The translations under genes and the position numbers were made by a program. A stretch of 64,000 bases of DNA from Tricholoma matsutake (Eukaryota > Basidiomycota > Agaricomycetes > Agaricales > Tricholomataceae), in NCBI GenBank assembly GCA_026075535.2, contig AP026539.1:8680001-8744000 (forward strand), read 5' to 3'. Below the pieces are notes generated by a model. It searched no databases and was not told where the DNA came from. It worked only from the letters and a program-made list of their open reading frames with translations. Shown piece after piece: positions 1 to 64,000 of the stretch (position 1 is its first letter; every line of letters starts with the position of its first letter).

Positions 1-732
1 CCAATTATACCACTCATCCAATTTCTCTGGCATAGAAGGTAGTCGGTAGATAGACTTGAATAAGGAGGGATTTAATCCTGCTTTCAAAAACTCTACCAAT
101 GCGGCTTCTCCCATGTCCGTTTGCGAAGCTTCTGCTTTGAACTGCAAAATAAATTCATCCACCGTTAGGGAACCTTGGCGCATGGTCTTTAATTTAGCAT
201 TGGCTGTCACCTTTGGATTAGGGTCTCCAAACTGTGCCTCCAATCTCTCCAGAAATTCCTTGAAGGTTGCAAATGGTTTATTTCCCGCAGCAATTTGATT
301 AATAACCTCGTTTCTCCAGAACTGTGCTTTCCCCCCCTGAATGTATGAGAGAGCAAACATAATCCTAGACTCGGCTGTATGAAACTCAGGCTTCCTCCCA
401 TGGATGTACAATACTATAGAGCTGATGAAGGATTTTGTATTCTCCATGGTACCATCAAAGATTTGCGGGGGTGCATACTTAGGTAAGTGTGCTTTTCCAT
501 TTCCGGATTTCTCTGCTGTCTCATCCTCCTGCGATATCCACTCCACCATCTCCTCCATCTCATCATCTCTTTCTCCTATCGTCTCTGGCTGTACTTCCGC
601 TTGTCTGGGCTGTGATGCTGCCAATACTGACACTAATTGCAACATTTGTGCTGTGAGTGCATCAATTTTTGCCTCTAGTGCTGGTATGGGAACAGGATTA
701 GGACTGGGATTAGAAGTTGAAGGTTCGGACAT
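1..732 (-). CDS. Ty3/Gypsy Gag, partial (runs off the window)
   Basis: Reading the minus strand from an ATG at 732, an open frame of 244 codons runs without a stop to the window edge. It has an N-terminal coiled-coil-like stretch, an acidic linker, and a retrotransposon Gag core (motifs IFDGTMENTKSF, FALSYIQGGKAQFW, FLERLEAQFGDPNPK, FILQFKAEASQTDMGE). The same Gag occurs, disrupted, at 56710-58039 and 61594-61660, so this is a second copy of that Gypsy family (G2). The zinc knuckle and pol would lie to the left of the window. Unlike the other copy, this part has no premature stop and so looks younger. Family assignment is firm; intactness of the whole element is unknown. Confidence 0.85.
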   Translation of the reverse strand, partial: MSEPSTSNPSPNPVPIPALEAKIDALTAQMLQLVSVLAASQPRQAEVQPETIGERDDEMEEMVEWISQEDETAEKSGNGKAHLPKYAPPQIFDGTMENTKSFISSIVLYIHGRKPEFHTAESRIMFALSYIQGGKAQFWRNEVINQIAAGNKPFATFKEFLERLEAQFGDPNPKVTANAKLKTMRQGSLTVDEFILQFKAEASQTDMGEAALVEFLKAGLNPSLFKSIYRLPSMPEKLDEWYNW

Positions 733-1964
733 AATTGTAGAATCTGTGATGAATCACTTCTTTGACAAATTCAAAAAAAATTTCTTCAAGACCTCTCCAA
801 ATGTTTACAGGTCATGTGATAAGGTTTGTCGAGGTTCGTCAATCGTTTGTCATTCGTCAGGCGCCTATTTTGACACTTCGGATCAATAACCCTTCCAACA
901 GTGCCTGATCTCAGAGATAACACTGAATTTGGCTTGTAACTAAAATAGTCATCCGAATAGAGTAATGTAAATTGTAACTAAACCAGATCTGATCAGTTGT
1001 CTGGTTGCAGCTGTCCTAATGATGAGCGCTGCCTCTCGATCACTGGCAGTTGCAATGTAAGGTGAGGCCTGGCATTGGCTTACAAAAGAAAAGGTAGATT
1101 ACATATATACAAGTACTTCTGGCTCATGCCGAAAGGGTGAGTAATTGGATGTGGCGCAGTGAAACAATGACGTATGCGCAAGTAAGAGAAGGTGCACTGA
1201 TATGGGAAGTTGTGTTCTTCTGTTAGGGCAACACCCACTATCTGCCAGCTAAGACCATGTGGGTTCTCTCTACAAGAAGGGGGCAGGATCCGCACTCATG
1301 ATGGGGGAATTGATGGTTTTGATGTGAGGGGTTATTAATAGGTGAGTTTGTTGAGATAGGCCTTTCACACTGAAAACGTAGGTGGAATACCTAAGAGAAT
1401 ACAACTGGGGTCCCCTAGGCATATATTTAGGGTTTATATACTATGTTACACATATTGTACATTGTTGTTACCGACACACTCATACATGCACGTACATTTT
1501 GATGCATGCGAAATAAAATTCTCACACTATCAAAGTGTAGCATAATTTGGTGTCATGTAGCGTAATTCAACATAATAAAATAAAAATGAAATTTTATTAG
1601 GTAATGGGGTGGTTTCCTAACAAAAAGTAAGTTATTTTTTATTCACTATCAACAGAGGTTATGCATGTGGGGATGGCAGCCACAAAAGACAAACCCATTT
1701 ATCAGCAGACACTGCATTAGGGTCATTCACAGTAGATGAAAGTGCCGCTTTCTGGAGGCGATTTCAAGAGTGATTTCAAATTAGGAGATGTACATAAAAT
1801 CAAAATTTGAAACGACTGAAAGTGCTTTTTCAACTTTGATCAGCATAAAAAAACAGCTTGCCCAGTGCAATCACCTCAAGCGCTCTTTGAATTTGGCTGC
1901 ATGTGGCTCAATCACAATGCTTATAATTGATGGTTATCTATTGGCTCTCTGATGTAACAACCAC
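733..1964. other. Gap holding the leader and probable 5' LTR of the Gypsy at the window start
   Basis: No convincing gene is present. For the minus-strand Gag at 1-732 this stretch is the leader and probably the 5' LTR. A TATATAAACCC box on the minus strand near 1431-1441 could be the LTR promoter. I could not fix LTR ends, because the partner LTR lies outside the window. The right part, 1640-1795, is a dispersed repeat listed separately. Confidence 0.4.
1640..1795 (+). repeat. Half of a dispersed inverted-repeat element (order B-A')
   Basis: Two blocks here recur at 25379-25560. Block B (about 1652-1735) is in the same orientation there. Block A' (about 1730-1795, containing GTGCCGCTTTCTGGAGGC) is in the opposite orientation. 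Here the order is B then A'; there it is A then B. The simplest model is one foldback or MITE family of structure A-B-A', of which each locus keeps one end. No TSD was resolved. Confidence 0.4.
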
Positions 1965-2309
1965 ATGCCAACTAAGTCAGATCGCACCATGGCAGCAGAT
2001 ACTTTACATCAGGCCTTCTTAGTGAATCTGATAGCAGAGGCTGAGGCTCAACTTTATGAAGAAGGTTCTGAATCTGAATACTCCTCTAGTGCCTCAAGTC
2101 ATTCATCAGCAGACTCCAGCTTCTCCTCTTCCTCTGACGATGAGCCACTCCCTCAGACCAGTGAGGCCGTACTTGAGACTTTGGGGCAGCTATATTCAGA
2201 GCGTTACCTCAACTCACGAGAGGAAATCAACAAAGATGGCAGACAACTTCACCTCCTGCTTCATGATTATAAATTCAACCGAACTGAGATCTTCCATTCC
2301 TACCTCTGG
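1965..2309 (+). pseudogene. Harbinger-type (DDE_Tnp_4) transposase, 5' part, interrupted
   Basis: This is the first 115 codons of a Harbinger/PIF-type nuclease gene. It carries the family's usual N-terminus (DTLHQAFLVNLIAEAEAQLY), a Ser/Asp/Glu-rich linker, and the block LGQLYSERYLNSR. An ATG at 1989 (MAAD...) is the more usual start; an in-frame ATG also lies at 1965. The frame runs to codon TGG at 2307-2309 and then meets the first bases of an LTR, whose TGA ends it. The protein resumes at 22620 (IDPGCFDDLV...), so the two halves are one gene split by a 20-kb insertion. The transposase would cut and paste Harbinger elements; this copy is dead. Confidence 0.85.
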
Positions 2310-3494
2310 TGATAGGTTGTCTCCTTGGCTCAAAGGCCAATTCACCATTTCAACCATATTCTAATCACATCGGCTAACTCCTACGATGTCCCAGATGCAG
2401 TGCAACACAGTCTATCGATCGCAATATCATATTGACTGCATCGAAACATCACCAGCAACATCGATCATACCAAGAGCCCACATTGCACAACCTTAGGACT
2501 ACCCCAAAAGCACCTAAGATCCCTCTAAATGACCATCAAACATCCCCGATCAACTTCAAACAGCTGCGATCGCGATCAAACATTGTTGACCATTGTTGAC
2601 CATTGTCGAGCATTATCGATCGATATTGAGAGACTATGAGCGATATTGGGCACCACCTTTGTTATCTAAATGGTGGAAGACCATGTGCTAGGACATATTC
2701 CAACCCGTGCTCAAACCTGCTGATCATAGGTCAGCCTCATTCAAGTCCCTATCATGTACAGAACCCGCTGGACAGATTATTGTGAGACTTAGCGCAGTTG
2801 ATACACAAAGGACAGTCTCTTTTTAGTTCTTTCTCTTTATTACTCCTTCATCATATGATACATCTCTTTCTTCTTCGGATTCCAGTCTCCTTTTTGGCCT
2901 TGTGCCTTAACTCATATCTTTTGTCTCATGTTCTACACATGCTTCTTATACCTTTTTAGGAAGTTTCTTTTAAAACATATAAAACTCAGTAGTATCTACT
3001 GGAGAAGAACAAGAAATTGTCTTCACCTATTGTCTTGTATACAGTTCTAAGCATCCGATCAATCTTCTAAAAACAATCTAAGTCTCTACAAGTTTTCTCG
3101 ATCGACAAGAAACCTTGGCAATCATCATCATCCTAAATCTTCCTATGATCCTCTGATCGTTATCACTAGCAACCATTTCAACATGTCCTAGCCATCGACT
3201 ATAGTCTTCGTATACTTTCGACCTATTGAAAGGTCCTCGGAATTCACACTTCGACCATCGACAATAGAACTCGTTCACTGTCAATCTTGTCGATTGTCCT
3301 CGATATCAATTGATACTCGATCAACACCTTCATCTCCCATAGCACTACCTTCACGACTGGTACCAACTAGTTATCTACCCATAGGTTGGACCACGAACAT
3401 TCAGAATGACTTGCACCCTTCCTTGGACTCATCACAAATATCATTGATTGCCTCATCGGCAGTTTAGATGGTTTTCCCAGGTTGAGTATCATCA
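2310..3494 (+). repeat. 5' LTR of Gypsy element G1
   Basis: This 1,185-bp repeat begins TG and ends CA. Its partner is at 21423-22619. Where this copy reads CATTGTTGACCATTGTTGAC the other keeps CATCGTCGACCATTGTCAAC, and similar CG against TG/CA pairs recur along the repeat. The probable ancestor was rich in TCGA/CGAC motifs. Confidence 0.9.
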
Positions 3495-3498
3495 TTTT

Positions 3499-3515
3499 TG
3501 GAGCCTACCGCGAGG
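3499..3515 (+). promoter_or_regulatory. Candidate primer-binding site of G1
   Basis: Four bases after the 5' LTR the sequence TGGAGCCTACCGCGAGG begins with the TGG expected opposite a tRNA 3' CCA end. The position and first three bases are right. I cannot name the tRNA, so this is only a candidate. Confidence 0.45.
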
Positions 3516-3532
3516 GTTTCTGAATCATTTCA

Positions 3533-5334
3533 TTGTCAGACCAACCTTGGCTTCCTCAGCTTAGGCCAACACAAGCGAGAAACCTTCATATCGATACTCA
3601 CCATGCCTTCGAATCTCTTGAACAATTGGGAGACATTCTAATTCCAGTTTCCAAAGCAGAATCTACTCATCGTAGACTATTTCCTTCACCTATCTCATTG
3701 CCTTCCACATCATCATCTACTTCTTCGTCCTCATCATCAACCTCTTTGTTCATCCTTCCAACAACTTTGACACATCTACCATCCTTTACACAAGTCTTAA
3801 CCCCTACCCCTAGAGTCATCGCACTCATGACTACCCAAACCGCGATGCCAGCTTGTGGGCACTTGACCACTCTGAAGTTCGACCCTACTCAGCCTCGAGA
3901 GCTCCAACAATACTTCAAAGAGCTTGAACTATTATTCCCAAACTGTGGCATCACTGAATCGAATCTGGTGAAGAAACACACTTGTCGCTACCTCAACATT
4001 GACTCTTCCAAACTCTGGGAATCACTTCCAGAGTATCAGCCTGGCACATCATTCAACGAATTTCGAACAGCAGTACATAAACTCTATCCCGGCTCGGAAG
4101 ATGATCGCAAGTGGAGCATATCAGACATGGACAAATTAGTGGGAGAACAGCTACGTGTTGGGATATTTGACACAAGCGATCTAGGAATGTATTATCGTGC
4201 ATTCTACAACATTACTCACTTTCTGCGAGCAAAGAATAGGATCTCGGAAGCCAAGCAAAGCAGAGCTTATGTTTGAGGATTCCAACCCGGCTTATGGACT
4301 CGAATTGCTCGATGACTCAAACTCAAATTCCCTGACCATTATCCTGACGATCCATATCCACTCAACGACATTCACAATGCGGCAAAATTCGTACTAGCAG
4401 GCTCCAACACATTGAACTCAGTAATCCACCAATCGACCTCTTCATCGCACTCAACATTGAACGTCGGAAATATGGTCACCTCGTCACCTGGAACTATTAT
4501 GATTAAAACCAAAGATCTAAACACAATGTTTGAACAATTTGCTAGCACCATCGCTATCCATATTGCAGGTACTAAAAATCCTCACACTAATTTGGCAGAC
4601 AGACAGGCACATATCGACACACTCCTCTGCATATTTTGTGGTTTATCGGGACATTTTATTCCTGACTGTATGGTTTGTCAGTCATACTTGAACAAAGGGA
4701 AGTGTAAGCAAAACGCAGAAGGAAAGATTGTACTTCCAAATGGACAATTCACCCCTCGAAGTATTCCTGGCAGGTTTATCAAGGAACACATTGACGAATG
4801 GTGGAAATGCAACCCAGATGCAACCCCGGCAGCTACACTCTTATTCAGCATTGCACCAACGGCACCTTCGACTTCGACTAATTCAACCTCGGCTGTGATC
4901 ACTTTGATAACAGAGTCCAACGCCGTTTCTACATCGGGATTGGGAACGAAAGGCATTTATCATAATTCGACATTGACCGCTGACTCTGAAGATAGAATAG
5001 CAGCTCTCGAGCACGAAATATTTGCGCTTTGAAGTGGTCGACCATTTTCACGTCCAAACAAAGAGGTTCAAAATTTGGTTCCAGCCACGACAACCCCCGT
5101 CCCTGCATCGTCAATGTCTACTGCTCCAGTCCCAGCACCCTCGACATTTTGCCACCACATGAAAGGAACTTCACTGGTGCATTGAAGGGTAAGGAACAAG
5201 ACGGACCATTGTATGCGACACAGGCACCAGTACAGAACGAGAAAATGGCACACAATATCTTTGCATGCTCGATGAAGATGCCGATCATCACGCTGACATC
5301 TGAAGAACTACTCTTGCTTTCACCCGAGGTTTGA
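3533..5334 (+). pseudogene. G1 Gag with zinc-knuckle-like region
   Basis: The frame gives a Ser/Thr-rich N-terminus, then the Gag core of a basidiomycete Gypsy family (FDPTQPRELQQYFKELELLF, then WESLPEYQPGTSFNEF, YPGSEDDRKWS, MYYRAF). A Cys/His region (CIFCGLSGHFIPDC) follows, and the block LPNGQFTPRSIPGRF. The frame is stopped by TGA at 4274, 4313, 5030 and 5332, each where relatives have arginine (AYV*GFQPGLW, IAR*LKLK, FAL*SGRP, PEV*TKWR). Indels scramble the Pro/Thr-rich part at about 5080-5250. No ATG lies at the expected start; TTG at 3533 stands in its place. Gag would form the particle that packages element RNA. Confidence 0.85.
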
Positions 5335-5397
5335 ACAAAATGGAGAGAACAGGTCACACTGAAATGAGTCCCACAATCCGGAAACAATGCAACAAAC

Positions 5398-5910
5398 ATG
5401 TTTAGTCCTGACATGATTATTGTGCCTGACCTGTACGAGACCTATATTAGCAGTCTCCGACCCGGTGAAATCCCTCAGCCTTTTGTTGTCGCTAAAGAAA
5501 CTTCATCAATTAGATCAGTTATTATGGATGTCCATGGTAACAACCAGGTAGAAAGTGTCGTCGATCCCGGTTCCTCGATCATATCGATGGCCGAAGATGT
5601 TTGCCACAAACTCAGTCTAGCATACGACTCCTTGATTAGCCTTCCAATGCAGTCTGCCAATGGGACTGTGGATGAAACACTCAGCTTAGCACCCAACGTG
5701 CCCTGTGATCTCGGTGGAATCACCATATACATGCAGATACATGTTATTCGGGACCCAGCTTACGATATTCTACTCGGATGACCTTTCGATGTCTTAACGG
5801 AAAGCATCATTAGAAACTATTGGAATGAAGCCCAAACCATCACGATATGCGATCCTAACTCAACTCGGACCGCTACCATTCCCTCGATACCTCGATCGCA
5901 CCATCGTCAA
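5398..5910 (+). pseudogene. G1 retroviral-type aspartic protease
   Basis: The frame shows a pepsin-like retroelement protease: the active-site loop is VDPGSSIISM (DPGS in place of the commoner DTGA/DSGA), followed by LPMQSANGTVDETL and the flap-distal block HVIRDPAYDILLG. TGA at 5779 interrupts the nearly invariant ILLG-R-PFDV motif, so CGA has become TGA. After it the frame continues with FDVLTESIIRNYW to about 5910. The protease would cut the Gag-Pol polyprotein. It is in the same frame as the upstream Gag and downstream RT, with decay between them. Confidence 0.85.
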
Positions 5911-6207
5911 AAAGTAGTTTGTGAGGATTTTCAGCGTTAGAGAATGAAATTTCGGAACAGTGCACTTTCATCATCTTGTTCCACTCTTCTGACTTCTCTA
6001 TATTTATCGAGCGCACTGCAAATATCCCCGAAATCGACTCCTCTGAAGAATTATCTGCAACACTTTCTGACCTATATTTATCTGCATATGACAATTTCCA
6101 CATTCCTAGAAATGCCTCAATGGTGTTTATACCTATGCAAACTTCTTCATCATATGTTTCCCCTTCCTCAGTTATTTCCAACAATTGCCATTCTAGTTAT
6201 TTATTGA

Positions 6208-7828
6208 TGAAGAAAAAGTATAAACCAGTCGCACAGAAGGTCCATCCAATTGTGGCCAGACTACCTGATCAATTTCAAATTATTCGACCCATCGAGGGTG
6301 ATCCCCTCAAAGACATGCCTCCACTAAATCCCCATCCTCCAATATTCAAACCAACTCCCCAATATAACCTCAAATGCAAAAATATTGTCAATCAAAATCA
6401 TCCAGGCGATTTATTATGGCCTCAAGAATGAGACCTCATGCATGACTTCATTCAAAACCAGCAAGTGGGGTTCGCATGGGCGGGAAATAAACAAGGAAGG
6501 TTTCGACCAGATTTCTTCCCCCCTATCGAGTTCCCAGTTGTCCCTCACACTCCTTGGGTCAAACACAATATCCCCATACTGCCTGGTTTGTATGAGCAGA
6601 TTTGCGAGATGCTGAAAAAGAAGATCAAAGCAGGAGTCTACAAGTCGTTGAACTTGTCATACTGATCGTGATGGTTTTGCGTTGTGAAGAAAGATGCAAA
6701 ATCACTCCGAATAGTCCACAGTCTTGAGCTGCTAAACCAAGTTACAATTCAGCACTCAGGCATCATCCTGATCCCCAAGCATTTAGCCAAACAGTTTGGA
6801 GGACACGCTTGAGGTGGAATGTTGGATTTATATGTTGCATTCAATGAAAGGCTCATATCTGAATCCTCTCGAGATCTAATGACTTTCCAGACCCCATTCG
6901 GTGCACTTTGAATCGTCACCCTACCGATGGGTTGGACAAACTCAGTTCCGATCCTACACAACGATGTCACTTTCACCCTACAACCCAAGGTCCCTCACAT
7001 CACGATCCCTTATATCGATGACACACCAGTGAAGGGTCCGAAATCAGAATATCGAACGATCAGTGGGTCTTATGAAATGATCACCAACAACTCAGGCATT
7101 TGACGATTCATATGGGAGCATTTTGAGAACTTGAATCACATCGTCTAGCGCATGAAGTATTGTGGTGGGATGTTCTCAGGACCAAAATTATTTGCTTGTG
7201 TCCCCGAAATAATTGTTTTAGGTCATCAATGCAATATTCAAGGCTGAATGGCTGACCCGATGCATATCGATAAGATTCAGAAGTGGGGTCCGTGTTGTAC
7301 GCTCACAGAAGTTAAGGCATTCTTAGGAATGATTGGAATGTGCCCTTCAAATTCAGCCCATCTCAGGTAGCAGTGCAAGAAGACCTCAAGCATGTGCTCC
7401 TAAACTTGCCAGCGATTCGAGCCATCAACTATACCTCGAATGCCCCAGTAATCCTTGCAGTCGACACATCAAGCATCGCTATCGGCTATTTCCTAGCGCA
7501 ATGCAACCACAATAACCCTCAAAGACGATACTACAGTCGATTCGGCTCGATCACACTCAATGACTGCGAATCCCGGTTTTTGCAACCAAAACTCGAACTT
7601 TATGGTCTATATCGAGCCCTTGGGGCACTTTGTTTATATTTGATAGGGGGACGAAACCTTATTGTCGAGGTCAATGCGAGGTATATCAAAGGCATGCTCT
7701 CAAATCCCAATATTGTGCCTAGCGCTAGCATCAACCGATGGATCATTTCCATTCTAACCTTCCACTTCATGCTAGTTCATGTTGTAGGTACACACCATGG
7801 GCTGGATGGTCTTTCGCAATGTCCTTGA
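6208..7828 (+). pseudogene. G1 reverse transcriptase and RNase H
   Basis: The order is a linker, the RT palm and fingers (DLMTFQTPFGAL, VTLPMGWTNSVPI, catalytic YIDD near 7010), the connection (VKAFLGMIGM), then RNase H (AVDTSSIAIGYFLAQ, an LYGLYRALG helix, EVNARYIKGML, GLDGLSQ). At least nine in-frame TGAs fall where the family has arginine, for example at 6429, 6663 and 6669 and in HA*GGMLDLYV, GAL*IVTLP, GI*RFIWEH and QG*MADP. One TAG replaces glutamine (IV*RMKYCGG). Copying RNA to cDNA is the known role; this copy cannot do it. Confidence 0.88.
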
Positions 7829-7973
7829 CAAACCAAAGACAATGATGTCGAAGTAGAAGAAGAATTTGGCAACTGGATTGACAAATTACATGGTTTCATT
7901 CACCAAATCAACCCAGTTTCGATTTGACCTTTCCCCACTCATGTGACATATCTGACTTTCGCCCAAGCCTCAG

Positions 7974-7994
7974 ATTTCAGTAAGGGGGAGGATG
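7974..7994 (+). promoter_or_regulatory. Central polypurine tract of G1 (candidate)
   Basis: These 21 bases, with core TTTCAGTAAGGGGGAGGAT, are identical to 21404-21424, the tract abutting the 3' LTR. The copy lies between RNase H and integrase and also encodes FSKGED in pol. A second polypurine tract inside pol is known from lentiviruses and from Ty1, where it starts an extra plus strand. Identity is seen; function is inferred. Confidence 0.65.
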
Positions 7995-8539
7995 TTTTAT
8001 ATGAAGACATACCTTGATCGGACAAAGCAAAGAAAGAAGACGAATGATTACTGCTTGTTCATAGATGGTTAGACGATATGGTGCAACCCCCAAATCTATC
8101 AGACACCGAGTATGCTACCTTTGTGTGATATTGCACCGAGTTCTTCATAGATTCCGGAAAACTATGGCGAAAAGATTGTCATGGAGAACACAAGATAGTC
8201 GCAATTCCAGACCATCACATCAATATTATCCAGTTGTTGCACGACCATATCAGCCACAAAATGATCTTCACCATGAAGTCTCACGTCGCACTACGATTCT
8301 GGTGGCCCAACCTGAAAGCCAATATTGCATGGTACATCTGAATGTGCCACTACTGTCAGTTGCGACAAACTCAAAATCTTCTTATTCCACCAATCGTTGC
8401 CACCCCCGCCCCTCTATTCAGAAAAGTCTACATTGACACAATGCACATGCTGCCTTCTGGTGGATATCGCTATATAGTACAAGGTCAATGTTCGATATTG
8501 TACTGGCTGGAGTTCAGGATGCTTCACAATGACACAGCA

Positions 8540-8547
8540 AAGACCAT
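8540..8547. repeat. Target-site duplication of the KDZ element, left copy
   Basis: AAGACCAT here and GAGACCAT at 18730-18737 match in seven of eight bases. Both lie directly outside the inverted repeats. An 8-bp duplication is what Zisupton/KDZ-type transposons produce. Confidence 0.85.
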
Positions 8548-8830
8548 GAGTTGTGGCTGGCATTATTGTTAACAATCTATTGGTGCTAGTCGATAGGCCA
8601 TTGTGCACAGTACCAATGGTTTTATTACAATGACATTGTAATAGATATCTGATAGATGTAGTAGATGTTATTGTTAATGATTGTTGATGATTGTAGATGG
8701 TACCACAACCAATTGTAATACATTGTTAATGATACTGGCAGGCATTGTTAATCATTGTAAATGGTACTGGCACCCATTGTAATACATTGTTAATCATTGT
8801 AAATGGTACTGCCACCCATTGTAATACATT
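8548..8830 (+). repeat. Left terminal inverted repeat of the KDZ element
   Basis: From GGCATTATTGTTAACAATCT onward, about 280 bp is nearly the exact reverse complement of 18445-18729. Only the outer 13 bases have drifted. From 8740 to 9030 it passes into about seven subterminal copies of a 50-60-bp motif ending GTAAATGGTACTG, a likely transposase-binding array. Confidence 0.88.
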
Positions 8831-9035
8831 GTTAATCATTGTAAATGGTACTGGGGCCCATTGTTAATCATTGTAAATGGTACTGCCACCCATTGTAATA
8901 CATTGTTAATCATTGTAAATGGTACTGGGGCCCATTGTTAATAATTGTAAATGGTACTGGCATCCATTGTAATCCATTGTTAATCATTGTAAATGGTACT
9001 GGGGCCTATTGCTAATGGTAAATCATATTGTTAAC
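8740..9035 (+). repeat. Subterminal tandem repeats of the KDZ element
   Basis: The unit is CATTGTAATACATTG then TTAATCATTGTAAATGGTACTG, followed by a variable GGCACCC, CCACCC or GGGGCCC. There are about seven copies here and about four in reverse orientation at 18425-18560. Asymmetric subterminal arrays are common transposase-binding sites. Confidence 0.8.
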
Positions 9036-9041
9036 TCAACA

Positions 9042-12000
9042 TCAGTCATCTAATTCAAATGGATCATAATTGTCATCCTTTTCAACTTCTTCATCCTCCA
9101 TCTCATCCTCATCCTCTTCATCCTCCTTCTGATTGCTTGATCCATTACTTTCTGGATTATTCATAGTCTTGGATTTCAAGGGACCTATTGCATTAAAATT
9201 TTTATCAGTGATCAAATGGCTATACCAATGACCCCATTCTGTTTCCATCTTGTTTGCTTGCATATAAGGCAGCCATGCCTTTGCAAAGCTCTCAGCAAAA
9301 GCTTTGCAAAAAAATGCTTGCTTTTGTGCATATGCAGTAACTCCATGGATAATGGAATTTTCAGCTGTGAGAGGACCAGGCTCAAGCTGAAGCCACCAGG
9401 ATGCCTTCCACTCATAATATACAATCGTTCGGCGCATTTCCTCCTTGAGTAGCTCAACCTCCTCCTCCCACTGCATCTTTCTTAGACCACTCTACATGCA
9501 TCCAAAATCTCCTCTGAGGCCTCCACTTCAGTCTCTGTTGCTGGCCTTGGCACCAGCCAAATCCATGAGATTTCAAAGTGGCCTTTGCTCGTGTCCAGTG
9601 CATCAGACATCTCCATAGAAAAATCCATCCTCCCTGGTCCACAAACATCAGACTTCTTAAGCTCCTTTAGTCTAGAATTCCATTCACCCATTGGATCAGC
9701 TGCAAGCAAGCAAGTATGTGCAACAGAGTAGCACAGCATTGAAAGTTTTATATGATGGTTGAACCAATTGAACAAGGTGCGCATCCGAGTATTTGGGCGG
9801 TTTCCAGTTCCACTGATGTTGACTTTTTTAAATTGCCAGAAGCCTGAGATAAGATGCAGATAATGCTGTATATCAGCTAAAGCATCCTCAGCTTGGGCAA
9901 TGTGCAAGCGGACTTCACACAATAGACATTTAGCAAAAGCCAGAGAAGGTTGCTGATTTGGTAGAAGTGATGAGGGAAGGAATAATGGAATGGCCTCAGC
10001 TGTGAGTGATTCTTTGCTTGATTGTACCTCTGATAAAAGATTGGTATAAACCACTGTAACAAGATAACCAGTTGAAGGAAGATAGGCCAATTGGACCTCT
10101 TGCCAAAGATTGATATGCATCATAAGAGTGCGCTGCTTTTCTTCTAAATCTGCCAGCTGGGTTTGTGTCTTGTACTTTTTTAAAACTTTGATATCATATG
10201 TGATAATGCATCTTGAATCAAACAAGTTAGAGAAGATATTCGCCAAACAAATTAAAATTGCATACTGCCATTCTTCAAGTTCTAGTCCAGTTGTAAGAAA
10301 AGTTGTTAAACTTATCTCATGAGTTGCAACTTCTCCCAGAGCAGCTGAAGTTGAATCTTCTTTGGCGAGTTCAAGCCGCACATCTTGTAAAGTAGTGCTT
10401 GCTGAAATAACATTAAAAACCTTATTGCAAGAAGACAAATTTCTACTTACATTGTCCTGGTTCCAAATATAGATTTGGTTTTGAATGGTCTTCCTTCCAA
10501 ATATTAATCATTGCTTGCCAAGCAGTAATCGTAGCTGGTTGGAAAGTTGCTGAAAATTGATCAAACAGCTGCTGGTGCTTTTCATGCATTACAACTGCCT
10601 TTTTTAAGTGGCATAAAAATTCTTGACCTATTATAAATATGGTAATAGCTTATTGAAGGAACACACAAAAAAAAAAAAACTCACAGAAAACAAGTATTCT
10701 CCGAAAATTCAAACCACCCCATTGATCATTCAAAGTCTCATGATGGGCACCTGGACCCATCTCCCATGTACTTGGACCCAAAGGATTAGTCCTAGCCCAT
10801 GTACTCTCAACTTCTTCACCACAAGTACGCCCAACTCCATCCTGAAAGCCAAGTCCAAAATCTGCCTGACAATCAGGACCATGAGCATTGATATGCCAAC
10901 TAGGGACTCCAAACTCGATAATAGCTCCTTTACTCAGCTGCAGCTCTGGTGAAAACTTGGACATCTGTTGGTCAAATTTTTTGGAGTATTGGCATCCAAT
11001 ATCATAAGTCAAAACAATGCAGGAAAAGGCTTCTCCCTTGATTGACAATAAGATTACATAGTCAATATTGCAGAATCTATTGGACATTCAACATCCATTC
11101 AACAAATAATAATTATAGTGCACTATACCGTTCTCCTTTTTGCAGATCGCCAACTCCATTTCTTCAAATAAGACCATGGCAGGGACAAATAACAAGTATA
11201 ACACCAGTAACCTTGTATCCTGGTGTAGAACGAATAGCTGCCCGCACCAATGCATCATGCTCTGACTGACATGTGTTAATCTTGGCAGATATTAGATCCA
11301 CTATAAAACTGGCATCACACACACATACCTCTAGCTGGTCAATAAAGTTTCTGATAAATGCTTGATAGTCTTCTTCCTCAACAAAATATGCCCACCCAGG
11401 AGCAAGTTCTGGATCATTTATTCCATGCTCCTTCAATCACAGTTTAAAGTTTCCATCAACTGCCAGAAATTGTGTATACAAATATCTACAAGTCATATAT
11501 TAGGGCTGAATCACCATTGAGAATAGTGCTTACTGCTTTGGATCTGCGACATTCCAATTATCAGGTAGGTTTCATCCAGGATGGGGGCAGGCAGGACATT
11601 CGATAGCCAGTTCACCATGTGAAGTTGACAAGGCACCTTCAGAACAATGTCCGTGGCCTGATCATTTGAGCATTAGAAGATGGCGCCATATGTGAATAGC
11701 CTGTTGGAACTCAGATAGGCAATTCTAAAAAGGAACTTACAATAAGCATGGCATAATCATCATTAGAAAATCAAAACTGACAGGAGTTTGCTCAAGCTCA
11801 AGACTATCTGTGAGGTGAAGGACTGTGTGGCAAAAGTCATATGCATTTACTTTGCCTTGTAGAGTCAACTCATGGTAGAAATTGAGACAGCGAAAGGTAA
11901 AGGCATTTTGGGGCCGATTAAATGTTGCTGGAAACCACCCTGCTTGTAAAAGCTGTATATGACGAGGGACAATTCCATTTTGGCAGCAGTCACAGAAGTC

Positions 12001-12814
12001 CACTGCAACACAATGAACACCAGACAGATCTGTTACAGTGAATGCAGGAGGCCCAGATATTGGCGAAATGCATTTGGCACCATCATGCCCCAGTTGGATG
12101 TGAAGTCCTGCTTCATGAAGAGAAGACCTGCAAAAATAGAATCCATTCCATTGCTAGGTTTTATCAGTATTGAAAAATCAATAATGGTAATAACTATATT
12201 TACCTCAATCCGATGTAGAGGGTGTGAAGCATGGGCAGCAAGCAAACAACCTCTGCATCGCAGTAAACCACCATCAATACAATCTAGACATTTCCAGCTG
12301 GCATCGGTTTGTTGTTGACAACTAAAACAAGTGTCATGGCCTAAATGCTGAAGCAGCTCAAGTAAACAGGCTTGACGATATGAAAGCCAATCCTGAAGTT
12401 TTGACTACAAATATAATTAAGTATGATGTCATTATAAAGCAATTGTACTCTTACTGTTGTTGTATTCTTTTTCTTGAGTTCAGGCTTTCCAGGAGATACA
12501 TCATCACTTTCTGCTGTTTGAATATCGGTAACCAATCCAGAAGTAGAATCCAAGGCTGCTGCTTCAGACAAGGGTGTAAAGCAATCATCAGGAGTAGGAG
12601 ATGCAGATGGAGAATCTATGTCTTGTGTTTGATATCCACGACGACCACTAGCACTAGTTCATAAAGTGACAATCCGATTTTTCTTTGATGTCACTGCCCC
12701 CACTGTGGTTAAGCCAGAACTGGAAGTGGTAGGTGTACAAAAGGCTGGTTTTGTTCATTTTGCAGTTGATCCAGCAGATGATACTGAGCTATCATCTTTC
12801 TGCTTCGGTGGCAT
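9042..12814 (-). pseudogene. KDZ transposase with CxC2 cysteine cluster
   Basis: The gene starts MPPKQKDD at 12814 and has at least seven short introns. In order: a Ser/Thr-rich leader, a CxC2 zinc cluster (CFSC, CLDC, CRGCLLAAH, HPLHRIE, then W-N-G), a block DFCDCCQNG with NRPQNAFTFRCL and GKVNAYDF, the CPACPHPG segment, and GWAYFVEEEDYQAF. The catalytic RNase H part follows (TYDIGCQYSKKF; INAHGPDCQADF; GVGRTCGEEVESTWAR; STWEMGPGAHHETL), then a helical C-terminus and an acidic tail. TGA stops sit at arginine positions in the leader (two), LK*SG, PG*NL, KL*LK and GLI*RNG. Two frameshifts lie near 9480-9500. It would excise and insert the element; this copy cannot. Confidence 0.92.
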
Positions 12815-12855
12815 GGTTGCAAAAGTAATGAGGTACCCAAAAAAACAAAGACAAA

Positions 12856-14443
12856 CTAAACCGACTCAAAGCCCCCATCTGAGTCGCCCCCATCCAAGTC
12901 ACCCCTCTTGTCACCCTCCTCAGGCTCTTCATCATCTGACACTATACTCTCTAACATCTCATCTAAAGCTGCCTGCTCCATAGCATATTTCTTCCAAAGC
13001 CCTGGAATCCGATTTGGAGTAACAATAGCAAGCCCAACCTGGTTGTATTGAGAAATGGCATCTGTCTTGGGAGGGTAATCTTGGAGGCTTGTACCATGAA
13101 AATGCGAGGGATCCCATGCAACGATTGTATCATTACCTCCTTTGGCCCAAATACCATACTTACAGTTGTAGAAGTGGCCACCCTGATCTTCTCTCAAAGT
13201 CCTCAATATCGTCCAGGCAGTAGCAAACTTATGTGGCTGATTGACCTCTTGATGAACAAACCTAGAAGAGAAACATTGTTAGTCAGGAGAAGCTGTAATA
13301 TAACTGGTGGTAAATGCCTAGAATAATTTGCAGCCATTGCACCTGAAGGAGGAGCGAGCTCTGCCCATTCAAAATTGAATGATTCTTCTCCAATTTCCAA
13401 CTCTAACTCCCCTTTAACATTATTCTCCTCAAAGCCCCCAACAATCTTCTTGTTCATCCAATAAATCCCAGTCTCAGCAAGCCAAGTGAGGATATCATCT
13501 GATAGCTCATCGGTAAGTCGTCTGTGAATAAGCATCCACAGAAGAGAGAAAGCATGGGCAGTCCTCTCATCAAGACAATCGACAAATTGATCAGACAGCT
13601 TCTTTGACTTGATATTTTTGACCCAACCAATTGTAGGCTTGCTTCATGCTCCAGCAGAAACTCCAGTCTGAATGATGCTACCTGGATCAGCAAGCTAAAA
13701 AAAGGCTGAATCAAGATAATGAATATTAGAACAAAATGCTTACTCGCATGCTCTTGCGATACTTTATTATCTTTGATGATATCTTCCATGCAATGAAGAA
13801 GTGCTGGATGGCCAACAAAATTCCAAATGATAACCATCACCAGCTCCTGTGTTCTCTTATCATAGACAATAACAGTATCCTGCTCTCCAAAATCCCCCTG
13901 AAGTTTCTTAGGATCAACAAAAAATGAAGGATATCACTTGTGCCTGGGATCGGGCTGCTTTCCTGTTTTGATGTACCCCTTCCATCTCTGCTCAATTGCC
14001 AAAGATTCCACCATCCAGTGGTATTTGGGTGGATAGGGGGTTTTGAGCTTGGAAACATATATGACTCGGATCTTGCCCAGAAAGGCCGACTTGTCATCAT
14101 CGGTCCAATCCAAACCAATTGAGGTACTGAATTGCCTCTTTCTGAATCAGTTCTGCAGGAAGTATTGCTGCCGCTGGTATAATGCACCACTGATGTGATG
14201 AAAGGGGGTATGGGACTGGTCATAGTTGCCAAACCAGGTGATGAAGATGTCAAACAGCTGTGCAGGCTCCTTGCCCTCAAACCGATCAAAAGCACCAGGC
14301 AGGGATTTGCAAAGGTGGGCAATAAAGATTGCTTTTCTAGCAGGGTATGTCGCAATTTCCAGAAGATTGAGAAGATCAGGATCTTCCTCTACAGTGGCAA
14401 AGCTTGCAGATTGCTCAGCTTTTGCTTTCCAATTCCTGGACAT
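12856..14443 (-). pseudogene. Putative TET/JBP-like 2-oxoglutarate/Fe(II) dioxygenase of the KDZ element
   Basis: The second minus-strand gene starts about 1.6 kb upstream of the transposase start. It begins MSRNWKAKAEQS at 14443 and has three or four introns. The C-terminal block reads like a double-stranded beta-helix dioxygenase: FVHQEVNQPHKF (candidate H-x-E metal ligands), GGHFYNCKYGIW, IVAWDPSHFHGTSL (candidate distal histidine), and VGLAIVTPNR (candidate oxoglutarate-binding arginine), then an acidic tail. TET/JBP enzymes oxidise 5-methylcytosine or thymine in DNA, and their genes are associated with KDZ elements in basidiomycetes. Stops are TGA at arginine positions (QN*FRKRQ at 14147, HK*YPSFF, AGA*SKP). 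The family call rests on motif shape plus context; a different dioxygenase subfamily is possible. Confidence 0.6.
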
Positions 14444-14449
14444 TGTTGA

Positions 14450-15171
14450 TCAGCAGGTAGGTTTGGCAATTAGATGTGGCGCAAGTGGTCGGCAATGATG
14501 TGGCTATGATGTGGCTATGATGTGGCTATGCATTGTGGCTGCCCTGTAACTGCCACGTCCATCTTGGCCTGTGAAGGCTGCAGCACCACTGCGCGCAGTC
14601 CAAGCAATTCCTCTGGACATCTGGGTTTCGCTCGCCCAGTGGTAGCTGTAGCTGTAGCATGTGCCAGATGGCTCGTTACTAGCCAGGCAAGTCGTCGAGG
14701 GCCCCTTTTGTGACTTTTGTATTGCTGCCAACAATGGTGGCTAGTCCCACTGCAAAACCTCCTCAAATGACAACTTTGACAATGACTAGCACACAGACAG
14801 CTACTATGACATCGATGGCATGCCCCTGTCCCCCCTGTTCCATACCCCTAACCATCCTGTTTCACTGCCAAATCATCGTCGGTCGACGATGACGTGTCGA
14901 TGGTGGCATGTCAACAGTGACATTTTGCTCGGTGGTACAGGACTGCAAACCCCAGCAACAACCCACACCTCCTCCCAGATGACCTTTCTAACCACCCAGT
15001 CCCACTGCCACATCATCATCATCGTCAATGATGTGCCGACAACATTTCTTTTTGTCGACCGTGACATGTCCACCAGCAGTACAGGCCTGAAAACCCCAGC
15101 AACAACCCACACCTCTCCTCCCAGATGACCTTTCTAACCACCCAGTCCCACTGCCACATCATCGTCGTTGT

Positions 15172-15204
<33 letters not shown>

Positions 15205-16070
15205 CATTGTTGACATGCCGACAACATTTCTTTTTGTTGACAGTGACATGTCCATCGGCAGTACAGGCCTGAAAACCCCAGCTACAACCCACACCTCTCC
15301 TCCCAGATGACCTTTCTAACCACCCAGTCCCACTGCCACATCATCATCGATGTGCTGACAACATTTTTTTTTTGTCGATGGTGACATGTCCATTGGCAGT
15401 ACAGGCCTGAAAACCCCAGCGACAACCCACACCTCTCCTCCCAGACGACCTTTCTAACCACCCAGTCCCACTGCCACATCATCGTTGTCATTGTCGATGT
15501 GCCAACAACATTTTTTTTTGTCAACAGTGGCATGTCCATCGGCAGTACAGGCCTGCAAACCCCAGTGACAACCCACACCTCCTCCCAGACGACCTTTCTA
15601 ACCACCCTGTCCCACTGTCACATCGTCATCGTCAATGATGATGTGTCAATGGTAGTATGTCAATGGTGACATGTCGATCTACAGTACAGACTTATCTATA
15701 ACAAGTTCTGCAAACACTTATGTCCCATAAGATCTTTCATGCCTATATGTACTGTCAATGTAGTACTATACAGATGGTTGATCTATTTAGAATATATTTT
15801 AATTGCAAAACCACCACTTCAGCTGGACCAACAATGCTGGGGACTTATCTATGCCAAGTTCTGTGAACACTTATGTCCCATAAGATCTTTCATGCCTATA
15901 TGTACTGTCAATGTAGTAGTGTACAGATGGTTGATCTATTTAGAATATATTTTAATTGCAAAACCATCATTGCAGTAAGGCCACTCCGCTTGGCTGCAAA
16001 ACACGGTCACTTGGGTCTGCCTTGTTTGTCACATTGCACATTGCCAAATTTCTTTGCGGTTTGCACTACC
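14450..16070. repeat. Tandem-repeat-filled gap between divergent KDZ genes
   Basis: This spacer separates divergent genes and must hold both promoters. About 14880-15700 is an array of four to five copies of a 140-180-bp unit (each containing GACCTTTCTAACCACCC and CATGTCCATCGGCAGTACAGG), with a GTT microsatellite at about 15175-15205. At 15687-15995 a 154-bp unit (starting GACTTATCTAT) is duplicated in tandem. No gene is seen. Confidence 0.75.
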
Positions 16071-18162
16071 ATGCCAAAAGCAGCTTGGATGACTCCTGAG
16101 CAGCATGCCTGGCTTTACAACCTGCTTGCAGGGTTTCGAGAAGCACAGGAGAGTAAAACAGTTCCCACCTTTCTTGCTAAAGCTTACAAAGACTTCCATG
16201 ACAAATGGCCTGCCGATGCCCCATCTGCTAAGGAGATAGAGTTCGCAAAAGGAAATGAGGAGCATGCAAAACTCTCCAAGCTCAAGTCAACTGAAAAGGT
16301 AAGTTGTCCAACACTTATATATTTTTGTTCGGCATATGATAATATTGGGCAGCGAATTCACAATTGGATTTATAATAAGAGTCGTGGTTTGAGTTCAGGT
16401 TCTGGCACTTGAAAGGTTCTAAATCTCAAGAGCACTTCACGACTGTTACATCCCTGGCAAGCATTTGCGAAGTTATATGGAGAAGAGCTTAAACCGAAGG
16501 TCAACACTGTGTGGGAAGCACATAAAGAAGCCAATCTGACTAAGGAGTTTACACATCACAATTGCTTCACCTTTCATAACCAGAAGATGCAGGAATGGTA
16601 CAATTCAGCTGATGAAACAACCAAGGAAAAGGTAGAAGAGTTTCGGCAGGAGTATAAGTCCATGGATAGTGAAGGCGATAATCCCAATTACATACTACAA
16701 GGGTAAGTGTTACAAATCTGGGCCATAATGACTTGAATCATATTTTAGTTTGCAATAGCCATATTGACATGCTCCCTCGTACAATTGAAGATGCTGCCAA
16801 GAATATCGCCAGGCAAACAGGTTGGGCTTGTACAATCATTGTGAGAGGACCAATGCCTCAAGAGGGAGGTGCCATTCAAACTCTTGTGTAAGTGACTCGA
16901 CCCATCATTTCTCATGAATCTAACCTCCAAATTGATAGCTCGAATGAAGGAGCTACATTAAAGGGTCAATCATTGGACCAGTTTCTAGGAAGCTCGTATA
17001 ATGATGATTTTCTATCACACTTTGATAGGTTTCTTGAAGCTGCTTATGGTGACAGTCTTAAAAGCATCCAGTATTCAGAGCTGATTGTTTGCAGTAGATA
17101 AGAAGACTTGTGATTCCCGAGCATTGGAAAGTCTCTCACATGAAGCCACTCCTGCACCTGCTGATGTCAGTACTACCCCTTCTGCATCTTCTGATGTTGA
17201 TACTACCCCTTCAGCATCTACTGTGAAACTTTCTGATTATGAGAAGGAACAAGCTCATAATATTGCAAGAAATAAGCAATTATTACATGAACTAGAATTG
17301 GGTAAAGGGGCTTTGGATTTGATCATCCAATCATCAAAAAAGGGAAAGGGCAAGAAAACAAAGTAAGCAATATTTATTTGCTTTGACTATGAGGCTAATG
17401 CAAATGAAGAGCTGATTCTAATGCTGGCGACACAACAAGGGCATCGTCACCTGGATTTCCACCGACTTCTAATGTTGTAAATTCAACCCAATCAACTGTT
17501 ACGAAGGCAACCGAAACCATTCCAAGTGCAGCATCGCCGATATCATCTTCTGCTTCCACACCTTCCAGCGATGCTATCATTGTACCCCAACTTCCTACAG
17601 CCGACAAAGCAGACAGTGCTGTCATTGCTATTCTTCCTTTCTTGAAGAAGATTCCAGATGAAGAGTTTTGGGTCAATTTATTGAAAAACTGGGTTCTGTT
17701 TGAGACTGAAAATCCACCAAAAACTGTAATTGCTAGGCTAATTACCAATTCACAATCTAATAGTAGTAATGTCTAGCGTTTGCCTACCAAGAAACGACCT
17801 GGTGAGATTGGAGTATGGCTGAAGAATGGTCGCTGGTTACAAGGCAATCAAATGCCACAGTTGAAGAATATCAAAGATTTTGGCAATCGCTGGCTTGCAT
17901 GGTGGAAGGCTATTCAGCCAGGCTGGTGCAGCGATGAACTCTCTCAACTCATACCTTCTGACCCTTCATGGTCACAGCTGTTATGTGGTGGAGTGAATGG
18001 CTTTCTTGTTGTTATTCTTGCTTTGGCTTGGTGGATACAAGGTAATACTTCTTCTGGTGGTTCTAATTTGCCTCACCTTAAAACAGCAGTGGTGGATGTT
18101 AGTTGGACTTTGGCCCAGCTGAAAATTGCTTTGGATGCCAGAGAGGATCAGGGAAAAAAGTG
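16071..18162 (+). pseudogene. Conserved basidiomycete-specific gene carried by the KDZ element
   Basis: Start MPKAAWMTPEQHAWLYNLLA at 16071. Canonical introns can be placed at about 16299-16353, 16702-16757, 16889-16939, 17052-17097 and 17363-17408, and the frame joins across all of them. The N-terminal part has an RIHNWIYNKSRG block, the middle has IDMLPRTIEDAAKNIARQTGW with VRGPMPQEGG, then a Ser/Thr linker, and the end has RPGEIGVWLKNGRW, FGNRWLAWWKAIQPGW and GGVNGFLVVILALAWW. I recognise this as a large family expanded in mushrooms, with no known function. Breaks are TGA in SGT*KVLNL, TAG in NV*RLP, and TGA at 18160 which may also be a lost arginine. It lies wholly inside the KDZ inverted repeats. 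Confidence 0.8.
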
Positions 18163-18444
18163 AGGGATTGATGATGCTGACACCAAGGAATTGCCTGCCA
18201 CAAAAAAGTATGTGGTGTCCTTTTTTTTTTAGATTAAACTAACATTTATCAGATCTCGAACTACACATCCACATTAATTATACTTTGTGGTATCCAATAG
18301 ACTAGAATTATACTCACATTTGTTTGGCAATCATTTCTGCTATGACTTAAAATAGAGTGAAATACTATTTATTCATTAGCAATGGTTTACAATAGTTCAA
18401 ATATTATTTACGAGCATTAACAATGAGTTCCAGTACCATTTACA
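18163..18444. other. 3' end of third KDZ gene and A+T-rich spacer
   Basis: After the apparent stop the frame still reads GIDDADTKELPATKK, so the gene may originally have run further before a donor-like GTATGTGG. The rest, to the inverted repeat at 18445, is A+T-rich with no gene seen. Confidence 0.5.
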
Positions 18445-18729
18445 ATGATTAACAATGAATGGGTGGCAGTACCATTTACAATGATTAACAATGTATTACA
18501 ATGGGTGCCAGTACCATTTACAATGATTAACAATGCCTGCCAGTATCATTAACAATGTATTACAATTGGTTGTGGTACCATCTACAATCATCAACAATCA
18601 TTAACAATAACATCTACTACATCTATTGGATATCTATTACAATGTCATTGTAATAAAACCATTGGTACTGTGCACAATGGCCTATTGACTAGCACTGATA
18701 GATTGTTAACAATAATGCTAGCTACTATT
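18445..18729 (-). repeat. Right terminal inverted repeat of the KDZ element
   Basis: Reverse complement of 8548-8830, ending AGATTGTTAACAATAATG and then 12 drifted bases. About four subterminal motif copies (CAGTACCATTTAC) lie at its inner edge. The second target copy, GAGACCAT, follows at 18730-18737. Confidence 0.88.
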
Positions 18730-18737
18730 GAGACCAT

Positions 18738-19610
18738 TGGCAATTGGATCTTCAAAGAAATCATTTGTCGATGGGGCTCGCTTTATGAGATTGTTACTGA
18801 CAATGGCCCAGCATTTGTTGCTGCTCTCAAATACTTGGCGAAACAATATCATATCAATCACATTTGGATAAGTGGGTACAATTCTCGCACCAACAGCCTC
18901 ATCGAACGAGCACACTTTGACGTATGACAATCACTCTACAAGGCCGTCAATGGCGACCAAACTCAATGGTCAGTTGGGACCTACTCGGTCTTTTGGGCAG
19001 AACAGGTAACAGTTCAAAAATGAATGGGCTGCTTGCCCTATTTTGTGATCACAGGTTCTCATCCACTCATCCCTCTCGACATCTCAGAAGTGACATATCT
19101 ACAGCCACCACCCAATTCGATACCCTCCTCCACCGATCTCATTGCCTGACACACTATCACATTACAGAAACGATTGACCAATCTTGAAGTACTCTACTCT
19201 AGAGTCTACACCACTCGATGAGCAGCTGCAAAATGCTTCGCAGAAGTTCACAAGCGAACAATTCGAGACTACAATTTCAAAAAAGGTGACCTCGTACTCA
19301 TGTGAAACACACAGATCGAGAAAGCTCTTAATCAAAAAATGCGAGCTCGATATCTCGGCCCACTCATTGTCATTGCACAAAACTATGGTGGCGCTTATAT
19401 TCTTTGTGAGCTCGACGGTTCAGTTCTTCATCGACCAGTAGCTGCCTTCCAAGTTCTACCATATCTAGCATAAAAATTGATTTCCCTTCCTCCAAACCTC
19501 TTCGATATTAATGATCGTCAGCTCAAACAACTTTGAACATCATCAGACGTCGATGGAGACATTGACAAAGGCATTCCTGACCTCGACGAAGACAAATAGA
19601 CCATTTTTTT
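18738..19610 (+). pseudogene. G1 integrase, C-terminal half
   Basis: The integrase resumes in frame after the KDZ element: IGNWIFKEIICRWGSLYEI, then VTDNGPAF (second acidic residue), HINHIWISGYN and NSLIERAHFD (third, glutamate). The C-terminal domain follows (QSLYKAVNGDQTQWS, GSHPLIPLDI, YNFKKGDLVLM, KMRARYLGPLIV, GGAYILCELDGSVLHRPVAAF). TGA stops replace arginine at FDV*QSLYK, VQK*MGC, LIA*HTI, TTR*AAA and VLM*NTQIEK. Integrase would insert the cDNA. No chromodomain is visible in G1. Confidence 0.87.
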
Positions 19611-19920
19611 TTTTTTTTACTTGTGATATTGAAACAAACTCTCGATTTTATAACAGTGTACTATTACAAGTCGCAATATCATTTGAAACATGTTTGCGCA
19701 AGCTCAACGGGGTTTTTCGGCTATGAAGGAGTTCTGAGCCTTTCCCTATGTCTTGTTTTGATGAATCGTCTGTCTTACTTTCTTTTTCTTTTTCTCTCCT
19801 ATGTCTCTTTCAAATATATCTTACATTTCTTGGCTTCGATCATACCTGATATTTCTCATTTCAAACTTATCTTGCTCAGACACAAGAAAAACAATAAAAT
19901 TAATACAATAAAACAAACAG

Positions 19921-21334
19921 CTACTGGGATTCCTCCCACTTCCTCTCCAACACCTCAATCTCCTCCATCAGCACCTCCACTTCCAGTTTCTTCCACACCA
20001 GCACTTCTGTGAGATACCAATGCTGGAGTTGCGCTGCGTCCAACGCTGTCATCTCCTCCTCGACTGCACCCATGACCTCAGGTTTGACCTCTCATTCTCT
20101 AGCTTTTGCCTTTCCCTTTCCCTTCTCCTTCTCAGCCATCTTTGGCTTCGCCTTCACCATTCATTTTGGGTGCTTGTCAACTTTCGAGGGCCTGGCCTCC
20201 ACATTTTGGATGGGCTGGATAGCCCAGATGCATACCGCTAAGTAATCATACAAATTAGCAATTGTACTCATTATCGAGAAGAATCACTTACTACATCTAG
20301 GAGTCGACACCTCCGTCAACTCCTCAGTAGCCTTTGTAGCTTGTTTAGAGCCCGCTGTTTTCCTCGACTCGCCTCATCAGAGTCCACACCTCGACACTCC
20401 CTCCCAGTAACAGCCTTGCAACCCTTGAGTGCATTGCTTGCACTTGGGTGCACCCTCCTCAACAATGCATTCTGGTGACATCCTCAGCCTGGCGCAACAA
20501 TCACACTACAGCAAGTGTAATTAGTCTGAACGATATCGACATAAAATGATGACTTACCGGCCCATGGAAGGTGACCAGCTCACCTTCCTCTAGCTGCACC
20601 CACTCTGCGACCACAGGCTCTTCATCCAACTTGTCCTCACCTTTCTCCTCCTCATCCATCTCATCCGCCTTCCTCTTCTCAATGATTTGCTCGATGACCA
20701 GTAGGTCATCAACCAGAGGTTCTTCTTTGTCTGTGGCTTTGTCCTGATCAATTGAGAGGCGCATGAGCTCGAGCGCGGCGGTCTGATCATGAAAATCTTC
20801 CTTTGAAACCATTTTGGCCCGGACTTCGGCCAAGAATGATCGATGTGCCTCAACCAGCATGTCTCTTCGTTCCTCGATCCTCTTCACTTTGGCCTCGATG
20901 GCCACCTGCTGAGCCTCCCTCTCCTCCTCTCTCTTCCTCTCTTCCTCGACCTTCCTCAAATACTCCTCAAAAAAATACTTCCCACCCCATGAAACCCAAT
21001 CCTCATGAGCGAAAGGTGCAAAGAGGCTGATCGCCTCGTCCAACATAGCCTGCACATGGTTGTTGCATGCCTCATCGAATGATCCAATAAGATCATCGTA
21101 TTCAGCCTATCAACAAGGTTAGGAAGCAGATAAATGAAGAAAAAGGAAAAGACATACCATTTTCTCACAAAAAGCATGACCCCACACCTTGAAGTGAAGT
21201 TCTTCAGCTTTGCCAGCCTCGGGCATCGATTTCGCTTGGTCGAGGATGGGAAGGGTGAGTTCAGCAAGGATAGACATATTGTCAAGGAGGTTGGAGGAGA
21301 TCGAATGGAAAGAGAAAGGTTCAAACCATGACAC
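19921..21334 (-). pseudogene. Antisense spliced gene in G1: coiled coil plus Zn2Cys6-like cluster
   Basis: Between integrase and 3' LTR, on the strand opposite the element's genes, four exons read cleanly: 21334-21158, 21107-20559, 20505-20292 and 20237-19921. Each intron is GT-AG, 51-54 nt, and the phases agree. The protein, about 420 residues, starts MSWFEPFSF. It has a helical leader, a long charged coiled coil (VEEERKREEEREAQQVAIEA and on), an acidic stretch, and a cysteine cluster of spacing Cx2Cx8Cx8Cx2Cx6C resembling a Zn2Cys6 DNA-binding domain. It ends in another helix. Stops are TGA TGA after CGL, TGA in HPK*MVK and in ARE*EVK. Related proteins lie beside Gypsy elements in other mushrooms, as I recall. 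The function is unknown. Confidence 0.72.
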
Positions 21335-21411
21335 ATCTTAAATCAATGATCAACAATGTCACATGACCCAGTTATTTTGGCTCAACTGACCAGGACGGTC
21401 AGAATTTCAGT

Positions 21412-21422
21412 AAGGGGGAGGA
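21412..21422 (+). promoter_or_regulatory. 3' polypurine tract of G1
   Basis: AAGGGGGAGGA directly precedes the TGATAGG start of the 3' LTR. This is where plus-strand DNA synthesis begins in Gypsy elements. The same sequence recurs inside pol at 7974-7994. Confidence 0.9.
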
Positions 21423-22619
21423 TGATAGGTTGTCTCCTTGGCTCAAAGGCTGATTCACCATTTCAACCATATTCTAATCACATCGGCTAACTCCTATGAT
21501 GTCCCAGACGCAGCACAACGCAGTCTATCGATCGTGATATCATATTGACCGCATCGAAACATCACCAGCAACATTGATCATACCAAGAGCCCACATTGCA
21601 CAACCTTAGGACTACCCCAAAAGCACCTAAGATCCCTCTAAATGACCATTGAACATCCCTGATCAACTTTGAACAGCCGCGACCGTGATCAAACATCGTC
21701 GACCATTGTCAACCATCATCAAGTGTTATTGATCGATATCGAGAGACTACGAGTGATATCGGGCGCTGCCTTCGTTATCTAAATGGTGGAAGACCATGCA
21801 CTAGGACATATTCCAACTTGTGCTCAAACCTGCTGATTATAGGTCAGCCTCGTTTCAAGTCCCTATCGCATACAGAACCTGCTGGATGGATTATTGTGAG
21901 ACTTAGCACGGTTTATACACAAAGGACAGTCTCTTTTTAGTTCTTTCCCTTTATTACTCCTTCATCATATGATACATCTCTTTCTTCTTCAGATTCCAGT
22001 CTCCTTTTTGGCCTTGTGCCTTAACTCATATCTTTTGCCTCATGTTCTACACATGTTTCTTATACCTTTTTAGGAAGTTTCTTTTAAAACATATAAAACT
22101 CTGTAGTATCTACTGGAGAAAAACAAGAAATTTTCTTCACCTATTGTCTTGTATACAGTTCTAAGCATCCGATCAATCTTCTAAAAACAATCTAAGTCTC
22201 TACAAGTTTTCTCAATCGACGAGAAACCTTGGTGATCATCGTCATCCTCGATCTTCCTATGATCCTCTGATCGTTATCACTAGCAACCATTTCAACACAT
22301 CCTAGCCATCAACTATAGTCTTTGTATACTTTCGACCTATTGAAAGGTCCTCAGAATTTGCACTTCGACCATCGACGATAGAACTCATTCACTGTCAATC
22401 TCATCGATCGTCCTCAATATCGATTGATACTTGATTGGACTGTGCCAAACACCTTTGTCTCCCATAGCACTACCTTCATGACTAGTACCAAGTAGTTATC
22501 TACCCATAGGTTGGACCACAAACATTCGGAACGACTCGCACCCTTCCTTGGACTCGTTGCAAATATCATCAATTGCCTCATCAGCAGTTTAGGTGGTTTT
22601 CCTGGGTTGAGTATCATCA
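21423..22619 (+). repeat. 3' LTR of Gypsy element G1
   Basis: This 1,197-bp repeat is the partner of 2310-3494. It keeps many CG sites that the 5' LTR has lost, and the reverse is also true. The Harbinger reading frame resumes directly after it. Confidence 0.9.
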
Positions 22620-23792
22620 CCAGATTGACCCTGGATGCTTTGATGACCTTGTCAATGTCCTTAAAGATGATCCTGTCTTCCACAATAACTCCAACAACCC
22701 ACAGATGCCCATAGATGAGCAGCTCGCTATTGCACTCTTCCGATTTGGCCACTATGGAAATGCAGCCAGCACATTAAAAGTAGCATTATGGGCAGGTGTT
22801 GGTTTTGGTACAGTACCACTTGTGACAAACCATGTACTCAAGGCAACATGCTCGGAGAGGTTTCGCAAGTCTGCACTCCACTAGTCAAGTCCCCGGGCAA
22901 AGGAGGCTGCCAAGGCATGGGTCCAAGATGCATCTTGCCCTGCTTGGAGAGATGGGTGGCTCATGGTAGATGGTACACTGGTGCCACTCTTTATGCGTCC
23001 TGGATTCTTTGGGAACAGATTCTTTGATCAAAAATCCAATTACTCTCTGAATGTACAGGTTAGTCCCTTTTTGTACACCAAAGTATTTGGATTCATGTGC
23101 AAGGACTGTACCTCAGATCATCTCAACTCCAGACTTGCAGATTATAGATTATGGTGTAGGGCTTCCAGGTTCACAGCATGATTCAACTGCATGGTCAGCA
23201 ACTCGTGTACCTCAAGAGCATAATTGGCTGATGCAAGATGGTGAATGGGTGTGGGGTGACTCAGCATACCCACTGAAGGACTGGTGTCAGGCACCATATA
23301 AAAAGTGAGACACTATGCCATCTGCAATGATTTATCAATGCTGATATCACAACAAGGCCCGAGAATGAGACTGAGGAGAATACAACACATAACTATTATG
23401 TTTCAAAAGCATGCATCCAATCTGAGCACTGTATGGGCTTCCTAAAAGGACACTGGTCCTCTTTGTGAGGCCTTTGTACCCACATCAATGATGAACAGGG
23501 CTTGCAGTATGCTGCACTGTGGGTCACTGCTTGCATACATCTTCATGCATTTGCCTTAAACCACAAAGACATGCAATTTGTCAACAGGGACACATTTTAT
23601 AAGAAGGGGCAGAGGATAGCAAAGAAGGAGAGGCAAGAATATGCAGAATGGAGGGCTGAACAAGAGCTAGCAGCACTAGAGGATGAAATGAATGCTGAAG
23701 AGAGAGGCGAGATAGAGTTACTCGAGGGAAAAATTAAATGAGAGGAGTTGAAGAAGGAACTACTTGCATATTTAGATGCCCAGCGGCAGTAG
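22620..23792 (+). pseudogene. Harbinger-type transposase, 3' part
   Basis: This continues the gene begun at 1965. Exons read IDPGCFDDLVNVLKDDPVF, FRFGHYGNAAST, MVDGTLVPLFMRPGFFGN (first catalytic Asp), IIDYGVGLPGSQHDSTAW, WGDSAYPLKDWCQAPYKK (second Asp), and SEHCMGFLKGHW (Glu), then a helical tail to TAG at 23790. GT-AG introns lie at about 23059-23110 and 23306-23357. Three nonsense changes are single transitions at family-conserved codons: H-TAG-SSPRAKEAAK (Trp expected), SSL-TGA-GL (Arg) and KIK-TGA-EELKK (Arg). The convergent gene at 23804-25227 is its usual Myb-like partner. With the G1 insertion the locus is non-functional. Confidence 0.87.
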
Positions 23793-23803
23793 AACAGCTT
23801 GAA

Positions 23804-25227
23804 TTACATGAACATGTAACAAGACCAAATGAAACGGAGATTAGGATCAATATTACTCATGGGTCCTCCTCTCTTCATATGCTCAAGAGCTATCTGACAG
23901 TCAAACATGGTGGCCTCATGTGCACACTGAGCATTGGCCTCTTGTTGATGGTGCTCCAAGTGGGTGCACTCCATCTCCATATTCATTTGACATTTGATGT
24001 GTTCCTTCTCAATAGAGCGGTGGGTCTTGGCCTCAGCTTGCATGCTTGCAATCTTGAGGCGGTTGCCCTGTTCAGCAGTGGCGATCTCGGAGATAGAGTC
24101 CACCATCGATTTGTGCTTGCCACCATGAACCTCAGGAGTAGGGGGAATGGGGATGTCAATGTCCAAAGAGTCATCTTCTGCATCAGAATTTTTGGCAGCA
24201 GGGGAATGTCTGGCATCGACAGTGGGGCTGAGGGCTCAAGAGGTGTGAGGTGAGGAAGCATCTGGGAGCTCTTCGTCCTCATCTTCAATTTGCCAGGGTG
24301 GGGACTGCCACCCAGAAGTATCCTAGAAGAATTGGAGTAAGGCGACAGTTAGAGGACAAACACAAAAACACATACTGCAGGGCCCAAGTTGCGATCAAGG
24401 ATGTTGGTGTTGAGTGGGGTGCCACTGTGAGAAAGAGCAGACTTATTCACGACAGGGCTGTGGCCCATCAGGCAGTGCATACGCTTGTACCACGGAAAGG
24501 TCTTCTTGGTTTTGTCTGGGGGGAGAAGGTTATTGGCGAGCCCTCGGGAGATGAAAATGTGCAATGTACCCCATATGTTGAACATATCTGACCCCTTTGT
24601 CATCTCATCCTCTCTATCCGCCTCAATTAGTCCTACCCCTGTAGCTGACATCTTGTTACGATAATTCATGTAGGACTTCTTCATACTGCAATATATAGTT
24701 TCAGAGACCATTACGATAGATTACTTGAGCCCCTTACCTGCTGACCCGATTCTTTACAACTATGCCAAGAGGGATAAGGTCATCTGCAATCCAGCCTGTT
24801 TCACTCGACAAAAGGAAGAGTTTGCGTGTGATGGCATGGAAATGTTCGATGGTCTTCTTGCCTCCAGTAGCGACTGAGCCAGCATCGCCTTTATCGAAGC
24901 TGAACGTGACTTTGTACATATCACTCTCTTCGATGAACCCAAGTAGCTTGTCTGATAGGTGGTGGAAGCTTGCTTTCATCCATCTGTGTACTCGAACATA
25001 AACAAATGTGTGAGCAATGGAGCACATATGGGACAGATATCTCCCTTTCTGACTTGTCCCTTCTTGTTCTCCTTGTCTCCCTTCTCTGCCAGTTTAGCTG
25101 CAGTGGGTTCAGCTTTCTTCATGAGTTTCTTCGCTTTTTTCACCTTCTTAACTAATAGACTGGACTTGGCTAGGGTCAGCTTAGCCCTATGGACTTGTTC
25201 GGCAGTTGGTGAGGAGCCTCTGACCAT
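23804..25227 (-). pseudogene. Harbinger-associated Myb/SANT-like protein
   Basis: This gene converges on the Harbinger transposase, 11 bp apart. It starts MVRGSSPTAEQVHRAKLTLA at 25227 with a Lys-rich leader. Next comes the helical DNA-binding-like region (WMKASFHHLSDKLLGFIEES, MYKVTFSFDKGDA, GKKTIEHFHAI, DDLIPLGIVVKNRVS, MKKSYMNYRNKMSATGVGL, NIWDKTKKTFPWYKRMHCLM), an acidic linker, and a long C-terminal coiled coil. Introns with matching phase lie at about 24685-24736, 24541-24594 and 24325-24371. The exon 1-2 junction near 25000-25060 does not join in frame, so a frameshift is likely. One TGA (PHTS*ALSP, near 24240) replaces an arginine codon. Harbinger elements need such a partner for DNA binding and nuclear import. 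Confidence 0.65.
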
Positions 25228-26746
25228 AGTACTAGTAGCATGTAGGGTTAACGATGTGCATGAAAAGCCAGATAGGTCAATTTTGAAAGCCCGCCAGGGT
25301 TGCCGAGTGTGCCGAGTTCAAAAACACAAAGCAATTTCACCATATTTCAAAGTGATTTTGGGTTACAAAATAAAAAGTATGTACATCTCCGAATTTGAAA
25401 TCACTTTCGAAATTGCCTCCAGAAAGCGGCACTTTTGTCTACTGTGAGAGTGAACAGCAAATCAAATTGGCAACAGATGTTATGGCAAACAAAGCCACAA
25501 ACACAAAGCCATTGGTCAGCAAATGCTGCATTGATAGAGTGAACAGGAATTCTCAAGTTGCAGGATAATAACCTCACTCTCAATAATGAGAACTCATAAT
25601 TCATCAGCGGTGTGAACAAAATATGTGCTGTAAGTACTTGAATTTCTCAAATTTCAACTTACTGATTGTAAATTCTCTTCTCGACAAAAAAATGCGAGCT
25701 TGAAACCCATAGATTCAGTACTAATTAGTAGTTGATTAGTAGCGCCACATTCCTCCTGCCTTACCATCGCAATTATTGATAATCGTGATTGCCTTCAAGG
25801 GTGCGAAATTTTTAATCCCTGTAGATGGACTCCCATAGATCTCATCCATTCTGACAGCTTGAATGCAGGAATTAATACAAGATCAGTAACTTTCAACAGC
25901 AGCAATAGCACCCTGAATCAAAAAATTTGAACCAGATAACCATTACAAGCAATTTAACAATAAGCCCCTCATGAAAAATTACAGATGTATACCCTTTTCC
26001 AGTCATCTGAAGCTACGCAATAGATCCGGCAGCATAATATAGGTCTAAAAGCCTCCCTCTGGAGATGAAAAACCCAACCCCCACAATGTGTGTAATTTTT
26101 TGGAAGGGGGCTATAACTTTGAATTTAGTTGTAGACCAACAATACCCACAGCTAAGTTGACATCGAGAATGAACAAGACCAGACAAGAGGACCGCACTCA
26201 GGCTTACCCAGCCCATGATGTCAACTTTGATCAATTTGTAGCCTTTACCTTAGCCTAACTCCGATCTTTGAAGTGATCACATGAGCATTCTAGTGGTGTT
26301 GAGCTGCAAGGTTATACATATACTGTACCAACACATTCAATTCGTCAGTCACGGGTCACAGGCCCTTAGGTTGAAACGAAAAGTCACGGTGGTCATGGGT
26401 CACAACGGGGATTGATGAATAATGAATAGTAGGCTAAATTTTCATTGTTTTTCCACCTTGGAATCCATTTTTCACCTCCCTGTGCCCTGGGAAGCATACT
26501 ACATGATCCATGTACAGTTTATAAGACAGTATATATATATAAAGTACTTCTAAAAGTCACGGTCACTCAATTTCCACATCTGAGTCATTGTCGTCATGGT
26601 GTCTCCAGAACGTCGATGAGCTGTACAGATTATTCGCCCTGCGGATTCGCTTTCCACGTCCCAACTCTGTGGTCATCATCATATTAGCAAAATCTGTATA
26701 AAAGGGTGAGTGGTGAGCCAAGCACTCCAGAACACATCCTAACAAC
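25228..26746. other. Non-coding stretch with a dispersed repeat
   Basis: No gene is seen in this 1.5 kb. At 25379-25560 it holds the A-B half of the repeat described at 1640-1795. Around 26345-26415 a short direct repeat of GGTCACGGGTCACA-like units occurs. The remainder is A+T-rich. Confidence 0.5.
25379..25560 (-). repeat. Other half of the dispersed inverted-repeat element (order A-B)
   Basis: Block A (GTACATCTCCGAATTTGAAA to GCGGCACTTTTG) is the reverse complement of 1730-1795. Block B (CAACAGATGTTATGG to ATAGAGTGAACAG) matches 1652-1735 directly. Confidence 0.4.
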
Positions 26747-26759
26747 CAAGGGGGTGTCA
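26747..26759 (+). repeat. Left 13-bp terminal inverted repeat
   Basis: CAAGGGGGTGTCA, the inverse of 32449-32461. A run of A follows (AAAAAAAATTAA), and a similar A/T run lies inside the right end. Confidence 0.65.
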
Positions 26760-26993
26760 GAAAAAAAATTAAGGATACCAGGTCATTTTTTTTAAGCTGC
26801 CCAGCAGCAAACTAACTAACTAACTGTGGGAACTAATTACCATATAAGGCAATAATTAATATCATTGTTTGGGCCGTTTCTTCCCCACATGTCGTTGACC
26901 ACTCCCACTTGCTTCACACTTGCACACCCACCCATTGATGCTGTATTCAAGCTGAATACAGTGTAGATGGTACTGGATAACCCATGAGTTTGT

Positions 26994-29900
26994 TTAGCCT
27001 CCCTTGGAAAGGATCCGTTGACTCACCCAACCCGTTTCACATCCAGTGCATTTGCACTTGATAACGTTCGCATTTCGTGATATCTCACTCTCCGTTACTG
27101 CTTGTCCACATGTACATACCACCAGAATTGAATACAAGTCCTGGGCTTTCTGTTTTTGGCCTACCTGTGTCATTGGAGCATCAACAGTGAACTGGCTGTC
27201 CATTGTGGGATCCATGGTTGGCATCGTCGCAACAGTTTGCAGTACTGGGTGATCTAGTATGGGTGGAGGACTACCAGACGTAGAAGGAAAGTCTCCTTGA
27301 TTATCTTGAACTGGTGTCAAGGATTGCGGCAGTATTGGTGAGTTTCTAGCTTCAATATCTTCCACCAACCCCAAAATGATATTTTCGTTGCTCAACAGAT
27401 GCTCGGGCTCCTTATACATGTCACTCAGCTGATTTTCATCCTCACTATCTTCATCCTCACTGCCACTCAGATCCTTAGCTTCAGGTATCACACCACCAAG
27501 GGCCTCTATATCCAACATGTCAGCATCTCCGTCATTGTTGGCATCCCTGTCGCAACATCAGCATGATGCATCGACTATCTAGGGAGACTTACCATAATGT
27601 GAGATGGGAACTATGAACTTTGGAAATAATCAAACCTGATGCATTCTGTTTCTTTGACTTCCGCGTCTTCTTATGTTTGTGATGATTGTTCCACGTTTCC
27701 TTCAGCTGACTTTTTTTGGCATTCATTATCTGCCAAAGGGACTCATAGGGTGGTAGCGAGATGGCTGGATGCTTTGATCGCATGTGATGTGAAAGGTTGT
27801 ATCTCCATACACACGGTGCAGCTGTGGGACAGATAGGGCAATGGATGGGAACATTTGATGATGGGCTGGAAGAAGTTGATATAGCGGCAACGGCATATGC
27901 AAATGGTATCTTGTTAGCACATACAGATTTTGTGGAATCAACTTGTTCACTAGCTCCTGCACCCTTCCCCCTCTTGAGATAATAGATGCAGAGGGGAGAT
28001 GACTGAAGACATAATCCACATGGCTCGGCACTTTGATTAACTGATAGGTCAAAGAGAATGTGTGCAGCCATGTGCTCGAGGACTCTTTGTGCTGACTTGG
28101 GAAGTGCGACTGAAGGAATGCAAGCAGTGCAGTCATTCGAAACCCCTAGATTGTGTGTCACGTGTTCATCTTCACAAAGGAAACATGCTTTGCCTGATTG
28201 TCTACAATTTTAGTTGTGTGCCACAAGTAACAAATCTAGTGTACTTACCTGTCACTTCGCGATAAGGAAATCTATCTGATTTTTTGACATCAGGAATAGA
28301 AATTCCATGGTCCTGTTCAAGTCGTTCAAGAATGGAAGCCCCTAGTGCCATAAGAACACCACTCTTGAACAGATAAAATGGATTCCCAAGTTCCTTGGTT
28401 GAAATGCTTGGGTTGATCAGTTGGATGAGATATCCAGCAACTCGATATGATGTTCCTTGTTTACCTGACCAATGCCAATCATTCTTCAGCTCAGGATCAT
28501 CCTCGATGCTTGCTGGGACCAGGAAGAGCATCTGATATGATATAAACACCAATGGCTCCATGAGATACTCCACCATGACCTGATCAGTGTGATGCAATGT
28601 TGATCACCTCACCAATGCACAGGAATAGATTACCACTACAGTGGAGCAGTGTAGCAATAGGTGAGTCCATTTGCACAACATTTTCACTTGATGCAGGATC
28701 ATGATCAAGCACACTGTCATACATATTGGTTGATTTTACAGCATAGTGCTGGACATTGGCCACACACTTCAATCGATCTGTAGAGCCAGGTTTATTGTAG
28801 TTCTCAAATGCTTGATTAAGATAACGTGCTTTGTAGACCTGTTTTCCATTGAGCTCAAAGCAGGGACTGTGCTTTCCTGATGGATGTTCTTCAGCAACGG
28901 CATCTTCAAGATCTGGACCTGGTGGTGGGTCTGTACTCGAAATGGAAGCATTGACATTGTCCAGGGTATCATCATAGTCATCTGCATCTCGTGAGGCTGT
29001 AATTAGATCCTTGCCAAGTGGAGAAAAGATGTCAAATGTGGATTCCATGACAGAATGTAGAATGTCTGCAAGAAAAGGAAAATCTTCTTCGATCTTGTGT
29101 CTCCCTAGCTTCCAACACGTCTGAAGCACAACTCGAGAGACCTTGACATCACCATGCCATGATGCAGGGTTGATGTGATCAATGTGAGCATGAACAACAA
29201 ACCCAGCTTTTGAGAGAGCAGGAAGCTTCAAGCGTTGTGGCACTTGATCCCAATGCAGATACTTTGCCAGGATAGTTGTGACTTCAGTGGTCCCAGTAAG
29301 GCGAAGACCGAGCTGTAGAAGGTCAAGATTGGTGTCATTTCCAACCATGGTCCTCAAAATTCCAAAGAGGATCTCAAGGCGATCTGTTCCAAGAAGTATG
29401 ATCCAAAAGCTTCCTTCTGGATTGTCGGCCTTAGTCTTTGCAATGCAAAAATAAGCATTCTTGATCATCATCATGATATCGACATAGAGCTGAGTGGGCA
29501 TGAGCTTTGTTCCAGTTTGATCTTCAGCCCAAAGAGCAAGGAGTAGATGCGCAGCAGCACTAAGGTGAACTAGCTGTTCAGACAATGAGAGGTCGATGCA
29601 GATGTAAGGTATCAAGATATGATGAAGGAGTGCTCCCAGCATTTGGAATGATTTTCAAGCCTGTTGAAATCCTGGTAATGCATCAGGTCCTGAATCAGGA
29701 AGGGACCAGATGTCTCGAAGCATATCATATGCCAGTTTTACATCCTGTCGGTCATCAGGGTTTAGCAGGTAGTTAATGTGTGTCAAGGTCATGTTGTTGC
29801 TATGGGAGTGGGAGTGGATGACAGCTGGCTTTAGATGAACCCCATGAACAATTAGTCCCTTATCTTGAAGCAAGAGATTGTGAAGGCATTTGAACACATG

Positions 29901-32154
29901 CTTGTAGTCTTTGTCTGCAGTAAGATCATTATCGCCAACCTTGAGGTTCATGAGAGGAAGGACATGCAACACATCGTAGATTGGAGATGTGGGAGCAAGT
30001 TCACATTTGAACACCAAGCATACAAGAGCTTCACCATGCTGGGACTCGCCATCAGACACAATGCTGATTGTTCTGAGTTTCGATTTTTGGCTGCCTAGAT
30101 ATGCTGTATTAATCAAATCTGCATGCTCCATCCCAGACTTGCGTTTACAGGATCCTGAAATAAGAATTGGACATGCACTGTATACATGCATCTCACCACT
30201 CAAGATACCTAGCGCACCGACAGTTGCCTAATTAAGTTTTGTGAGAAATCAACAACAACCACAATGACTCGAGTCTCGATCACCACCGACCTCAGATGCA
30301 AGATGCACCTCACCTTTCTCAATAGCCTCAAGTAACAGCTCGACTTCCTTCTCAGAGTTAAATTCAAGACTGGTGTTTTTGCTGTGCTCCCAACACAGCC
30401 CTACAATCTTGTTGGTTTCCTCATCCAAATGTGGCCACTCTTTGGCCTTCAACTCATCCAGCATCAACACTTGGTGAACAACATGCTGGCTTTCTAGGAT
30501 CTCAAATATGCTTTGGAAGCAGCTTAGGACATTCACCTCTATTTCCAATACTGTGGGCACAGATGTGGAGACAAGGAGCTTTGGGATAATTGTTCGATGT
30601 TGAAGAGTGCTGAGTGATGGTAGATTCAAAGCACGGTGCGCAATTCCTGCAATTCAAGCACCACCCAATCGCCATAACAGAAGCCCCCACAGCTCATCTT
30701 TCTCAGTATAGTTCTGTGGGTGATATATCTGCTGTGCTGCGTGATCGTACAAATCCAGCAAGTTTCAAATTCCTCCTTTTCATGCAAGATTTACACAGAC
30801 CAATCGATCAACATGTTCCACCCTCCTGCTACCCACAGTGATTACCCATTGCTTCAGATCATCAATTACGACTGCTTTCCCTGCTAACTTTCATGCATCA
30901 TTCAGTTTCCTCAAGCGCAAAGCCTTCACTTCACCCTGCTTTCTCCTCACTAATGTTACCAGCCCTCCAACGCTATGATATGGCAGGGTGGCATTCTCCT
31001 GGACACCGGTTTCCATCCGCTGAAGAACACCTTGTAAGTTTGCATTCTTTGTAAGCATCTCACAGTTCCAACAATGCTCAAGGTTTGGATGCAGCCTGAG
31101 GTTTGTGACACAGGCTTTGGAACACAACACTAAGACTCCATTGGTAACTGCATAATCCCAGGGGTCCCCCAGCTCATTGTGGATACCAAATGGATATGAT
31201 GTATGGGGGCTTTTGCCAGGGGGTAAGTCCACTTGGATCCCACAGCACTGCCGCTTATCCTTCATCCCAGTCTGCTTTGGCCTGATCTGTGTGCCAGAAG
31301 AGGATAACATGGTTTGTGTGCCCTTAGATGGGTCATTAAATGCATCCACATCAATCAGTGAGGGACATCAAGGATGAGCTGTTCATGGTAGGATTGCTTC
31401 AATGTTAGTTGGTGAAGAAAGGGGTGGTGATCTAATATATAGTGAGTTCCCTCTTTTGACTGCCATATAGGTTTATGTACACTTTGTTGATAGCGTCCAT
31501 CAAGCATTCAAGTTTGCCTTTGAGTAAAACACCACTAACTTCATGATAGGTAACAAGGTACTCAAGCAGGCGACATAATCCTATGAGGCCCTTTTCCCCC
31601 ACTTGGACGAGGTGTTGGAGCTCTGAAGGAGGTTTCTGAAGGAGCATATTCAGTGGTCCACCAAACTTCTCCCATGCATCTTCGCCTGCATCCACACATC
31701 CAGCTGGGTTTCCTGTGAAAGCTGCAAGAGGATGCCTTTCATCGGCCACACCAACATCTGTAGAAAGAGCTTCAATGTGCATGCAAAAATTATGTAGAAG
31801 TTTGTGCCCGATTGGGCAGCCAGCTAGGACTTGTGTATTGGATTGTTTGTGTGGTGGACTTCCATCTCGCTGCAGTATGAGGGTGCTGGAGGAACCAGAA
31901 GCTGTGGGTGACCATGTATGTGGGGTAACTAGGGCAGGTGCTGTGACTGTGGATGGTACTGTAGGTGGTCTTGGCTGAAAAAACCTCAATGCATTCTGCT
32001 TCATCTTCTCCACTGCATCTTTGACCTTTTTCTTTCTCAAGTTGATTGTACACTGGGCACTACCCTTGTGTCGCTTGTAATAATTCTGTATACCAACATT
32101 CCCGACGTTGATTCGAGTTTCACAAGCTGGACAGAATACGGTCCCATTCTCCAC
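26994..32154 (-). pseudogene. Large zinc-finger protein, putative P-element-like DDE transposase
   Basis: This spliced gene of roughly 1,300 codons starts near 32154. N-terminus: BED-like finger (CPACETRINVGN then H and C). Middle: SPHTSYPFGIHNELGDPWDYA and LRLHPNLEHCWNCEML. Core: VHQVLMLDELKAKEWPHLDE (first acidic), LISGSCKRKSG, TISIVSDGESQHGEAL (second), DYKHVFKCLHNLLL, NPDDRQDVKLAYDMLRDIW, LLGTDRLEILFGILRTMVGN (glutamate), then NDTNLDLL. C-terminus: paired Cys motifs (CFLC, CTAC, CGLC), a C2H2-like CPICPTAAPCVWRYNLSHHM and a PHD-like CTCG, CKCTGCETGW. The order DE, SDG, DxxHxxKxxxN, DRLExLFGxxR parallels P-element/THAP9 transposases. Stops are TGA at expected Arg: DA*KLAG, LA*KGG, GI*NLL, GA*IAG, QA*KSF, and one TGA for Trp near 31372. 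Confidence 0.6.
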
Positions 32155-32448
32155 TGTCAGTTCTGGGAGTGTCTCTGCCTCCTTGTGTAATTTTAATACC
32201 TGGTAGATTAGACCCTTCTTATTGAATGGAGATGCTTACTGACATCACACATTGTCGTGTACTTGATGCATTCGAGACTTGCAAGTTGCCCAGTGTTTCT
32301 GGGGTATTTTTTTCCAAATGGGGGACTGTTGGGGCTTCTCTTTGGCTCTACACAGCCCTCAGGCACTCAATCATGTGACATTCCAAAAAAAAATTAATGA
32401 GCTGAGGTCTGGACTAACTGACCAACCCTATATGGTAGTTTGAACACG

Positions 32449-32461
32449 TGACACCCCCTTG
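32449..32461 (-). repeat. Right 13-bp terminal inverted repeat
   Basis: TGACACCCCCTTG, exact inverse of 26747-26759. It lies about 295 bp upstream of the gene's first exon. Confidence 0.65.
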
Positions 32462-32710
32462 ACAGTACCGGAGTCCTAATGTAATAAATATAAATCTTAA
32501 AGAAGTCTCTCGATAGCAGGTTTCAAGCAGGTTTGGCTCCGGATTTTTGAAGAAAGCACTGGTTTCACTGTTTCTCGTCCCCCCTCCCAACTCTTAAGTT
32601 CCAACACATTTAGATGTACATTGACATCCAGGAATACACAAAGCTAATTAGTACAAATAACTAGCGACCATCGCAATATATATAGATCCCTACATTGCAA
32701 TGACTGTAAT

Positions 32711-34457
32711 TTATACCGGAAGCTGAGGATTAATGAATAGATTCACAAACACCACGTATGTTATAGCGCAGCCAGCTGCAAGACATGCACCGCCGATCCA
32801 CGCGCCTTTCATAACCTCAATATCTCTGGGACCCAAGGTAATCACGTTGAATGCGCTTGCACCCTTGCTGAGAACGCAGCTATTGCAGTAACATCGATCA
32901 TAGAAATTACTGAACTGGAATAAACAGGAAATGACGATCCATATTGCATTAACGGATGCAATGATTTTCCCAAGACGACGCAGAATGATGGACAGATGTC
33001 TCGCGAATAACGCAGAGGTGCTTCTCGGCGATGCAGTTGTCGAGTAATAGGAAAGGAAACTGGAGAGTACCAGGATCATCCAGCTAATAGTGGACAACGC
33101 GCCGTATAAGATATAGGTTCCAGACCGACACCCGAGTCCTGAAGATACCATTCATGTTAGGATCAGATGATCAATTCTGACGGGGTTCCTTACCGGTTGT
33201 TGGTGTAAAGTAGGCAACAAGAATTCCTGAGCCAGAAGTTCCCCATTGCAAAGAAAGCGCCAGCATGGACGCAACCAAGAACCTGGACCATATGTCATGT
33301 ATCCAGGGACTTCCTCGACTAGCCGTGGGCTCTCCGACTGGGAGGAAAGAGGCGTCTACTTCTTTCAGCGTGTCCATCCTATTGAGCTTGAAAGATTCCT
33401 CGGTAGTCTCCCAGTCGACCAGTGGATCAACAAAATGATGACTGCATGCGTGATTCGAAGCTGTACGAAAGACGCCGCAAACGTCTTCAACGGCTCGGGT
33501 CCAAGGTAAGAAGCGTGCATAATTGTAGATCGGAGCAGTGCTCTGCTCGTCGAATAGTAAGGGGTCATGACTGGTTAATGAAAGTGAAATGCCATGTTTA
33601 ACAGACACCGAGCTGGCCAAAACAAGCTTGCCAGATTCAGTTGCGACGTATGCTATTTTATTGGCGCGTTCGATTGCTTGACGCAATCGCAATGAGTCAC
33701 ACTTTGGGGAAAGCTGTAGCCAACCCAGGACAATAGTCAACAACCACAGCCACAATGATCCAATCCCTTGACCGGTCGACTGGATTGATGCAGTCGGGTC
33801 ACCAGTGAAGGAATCAATCAGTGTTAAACAATATGCGATGATGACCCAGGCAGTAGAAGCAACCGCAGACACAGACCATGTATGGGTAAAATCCAGCAAT
33901 CTAACTAGTTCTCTCCACCATTTGTCGTTCTCAGGAAGTACAACGAGCGAGGTCAAGAGGGAGCCCGATGTGATAACCTTCAGAGGCGACTGCTGAAGGC
34001 TACTGAGAACTTGGACAGCATATCTGGTGTTTGGGTAATTGATTGCTGCGAAACGTCGAGCTATCCATCGGCCGTTAAGGATAGTTAATGCCAAGGAATA
34101 GGCTGCCAATGTCGGGGAGCCAACAGTGATCAATGCAGACACGAGATTGTCGAACTTGTCGTTGGCGCCAAACGGCAACTGGGATATCAGCGCCAGCCAT
34201 GGGAGCAACCATGAGCTGAACTGCTGGGAAAAGACGGTCCAGCTGAAAGGCTCTGGGGCTGCACCGCACGCGCGGAGACAAAGATCATAAGTAATGCCTG
34301 TCGCAGTTGAGATGTCCGACACGGGGCGACCAAGGCTATCTGTCCCACCCACAGATCCCCAGGTGCCATTCTGGATCTCCTTCAAGCATGTTTGAAAGTT
34401 GGTGGTGGCAAACGCGAAAGGGAGGATGAACAATATGATAATGATCACTTTCGGCAT
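32711..34457 (-). CDS. Conserved basidiomycete multi-pass membrane protein
   Basis: Two exons: 34457-33194, then 33138-32711 after a GT-AG intron (GTAAGGAACC to TCTTCAG) that joins ACC-G/GA-CTC in frame. The product is about 564 residues with no internal stop. It starts with a signal peptide (MPKVIIIILFILPFAFA), then an extracytoplasmic Cys-containing segment (TGITYDLCLRACG). Next come paired hydrophobic segments (FSSWLLPWLALISQLPFGA, TLAAYSLALTILNGRW, SAVASTAWVIIAYCLTLID, GSLWLWLLTIVLGWLQLSPK), a soluble loop, and a second membrane cluster in exon 2 with a Cys-rich loop (YDRCYCNSCVLSKGA). I know the family as a common mushroom membrane protein without a function. Intact frame and normal CG content mark it as the clearest host gene here. 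Confidence 0.85.
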
Positions 34458-35994
34458 TACTTTATCGAAACGTCAATATCATTATAACAAATATTTAAGT
34501 AACACTCACGGTATGATGGAAGTGCCGAGTAGCGTACTTTCTAGACTATTTGGCAGACGGCGAAGATTCAAGTTATCATCTCGCCTTTAATAGTCAAGTC
34601 CTGGGTGATTCGAAACGGACAGAATCTTGAGCGCTTATGATAAGCTTAAAATAACAGCCGCAACATGACAAAGAATGAACCATGGCCTGAATCCTGTGCG
34701 GGTCCAAGGAGAAGTCATCCATGTTTGGTAAATAGATGCATGCGCAACCCTGGCCACAGCACAGCTTATGCACTGATGAAAACATTCTTTGGGGCCGACG
34801 TTCAGCAGAACATGGGAACGATAAAAATGAAAGCACATGGCTTCCCTCCACAGCATGTTCCGAGTTCTCAGCATTGAGAACGAGGTTTTATGACTGAACG
34901 CTATTGACCCAGCAGATTCTTCGCAACACGTGATTTTCGGGAAAAGCCGTGCCTTGTAGATTAAATATACACAATGTAGCTTCCACGTTCATGTACGCGT
35001 CTTCTTCATCACATCAAGCACGCGTCAAACTCTCGACATATTTACTTCTCTCGAGGTGCATCAAACTTCTCTGTCTTACTGATCTATTTCCCTGGTTACT
35101 CATGAGAGTCCGGAACAGAAGACTTGTACCAAATGCAGAAGGTCATGGCCATGTGACGTGTCGAACTTTAGAAAGATGTGTGATGGCTTTTCTAAATCCT
35201 GTCTGCCATGCTTGAAAGGAAGTGCTGAAGTGACTGCAGAGTGAAAACATGGACAAGGTGATAAAGAAAATGTGCCACCCACTCCTGGAGCTCAGACTGA
35301 GGGGAATGATGACCTTTCTGATTTGTATATTGTGGACCTTGACACCTTGGGTTCTCTTCCCAAGGGCACTTTCTGAATCAGAAAATGTAGTTTCTCTTGA
35401 TGCTCGGGTGGATCTGTCTTCTCTCATGACTACAGCCATGGGTAGCAGGACTGTTTCAGACTCCATTGCCAAAAAAATATGGGGACAGCTGAAATATTGA
35501 TTTGTGTAAGTTTACCATATTATGACCTCACATCTAATTTGGTCTTGTTATATGATGCTCATTATCTACAAGCTACCATAGTGTCTACTGTCACAAGCGC
35601 ATGCCGACATCCTGATTCATGTACCACTGTGCTCAGGTGAACTCACATCAGCACAAGTCCAAAAAGAGTGGACATGAAGGGGTGAAGTCTTGTGACAAAG
35701 ACACAATGGATGTATTTGATTGCTCTGGGTGGCTGCACATCTAGGGTATAACATGGTGTATACCATGGGTAAATTTAGACAGACCACAACCGTAACTCAT
35801 TACACCATACCTGCATTGCACACCATATTCACAGGTGCGGTGCAAAGTCACGGTTTATATACAAGCACCACAGTGTATCAACACCATGGTCTACCGAGTA
35901 ACCATCTACCAAGACTATGGGTTTGACCTGAGGTTTTTCTACACATAAGCCTATAGTCCATGCCAAGATAACTCCTGAAAAATACTACAAACTA
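34458..35994. other. Intergenic region with a Cys-rich coding fragment
   Basis: This holds the presumed promoter of the membrane-protein gene and little else. One plus-strand frame at about 35104-35376 reads THESPEQKTCTKCRRSWPCD then KSCLPCLKGSAEV and an acidic tail broken by TGA stops. The two CxxC pairs suggest a decayed zinc-binding exon of unknown origin. At 35745-35910 A+T-rich sequence contains short palindromes such as CATGGTGTATACCATG. Confidence 0.35.
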
Positions 35995-37623
35995 CTACAA
36001 ACTCTCATTTGATGACAGAGACTCGCTCCGAGCATGCTTCTTCCCCAGATGTGATGCATGAATAGCTCCAACCAGCTCTGGCATGTTGACAAGATCCTTC
36101 TTTCCCCAATCTCCAAGGCATAAGAAGGCACAAATCATAAAGGCGGTTGTGAGTGAAGTGAAGCAGTTGCCAACCTTGCAAGAAAAGACATTCAACAGCT
36201 GTAGAAGTTGCTGAAAACATTTGTCAGTGAATAAGTCTCAACAAAACAGAGTCCCTGGAACATACCCGGAACACTAAGATAGTTAAAAGCCATGGCTGAG
36301 AGTTTCGGATAAACCTTCTGATGATCCCACCACCAGGCAATAGGATCAGACATTTTCTCAATTGCCTGCGAAGTATATTTGTTGAGTTCATTGACATCAC
36401 ATAATCCATCCATCGGGATGTCCAGAAAGTTGTGCATCGTAACATCCATGTCATCAACAAGTGTCTTGGTCTGTCATCAAGGTAAGCATGTGGCATGAAA
36501 GATGATAGACAGCATAGAACATACAGGAACAGGGGTGGGCATGGAGGGAGTATCATACTTCATGAACTCCTCCCTGACAATGGCCTCCACAGTGCTAATC
36601 CAGTCCTTTGTCCAGCCACGTTGTTGGAAATACTTGAGCTTTAATTGCAGGTGGAGAACTAGAATGACTGGGCAGGTTAGATCAAGCAAAGGCATCACAG
36701 GATGATATCATACCCATCACAATGTGATAGACATTAGATGGATCTGTTTTAGAATAGTACTTGTTGATGCTTTTGCATGTGAAGATGAGCACGTGCTTGA
36801 CAGATGAAGAGAGTGGCTCAGCAGCGGCATCACTGAGCAATGAGTCGATCAGGTCCATAGTTGGAATAATGTTGGCAATGGTTGAAACTTGGTCTTGAGA
36901 GAAAAAAAGGGTGGCATTATATATCTGACTGAAACAATTAATATCTGATATGAATTCAAGGAAGAATGACCTACTTTAAGAACTTGTAAGAGGTCGCCAA
37001 TAATCTTCCAGTTGTCATCATCAAGTTCAGACTTGTGCAGCTTCAAGGATTTGTTGGCGGTGATGTCATCGATCACCAAGCAGTACTTGAGTGCCACCTT
37101 CGCCATGTCAAAAGTTGAATTCCAATGTGTCTTCACATCACGTGGAATGAGGTGGATGGGAAGTTTGTGGGCAGTGCAGGTCATGCACCATGCAGGAAGA
37201 GCGATGGTGGTGGAGTGGATGATGGTGAAAGAGAGTTTTCACATCTAATTTTATTCATAAGTATTAGCAGTTGAAGCAAAGAGTAACAATGCACACCTTA
37301 TTTAATGTTGCATGCACAGCCACTGTATTTTCCAATAGCTGCTCATGGTCTGCCTCATCCAACATCTCAAATGGGTCATTGTCATTGTCATTGTCATCTG
37401 TTGGATCATCCCCACCCTCACCATCCTCCTCCTCGTCATCACTACCTTCGTCGATTGGCTCAACACCAGCATCTTTGTCATCATTGCCACATTCAGGAGT
37501 GTCATCATCCTTGAGTGAATTGTTGAATGGTTTAAGGAGAGCTTTGGCAGACAGTTGCATGGTGTGGTTGAAGCACCCACTGTGGACCCAGCATGGTAGC
37601 GATTTCAGCCATCTAAGTGCCAA
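35995..37623 (-). pseudogene. hAT-family transposase, C-terminal two-thirds
   Basis: Minus-strand blocks in hAT order: LPCWVHSGCFNHTMQLSAKA, the usual acidic insertion (DDEEEDGEGGDD), FTIIHSTTIALPAWC, LIPRDVKTHWNSTFDMA, ANKSLKLHKSELDDDNWKII, LKLKYFQQRGWTKDWISTVE, VREEFMKYDT, then the dimerisation region (DPIAWWWDHQKVYPKLSAMA, FNYLSVPGMF) and TTAFMICAFLCLGDWG. Segments are separated by introns and indels. The N-terminal BED finger and first catalytic block are missing. A TGA stands for Arg before KLSFTIIHSTT. Two non-autonomous elements nearby (44335-44812, 57292-57769) have hAT-like ends, but I cannot tie them to this transposase. Confidence 0.8.
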
Positions 37624-37904
37624 AACATGAATTTTCTGATTTAAATGGCTGAATTCATGGTGGATGAATTTGGGATGAATTTTCAGCCCATATATTTAAG
37701 CCATTTAGGATATGGAATTCATGTGTATTATTTTGCAAAATTTCCATATGTCAATGGGATGAAATTTCATTTCACAAAAGAATGAAAAGTGGGGGATGTT
37801 TTTAATCCAACAGGAAGGTATGAACTTCATCTGAAAGACAGGATGTTTTTGCACATAGGTAAGCTACATTGTATTGAATGATATGACCTATCAAACACAT
37901 ACAT

Positions 37905-38630
37905 TGTATCAAATGATATGGGTTCGATGGACACTGTTGAACCCACTATATAAAGTCACTATACTATATCAACCAATGACTACATTGTACACTGATTATT
38001 ATACCTTACAATAGACATGCATTAGGAATGTAATACAGACATTAGTAATGTTTGAAATGCAATGGGCACAGACATGGCCATGGGGATGGCCACGGCATCG
38101 CCATCGGGCATGGACATGGGAATGGGCAATATTAACCTATGAATACTATTGACTGTACATTGTATTATCTGTTTTGATGGATGCCATCAAACTCACTATA
38201 TATTTGTACATACTCTATCAATTAACCAATGACTACATTACTACTTTACTTGCTGTACCCTACAGACATGCATTAAGAACATAGTACAGACATTAGTAAT
38301 GTTTGAAATGCAATTGCAGGGAAGGGGATGGGGATGGGGACGGGAGTGGGGATGGGAGCGGGGATGGGGACTATTGACTGTACACATTGTATTATCTGTT
38401 TCAATGGACACCGTCGAACTCACTATATATTTGTACATACTCTATTAATTAACCAATGACTACATTACTACTTTACTTGCTGTACTGTACAGATAGACAT
38501 GCATTAAGAACATAGTACAGACATTAGTAATGTTTGAAATGCAATGGCAGGGAAGGGGATGGGGACGGGGACAGGAGCGGGGATGGCGACTGGGATGGGA
38601 CTGGGGAAGCAGCACTGACATCGGAGCTTG
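37905..38630. repeat. Three tandem copies of a 225-230-bp repeat
   Basis: Each copy contains CACTATATATTTGTACATAC or a variant, AACCAATGACTACATT, GACATGCATTA, CAGACATTAGTAATGTTTGA and AATGCAATGGCAGGGAAGGGG. A G-rich run follows (GGGGATGGGGACGGGG). Copies begin near 37905, 38152 and 38375, with a degraded fourth trace near 38650. No gene is seen in 37624-38746. Confidence 0.75.
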
Positions 38631-38746
38631 ACAGGACCACAAAAACAATGATATTACTACAATGATGTGCATTAAGAACAGAATACAGACAAAAGCTACA
38701 TAGATGTATATATAATGAGTAAGGTATTAATTATCCTTCCACATCA

Positions 38747-39559
38747 CTAGGAATCAGCAGGGGGATTAGCCATAGCATCTGAGTGGGATGACAGTGTAAT
38801 TTCTGAGAACCTCCTTTCGAATGATTTCAACTTATTTTCAACCCTTTCCTTCAAAATGGCATATGTTTTCAATGTTATATCTTGTTGTTTGAGCTTCTCC
38901 ACCTCGGCCATGTACAGACGATGACTGGCATCCTTGTACAATGTGCCAAGCTGGTCCTGAAGAGCCTTCACTTCAGCATGGCAGCTCAACAACTCCCTGT
39001 CTGTCAAGTCCTGCAACAGGATGAACTAATGTAGAAACACAAATGAGGATGACACTTACTGGATCGGCAGGTAGGGTGAGCTGGTTGCGGGCCACCAGGT
39101 AGTATGGCAGCACGGTCATGTTGCCAGACTGCAAATTGATCATAATGTCAGTTGGGATAGACAAGACACAGGAGTGGATAGAGAAATGGGAGTGGCCAGG
39201 ACACAGCAGTGGCCAGGACACAGCAGTGGCCAGGACACAGCAGTGGCCAGGACACAGCAGTGGCCAGGACACAGCAGTGGCCAGGACACAGCAGTGGCCA
39301 GGACACAGCAGTGGCCAGGACACAGCAGTGGCCAGAGACATGGCAGCAGCCCTTAACTTCAACCTGATTTGAAATAAACAAAGCTTACCCCTCCATCTGC
39401 ATTATGGACATCAAGTTCCAACTTCTGGCAATAGGCATTCATCGCCTGATGAGTGGCGGGAATCATAAAGTGGGGCACTAAATAGTGGTGCCCATTGTCA
39501 GCTCGGATAGGGACATAGCCATCTAGAACATTGCCTTGCATTTGCTGCTGGTCGCTCAT
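38747..39559 (-). CDS. Gene A: small uncharacterised basidiomycete protein
   Basis: Three exons: 39559-39391 (MSDQQQMQGNVLDGYVPIRA, HYLVPHFMIPATHQAMNAYC), 39129-39061 (SGNMTVLPYYLVARNQLTLP) and 39013-38747 (DLTDRELLSCHAEVKALQDQ, SHRLYMAEVEKLKQQD). Introns are GTAAGC to TTGCAG and GTAAGT to TTGCAG, both in phase. Product about 168 residues, no premature stop. The last exon is a predicted coiled coil. The first intron is about 260 nt because it holds a 17-bp minisatellite. It is divergent from gene B with 183 bp between starts. I recognise similar proteins in mushrooms but know no function. Confidence 0.65.
39191..39326. repeat. 17-bp minisatellite, eight identical copies, in an intron
   Basis: AGTGGCCAGGACACAGC is repeated eight times without a single difference, followed by a partial ninth copy. 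The identity implies recent expansion or homogenisation. It lies within intron 1 of gene A. Confidence 0.95.
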
Positions 39560-39742
39560 TGTGGATGGATCAATGTAACAGAGGTCATAATGTGCATCTA
39601 ATCTAGTGATCAGATATTGATGTTATTTGTTTGGCCTTGATGAACACACATGATGGTTGATTTTCATTGTTCCAACTTTTGTTGACTTTCAAACCCCATC
39701 ACACCCGTCCCCATCCCCATCCCCACCCCGACTCATCTCAAC

Positions 39743-41225
39743 ATGAACATTACAGCTCAACAAGTCCTTGGCCACATCAGCCAGATTGAGCAGGCCATTC
39801 GAAATGGCCTTCAAACATGAAACATCAAGGCCGTCATGAGGGAACAAAAATGGGCACTTGTAAGTAAAATACTATCAGGACGACAGTGGGACTAATATAC
39901 TGTAGAACACATTATTTTCATGGCAAATACAGGATCTCGGGGAGGATTTGAAAGCAGCATTCAGTGCCAAGTCTTTCTTGTGGGGTTTTTTGGTAGCATG
40001 GGGAAGTTCTGATAGAATGGGAGATGAGATTTTCATGGAAGGTCAGCTGTGCGCAATGAAGAAATTTGACAAGAAAGGTGGGATTGCGGGAACCTCAGGG
40101 GTTTTGGCATTGGGAGCAGGAGGTGGAGTGGCTGCTGGTCCTTCAAGATCAGGAGCAGGAGCAGCAGGTGGTGGTGCGGGAATGGGAATGGGAGCGGGAT
40201 GAGGGAGGGGAATGGGAATGGGAATGGGGACGGGGACAGGGATGGGAGCAGGAGCGGCGATGGGGACAGGAACAAGGATGGGAGTGGGAATGGGAACAGG
40301 AATGGGAATGGGAACAGGAATGGGAATGGGAGCAGGAGCTCGAGGGGAGAGCAGGTAAAGGGAACCACAGGCGCCAGCGGAGCCATCAGGATCCAGGTCA
40401 CACCAGCCAGAACATCAATGCCCAGATGCGCGCCCATCAGCACCACCCACCCCAACCACTCCAGCAAGACCAAGTGGGAGTGGCAGGACCAGGCAACTTC
40501 AGAGCAGCAGTGGGAGCTCTGGTGAGGATTTAGAAAATGATGGGGAATCAGAGGGGATGGAAAGCGATAGAGATGGATTGTTGGAGCAAAAGGAGCGAAG
40601 GGAACAATAGCGACAACTGGCGGGTGTAAGGGGACTAGGGGGGTGCCCTGTGTGTTTTTCCTATTTTTTATGTTCGTCCTATATTTTTCCCCACCTCATT
40701 TCCTTCTATTCTTCATTTTCTATGATTTTTCCGGATTTTATTACTAATTTTCCCTTGCTATCATGTTTGTACATGTTGACACTTTTATATTTAGAGGCGG
40801 AGTACCCCTTCCGACACATACCCCTTGGTATGATGTCATTTGGTGGCCTTGATCCACCTATCTCTGTCTTTTTCTATTTTTAGGTTATATTTGATTTTTG
40901 TCGTCTTCACATATACTGGGCATCAGCAAGGGGATCCTTAGAGTTTTCTCTTTGGATTTCCCTTTGCTAGGTGCACCCCCAATCCCTGTATTATGTAGCA
41001 TAATTTTAACTTCGGATTTCCCTTTGCTAGAGGCTTAGGTTGCCCTTATAGCGGGCAGGGCAGCAAGGCCCACTCCCTGCATACGATGCTTCCGGCTTGG
41101 GCAACAATGTCATGAACAGGTCAATGGGAAGGGTGCATGTTTTGAATGTGGGAAGGGCAAAGTCAAGTGTGAAAAAATGAAAGATGGTCATGGAGGGGAC
41201 AAGGAAAGGGTGCAGCCAGAAGAAA
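39743..41225 (+). pseudogene. Gene B: zinc-cluster protein broken by a solo LTR
   Basis: Start MNITAQQVLGHISQIEQAIR at 39743; intron 39860-39932 (GTAAGT to TACAG) joins WAL to DLGEDLKAAFSAKSF. A long Gly/Met/Thr low-complexity stretch coded by GGGAATGGGAATG-type repeats follows (40160-40350), then a Pro/Ser linker and an acidic block (SGEDLENDGESEGMES). The frame enters a 426-bp solo LTR at 40625. Past it, with one copy of the 5-bp target removed, it reads PCIRCFRLGQQCHEQVNG and then ACFECGKGKVKCEKMK, a Cx2Cx6Cx9Cx2Cx6C pattern typical of Zn2Cys6 DNA-binding domains. Stops in the first part are TGA (QT*NIKAV, AG*GRG), one TAA and one TAG. Confidence 0.62.
40625..41050 (+). mobile_element. Solo LTR of the marY1-like Gypsy family
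   Basis: This 426-bp sequence (TGTAAGGGGAC to GCCCTTATA) matches, in plus orientation, the LTRs at 47332-47757 and 52953-53378, with the same length. The 5-bp direct repeat GCGGG flanks it (40620-40624 and 41051-41055). It has lost about as many CG sites as expected for an older insertion. LTR-LTR recombination after insertion explains its solitary state. Confidence 0.93.
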
Positions 41226-41298
41226 GGTGAAGAAGGCTGGATCCTCATGGAGGTTCACAAGGGAAGAAAAAGGAAAATCAAAGGGTAAGTACTATGTA

Positions 41299-42100
41299 TC
41301 ACCATACAAATAACCACTGAACATTGACCACAGCAACATATTCTTCCGATGTCGAGATGGTTGATGTCATGCATGAACGCCCGGCCTCACCCTCACCCTC
41401 ACCCTCTCCCACTCCTGCTCCTGCTCCTGTTACTGCTGGGGAGCTCTGTGACTTCAACAACTGTATACAAGCTAAGCCTTGGGATTGGCCCTCAGGGTTG
41501 GGCATGGGCATGGGCATGGGAACGGGAGTGGGTACAGGAGTGGGAGTGGGAGTGGATGAGTCAGCACTGGCCACTGGGTTGTCTGCACCGGGCATGGCAG
41601 TGGGGGAGTCTACATCGGGCACGGTGGTGGCATCTGCATTACGTTGGCCAGTGTGTTTGCACATCCATCGAGAAGGTGTAGGGCTGTTCAAATCATTAGG
41701 ATATTGCACAGGAGAGACACTACCATCATGTAGCTTGATTCTTTTGAACCTGAATGCCCTCTCAGGGCCCTGTGCCATTTGCTGCTGCAGAATGTGGTTG
41801 AAGAAGTCTTCTATGACACTCTTTTGCATGTTCCATGGGTCTGTCCATTTGAACCTGGCTGGGAGATATTCAGGATTGATGAATGTTGATGTGTGCTCAG
41901 CAATTTCTGTGAATGGGACATGGTGAGTACGACCATTGTTCGCTAGTTCTGCATGCAGATAAGTAACAACTCATTGAAAAGGAAGTGATCATACTGTAAT
42001 GCTGCCCAACATACAACTTAAACCATTCCTCCAGCTCTTTTTTCTTGTACAGTGAGCCTTTCCATGGTGTGGGTAGGATGGGGAACCCATCGCTAGTCAT
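41299..42100 (-). CDS. Gene C: uncharacterised basidiomycete protein with low-complexity tail
   Basis: Start MTSDGFPILPTPWKGSLYKK at 42100; one GT-AG intron (about 41948-41993) joins YVGQHYK to LANNGRTHHVPFTEIAEHTS. The second exon reads FINPEYLPARFKWTDPWNMQ, SVIEDFFNHILQQQMAQG and AFRFKRIKLHDG. A Pro/Thr and (PMPM)/(GAGA) low-complexity tail coded by CTCACC and GGGCATGGGCATG repeats follows, ending near 41299. Product about 250 residues, no internal stop. Similar proteins occur in mushrooms; no function is known. It is convergent with gene B. Confidence 0.6.
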
Positions 42101-42159
42101 CTCAAGTCAGATTTGCATTGAGTCACCATGCACTGTTGACCTTGAAGCAATGTCTGATG

Positions 42160-43395
42160 CATGTGAGGTAATGGGTAGAGATTTTTGACTGTGATGTCAT
42201 TGAGCCTTCTGTAGTCTTGAACCAGTCAAAGTGAGCCATCCTTCTTCTTGACAAAGAAAAAGGGAGAGGCCATGGGTGACTTCAATGGTTGAATACATCC
42301 AGAGGCCAGGTGCTCATTGATGAATTGGTCAAGCTGTTGCTATTCCTCAGGAGAGAGAGGATAGACCTTGCAGGATGAAGGGGTTGCACTGGGGGTGAGT
42401 TTGATTGTGCAATCCCACAGCTTGTGCACAGGGAGAGAGTCAAACAATTCCTTGGAGAACACATCCCCAAATTCATGGAGATGAGGAAGCAAGGAATCAG
42501 TAGAGGATTTAGCAGCACTCTTTTTGTGGAAGGCCTCAGCAAGGTGTTGGGATATGTTTAATGTAGCACACACCTCATGCAATGCACAAATCACAGTGTA
42601 GAAGATCTGATCACCTTCCTCCACTTCCTCTGGCTCCTCCTCATCATCATCTGAGTCCAGCATCAGATCAGGAACCCCTTCTAACTCCACTTCAGGTATG
42701 GGCAGGGGTCCAGCATGACACTTCTGAGTGCATCATATTGAGGCCCTTTGTCCATAGTGTTCTTGTCTGGCTTCCATAAAACAAGTGTGACAGCAGGATG
42801 GACACCAGCTCATTGTAACCTCCCCAGTATGCCAGTTGACCTGTGGGTTATGCTCTTGAAGCCACAGATAGCCCAAAATCACCTTCTGCTTTCCTAATTG
42901 AACACAGCAAAAAGTGCATGCTCACTATGATCTTTGTAAAGGAGGACCAGGTCTACAACATCTTGGATGGCACCAGCTTTGTTTGGGGACCCATCCATAT
43001 TATAAACAGGTATCAGATGCAAGAGTGAGCCAGTATTCAGGCGATGTTGTTGTGCGAGATGGGCATCGATGAAGAGACTGGTTGCACCAGAGTCCAGGAG
43101 CACAGAGACACCGAGTATCTGTCCAGTGTCGGTAGTCTGTAGTTCAATTGCTAGGTTCAAGAAATGTGTAGAGGGAGTGGATGCAATGATATATTTGCAT
43201 GGTAGTTTGCGCTCCCATGAGTTAATTTTGGGGCGTGGGGCAGAGGGAGAAATGGGAAGAGCAGGTACATCTTCAGCCAGCTTTGAAGGGTCAGAGAGGG
43301 GAACAGTCATAGAATTAGATTCATTCTCTGGGGATTCAACTGACAAAACTTCAAAGTGGTTATGGACAGGCAATGAGGGCATATGACTCACTCTC
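42160..43395 (-). pseudogene. Old copy: protease and RT N-terminus
   Basis: The frame covers MPSLPVHNHFEVLSVE, the protease (VLLDSGATSLFIDAHLA), the spacer (VPDLMLDSDDDEEEPEEVE) and the start of RT ([27 protein letters not shown]). Several TGA/TAG stops and Arg-to-His/Cys/Trp changes fit C-to-T decay. The protease here keeps DSGAT, so the catalytic Asp is unchanged. Confidence 0.8.
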
Positions 43396-43399
43396 TGTG

Positions 43400-44981
43400 A
43401 ATAGAAAAATCCTGCTCCTCTACAACTTCTGACTTGATCTCCTCTGCAACCTGATCCTTCACTTCCTTGACATCTACAAGCACCAACAGGTCCTGGAGGA
43501 GTTCATCTCACCCCTCGGGGGTCAGCAGGTGAATATCCTGACAATGTGGACACCCTCTGGCCATGTGCCCAGTTTCCCCACAGCAGTAGCAGAGATCCAA
43601 CCTATGCGCATGGCTATGGGTTGCATCAACATCCATTGGTACCAGTACATTGATGGCTGGTGCAGGAGTCTGATGGACAGGAATGGGGTTATGCTGGGGG
43701 AGGGTTCAATTGAAGGTGTAGGGTGCATGAGTGGTAGTTGGAGCATGGAATGCAGCATTAAACACTGCATTTGTGAGTCAGTTCTCATCACAGAGTGAAG
43801 CAGCTTCATACCAAGCATAGATGTCATTGTCTGCTGGGCGCCCTTCCAACATCTGTGCAATCTGGTCCTGATTCTCTCAATTGAGGCCCCGTCTGAACTT
43901 CACCACCACTGGTAGCCCATTTCCATATCCTGCCATGTCCACCAAATCCTTAAACTTGTTGATATAATTGTCCACAGATTGATGTGCCTGATGGTAAGAG
44001 GATGACTTGAGCCATGTCACTGCTTGGTGGCACTCATTGAGGGGACAAAAGTGGTGTACAAACTCTGCTCCACAGTCACCCCAAGTGGAGAAAGGTAGAG
44101 AACTGAGCTCTTTAGTTTGGCGCAGAATACTGTCCATGCAGAGATAGGCGTGTTCAGATTTCATGTATGTGAAGGCCCAATAAATTTTTGCAGCATTGTC
44201 AATGAATTGATGTGACTGGAGACTGATGTACAACTAACGGGAATTAAGGAATGCATGCCCCTGTGCATGCACACCATTAAATTTGGTGGGGGGGGGGACA
44301 GTTTGACCTGGGTGCACTCCTTAGTGGATGCATTTAGGGCAAGGTAGGGGTTACCTCTGGGTGTCAAATCTCATACCCTTACCTCTACCCCTGAACACCC
44401 TACCATTAGGGGTAAGGGTATGGAAACATATAAGGGTTGCCAAGGGTATGGCAGGGTTTGTCAAGGGTACAAGGGTTTGGCACAAAATCAACATATTTAG
44501 AGCAAAATTCATTTGAAAAGTGTTGATAACTATTGTATTACTATTAATATCATATATTAATACCTCTTATTAACATATGAAAGCCATTATCATGTTGGAC
44601 AATCCCAAAATCTGAATTTAATTGATGAAAATCTTGAATATGAGTCTTTGTAGCTGAAGATATTCTTACATAAGCATACCCCTGGCATACCCCTGTACCC
44701 TTAGTAAGGGTACAGGGGTATGCAAGGGTATGAACTTCCAAACCCCTGCCCTTACCCCTCATACCCTTAGCCCCAAAACACAAGGGTATACCCCTACCCC
44801 TGCCTTGCCTTAGGTGCATTAGGCAGTGTGTCACTGTTGGGCACGCTTGGAGTTGCAATGGGGGGAATATTGGTTGTGGGGTTAGTCTGAAGGGTTCTGA
44901 CAAATTTTTCAATCATAGATTTAAGCAAATTGATTTGTGCCTGTATTCTGGTAACGTCGCTTTCAAGCATGTTGAGGCACT
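43400..44981 (-). pseudogene. Old copy: Gag, split by a MITE
   Basis: Gag matches 51668-52786: KIYWAFTYMKSEHAYLCMDS, LPFSTWGDCGAEFVHHFCPL, DLVDMAGYGNGLPVVVKFRR. The zinc knuckle has decayed to CYCCGETGHMARGC. TGA stops replace Arg at GLN*ENQDQ, TFN*TLP and PEG*DELL. The MITE at 44335-44812 separates the N-terminal 60 codons. Confidence 0.82.
44335..44812. mobile_element. 478-bp hAT-like MITE, copy 1
   Basis: Ends are TAGGGCAAGGTAGGGGTTAC and, inverted, TAAGGCAAGGCAGGGGGTAG. The 8-bp duplication GATGCATT/GGTGCATT flanks it (44327-44334 and 44813-44820). Length equals copy 2 at 57292-57769. The interior holds many AAGGGTA motifs and a near-perfect hairpin around 44692-44730. No coding capacity. 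The 8-bp duplication and TAGGG ends point to the hAT superfamily. Confidence 0.85.
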
Positions 44982-44989
44982 CTGATGCA

Positions 44990-46453
44990 TAGTGTTTTAA
45001 GGTCTGGTTCAGTCCGGTTTTTCGACCCCAAAGTGGGTTAACCAAGACTGTAACTGGTCCAGACTGCAAGCCCAAGTGACATAGACCATAACTGAACCGA
45101 TAGGACTGGTCCTAATTGGTTCAGTTACAGTCCAGAAAACTGGTTTAAACCAGTTTTTGTCCCATTTTTTTGAGTATTAACTTAATTCTATTACATACTA
45201 AATAAAACTAATTACATTTACATGCTGTGAGCAGTTGCTCACAGCCATGGTGTAAGAGAATGAAAAAGAAATAGAAAAAAGAAATAGAAATAGAAATAGA
45301 AATAGAAAAAAACAAATTAAAAAACAAGAAAACAAGTCCACCCATGAGCAGGGGCTCATGAGGCTGGACAGCAGTGCTGGGGAAGACATGTCAGTAGAAA
45401 ACCACCCCTTCATCTCGCATTTTGAGTGAGGGAGGGGCAGGTGTTGCATTGTTGCTGTCTTGTGGTCCCTGTTCATCCTTGTCATCATCCCCAATCATTG
45501 TCGTCCCCTGCTTGTCATTTGTCATTGTTGTTGTCCCCTACTCATTCATCATTGTCATTATCCCCTGCTTGTCATTCATTGTCATTGTTGTCGTCCCCTA
45601 CTCATTGTTCATCATTGTCATCATCCTCTGCTTGGCATTCGTTGTCATTGTCGTCCCCTACTCGTTGTTCATTGTCATTGTCCTCCACTCATTTTTTGTC
45701 ATCGTTGTCGTCCCCTGCTTGTCATTTGTCATTTGTTGTCCTCATTGTCCCTCATTGTCCTCATCTTCATTGTCCTCATCTCCTGCACCCACAGTCCACC
45801 CCATGAGCAGTGGCTCATGAGGCTGGAAGTGGGTGCCGTGTCGTCAGTGTTATAATGTGTTATAATATACATAGATTCTAAGAAACAAACAAGATAATAA
45901 TTAGTTACAAATGAAAGGCAAAGAGTAAAAGATACTTATCTGGGGCACAAACAACAACAGATGTTGTTTGTGCCCCAGTTGTGGACAAGGCCATTGTTGT
46001 AGGGAGAGAAACCAAGTTGTGAAATGCATTGTGGCTGGTGGCAATACAGTACAAATAAATGTAAGCATATAAACAAAAGATGTAAACATGTCAAAAACGC
46101 GTAAATGAGAGTACATGTGACCATGCAAACAGGTACAAATAGTCAGTGCTATTTAAACAGCTTACTTTTCCCTCTATTCATTCGGGCATGCCCCAGTTTT
46201 TTATCTACAACATATGTAATTAGTATATAAATATATCTATTTGGTACTCTTATAGGGTACATAATCTAAGTGTAAAAGGACCAGTTACAAGTGGTCTTAT
46301 AATGGTCTTCAAATGTTTTCAAAATGAGTGAACTGGCAACCAAACCGTGGTTTCAGTTACTCAATTTTTCAGACAAATGGACTGAACTGCAGCATGGACT
46401 GTGGTTCAGTCCGGTTCGGTCTTTGGTCCTATGGACTGAGCCTTCAAACACTA
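44990..46453. mobile_element. 1,464-bp non-autonomous TIR element
   Basis: Ends read TAGTGTTTTAAGGTCTGG on the left and, inverted on the right, TAGTGTTTGAAGGCTCAG. Both then carry TTCAGTCCGG. Flanks CTGATGCA and CTGATGGG derive from CTGATGCG in the intact relative (52767-52774), an 8-bp duplication. The interior has no transposase: it holds a pyrimidine-rich (CATTGTC)n cluster bounded by CATGAGC palindromes and an A+T-rich part. Confidence 0.7.
45425..45825. repeat. CATTGTC/TCGTCCCC simple-repeat cluster
   Basis: About 400 bp of imperfect TCATTGTC, GTCGTCCCCT and CTCATT units. Direct copies of a palindrome, CATGAGCAGGGGCTCATG (45343-45360) and CATGAGCAGTGGCTCATG (45802-45819), flank it. Overlapping open frames in it are artefacts of the repeat. 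Confidence 0.75.
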
Positions 46454-46649
46454 CTGATGGGTCCATGGTGCTAGGGGGCACGTTAAGTGAAAATGGTGGT
46501 GCACTGAAGGCGGGACTGTCAGGAATGGTGTGTAGGGAGTCTATGGAGCTTTGGGAAGTGTCATCCACTCTGTACCTGCCTATCTTGGGCAGCATGTTCA
46601 CGATTTTGGGCCTTAGGAGAAAGTTTTCTACTATAAGGGCAACCTTACT

Positions 46650-46880
46650 CCCATGCCTATGAGCCACTGCTTGTATGGATTGTGGGCACTGATGGGAGGG
46701 GTAGAGAAGAGGGAATGGAGATGATGACAGGGATGACAAGATGATGGGGATGATGGGATGATGGGAACAATGAGACAATGGAGACAATGAGATAATGGGG
46801 ACAATGGGGCAAGGAAGACAACAGGATGAGAGGGCCAATGGGCCAATGAGGACAACAAGACAACAGGGACCACAAATTAT
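46650..46880. repeat. Second, inverted copy of the simple-repeat cluster
   Basis: GATGATGGG, GACAATGAG and AACAAGAC units, bounded by a decayed CATGAGC palindrome (46661-46680) and by AACAGGGACCACAA, the reverse complement of the left edge of the cluster at 45463. It truncates the chromodomain of G2 on its right and abuts the old marY1-like copy on its left. Confidence 0.6.
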
Positions 46881-47331
46881 TTTTGTCAGTATAGTTCTTC
46901 CACTTTATTAAGAACTCCAATTTATTCTGTCGAAGACATGAGTCTAGAATTTCTTCAACTATATATTCTGGAGCACCTTCTACTATTATTGGAGGTTGTG
47001 GAGTGGTTTGTTGACCAGGAATAGTGGGTGGGCAGTAGGGGCGTAGGCAGGAAATGTTAATCTCGGGATCAATTTTGAATGATCGAGGTAATTTTAGCAC
47101 TACCGCATTAGGCAAAATTACTTTAGAGATTGTGTATGGGCCAACTTGTTTCTCTGTAAGTTTCCTAGAAGGTTGTGGAATATTTAGGTCCTTGGTACTT
47201 AGCCATACCAAGTCACCAACATTGTACTCTGGAGCAAGAGCTCGAGTATGATCTGCCTGTCGCATCATATCATCATGTGCTTTCATCAATGCCACCTCCA
47301 CTTCTTCCTGTACCTTTTGCATCTTAGCTAC
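46881..47331 (-). pseudogene. G2 integrase C-terminus and truncated chromodomain
   Basis: Reads VAKMQKVQEEVEVALMKAHD, YNVGDLVWLSTKDLNI, KLTEKQVGPYTISKVILPNA and a chromodomain start YIVEEILDSCLRQNKLEFLI then KWKNYTD. Before the end of the chromodomain the sequence passes into simple repeat. Chromodomains of this kind steer integration towards heterochromatin. The upstream half is at 53384-54148. Confidence 0.85.
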
Positions 47332-47757
47332 TATAAGGGCAACCTAAGCCTCTAGCAAAGGGAAATCCAAAGTTAAAATTATGCTACATAATACAGGGAC
47401 TGGGGGCGCACCTAGCAAAGGGAAATCCGAAGAGAAAACTCTGAGGATCCCCTTGCTGATGCCCAGTATATGTGAAGACGACAAAAATCAAATATAACCT
47501 AAAAATAGAAAAAGGCGGAGATAGGCGGATCAAGGCCGCCGAATGACATCATACCAAGGGGTATGTGTCGGAAGGGGTACTCCGCCTCTAAATATAAAAG
47601 TGTCAACATATACAAACATGATAGCAAGGGAAAATTAGTAATAAAATCCGGAAAAATCATAGAAAATGAAGAATAGAAGGAAATGAGGTGGGGAAAAATA
47701 TGGGACGAACATAAAAAATAGGAAAAACACACAGGGCACCCCCCTAGTCCCCTTACA
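47332..47757 (-). repeat. 3' LTR of the young Gypsy
   Basis: Sense strand begins TGTAAGGGGACTAGG and ends GGTTGCCCTTATA. It differs from the 5' LTR at four transitions, two of them CG against CA (CCGAAG/CCAAAG, GACGAAC/GACAAAC). Confidence 0.95.
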
Positions 47758-47773
47758 TCACCCCCTCTCTAAG
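47758..47773 (-). promoter_or_regulatory. Polypurine tract of the young Gypsy
   Basis: On the sense strand CTTAGAGAGGGGGTGA directly precedes TGTAAGG of the 3' LTR. It overlaps the pol stop codon region (pol ends at 47769). Confidence 0.85.
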
Positions 47774-50700
47774 ATGCATCGCCCCGATGCATTTGAAATC
47801 GTATACGACCAAAGTCCGTGACTTGAATGCGATGCGGTGCAGCAGTGTGCCGTCGGTGGAATTCCTTGATTAACCGAGGGGCATTTACATCAGACTCTTT
47901 GACCCATGAGTTCTCCTCATACCCATAACCCTTCCAATGTACCAAATACTGGAGTTTTCCTCGACGCAAATGGCTGTCCAAGATTGACTCGACTTCATAT
48001 TGGGGTTCTCCCTCGATCACTGTAGGTGGTGGTGGTGGGTGTGAATGGCGTCCCGGGAACAGATCTGGGGGAGCTGGAAGCAATTTGACGACATGGAAGA
48101 CAGGATGGAGTCTGGACATGGAGGCTGGGAGGCGTAGACGATAGGCATGTGTTCCAATGCACTTGACAATGGGGAAAGGTCCCAAGAAGCAATGAGCGAG
48201 TTTCTTGGATGGACGTGTAGTGGAGATGTCACTGGAGTCAAGATAAACTCGATCACCAACCTTGTACTGAGGGGTTGGGGAGTGGCGCTGGTTGTAAAAT
48301 CGCGCCATGTCGTCCTTTGCCTTTGCTAAGGCTGCCCTTGCCTCCTCCAAGCTATCCCTCATGCGTTCTGTGAACTCATTCACTGTCTCGATGTGTGAGG
48401 GAGTTTGGCGAGGTTCAAATCCCATGCGTGGATGTCATCCAGTGTCTAAGAGGAAAGGGGTCTGTTGAGTGGAAGCATGGACATGGTTGTTGTACCCAAA
48501 CTCGGCCAAAGGAAGGAGATCATCCCAATCGTCCTGGCGTTCATTGACAAAGAGGCGGATGTACTGCTCCAGTTCCTGGTTGACTCACTCTGTCTGGCCA
48601 TCAGTTTGTGGGTGATAAGCAGTTGAAGCGAGGAGTTTGATCCCCAGGAGTCGGTACAGCTCACGAGTGAACTCTGCCATGAACTGAGGGCCACGATCCG
48701 AGAGGAAGGCACCAGGAAGTCCATGTAATTTCCACATGTGGTGGAGGTAGAGTCGAGCGGCACCTAGGGCACTGACAGTGGTGTGAGTGGGAATGAAGTG
48801 AGCGCATTTTCCCACTGAGTCAACTGTGCACATCACCGCATCAAACCCGTTTGACTCTGGCAATTCCACCACAAAGTCAACGCTGACAACATCCCAACAA
48901 CTCTCTGGAACAGGAAGAGGGTGTAGCTCACCAATAGGCTTGCGATGAGGGGCCTTGGTGCATAAGCAAAGGTCACAAGTGCGACAATACTGACCAATGA
49001 GCCGTGACATTTGTGGCCACCAATAGTTCCGTGAGGTGAGCTCCAAGGTCTTCCAGTGTCCGGGGTGGCCAGCAATCTGTGAGTCATGGTGTTGGGATAT
49101 GATGTGCCGGCGAAGGTCTGGGTCATTGGGAACATAGATGCGATCCCTGAAATACAACAAGTCCTCCTTTTCAGCCCACTCTGCCACACGTAAGGAAAGG
49201 GTCGATCCCTTCCTCAGTTCTTTAACAGCTCGGGTGACAACATCCTCATATAAACCGCTACGGTTTGCGCGACGAATGTCACGTAGAATGTCCCGCTCCT
49301 CGCCCTGGGGTACGATGCCTTCCAGTGCCCAAATGGTGAACAGGTCTGGCTGCAACAGCACAATGTTTTGGTTGTCACTGCTGCCATCCCCATGGTCTGC
49401 ACATCGGGATAGGGCATCGGTCTTCCCCATGCTGCGACCCGGACGGTGGTGCAAGGAGAAGTCGAATCTAGATAGATACAGGGACCAACGAGCTTGACGA
49501 CGGTTCAATTTCTTGGCCGTCATGAAGTACTCGAGGTTCTTGTGATCCGTCCAAATTTCCACCTTGTGTTGGGCACCCTCAAGGAAGTGTCGCCACTCCT
49601 CAAGCGCACGCATTATCGCCAACATCTCCTTGTCATGGATCTCGTAGTTTCTCTCTACAGCACTAAGGCTTTTGGAGTAGAACACAACAGGATGCCACTT
49701 CTGGTCCTCCGGAGACTGCTGAGACAACACAGCGCCCATCGCAAAGTCAGAACTGTCAGCTTCTACACGAAAAGGACGCGAATTGTCAGCAAAGGTAAGG
49801 ATCGGAGCGGAAGTGACCATCTCCTTAAGCTTTTCGAACGCCTCCTGTTGTGCATTATCCCACCTCCATGCCTCCTTTCCTGTCAAGTCGAACAGCGGTC
49901 GTGCATGATGTGAGAAATCCTTGATAAAACGCCGATAAAAATTGATGAAGCCCAGGAAGGACTGCACCTCCTTCTTGTTCATGGGCGTCGGCCAAGCTGT
50001 GACCCCGTTTACCTTGATAGGATCCATCTCCACTTGACCCTCCGAGATAATCAGGCCGAGGTACTCAATCTTGGTCCTTTCAAACTCACATTTGTCCTGA
50101 CGAAGGTAGAGTTTGTACCATCAAAGTCGCTCTAGGACGAGGCGCGTGATGCGACGGTGCTCTTCAACCGTGCGAGTGAAGATGAGGATGTCGTCGAGAT
50201 AGATGCAGACAATGCCTTCGAGGATGAGGTCATGGAAGATGTCATTCATCATCGTCTGAAAGGTGGCAGGGCTATTAGTAAGGCCAAAGAACATGACAAG
50301 CAGTTCAAAAAGACCACGGTTGGTACAAAAGGCTGCCTTCCACTCATCTCCCTCCTTTATCCTTACATTATTATAGCCCCAACGGACATCGAGCTTGGTG
50401 AAGTATCAGGCTCCATGGAGCTGGTTTACGAGTTCGGAGATGAGGGGTAGTGGGTAGCGATTTTTGACCGTGATGTTGTTGAGTCTTCTGTAGTCTTGAA
50501 CCGGTCGAAGTGAGCCATCCTTCTTCTTGACAAAGAAAAAGGGAGAGGCCATGGGTGACTTCGATGGTCGAATATGTCCAGAGTCCAGGTGCTCATCGAT
50601 GAACTGGTCAAGCTGCCGTTGTTCCTCCGGAGAGAGAGTATAGACCTTGCAGGATGAAGGGGTTGCGCCGGGGGTGAGTTCGATCGCGTGATCCCATGGC

Positions 50701-51680
50701 TTACGCGCAGGAAGAGAGTCGAATGACTCCTTGGAGAACACATCTTCAAACTCATGGAGATGAGGGAGTAAGGAGTTAGTAGAGGATTTAGCAGCGTTGT
50801 TTTTGTGGAAGGCCTCGGCGAGGCATTGGGATATGTTCGATGTGGCACACACCTCATGCGATGAGCGAATCGCAGTGTAGAAGATCCGATCACCCTCCTC
50901 CACTTCCTCTGGGTCCTCATCATCATCATCCGAGTCTGGCATTAGATCAGGAACCCCTTCCAATTCCACTTCAGGTATAGGCAGGGGTCCAGCATGACAC
51001 TTCTGAGTTCGTTGTATTGCCGCCTTCTGTCCACGACGTTCTTGCCTGGCTTCTGTGAAACATGTCCGACAGCGGGATGGACATCGGCTCATGGTAACCT
51101 CCCCGGTGCGCCAGTCGACCTCTGGGTTATGGTCTCGAAGCCATGGATATCCCAAAATCGCCTTTTGCTTTCCTAATTGAGTGACAGCAAAAAGGGCACG
51201 CTCACTATGATCTTTGTAATGGAGAACCAGGTCTACAACCTCTCGGATGGCACCAGCTTCATTTGGGGATCCATCCACGTTATATACAGGTATCGGACGT
51301 GAGAGTGAGCAAGTATTTAGACGCTGTTGTTGTACCAGATGGGAATCAATGAAGAGACCAGTCGCACCAGAGTCCAGGAGCGCAGAGACACTGAGTATCT
51401 GTCCAGTGTCGGTCGTCTGCAGTTCGATGGCTAGGTTTAAGGAATGTGCAGAGGGAGTGGATGCCACAATATACTTGCGTGGTAGTTTACGCTCCCATGA
51501 TTTAATTTTGGGACGTGGAGTAGAAGGAGAGATGGGGAGAGCAGGTACATCTTTAGCCAACTTCGAAGGGTCAGAGAGGGGAGCAGTCACAGAAATGGAT
51601 TCATTCTCCAGGGATTCAACTGACAAGACTTCAAAGCAGTTATGGACAGGCAGTGAGGGCATACGATTCACTCGCTGCAA
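47769..51680 (-). pseudogene. Young Gypsy Pol: PR-RT-RH-IN-chromodomain
   Basis: One frame of about 1,300 codons. Protease active site LLDSGATGLFID; spacer with acidic DSDDDDEDPEEVEEGD; RT with [20 protein letters not shown] and catalytic YLDD; RNase H with EADSSDFAMGAVLSQQ and GKTDALSR. Integrase has HHCC zinc site (CRTCDLCL), SVDFVVELPES, FLSDRGPQFMAEF and YHPQTDGQTE. Then GPFPIVKCIGTHAY and a chromodomain (YEVESILDSHLRRGKLQYLV, HWKGYGYEENSWVKES). Four stops interrupt it, all TGA for conserved Arg: 50406-50408 (HGA*YFTKLD), 50121-50123 (ERL*WYKLYL), 48585-48587 (QTE*VNQELEQ) and 48435-48437 (DTG*HPRMGF). It overlaps the end of gag in the -1 frame, with an internal ATG (MPSLPVHN) as a possible restart. 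Confidence 0.95.
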
Positions 51681-52786
51681 ATAGGAAAATCCTGCTCCTC
51701 TACAACTTCCAGCTTAACCTCCTCTGCAACTTGATCCTTTGCTTCCTCAACATCTACAAGTGCCAACAAATCTTGCAGGAGTTCATCTCGTCCCTCGGGG
51801 GTGAGCATGTGGATGTCCTGACGATGGGGACACGCTCCAGCCCTGTGTCCAGGTTCCCCACAATGGTAGCAGAGATCCAACTTACGTGCACGGCTGCGGG
51901 CTGCATCAACATCTATTGGTACTGGGACATTGACGGCTGGTGTGGGAGTTTGATGAGCAGGAATGGGGTTAGGGCGGGGGAGGCTTCGATTGAAGGTGTA
52001 GGGTGTATGAGTGGTAGTTGGAGCACGGAATGCAGCATTAAACACCGCATTTGTGAGTCGGTTCTCGTCACAGAGTGAAGCAGCTTCATACCAAGCAAGG
52101 ATATCATCGTCCGCTGGGCGCCCTTCCAACATCTGTGCAATCTGGTCCTGAATTTCTCGGTTGAGCCCCCGTCGGAACTTCACCACCACTGGTAACCCAC
52201 TCCCATACCCTGCCATGTCCACCAAATCCTTGAACTCATCGATATAGTCGTCCACGGATCGACGTCCCTGGTGGTAAGTGGATGACTCAAGTCGTGTCAC
52301 TGCTCGGTGGCATTCATTGAGGGGGCAGAAGTGGCGTACGAACTCAGCTCGAAAGTCACCCCAAGTGGAGAAAGGTAGAGAACCAAGTTCTTTAGTTTGA
52401 CGTAGGATACGGTCCACATAGAGATAGGCGCGTTCAGATTTCATGTATGTGAAGGCCCAATAAATTTTTGCAGCCTCATCGACGAATTGATGCGACTGGA
52501 GACTAATGTATAACTCACAGGAATTAAGGAATGCACATCCCTGCGCACGTGCACCATTAAATTCGGCGGGGGGGGACGGTTTGATCTGGGCACGTTCCTT
52601 AGTGGACGCGTTTGGCAAAACATCGTTGTTGGGTGCGCTTGGAGTCGTGAAGGGGGAATTATTAGTCGTAGGGTTAGCCTGGAGGGTCCTAACGAAGTTT
52701 TCAATCGTAGATTTAAGCGAGTTGATTTGCGCGTGCATTCCGGAAACGTCGCTTTCAAGCGCGTCAAAGCATTCTGATGCGTCCAT
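51668..52786 (-). CDS. Young Gypsy Gag
   Basis: An intact frame of 372 codons from ATG at 52786. N-terminal coiled coil (MDASECFDALESDVSG), Gag core (AAKIYWAFTYMKSERAYLYV, PFSTWGDFRAEFVRHFCPLN, DLVDMAGYGSGLPVVVKFRR, QIAQMLEGRPADDDI), Pro-rich linker, zinc knuckle CYHCGEPGHRAGAC, and an acidic tail. Pol begins in the -1 frame across its last codons, a usual arrangement for controlling the Gag:Pol ratio. I see no clear slippery heptamer at the overlap. Confidence 0.93.
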   Translation of the reverse strand: MDASECFDALESDVSGMHAQINSLKSTIENFVRTLQANPTTNNSPFTTPSAPNNDVLPNASTKERAQIKPSPPAEFNGARAQGCAFLNSCELYISLQSHQFVDEAAKIYWAFTYMKSERAYLYVDRILRQTKELGSLPFSTWGDFRAEFVRHFCPLNECHRAVTRLESSTYHQGRRSVDDYIDEFKDLVDMAGYGSGLPVVVKFRRGLNREIQDQIAQMLEGRPADDDILAWYEAASLCDENRLTNAVFNAAFRAPTTTHTPYTFNRSLPRPNPIPAHQTPTPAVNVPVPIDVDAARSRARKLDLCYHCGEPGHRAGACPHRQDIHMLTPEGRDELLQDLLALVDVEEAKDQVAEEVKLEVVEEQDFPICSE

Positions 52787-52940
52787 GTCGCTAGGGAGCG
52801 CGTTTGGCGAAAATGGCGGCGCGATAAAGGCGAGAGTATCTGGAACGGTGTGTAGGGACTCTGTGGAGCTTTGGGAAGCGTCATCCAGTCCGTACCTGCC
52901 TATTTTGGGCAGCGCGTTCGCGATTTTCGGGCCTTAGGGG

Positions 52941-52952
52941 AGAGTTTTCTAC
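52941..52952 (-). promoter_or_regulatory. Self-priming type primer-binding site (candidate)
   Basis: Directly after the 5' LTR the sense strand reads GTAGAAAACTCT. Its ten bases AGAAAACTCT are the exact complement of AGAGTTTTCT at 53063-53054 inside the same LTR. In Tf1/sushi-type chromoviruses the 5' end of the RNA folds back onto the primer-binding site and is itself cut to make the primer. That predicts a transcript start near 53063. No TGG start for a tRNA primer is present. Confidence 0.6.
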
Positions 52953-53378
52953 TATAAGGGCAACCTAAGTCTCTAGCAAAGGGAAATCCGAAGTTAAAAT
53001 TATGCTACATAATACAGGGACTGGGGGCGCACCTAGCAAAGGGAAATCCGAAGAGAAAACTCTAAGGATCCCCTTGCTGATGCCCAGTATATGTGAAGAC
53101 GACAAAAATCAAATATAACCTAAAAATAGAAAAAGGCGGAGATAGGCGGATCAAGGCCGCCGAATGACATCATACCAAGGGGTATGTGTCGGAAGGGGTA
53201 CTCCGCCTCTAAATATAAAAGTGTCAACATATACAAACATGATAGCAAGGGAAAATTAGTAATAAAATCCGGAAAAATCATAGAAAATGAAGAATAGAAG
53301 GAAATGAGGTGGGGAAAAATATGGGACAAACATAAAAAATAGGAAAAACACACAGGGCACCCCCCTAGTCCCCTTACA
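52953..53378 (-). repeat. 5' LTR of the young Gypsy
   Basis: 426 bp, partner of 47332-47757. A 77-codon frame inside it (also present at 40650 and 47499) is part of the LTR and not a gene. Confidence 0.95.
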
Positions 53379-53383
53379 GCTAC

Positions 53384-54148
53384 AAAGTCTTCTACTGATT
53401 GTACCTTAACTTCCCTTCAGGGTTCTATTCCCATGTGGGGATAATACCCATAATTAGTGAAGAAGGGCGACATGTGAGTAGCTGAATGGAATTTGTTATT
53501 GTGGTAAATTTTGGCAATTGCCAACCATTCAGGCCAGTCAGTTTGTCAGTAGTTGACAAACATACATAGGTACTGCTCCAACTCCTGATTCATTCTCTCT
53601 GTCTGCCCATCAGTTTGTGGGCGATATGCTGTAGATAACTTAATTTGAATCCCCAATATGTTGTTTAATTCTTGCATAAACATGGAAGCAAATTGTGGTC
53701 CACAATCAGAGATAATGGTATCAGGTAATCCATGTAACCTCCATACCTGATTTAGATAGAGGCACGCCAAGCCCAATGATGAGGTTTCTGTAGTAGTAGG
53801 AATAATATGGACCTCCTTTGTGAAGCAGTCACATACTACAAATATTGCATCATACCCTTGAGCCTTGGGTAATCCAATGATAAAATCCACAGATATATCT
53901 TGCCATGGCACTTTAGGTATAGGGTTCAGCATTAATTTCCCTGCAGGTTTCTCTGGAAATTTCTTCCCCCTCATGCATGTATCACATCCATCCACATACC
54001 CCAACACATATTTAGAAATTCCGGGCCACCAATAATTTCTCATTACTAATTCCAATGTCTTCCACCTTCCTGGGTGTCCAGCAGTCGGTGTATTATGATG
54101 TAAACAGACAATCTCCCTTTGCAAATCCTGATCCTTCAGTACATACAC
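53384..54148 (-). pseudogene. G2 integrase core
   Basis: Reads GHPGRWKTLELVMRNYWWPG, zinc-site CDTCMRGKKF, ISVDFIIGLPKAQGYDAIF, IISDCGPQFASMF (D in place), LSTAYRPQTDGQTERMNQEL and then decays (FVNY*QTDWPEW, GIEP*REVKV). It ends VEDFVA at the young Gypsy's target site and continues at 47331. Confidence 0.87.
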
Positions 54149-54154
54149 CTTTCC

Positions 54155-55567
54155 TCAGAGCAATGCCAACCCTTGCTCCTCAACCCATTCATCTCCTTTA
54201 ATATTACCCTTCTTTTCCTTCAGAGCTTTCACAGCTTCCACTTCATCATCCATTTCCAAACATTGTCTAATTTTAGACAACATTTCTGCTTCCAAGCCAT
54301 CTATTGATAGATGCCCTTGATGCATAGTGCAAATGCAAAAGTATTTGGGTTTGAGTAAGGTAACATTCTTATTGTCCTCCTCCACCACCCTTTTATGATC
54401 AATATGTCTGGATAATGCATCTGCTTTCCTCATTAAGCTTCCCACTTTATGGACCAAGTGAAAATTAAAACGCAATAGGAATAATGCCCAATGTGCTTGC
54501 CAGCGGTTAAGCTTTTTTGCTGACATGATGTATTGCAGATTTTGATGATCCATCCAGATCTCAATCTGATGTGGACATCCCTCCAAGTAATGTCTCCATG
54601 CCTCCAACACTTGTATTATTCCCAACATCTCTTTGTCATGCACATCATAGTTCCTTTCCACATCATTCAACCCTCAGGACAAATATGCACAAGGATGCCA
54701 TTTGTCATCTTTGCACAGCATTGATAATACCGCTGCAGTAGCAAAGTTGGATGCATCTGATTCCACTTGTAAGGGGCATGTGAAATCTACTGGGGCTAAT
54801 ATTGGTCCCTCCACAAACTTCCTTTTCAACTCCTCAAACACTGTCTGCTGCTGTTCCCCCCACCTCCACACTACTCCCTTTTGCATAAGGTTATGTAAGG
54901 GTGCAGCAATTTTGGAAAAATTATGCACAAAGTGACAATAATAGTTTGCGAGTCCCAAGAAGGCTTGAACCTCCTTAACATGGGTGGGCGCAGGCCAATC
55001 AGTGATCACCTGTACCTTGATCAGATCCATTTTAATCCCATCAGGGCCAATCAATAATCCTAGGAACTCAATCTCGCTTGCCCCAAACACACACTTCTCT
55101 GGTTTCAAAAATAGATCATTCTCCACTAGCCTCTGTAACACCTCCTGTACTATCACTTTATGATTTTCTTCATACTCCATGAATATCAGAATGTCATCAA
55201 TAAATATTATTACCACGCCTTTGTCCATTACATCCTTGAAAATGTCATTCATCATATTTTGGAAAGTCAGGGGACTATTGGTCATCCCAAAAAACATGAC
55301 AAGTGGCTCGAAGGATCCTCGATGCATGGCAAATGCGGCCTTCCACTCATCTCCTTTCCTTATTTGTACATTATTGTATCCCCATCATAAATCCAATTTT
55401 GTAAAGACCTTGGCTTTTCCCACTTTGTCAATTATTTCTGAGGTCAAAGGCAGGGGGTATGCATTCTTCACTGTCCACTCATTCAGATACCTATAATCTG
55501 TACACATCCTCTTCCTCTGATCTTTCTTTGGCACAAAGAATATTGGTGATGTCTGCAGTGATTTCAA
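54155..55567 (-). pseudogene. G2 reverse transcriptase and RNase H
   Basis: Reads [47 protein letters not shown] at the catalytic site (F in place of Y), VFGASEIEFLGLLIG, VQAFLGLANYYCHFV, then RNase H (VESDASNFATAAVLS, YDVHDKEMLGIIQVLEAWRH, MRKADALSRHID). TGA/TAA stops separate four blocks (TKLDL*WGYNN, YLS*GLNDV, LL*GKVYV), mostly at Arg positions. Confidence 0.87.
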
Positions 55568-55717
55568 AGGTCATATGTATCCTTTGCGCAATTGCTCATT
55601 TAGGAATGCATCAACTTCTTCTTGTTCCATCAGAGATAACAGATATACCTTTGACTTCTTTGGCACAAACCCTGGCTTCATCTCGATCCCATGATCCCAT
55701 GGCTTCCACACCAGCAT

Positions 55718-56365
55718 TCACTCAGACTCCTTCTTCTGAAAGACTGACAGATATTCATGATATGCTTTTGGTACCCACTCCTCCACTGGCTTCTCCACCT
55801 TCACGACATTTTTATCCCACGACTGTCCTCCACAAATTGCTCTAAAGGTTTGCTTCTGCTCTTCCTTCTCGATCATGATCAGAACTTTCCCATTTGGCAT
55901 TTCCTCATCCTCCACTTCCTCCATCGTAACAGAATACTTCCTCAGATGTTCTTTCTCTTTTCTTTTCTTCTTCTTCTTCACCTTCCTCCCATACACATTA
56001 CATTCCTTAGGACAATGAGTCATTTGTATTTTCCCAGTCTTCCAATCAATTTTGGGATTATGCTTCCATAACCACAGACATCCTATTATTAGATTGGTTT
56101 TCCCAAGATCACACACTTCGAATATGGCTTGTTCCTGATGCTCCTGATACCTTAGTACCATGGTCACCTCCTCCTTAATAGTTCCTCCACAATTAACTGT
56201 TCCATCAATATTGTACACCATTATAGGTTGTGACAGCTTGCATGTGCTAATACTGTTTCCAGTAATTAAGGACCAATTAATAAATAATCCTGTAGCACTG
56301 CTATCAAGCAACACTTCCACATCAATTGCTGCATTTGTGTCCACTGTCTTCAATCCCACAGTCAA
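55718..56365 (-). pseudogene. G2 aspartic protease and linker
   Basis: Reads VEVLLDSSATGLFINWSLIT at the active site (DSS where DSG is usual, consistent with a G-to-A change), IMVYNIDGTVNCGGTIKEE, KTNLIIGCLWLWKHNPKIDW and MTHCPKECNVYG. A Lys/Glu-rich linker precedes RT. Zinc knuckle CFNCGQLGHIGRNC of Gag lies upstream near 56640-56685. Confidence 0.83.
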
Positions 56366-56629
56366 GGTGATTTCGGCTTCTATTCACACAGAGCAAATAA
56401 AGAATTTAGGGGTTTTTGGAAATAGTGCTTGGCAATTTTCTTTGTCACATGATTCACAACAGTTGTACTCCTCGATTCCCTTTTCTGATTTACTCTGGGT
56501 TTCCTTGGATACTAATACATTATAATGATTCTGGGTCACCAATGGGGAAACCTTCACTGGGACTCTTCCACAAAATTCTTCTGCCTGCCTTCCTCCGGCT
56601 TCACTTCCTCAATTGTAGCTTCCCTAATC

Positions 56630-58039
56630 TTTCTTTTCTGCCTGCAATTCCTCCCAATATGTCCTAACTGCCCACAGTTAAAACATTTAAGTAGGGCTCA
56701 TCTCCCTGCTTAGTCAACCTCCATAGCATCTAGTGCTGCTGACTCCGCAACTATAGGTGTCAGTGCCATGGCTGGTGGCTGTGCCCTCGGAGTTTGCACC
56801 TGAGGTGCCTTTCCTTTCTTGGACTTTCCTTCTGACGGCTTTCCAAATTTACTACTTCCATACATCAACTTCGATTCTGCTTGTTCCTGCTGATATTGCC
56901 AATCAAGGTGCATCAAATTATACCACTTGTCCAACTTCTCTGGCATAGAAGGTAGTCAGTAGATAGACTTGAATAAAGAGGGATTTAATCCCTTTCAAAT
57001 ATTCTACCAATGCAGCTTCTCCCATATCTGTTTGTGAAGCTTCTGCTTTGAATTGCAAAATAACTTCATCTGCCGTTAGGGAACCTTGGTGCATGGTTTT
57101 TAATTTAGCATTGGCTGTCGCCTTTGGATTAGGGTCCCCAAACTGTGCCTCCAATCTCTCCAGAAATTCCTTGAAGGTTGCAAATGGTTTATTTCCCATG
57201 GCAATTTAATTAATAGCCTCATTTCTCCAGAACTGTGCTTTCCCCCCTGAATATATGAGAGAGCAAACATTATCCTAGACTCAGCTGTATGTAGGGCAAG
57301 GCAGGGGTTACCCCTGGGTGTCAAATCTCATACCCTTACCTCTACCCCTGAACACCCTACCCTTAGGGGTAAGGGTATGGAAACATATAAGGGTTGCCAA
57401 GGGTATGGGAGGGTTTGTCAAGGGTACAAGGGTTTGGCATGAAATCAACATATTTAGAGCAAAATTCATTTGAAAAGTGTTGATAACTATTGTATTACTA
57501 TTAATATCATATATTAATACCTCTTATTAACATATGAAAGCCATTATCATGTTGGACAATCCCAAAATCTGAATTTAATTGATGAAAATCTTGAATATGA
57601 GTCTTTGTAGCTGAAGATATTCTTACATAAGCATACCCCTGGCATACCCCTGTACCCTTAGTAAGGGTACAGGGGTATGCAAGGGTATGAACTTCCAAAC
57701 CCCTACCCTTACCCCTCATACCCTTAGCCCAAAAACACAAGGGTATACCTCTACCCCTGCCTTGCCCTAGCTGTACGAAACTCTGGCTTCCTCCCATGGA
57801 TGTACAATACTATAGAGCTGATAAAAGATTTTGTATTCTCCATGGTACCATCAAAGATTTGTGGGGGTGCATACTTAGGTAAGCACACTTTTCCATTTTC
57901 AGATTTCTCCACCGTCTGCACATCATCCTGTGGCACCCACTCCACCATCTCCTCCATCTCATCTCTTTCTACTCTTATCATCTCTTTCTACTGTCATCTC
58001 TGGCTGTACTTCTGCTTGTCTGGGCTGTGATGCTGCCAA
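56630..58039 (-). pseudogene. G2 Gag, interrupted by a MITE and a Copia element
   Basis: Same Gag as at 1-732: EEMVEWVPQDDVQTVEKSEN, IFDGTMENTKSFISSIVLYI, then a MITE (57292-57769) between EFRTA and ESRIM, then FATFKEFLERLEAQFGDPNP, ILQFKAEASQTDMGEAALVE, LDKWYNLMHLDWQYQQEQAE and the zinc knuckle CFNCGQLGHIGRNC. A frameshift lies near 56985-57000. The N-terminal 20 codons are at 61594-61660, beyond the Copia. Confidence 0.85.
57292..57769. mobile_element. 478-bp hAT-like MITE, copy 2
   Basis: Ends TAGGGCAAGGCAGGGGT and its inverse. Duplication GCTGTATG/GCTGTACG (57284-57291, 57770-57777). Nearly identical to 44335-44812, which sits in a different Gypsy family, so both are insertions of a family that moved recently relative to those hosts. 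Confidence 0.88.
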
Positions 58040-58044
58040 CACTG

Positions 58045-58254
58045 TATTGGAAATCAGGCTGGGATACGAACAGAGAAGAGATAATTCTCTTAGAGACAAG
58101 TGGGGGAAACGAGACAAGAAACTTATTATCATTTCTCCTATACTACAGCTGTATGTAACTGTACTATAAATAGAACATGCATCAAAACAGCCACTCTATT
58201 AATAATATCCGGCATCTGGCCTCAGACCACAGGCTTGGATTGCCTATCCCAACA
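58045..58254 (-). repeat. 3' LTR of the Copia element
   Basis: 210 bp; partner 61379-61588. Polypurine tract GAAGGGGAG (sense) lies immediately inside, at 58255-58263. Confidence 0.92.
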
Positions 58255-58391
58255 CTCCCCTTCAAGCCAAGCATAATTTGAGTTATTAGGAATGGTTAAC
58301 TGGATTATCTTTCAGGTGCGTTAAAACCTCTGTGTGGTGGAAAACCCTGTGGGTAAAAACCAACTCACACACAAGGAAAGCTACTGAGTTA

Positions 58392-58739
58392 CTTAATCAA
58401 CTTTATTCCCATCCCCACCCTATGTTGCATAAATTTGGGCCTCGGTAGTGCCTTTGTTAATGTGTCCACTGTTTGTTCTGGGTCACGACAATTTTGAATA
58501 TCGAGTATTTTATCGGTTACGAGATCTCGGACCCAATGATGATGTAAGGCAATGTGTTTTGATCGCTGATGGAATTGCGGATTGTGGGTTAATACGACAG
58601 AACCGTCGTTGTCACCTTTAATAATCGTTGGATAATTTTGAGGAAATCTGAATTCACCGTACAAATTTCTGAGCCATGTTGCTTCATGTCCAGCTTCTGA
58701 GCAATAAATTTCTTTTATGCTTTTTGCTGCCAGGATCAA
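58392..58739 (-). pseudogene. Copia RNase H, C-terminal part
   Basis: Reads AAKSIKEIYCSEAGHEATWL, FPQNYPTIIKGDNDGSVVLT, HIALHHHWVRDLVTDKILDI and DTLTKALPRPKFMQHRVGMG, the usual last third of Copia pol (IKGDN, KHI, DxLTKxL). It starts straight after integrase sequence, so RT and the RNase H start are deleted. Confidence 0.85.
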
Positions 58740-59915
58740 GAGTCGGAGTTATATCATCCAAGCCTGTTAAACCCATAGGTGGCATGTCCCCCACAGACTC
58801 CCCCTCGCGTTGACTATCAGGTGTGATGTTGACACCCTCGGGGATTGGAGTCGATTCTGGGAGTGTCATCTGCTTGAAATTTCTTGAGGTGAGGATGTTG
58901 CGCATTTCAGCATTATAATATTTTATGGCCCCAGCGCCATCTTCAAAACTGATGTAAACGTGCCGTTTGGATTTTGCCTGCATTTTTTGATCCACATTTT
59001 GCCCCTGTAATAAAATCCATACAGGTGCACCAAATTCACGTAAATGAGAGACGTTTGGTCTTTTATTATACCAGCCTTCATACGGTGTAGATCTCGGCAA
59101 ATGTTTGGTGAATGATTGGTTATGGAGATAAGCGGCATGCAGGACCGCATATTCCCAGAGAAATTTGGGAAGGTCATTGGCGATTATCATTGCATGAGAG
59201 AGTTCAACCAGTGTATGGTTCATCCATTCAGCAATACCATTCTGTGAAGGTGAATACAGTGCAGTGTAATGAATTTCCATACTGCATTCCTTACACCAAC
59301 TTTCCAACTTCTCGTTTACGAATTCTTTCCCATTGTCAATTTGAATACCCTTTGGATTCCTCCCTTGAGTCTTCAAATGTGCCAAATAATTTATTATGGC
59401 TTGTGTTGCATCAGATTTCTGCTTGATGCATTCGACGGTTGCAAATCTCTTGGCATCATCCACGAATAACAAGTAGTATTGATTGCCATTGATTGATCAG
59501 ATCACATACTTTCCCCATAAGTCAATATGTGTTAATTCACCAGGTTTGGTATTTCTGATTGATGATTTTGGGAATGGTTTGACGTGTTGTTTCGCCTCTG
59601 TGCATGCAACACAATCGGGCTTAGGGGAGTCCTTGTCCACAATAAATCCATCAACCATTTTTGAAGCCCAGTATATCCAACATGTCCAAAGCATCAATGC
59701 CATGTTTCCCATGTAGGTAGCATACTATTTCCAACAAATGTTTGATGAGGTTGGATTTTATTGCATTGTGTGGGAGGTCTTATAACCATCTTCATGCGAT
59801 ATAGATGTTTGCGTATTTTTGTTCCTTGCGCTACTGGCATTCCATCTTTTGTGATGAGTGTGATTATTCCATTCCCATCATTGTAGCGTCCGCCAGCTGC
59901 ATCCCATCGCCCCAA
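58684..59915 (-). pseudogene. Copia integrase
   Basis: Zinc region and core: CVACTEAKQHVKPFPKSS, THIDLWGKYVI (first D), GIQIDNGKEFVNEKLESWCK (second D), SPSQNGIAEWMNHTLVE (E), then PRSTPYEGWYNKRPNVSHLR. TGA replaces Arg at YVI*SINGN. Arg-to-Trp/His changes in EWMNHTL (usually ERMNRTL) are also C-to-T or G-to-A. The pre-integrase part upstream (59694-59915) is frame-shifted. Confidence 0.85.
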
Positions 59916-60036
59916 GGAAATTAAATTACTTCATGTTCCAGGCACATGAAGAATGTTCTGCAAATGCAGAATATATTCAGTGCCATTGCATGTTGATTGT
60001 AATTCAACAGTTCCGTGCCCTGAAATTAATGCTTCT

Positions 60037-60420
60037 TTACCGCCTACACCTGTTATGGAAATATTCCTCATAGGTGGTGTAATCGGTAAATGCTTCTCTT
60101 TGATGCGTAATGTGAGATGTTGTTGCCGTGTCTGCTAACCAATCATAATAGATCAATTGCTCATCATTTGCATCAGCGTTACAAGCATCATAGGTATCAA
60201 AGTTGTACTGCTCTTCATTTGCTTGGAATGTAATATATTCTCCTGCCACATTTGTTTCTTCTGCATCCTTCTTTTTCTTCTTTGCCTTGTCCTTTACCTT
60301 CTTCTTACTCCAGCATTTATCTGCTTGATGTCTGATCTTTCCACAGTTCCCACATTTGTTCCCTTCAAATTTAGGGCATTTGGTTGTCCAGTGTCTGGCA
60401 TGTTTACAATGATTGCAATA
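60037..60420 (-). pseudogene. Copia zinc knuckles and protease
   Basis: Two degenerate CCHC motifs (CNHCKHARHWTTKC; CGNCGKIRHQADKC, each with R before the His where G is usual) and then YYDWLADTATTSHITHQREA, the protease active-site region with D-T-A. Confidence 0.75.
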
Positions 60421-60450
60421 AGGCCATAAGGAGGATTTTTGATCAGAGAT

Positions 60451-61335
60451 TCAATCTTCTAAGGATTTACTAGCACTGTTGGCATTCTGGGTTTTCACCA
60501 GATTTACACTCCCTATAGTACCATTTTTATTATTCCCATTATTAGATCTGGTCAACCGTATCTTGTATTCCTCCCGTAACAGTCCAATAAATGTGTCAGA
60601 GGTTAAGCGCTGTTTAGGGTCAGGATCATTTGGATTGTTGGCATTCCCATTATAAGGTTCAACATAGGTATGCCATGATGAAGGTAAGGATGCAGATATG
60701 ATCACTTTAAAGCGTGTGTCAGAGACATGAAATTCCTTGTTAGGAAATCTGTTTATGTGGTTGTGATATGATTTGAGAACATCCAGATGTTTTAGGAGGT
60801 CATCAGCATCGAGTAATTTGGTCTCATATAATAGGCATTGAATATGATTAGCAGTTTGATGTGCCTTATTTTCATGAGTTACCAAGAGTGCAGAGTAGAT
60901 TTCTTTTGCAGAGTTTTTGGACCCAATGTGGTTCATTTGCGAGGAGGTGATGTTATGAATAATAATTTGTTGCACCCAAGAGTCATTCTTGTACCAGTTG
61001 TGTGCGCCTTTGGGATTGATACTCTCATTAGGGTGTTCAACATCCCCTCTAACATACCCAGTAATATCACAATTGAAAAATACCCTCTTCATTCTCTCTT
61101 TCCATTCATGCCAGTTCTCATCCATTAAGTGGTTGCGATCAGCAATTCTGTTTACGTTCGAATATTCTTTGGTACAAATTAGTTTGATAGATGGTAAATC
61201 TTCATCTTCATTGAGTTCTCCAGTGTGCGCATTGGTACTGCTGTGATAGACCCTTTTTGTACGTTTAGGAGGCATATAATATTCTTCCTCTTGTTGTTGT
61301 TCCCCTTGCTCCTTGACATCAGGAGTATTTGTCAT
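60451..61335 (-). CDS. Copia Gag
   Basis: An open frame of 294 codons, MTNTPDVKEQGEQQQEEEYY at 61335. It covers the Copia Gag domain (LMDENWHEWKERMKRVFFNC, AHNWYKNDSWVQQIIIHNIT, EIYSALLVTHENKAHQTANH, LKSYHNHINRFPN, LPSSWHTYVEPY). It ends KSLED at TGA, after which the frame continues ISDQKSSLWPYCNHC into the zinc knuckle, so this TGA is probably another lost Arg codon and Gag-Pol was once longer. Confidence 0.85.
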   Translation of the reverse strand: MTNTPDVKEQGEQQQEEEYYMPPKRTKRVYHSSTNAHTGELNEDEDLPSIKLICTKEYSNVNRIADRNHLMDENWHEWKERMKRVFFNCDITGYVRGDVEHPNESINPKGAHNWYKNDSWVQQIIIHNITSSQMNHIGSKNSAKEIYSALLVTHENKAHQTANHIQCLLYETKLLDADDLLKHLDVLKSYHNHINRFPNKEFHVSDTRFKVIISASLPSSWHTYVEPYNGNANNPNDPDPKQRLTSDTFIGLLREEYKIRLTRSNNGNNKNGTIGSVNLVKTQNANSASKSLED

Positions 61336-61378
61336 AGTAGTAATTGTTGCCTAGAAAAATCTGCCAGGGCCCATAACC

Positions 61379-61588
61379 TATTGGAAATCAGGCTGGGATA
61401 CGAACAGAGAAGAGATAATTCTCTTAGAGACAAGTGGGGGAAACGAGACAAGAAACTTATTATCATTTCTCCTATACTATGGCTGTATGTAACTGTGCTA
61501 TAAATAGAACACACATCAAAACAGCCACTCTATTAATAATATCCAGCATCTGGCCTCAGACCATGGGCTTGGATTGCCTATCCCAACA
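61379..61588 (-). repeat. 5' LTR of the Copia element
   Basis: 210 bp; partner 58045-58254. Directly downstream on the sense strand GGTTATGGGCCC is the candidate primer-binding site. Confidence 0.92.
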
Positions 61589-61660
61589 CACTGACACTAA
61601 TTGTGACATTTGCACTGTAAGCACATCAATCTTCGCCTCTAGTGCTGGCAGAGCAATTAG

Positions 61661-62113
61661 AGTTGTCACAGTTGCCATTTTTGGCCCATTCTTTAGTCAT
61701 TTTTAAATGATTTTTGATTTCATTTTGATTTCATTTTTTTTATAAATGAACTGAGAATGAAATGAAAAATGGATCGGAAGATGATCATTTTTGACAGTTT
61801 TACAAAAATGATCCAAAAAATGATCATTTTTTCCCATTCTGGCACTGTGCCTGACATGCAAAATGCATTTTTGCTGGGTGTTCACAGTAAGCATTTCTCC
61901 CATCATTTTTAATTTCATTTTCAGCTCCCTTTTGTTTGTTCCTCTGCCAAATAAGTAGATGAAAATGAGCCAACAATGAGTTTGAAAATGAGCCAAAAAT
62001 GGCCCAAGAATGGCTACCATGAACAACCCTAATAATCAGAGCATTCATGATAGGCATTTTTCACATCATTTTTGCCTTCATTTTTTGATCATTATCCAAA
62101 AATGATCCAAAAA
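61661..62113. mobile_element. A+T-rich inverted-repeat element between G2 and the second Copia
   Basis: Left end ATTAGAGTTGTCACAGTTGC and the inverse of about 62000-62033 (ATTAGGGTTGTTCATGGTAG) pair, as do the following GCCATTTTTGGCCCATTCTT and GCCATTCTTGGGCCATTTTT. The interior is made of TGATCATTTTTTG-type repeats. A further 80 bp of similar sequence (62034-62113) truncates the Copia pol. No target duplication was resolved, so the outer boundary is uncertain. Confidence 0.5.
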
Positions 62114-63239
62114 TGAAGCCAACAGTAGCATACATCAAGCAACCAATCATTTCTCGGTACTTGGTTTTCTTGGTGGGTGTGAGGATTGTAGGAGATACGG
62201 TGGGTGAGTCAAGGCTGAGGTTGATACCAGGCTCCATGGGGGTGACCATAGTACGGGCATCCTGGAGACTGAATCGAATGAGAATTTGTTCGATGTAAGC
62301 CTGTTGACCTAATGAAATAGTTTTAGCTTCGATATTGCATGTGATGCTAACACTGAGAAGCCAGTTGATGTCACCAAGATCTACGATCTCGAAGTGCTCA
62401 TTGAGCTGCTCCTTGATCAGGTTTGATGAGTTTGTTGAGTCGGCGATAATGGTGAAATCATCGGTGGCAGCAGCAATGATCGTGTATTCGCTACCACTAC
62501 TGAATTTGTAGAAAACGGCTTCATCTGCAACCAAAACCGAGTAGCCAAGCATCAATAAAATTTGTTTCATGTTTGCATACCAATCGTGAGCACCTTGTTT
62601 CATTCCATACATGGGTGTGAGAAGTTTGCAAACAACTTCACGTTCCTTAGCGAGTTCCGGAGGTAGTTTCCAGTATTGCTTGTAAAGTGGTGGGAGTTTC
62701 ATATAAAGGTCAACACCACCTTGGAGATGTGCATTGAGGTAAGCGTTCTTGGCATCCACTTGAATAATAATGGAATTGTGGTGTGCTCTGAAAGATAAGA
62801 GAATGTGGAGGGATGTGGCTCTAACGGTGGGAGTAAATGTTTCGGTGTAATCAATGCCGAATTGTTGCTTGAATCCTTTCGCGACAAGTCGAGCTTTGTG
62901 GTGGACGACTCGGCCTTCAGAATCGTGCTTACGACGGAATATGTAGCAGCTAGGGATGATGTTGACACCAGGCAGCAGGACAATGAGCTCCCAGGTATTC
63001 AACTTCTCGATTTGGAAAAGCTCCGCCTCGATCGCTGCTGACCAATCATCATGCTCGGCACCCTTCAGCACCTCCTCAAGTGACGGTTCATCCTCGCTCG
63101 CTAGCATTGTCGACTCCATTGCCTCTGTAAACCACTCCTCCTCACTCATATTGTGCTCTACTCCCCCTGGTTCAAGGTGTCCGTCATCGTCAACAACCAG
63201 AGCGCCTTCAATCACATTGGCAGCGCTACATGAAGTGGC
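62114..63239 (-). pseudogene. Second Copia: reverse transcriptase
   Basis: Open over most of RT: DWSAAIEAELFQIEKLNTWE, VARLVAKGF-type block (HHKARLVAKGFKQQFGIDYT), ETFTPTVRATSLHILLSF, IIQVDAKNAYLNAHLQ, YGMKQGAHDWYANMKQILLM, and a catalytic region ATDDFTI where YVDDxxI is usual. Then HFEIVDLGDINWLLSVSI, ISLGQQAYIEQILIRF and YREMIGCLMYATV. It is truncated at 62114 by A+T-rich repeat before RNase H. This is a different family from the Copia at 58045-61588. Confidence 0.85.
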
Positions 63240-64000
63240 AACTCAGTTGCACTTCCCATGACCATATTGGGCTTTGTTGACTGGTGTGAGACCTGCGAGG
63301 GAGTTTCATCGCATGGTTCTTTGATGTGGAGGAGCTATAGGTGTGTTGGATGGAGTTTGCAAGGTTTCTGGACTAACACTGGGCATTGCTGGTAGATTTT
63401 CACCTGTGTTATTGACGCTTTTGGGTTCTGGATCCTTGGGGGTATTTTTGTTGGGTGTGGACAAGTTATCAGAGTTGTTGGGAGTCTGGGAAGTGTCAGA
63501 TTTGGTAAATACATCTTCCACCGCCTCAATCAACACTTCATCAGGCTGCAAAGCCCAATTTCTGTCAGTGTACACATCCCTTTTGATACTGACCAGTCGT
63601 TTCTTAGGCCAATATATACAAAAACCTTTCGATTCATCATCATAACCCACGAAATGAGCTTCGTCAGCTCATGGATCCAATTTCCCTGCATCAAGCTGTT
63701 TCACCCAGACTGTCGCGCCCCATTCAATTAGCTGCAACAAATCCGGTTTCTCCCCCATTGCAACTTCATGAGGAGTCTTCAGCTCAGATAGTCCATGTGT
63801 TGGTGCATGGTTATGCAGCCATACATCATGGCAAACTGCTTCAGCCCACAATAATCGAGGTAGGCCTGCAGCAATCATCATTGCATGGGTGTCATTGAGA
63901 TGGGTTTGGTTTTCCCATTCGATCACGCCGTTAGATGCTGGGGAGTCGTGGACAGTGAGGTGGCAAACCATTCTGGCATTTTCAAGGTGTTTGTTAAACT
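63240..64000 (-). pseudogene. Second Copia: integrase C-terminal part, partial at window end
   Basis: From the window edge: ENARMVCHLTVHDSPASNGV, then IEWENQTHLNDTHAMMIAAG (E of the D,D,E triad region), LPRLLWAEAVCHDVWLHNHA, HEVAMGEKPDLLQLIEWGAT, HFVGYDDESKGFCIYWPKKR and the Pro/Ser/Thr linker to RT. TGA for Arg occurs at LDP*ADEAHFVG, TMR*NSLAGL and KCN*VATS. The rest of the element lies to the right of the window. Confidence 0.83.

Follow-up and report, generated by a model that had tools for sequence, protein, structure and literature searches.

A pair of perfect 13-bp inverted repeats in the genome of the mushroom Tricholoma matsutake marks the ends of a dispersed DNA transposon, which we consider very probably a cut-and-paste element of the P superfamily. 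The copy described here is decayed and lies in a window of 64,000 nucleotides (contig AP026539.1, positions 8,680,001 to 8,744,000, assembly GCA_026075535.2); its features are collected in Table 1. The family is new but its kind is known, as P-type elements were previously reported in the same phylum.

Table 1. Features of the element, by position in the window.
Feature	Position	Strand	Remark
Whole element, decayed copy	26747..32461	-	5,715 bp; gene on minus strand
Terminal inverted repeat CAAGGGGGTGTCA	26747..26759	+	13 bp; 3' end of element relative to gene
3' subterminal region (GAAAAAAAATTAAGGATACC ... AACTAACTAACTAACTG)	26760..26826	.	common to the same end in other copies
C-terminal tail	26994..27557	-	ends in CTCG...CKCTGCETGWV (27024-27116), PHD-like spacing
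C-terminal cysteine-rich block	27589..28209	-	C-x2-C repeats, CPICP...H...H
Conserved coding block downstream of core	28202..28603	-
Coding block with TDRLEILFGILR and GND	28584..29654	-
Proposed catalytic Glu	29373..29375	-	Glu in 28/32 members
In-frame TGA breaking the gene	29655..29657	-	between second and third catalytic motifs
Coding block with SIVSDGE and DYKHVFK	29658..30227	-
Asp of D(2)H motif	29907..29909	-	D in 28/30, H in 28/29 members
Proposed catalytic Asp 2	30051..30053	-	Asp in 29/30 members
Intron, GT...AG	30228..30290	-	63 bp
Coding block with LMLDELK	30252..30653	-	first catalytic motif
Proposed catalytic Asp 1	30456..30458	-	Asp in 28/30 members
Second coding block	30894..31367	-	no known domain; matched in 10/10 coding loci, ~26-94% identity
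N-terminal open frame	31435..32235	-	carries finger at 32050-32133
5' subterminal region (CGTGTTCAAACTACCATATAGGGTTGGTCAGTTAGTCC read inward)	32400..32448	.	sequence unlike 3' end
Terminal inverted repeat CAAGGGGGTGTCA	32449..32461	-	13 bp; 5' end of element relative to gene

An initial annotation of the window had noted the two repeats and proposed that they are transposon ends. Both repeats are present as described. Within the window their motif shows no excess, with 2 matches against a mean of 2.15 by chance when 2 mismatches are allowed. Across the genome there are 295 exact copies of the motif versus 7 for a reversed-motif control, and a 27-bp end pattern returned 125 matches with up to 3 mismatches, versus none for its control. 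The inverted ends of the elements start with CAAGGGGG. The same ends are common to 12 other repeat-bounded pairs and to coding relatives of 5.6–5.7 kb, and short derivatives carry them as well. The motif count, together with the 8-bp target duplications and empty sites at other copies, supports the proposal.

The annotation had suggested looking in other family members for a target duplication of fixed length, and there is one, of 8 bp. It is perfect in 7 of 17 repeat-bounded copies, matches at 7 or more of the 8 positions in 10, and falls below that in the remaining 7; among mismatched flank pairs, none of 272 reached 7/8. In two further subfamilies, the duplication is perfect in 8 of 10 copies and at least 7/8 in all 10 (control, 0/90). 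Left out of these counts were L051–L058, which have one end only or, in the case of L057, repeat L041. Coding copies are duplicated at their flanks too: the match is 8/8 for L063, 7/8 for both L059 and C4:12589913-12596027, and 8/8 for L068, the last found in a scan that demanded at least 7/8. Furthermore, empty sites were found for 4 of 11 joined flanks, with an alignment check at five sites, and one of the insertions with an empty site is a 5,662-bp transposase-coding copy.

For the window copy itself, the annotation reported no target duplication, and we agree: the flanks match at 3 of 8 positions. Its left edge is confirmed by empty paralogues. On the right, the original flank has probably been replaced or lost since the copy inserted, and the lack of a duplication would follow from that. 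In paralogue L095, an 8-bp insertion sits at the window's insertion point and resembles an inverted-nucleotide footprint. The gene of the window copy is interrupted by an in-frame stop, so this copy is dead. Among 19 displayed copies, that codon is a stop in three (the window copy, L016 and L031) and is not in 16, while L067 and L068 are out of register there. The intron upstream is bounded by GT-AG in eight of nine printed copies, the window copy included, L021 having GC.

The protein motifs quoted in the annotation all fall on the minus strand. There it was suggested that they follow the catalytic pattern of P-type transposases, and this holds up well. In the core of the spliced gene, the residues come in the order D, D, D(2)H, E, which is the P order. 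A consensus of 32 rows matched the Pfam family TNP-like_RNaseH_N at an E-value of 8.6e-7 and 29.8 bits, above the cut-off of 24.6, and the reversed sequence matched nothing. Scored singly, 10 of 18 members matched this family (best E 0.0014), as did 4 of 5 cores, the best of which, at 21.2 bits, is below the cut-off; L060 gave no match. We take "TNP-like" in the Pfam name to mean P/THAP9. TNP is a name used for the P transposase (PMC7776569), and D(2)H is named as a P-superfamily signature (PMC8230255). With the profile match above cut-off and the D(2)H motif present, we regard the protein as a P-like transposase.

The D-D-E order and the D(2)H motif are shared with the Drosophila P transposase (PMC7776569, PMC8230255). 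The spacing from the second Asp to the Glu is 226 residues here and 228 in Drosophila P, as computed from published residue numbers (PMC7776569), so that the fungal core has a stretch of matching length where P carries its GTP-binding insertion, but no GTP-binding model matched it. On the other hand, the two Asp residues are 114 residues apart versus 73 in Drosophila P, which is further described as having 31-bp repeats and THAP and GTP-binding domains (PMC7776569), neither domain being detected in the Tricholoma element. The zebrafish Pdre2/THAP9 element is alike in its 13-bp inverted repeats, 8-bp duplications and internally deleted copies (PMC7776569, PMC10983969). It differs in its ends (CATACCTGTCAAC), in its THAP domain, and in 12-bp subterminal inverted repeats that are not seen in that form in the Tricholoma element. 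Since THAP is described as animal-restricted (PMC7776569), we do not require it of fungal members.

Other searches gave results that count against the P assignment or say little about it. TNP-like_RNaseH_C matched weakly, in 3 of 14 members (best E 0.015) and at 0.57 for the consensus, at the Glu motif; a genome search with this model returned nothing, but its controls were silent too. A sequence search of PDB chains gave chance matches only, NCBIfam gave no match, and a single-sequence structure model of the core had a pLDDT of 33.6, too poor to be used for the fold. The P GTP-binding model, which we take to be PF21788, was absent from all Pfam scans of members, spliced cores and consensus, and no Pfam match to a THAP domain was obtained.

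At the protein's two ends are zinc motifs that had been called BED-like and PHD-like. Their spacings are indeed conserved: the N-terminal finger (C-x2-C-x17-H-x5-C) keeps its Cys and His residues in all five relatives aligned there (L059, L060, L061, L063 and L068), and at least 80% of the relatives that align over the C-terminal cysteine-rich block retain its marked Cys and His. However, neither a BED nor a PHD model of Pfam matches them, and we therefore use both labels for spacing only. Pfam scans gave nothing above cut-off for the cysteine-rich block, where Retrotran_gag_2 appeared at E 0.001, and no match for the C-terminal tail.

If the P assignment is right, the RNase H core would cut at the element's ends and join them to the target at two points separated by 8 bp, and the stretch between the second Asp and the Glu would hold an insertion domain. 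Binding to the two subterminal regions, which differ from each other, may be aided by the C2HC finger at the N-terminus, standing where animal members have THAP, and by the cysteine clusters further downstream.

The family is dispersed. At least 119 stretches, spread over all 13 contigs and many with in-frame stops, match the coding block with the GND motif, which excludes the single-copy gene at a conserved syntenic position that the annotation had named as its counter-case. As to a second counter-case, members without terminal repeats, a search within ~7 kb found repeats at both ends in 5 of 10 coding loci and at a single end in 3, while L066 and L067 have neither. Three subfamilies were defined, with exact ends, the 8-bp duplication and coding copies. 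Between lineages dN/dS is 0.10–0.17, and for the window copy versus its nearest copy it is 0.85–0.96. Two loci considered as extra coding copies, L049 and L050, were rejected, as none of the window's blocks matched and their open frames look, by eye, like nested LTR retrotransposons. Pattern searches for relatives gave 83 matches in viral contigs and 143 in prokaryote genome contigs, none of which was confirmed.

Among other readings, the one that survives best, although we think it improbable, is that elements with CAAGGGGG ends constitute a separate superfamily in fungi, with P as its sister group. Such a superfamily would lack THAP and GTP-binding domains, by loss or from the outset, would have recruited zinc fingers at either end of its protein, and might make hairpins on the flanks as hAT elements do. 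The missing GTP-binding and THAP matches, the longer spacing between the two Asp residues and the weak C-terminal RNase H match would all suit such a lineage. Nevertheless, the N-terminal RNase H match exceeds a curated cut-off, the D(2)H motif and the Asp2–Glu spacing agree with P, and Repbase already files fungal P elements under P (PMC3164196).

It is quite unlikely that the element belongs to the hAT superfamily proper, whose members form hairpins on flanking DNA while cutting and leave 8-bp duplications too. Ends starting with CA are a hAT trait, and the ends here start with CA. The footprint-like insertion in L095 would also fit, 8-bp duplications such as those seen here are usual in hAT (PMC12730594), and P and hAT transposases have been grouped in a single clade within the RNase H-like proteins (PMC3985635). 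Yet no hAT transposase or dimerisation family matched when the window's coding blocks, the members, the spliced cores and the consensus were scanned against Pfam, and TNP-like_RNaseH_N is the only family that rises with pooling.

A KDZ (Kyakuja/Dileera/Zisupton) element, from a known group of mushroom transposons, is very unlikely: Zisupton makes 8-bp duplications, and both Kyakuja and Zisupton are present in Agaricomycetes (PMC12730594), but no KDZ family appeared in the same Pfam scans, and Kyakuja is described as having 7-bp duplications and no inverted repeats (PMC12730594). Finally, a domesticated host gene lying between chance repeats, for which the low dN/dS between lineages might speak, is refuted for the window copy and next to negligible overall, given the many matched stretches with in-frame stops, the empty sites and the high dN/dS of the window copy against its nearest copy.

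We thus return to a P-superfamily element, for which the annotation's term "undescribed" applies only to the particular family, because P-superfamily elements with 8-bp duplications have been known from rust fungi since 2011 (PMC3164196). Those elements (Repbase P-1_PSt, P-1_MLP and P-2_MLP) likewise come from Basidiomycota and include autonomous and non-autonomous copies (PMC3164196); their host is a rust rather than an agaric, and the comparison is by published description. A P-type class has also been annotated in a mushroom: "P-Fungi" in Pleurotus ostreatus PC80, known from a table entry of 10 copies and 46,557 bp (PMC12387193), i.e. a mean copy length of ~4.7 kb by our own division. Phakopsora and Daphnia are two further genera for which this class is listed.

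Few eukaryotic transposons have been studied as thoroughly as P elements, and most of what is known about them comes from animals. With a defined P-like family from a mushroom, one can ask how transposition of the P type proceeds when the transposase has no THAP finger, and whether the need for GTP is an ancestral trait. For T. matsutake itself, where 25.4% of the genome sequence is reported as "unclassified" repeat (PMC10211490), the family may put a name to part of that fraction.

The 13-bp inverted repeats that the initial annotation had claimed for both ends of the element stand where it placed them. Searched for in the window alone, with up to two mismatches allowed, they are not convincing. 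The genome, 13 contigs totalling 161,040,721 bases, has 135 + 160 exact copies of the motif versus 4 + 3 of the reversed control, in which the motif is read backwards, and a 27-bp form of one end, with up to three mismatches, gives 125 matches versus 0. The exact-motif counts, together with the 8-bp duplications and empty sites described below, identify the repeats as transposon ends, as had been suspected. The 5' and 3' ends have these 13 bp in common and are unlike in their inner sequence. In most displayed copies of the window subfamily, the motif continues into ACCATATAGGGATGGTTAGTTAG or a close variant at the 5' end and into AAGGATACC...CTAACTAAC at the 3' end. A CATATCAGG stretch lies 28 bases inward at both ends of one further locus (L043) and at one end of two others (L041 and L054). 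Runs resembling GTTAGTTAG occur in direct orientation on both sides, reading along the element, and are candidate binding sites.

Coordinates of the element, features around it and related loci elsewhere in the genome
Feature	Sequence	Position	Strand
Element (5,715 bp)	window	26747-32461	
Terminal inverted repeat	window	26747-26759	plus
Terminal inverted repeat	window	32449-32461	minus
In-frame TGA breaking the gene	window	29655-29657	minus
Stretch used for derived changes	window	28593-30227	
433-aa open frame adjoining the element; Pfam gives no match at 0.001	window	33171-34472	
Retrotransposon open frames with RT RNase H, integrase and gag domains; separate RVT_2 frame	window	48585-52933 and 62061-63242	
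L095, paralogue of the left flank	G000:C7	7488530-7488700	
Nested CAAGGGGGCAC-type element	G000:C8	8451469-8452443	
6,115-bp element with a transposase match inside	C4	12589913-12596027	

Target duplications of fixed length, proposed as a check on other family members, were sought in 17 copies: the window copy, 12 other repeat pairs shorter than 8 kb (all those visible among the listed places, a part of the 295 motif copies) and the four of ten transposase-matching (coding) loci at which both ends of the window type could be called. The length is 8 bp. A perfect duplication flanks 7/17 copies and one of at least 7/8 flanks 10/17; none of 272 mismatched flank pairs reaches 7/8, and no perfect duplication of 4-7 or 9-12 bp was found among the 17. 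Below 7/8 are the window copy and L061 (3/8 each), L047 (2/8), L042 and L046 (6/8 each), L060 (2/8, its right end carrying two mismatches) and L049 (3/8 in register, 6 of 7 when seven bases are compared). By eye, the inner open frames of the repeat-bounded L049 and L050 look like nested LTR retrotransposons. When the joined flanks of 11 sets were searched for empty sites, junction-spanning matches were obtained in four among the 40 of 727 candidates that were scored, so that four is a minimum, and five empty sites were aligned: two for L063 (69/72 and 70/73) and one each for L048 (67/74), L040 (69/72) and L042 (60/72). L063 carries transposase-coding sequence, measures 5,662 bp and is flanked by the duplication TGGCTCAG. 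The family is a mobile cut-and-paste transposon.

The window copy itself has no target duplication, in agreement with the initial annotation. The sequence directly left of it has counterparts elsewhere in the genome, in a short tandem repeat; the sole match of its right flank is itself. In two paralogues of the repeat, L094 and L095, the insertion point is uninterrupted, with TCTTCAG directly after CATCCTAACAAC (in L095 in the first unit only); in the window, the element itself comes next after CATCCTAACAAC. These paralogues confirm the left edge. Both CTAACAAC and TCTTCAG are absent after the right end; the right flank was probably replaced or lost after insertion. In the second unit of L095, 8 extra bases occupy the insertion point, with CCTAAGTTAGTAACAAC in place of CCTAACAAC, and hold an inverted copy of target nucleotides. 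This resembles a hairpin-type excision footprint, although as a single case it could be coincidence.

Further subfamilies follow the same rule. L068, a relative with ~35-40% core identity, spans 6,003 bp with ends CAAGGGGGAAC and duplication CCCATGGG; it is left out of the duplication counts because it was found by a scan demanding at least 7/8. The genome has 25 copies of its end pattern, CAAGGGGGAACYRGG, and 62 of a third one, CAAGGGGGCACYRGG; the control gives 0 for either. Ten pairs were fetched blind to their flanks, 4/7 of the CAAGGGGGAACYRGG type besides L068 and 6/19 of the CAAGGGGGCACYRGG type. Eight have perfect 8-bp duplications and the remaining two, including the C4 element, 7/8 (control 0/90). 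Since duplications accompany both further end types, there are at least three subfamilies with 8-bp duplications and an outer CAAGGGGG. One subfamily has inserted into another on C8, where the start of a CAAGGGGGCAC-type element, flanked by the duplication TGAGGAAC, lies 67 bp within an end of the CAAGGGGGTGTCA type. As to family members lacking terminal repeats, raised as an objection, the answer is mixed: within 6.5-7.2 kb per locus, L066 and L067 show no end at either side and L062, L064 and L065 only one, whereas the other coding loci have both.

None of the eight coding blocks of the window matches a Pfam family above its cut-off, the best match being Retrotran_gag_2 (0.001) on a cysteine-rich block. 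Pooling members alters the outcome for the core. For the first catalytic block, TNP-like_RNaseH_N matches 10/18 members, with 0.0014 as the best value; twelve other families each match one or two members there. It also matches 4/5 spliced cores (0.00037-0.046, all under the cut-off; L060 has no match). Against a 32-row consensus it reaches 8.6e-7 and 29.8 bits (cut-off 24.6), covering residues 56-184 with both Asp motifs; the reversed consensus has no Pfam match. TNP-like_RNaseH_C is weak, matching 3/14 members (best 0.015) and, at the Glu motif, the consensus (0.57). Of the proposed catalytic residues, Asp 1 is kept in 28/30 members, Asp 2 in 29/30 and Glu in 28/32. The D(2)H motif, named as part of the P signature in an excerpt of PMC8230255, is present in the family (D in 28/30, H in 28/29). 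At the sequence level, the consensus match and this motif make the proposed P-like core well supported. The spacings Asp 1-Asp 2 and Asp 2-Glu are 114 and 226 in the window, as opposed to 73 and 228 in Drosophila P, calculated from D230, D303 and E531 (PMC7776569, in part). An N-terminal finger, C-x2-C-x17-H-x5-C, keeps its Cys and His in the five relatives that align over it, down to L068, and at least 80% of the relatives that align at the marked positions retain the C-terminal clusters. No Pfam finger scores above its cut-off on these zinc motifs, which may help bind the element ends.

The transposase gene, on the minus strand, is spliced by a 63-bp intron between the first and second catalytic blocks, GT-AG in 8/9 printed copies including the window (the L021 donor is GC). 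The window gene is broken by a TGA codon at which 3/19 displayed copies have a stop (window, L016 and L031; L067 and L068 are out of register there). The dN/dS is 0.10-0.17 between lineages, 0.85-0.96 between the window copy and its nearest relative, L059, and 0.49 for the other close pair, L062-L063, which we read as probable selection during the active phase, relaxed once a copy has inserted. With L060 as outgroup, derived changes in the window copy comprise 33 C-to-T-type (33/39; 13 at CpG), 4 T-to-C-type and 2 transversions, and those in L059 48 (48/61; 17 at CpG), 10 and 3. This C-to-T excess, in part at CpG, suggests a RIP-like or methylation-decay pattern; CpG hypermutation has been reported for T. 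matsutake repeats (PMC6980582, in part).

Basidiomycete P-superfamily elements are already known. The available text of a 2011 paper describes P-1_PSt in Puccinia as 'previously unknown in any Dikarya', and reports P copies from Melampsora, both autonomous and non-autonomous, that have 8-bp duplications (PMC3164196). Excerpts list a 'P-Fungi' class for Phakopsora and Daphnia, and for Pleurotus (PMC12387193). A search of the open-licence literature found no published description of the present family. The element in the window is a decayed copy of a Tricholoma cut-and-paste transposon that belongs to the P superfamily.
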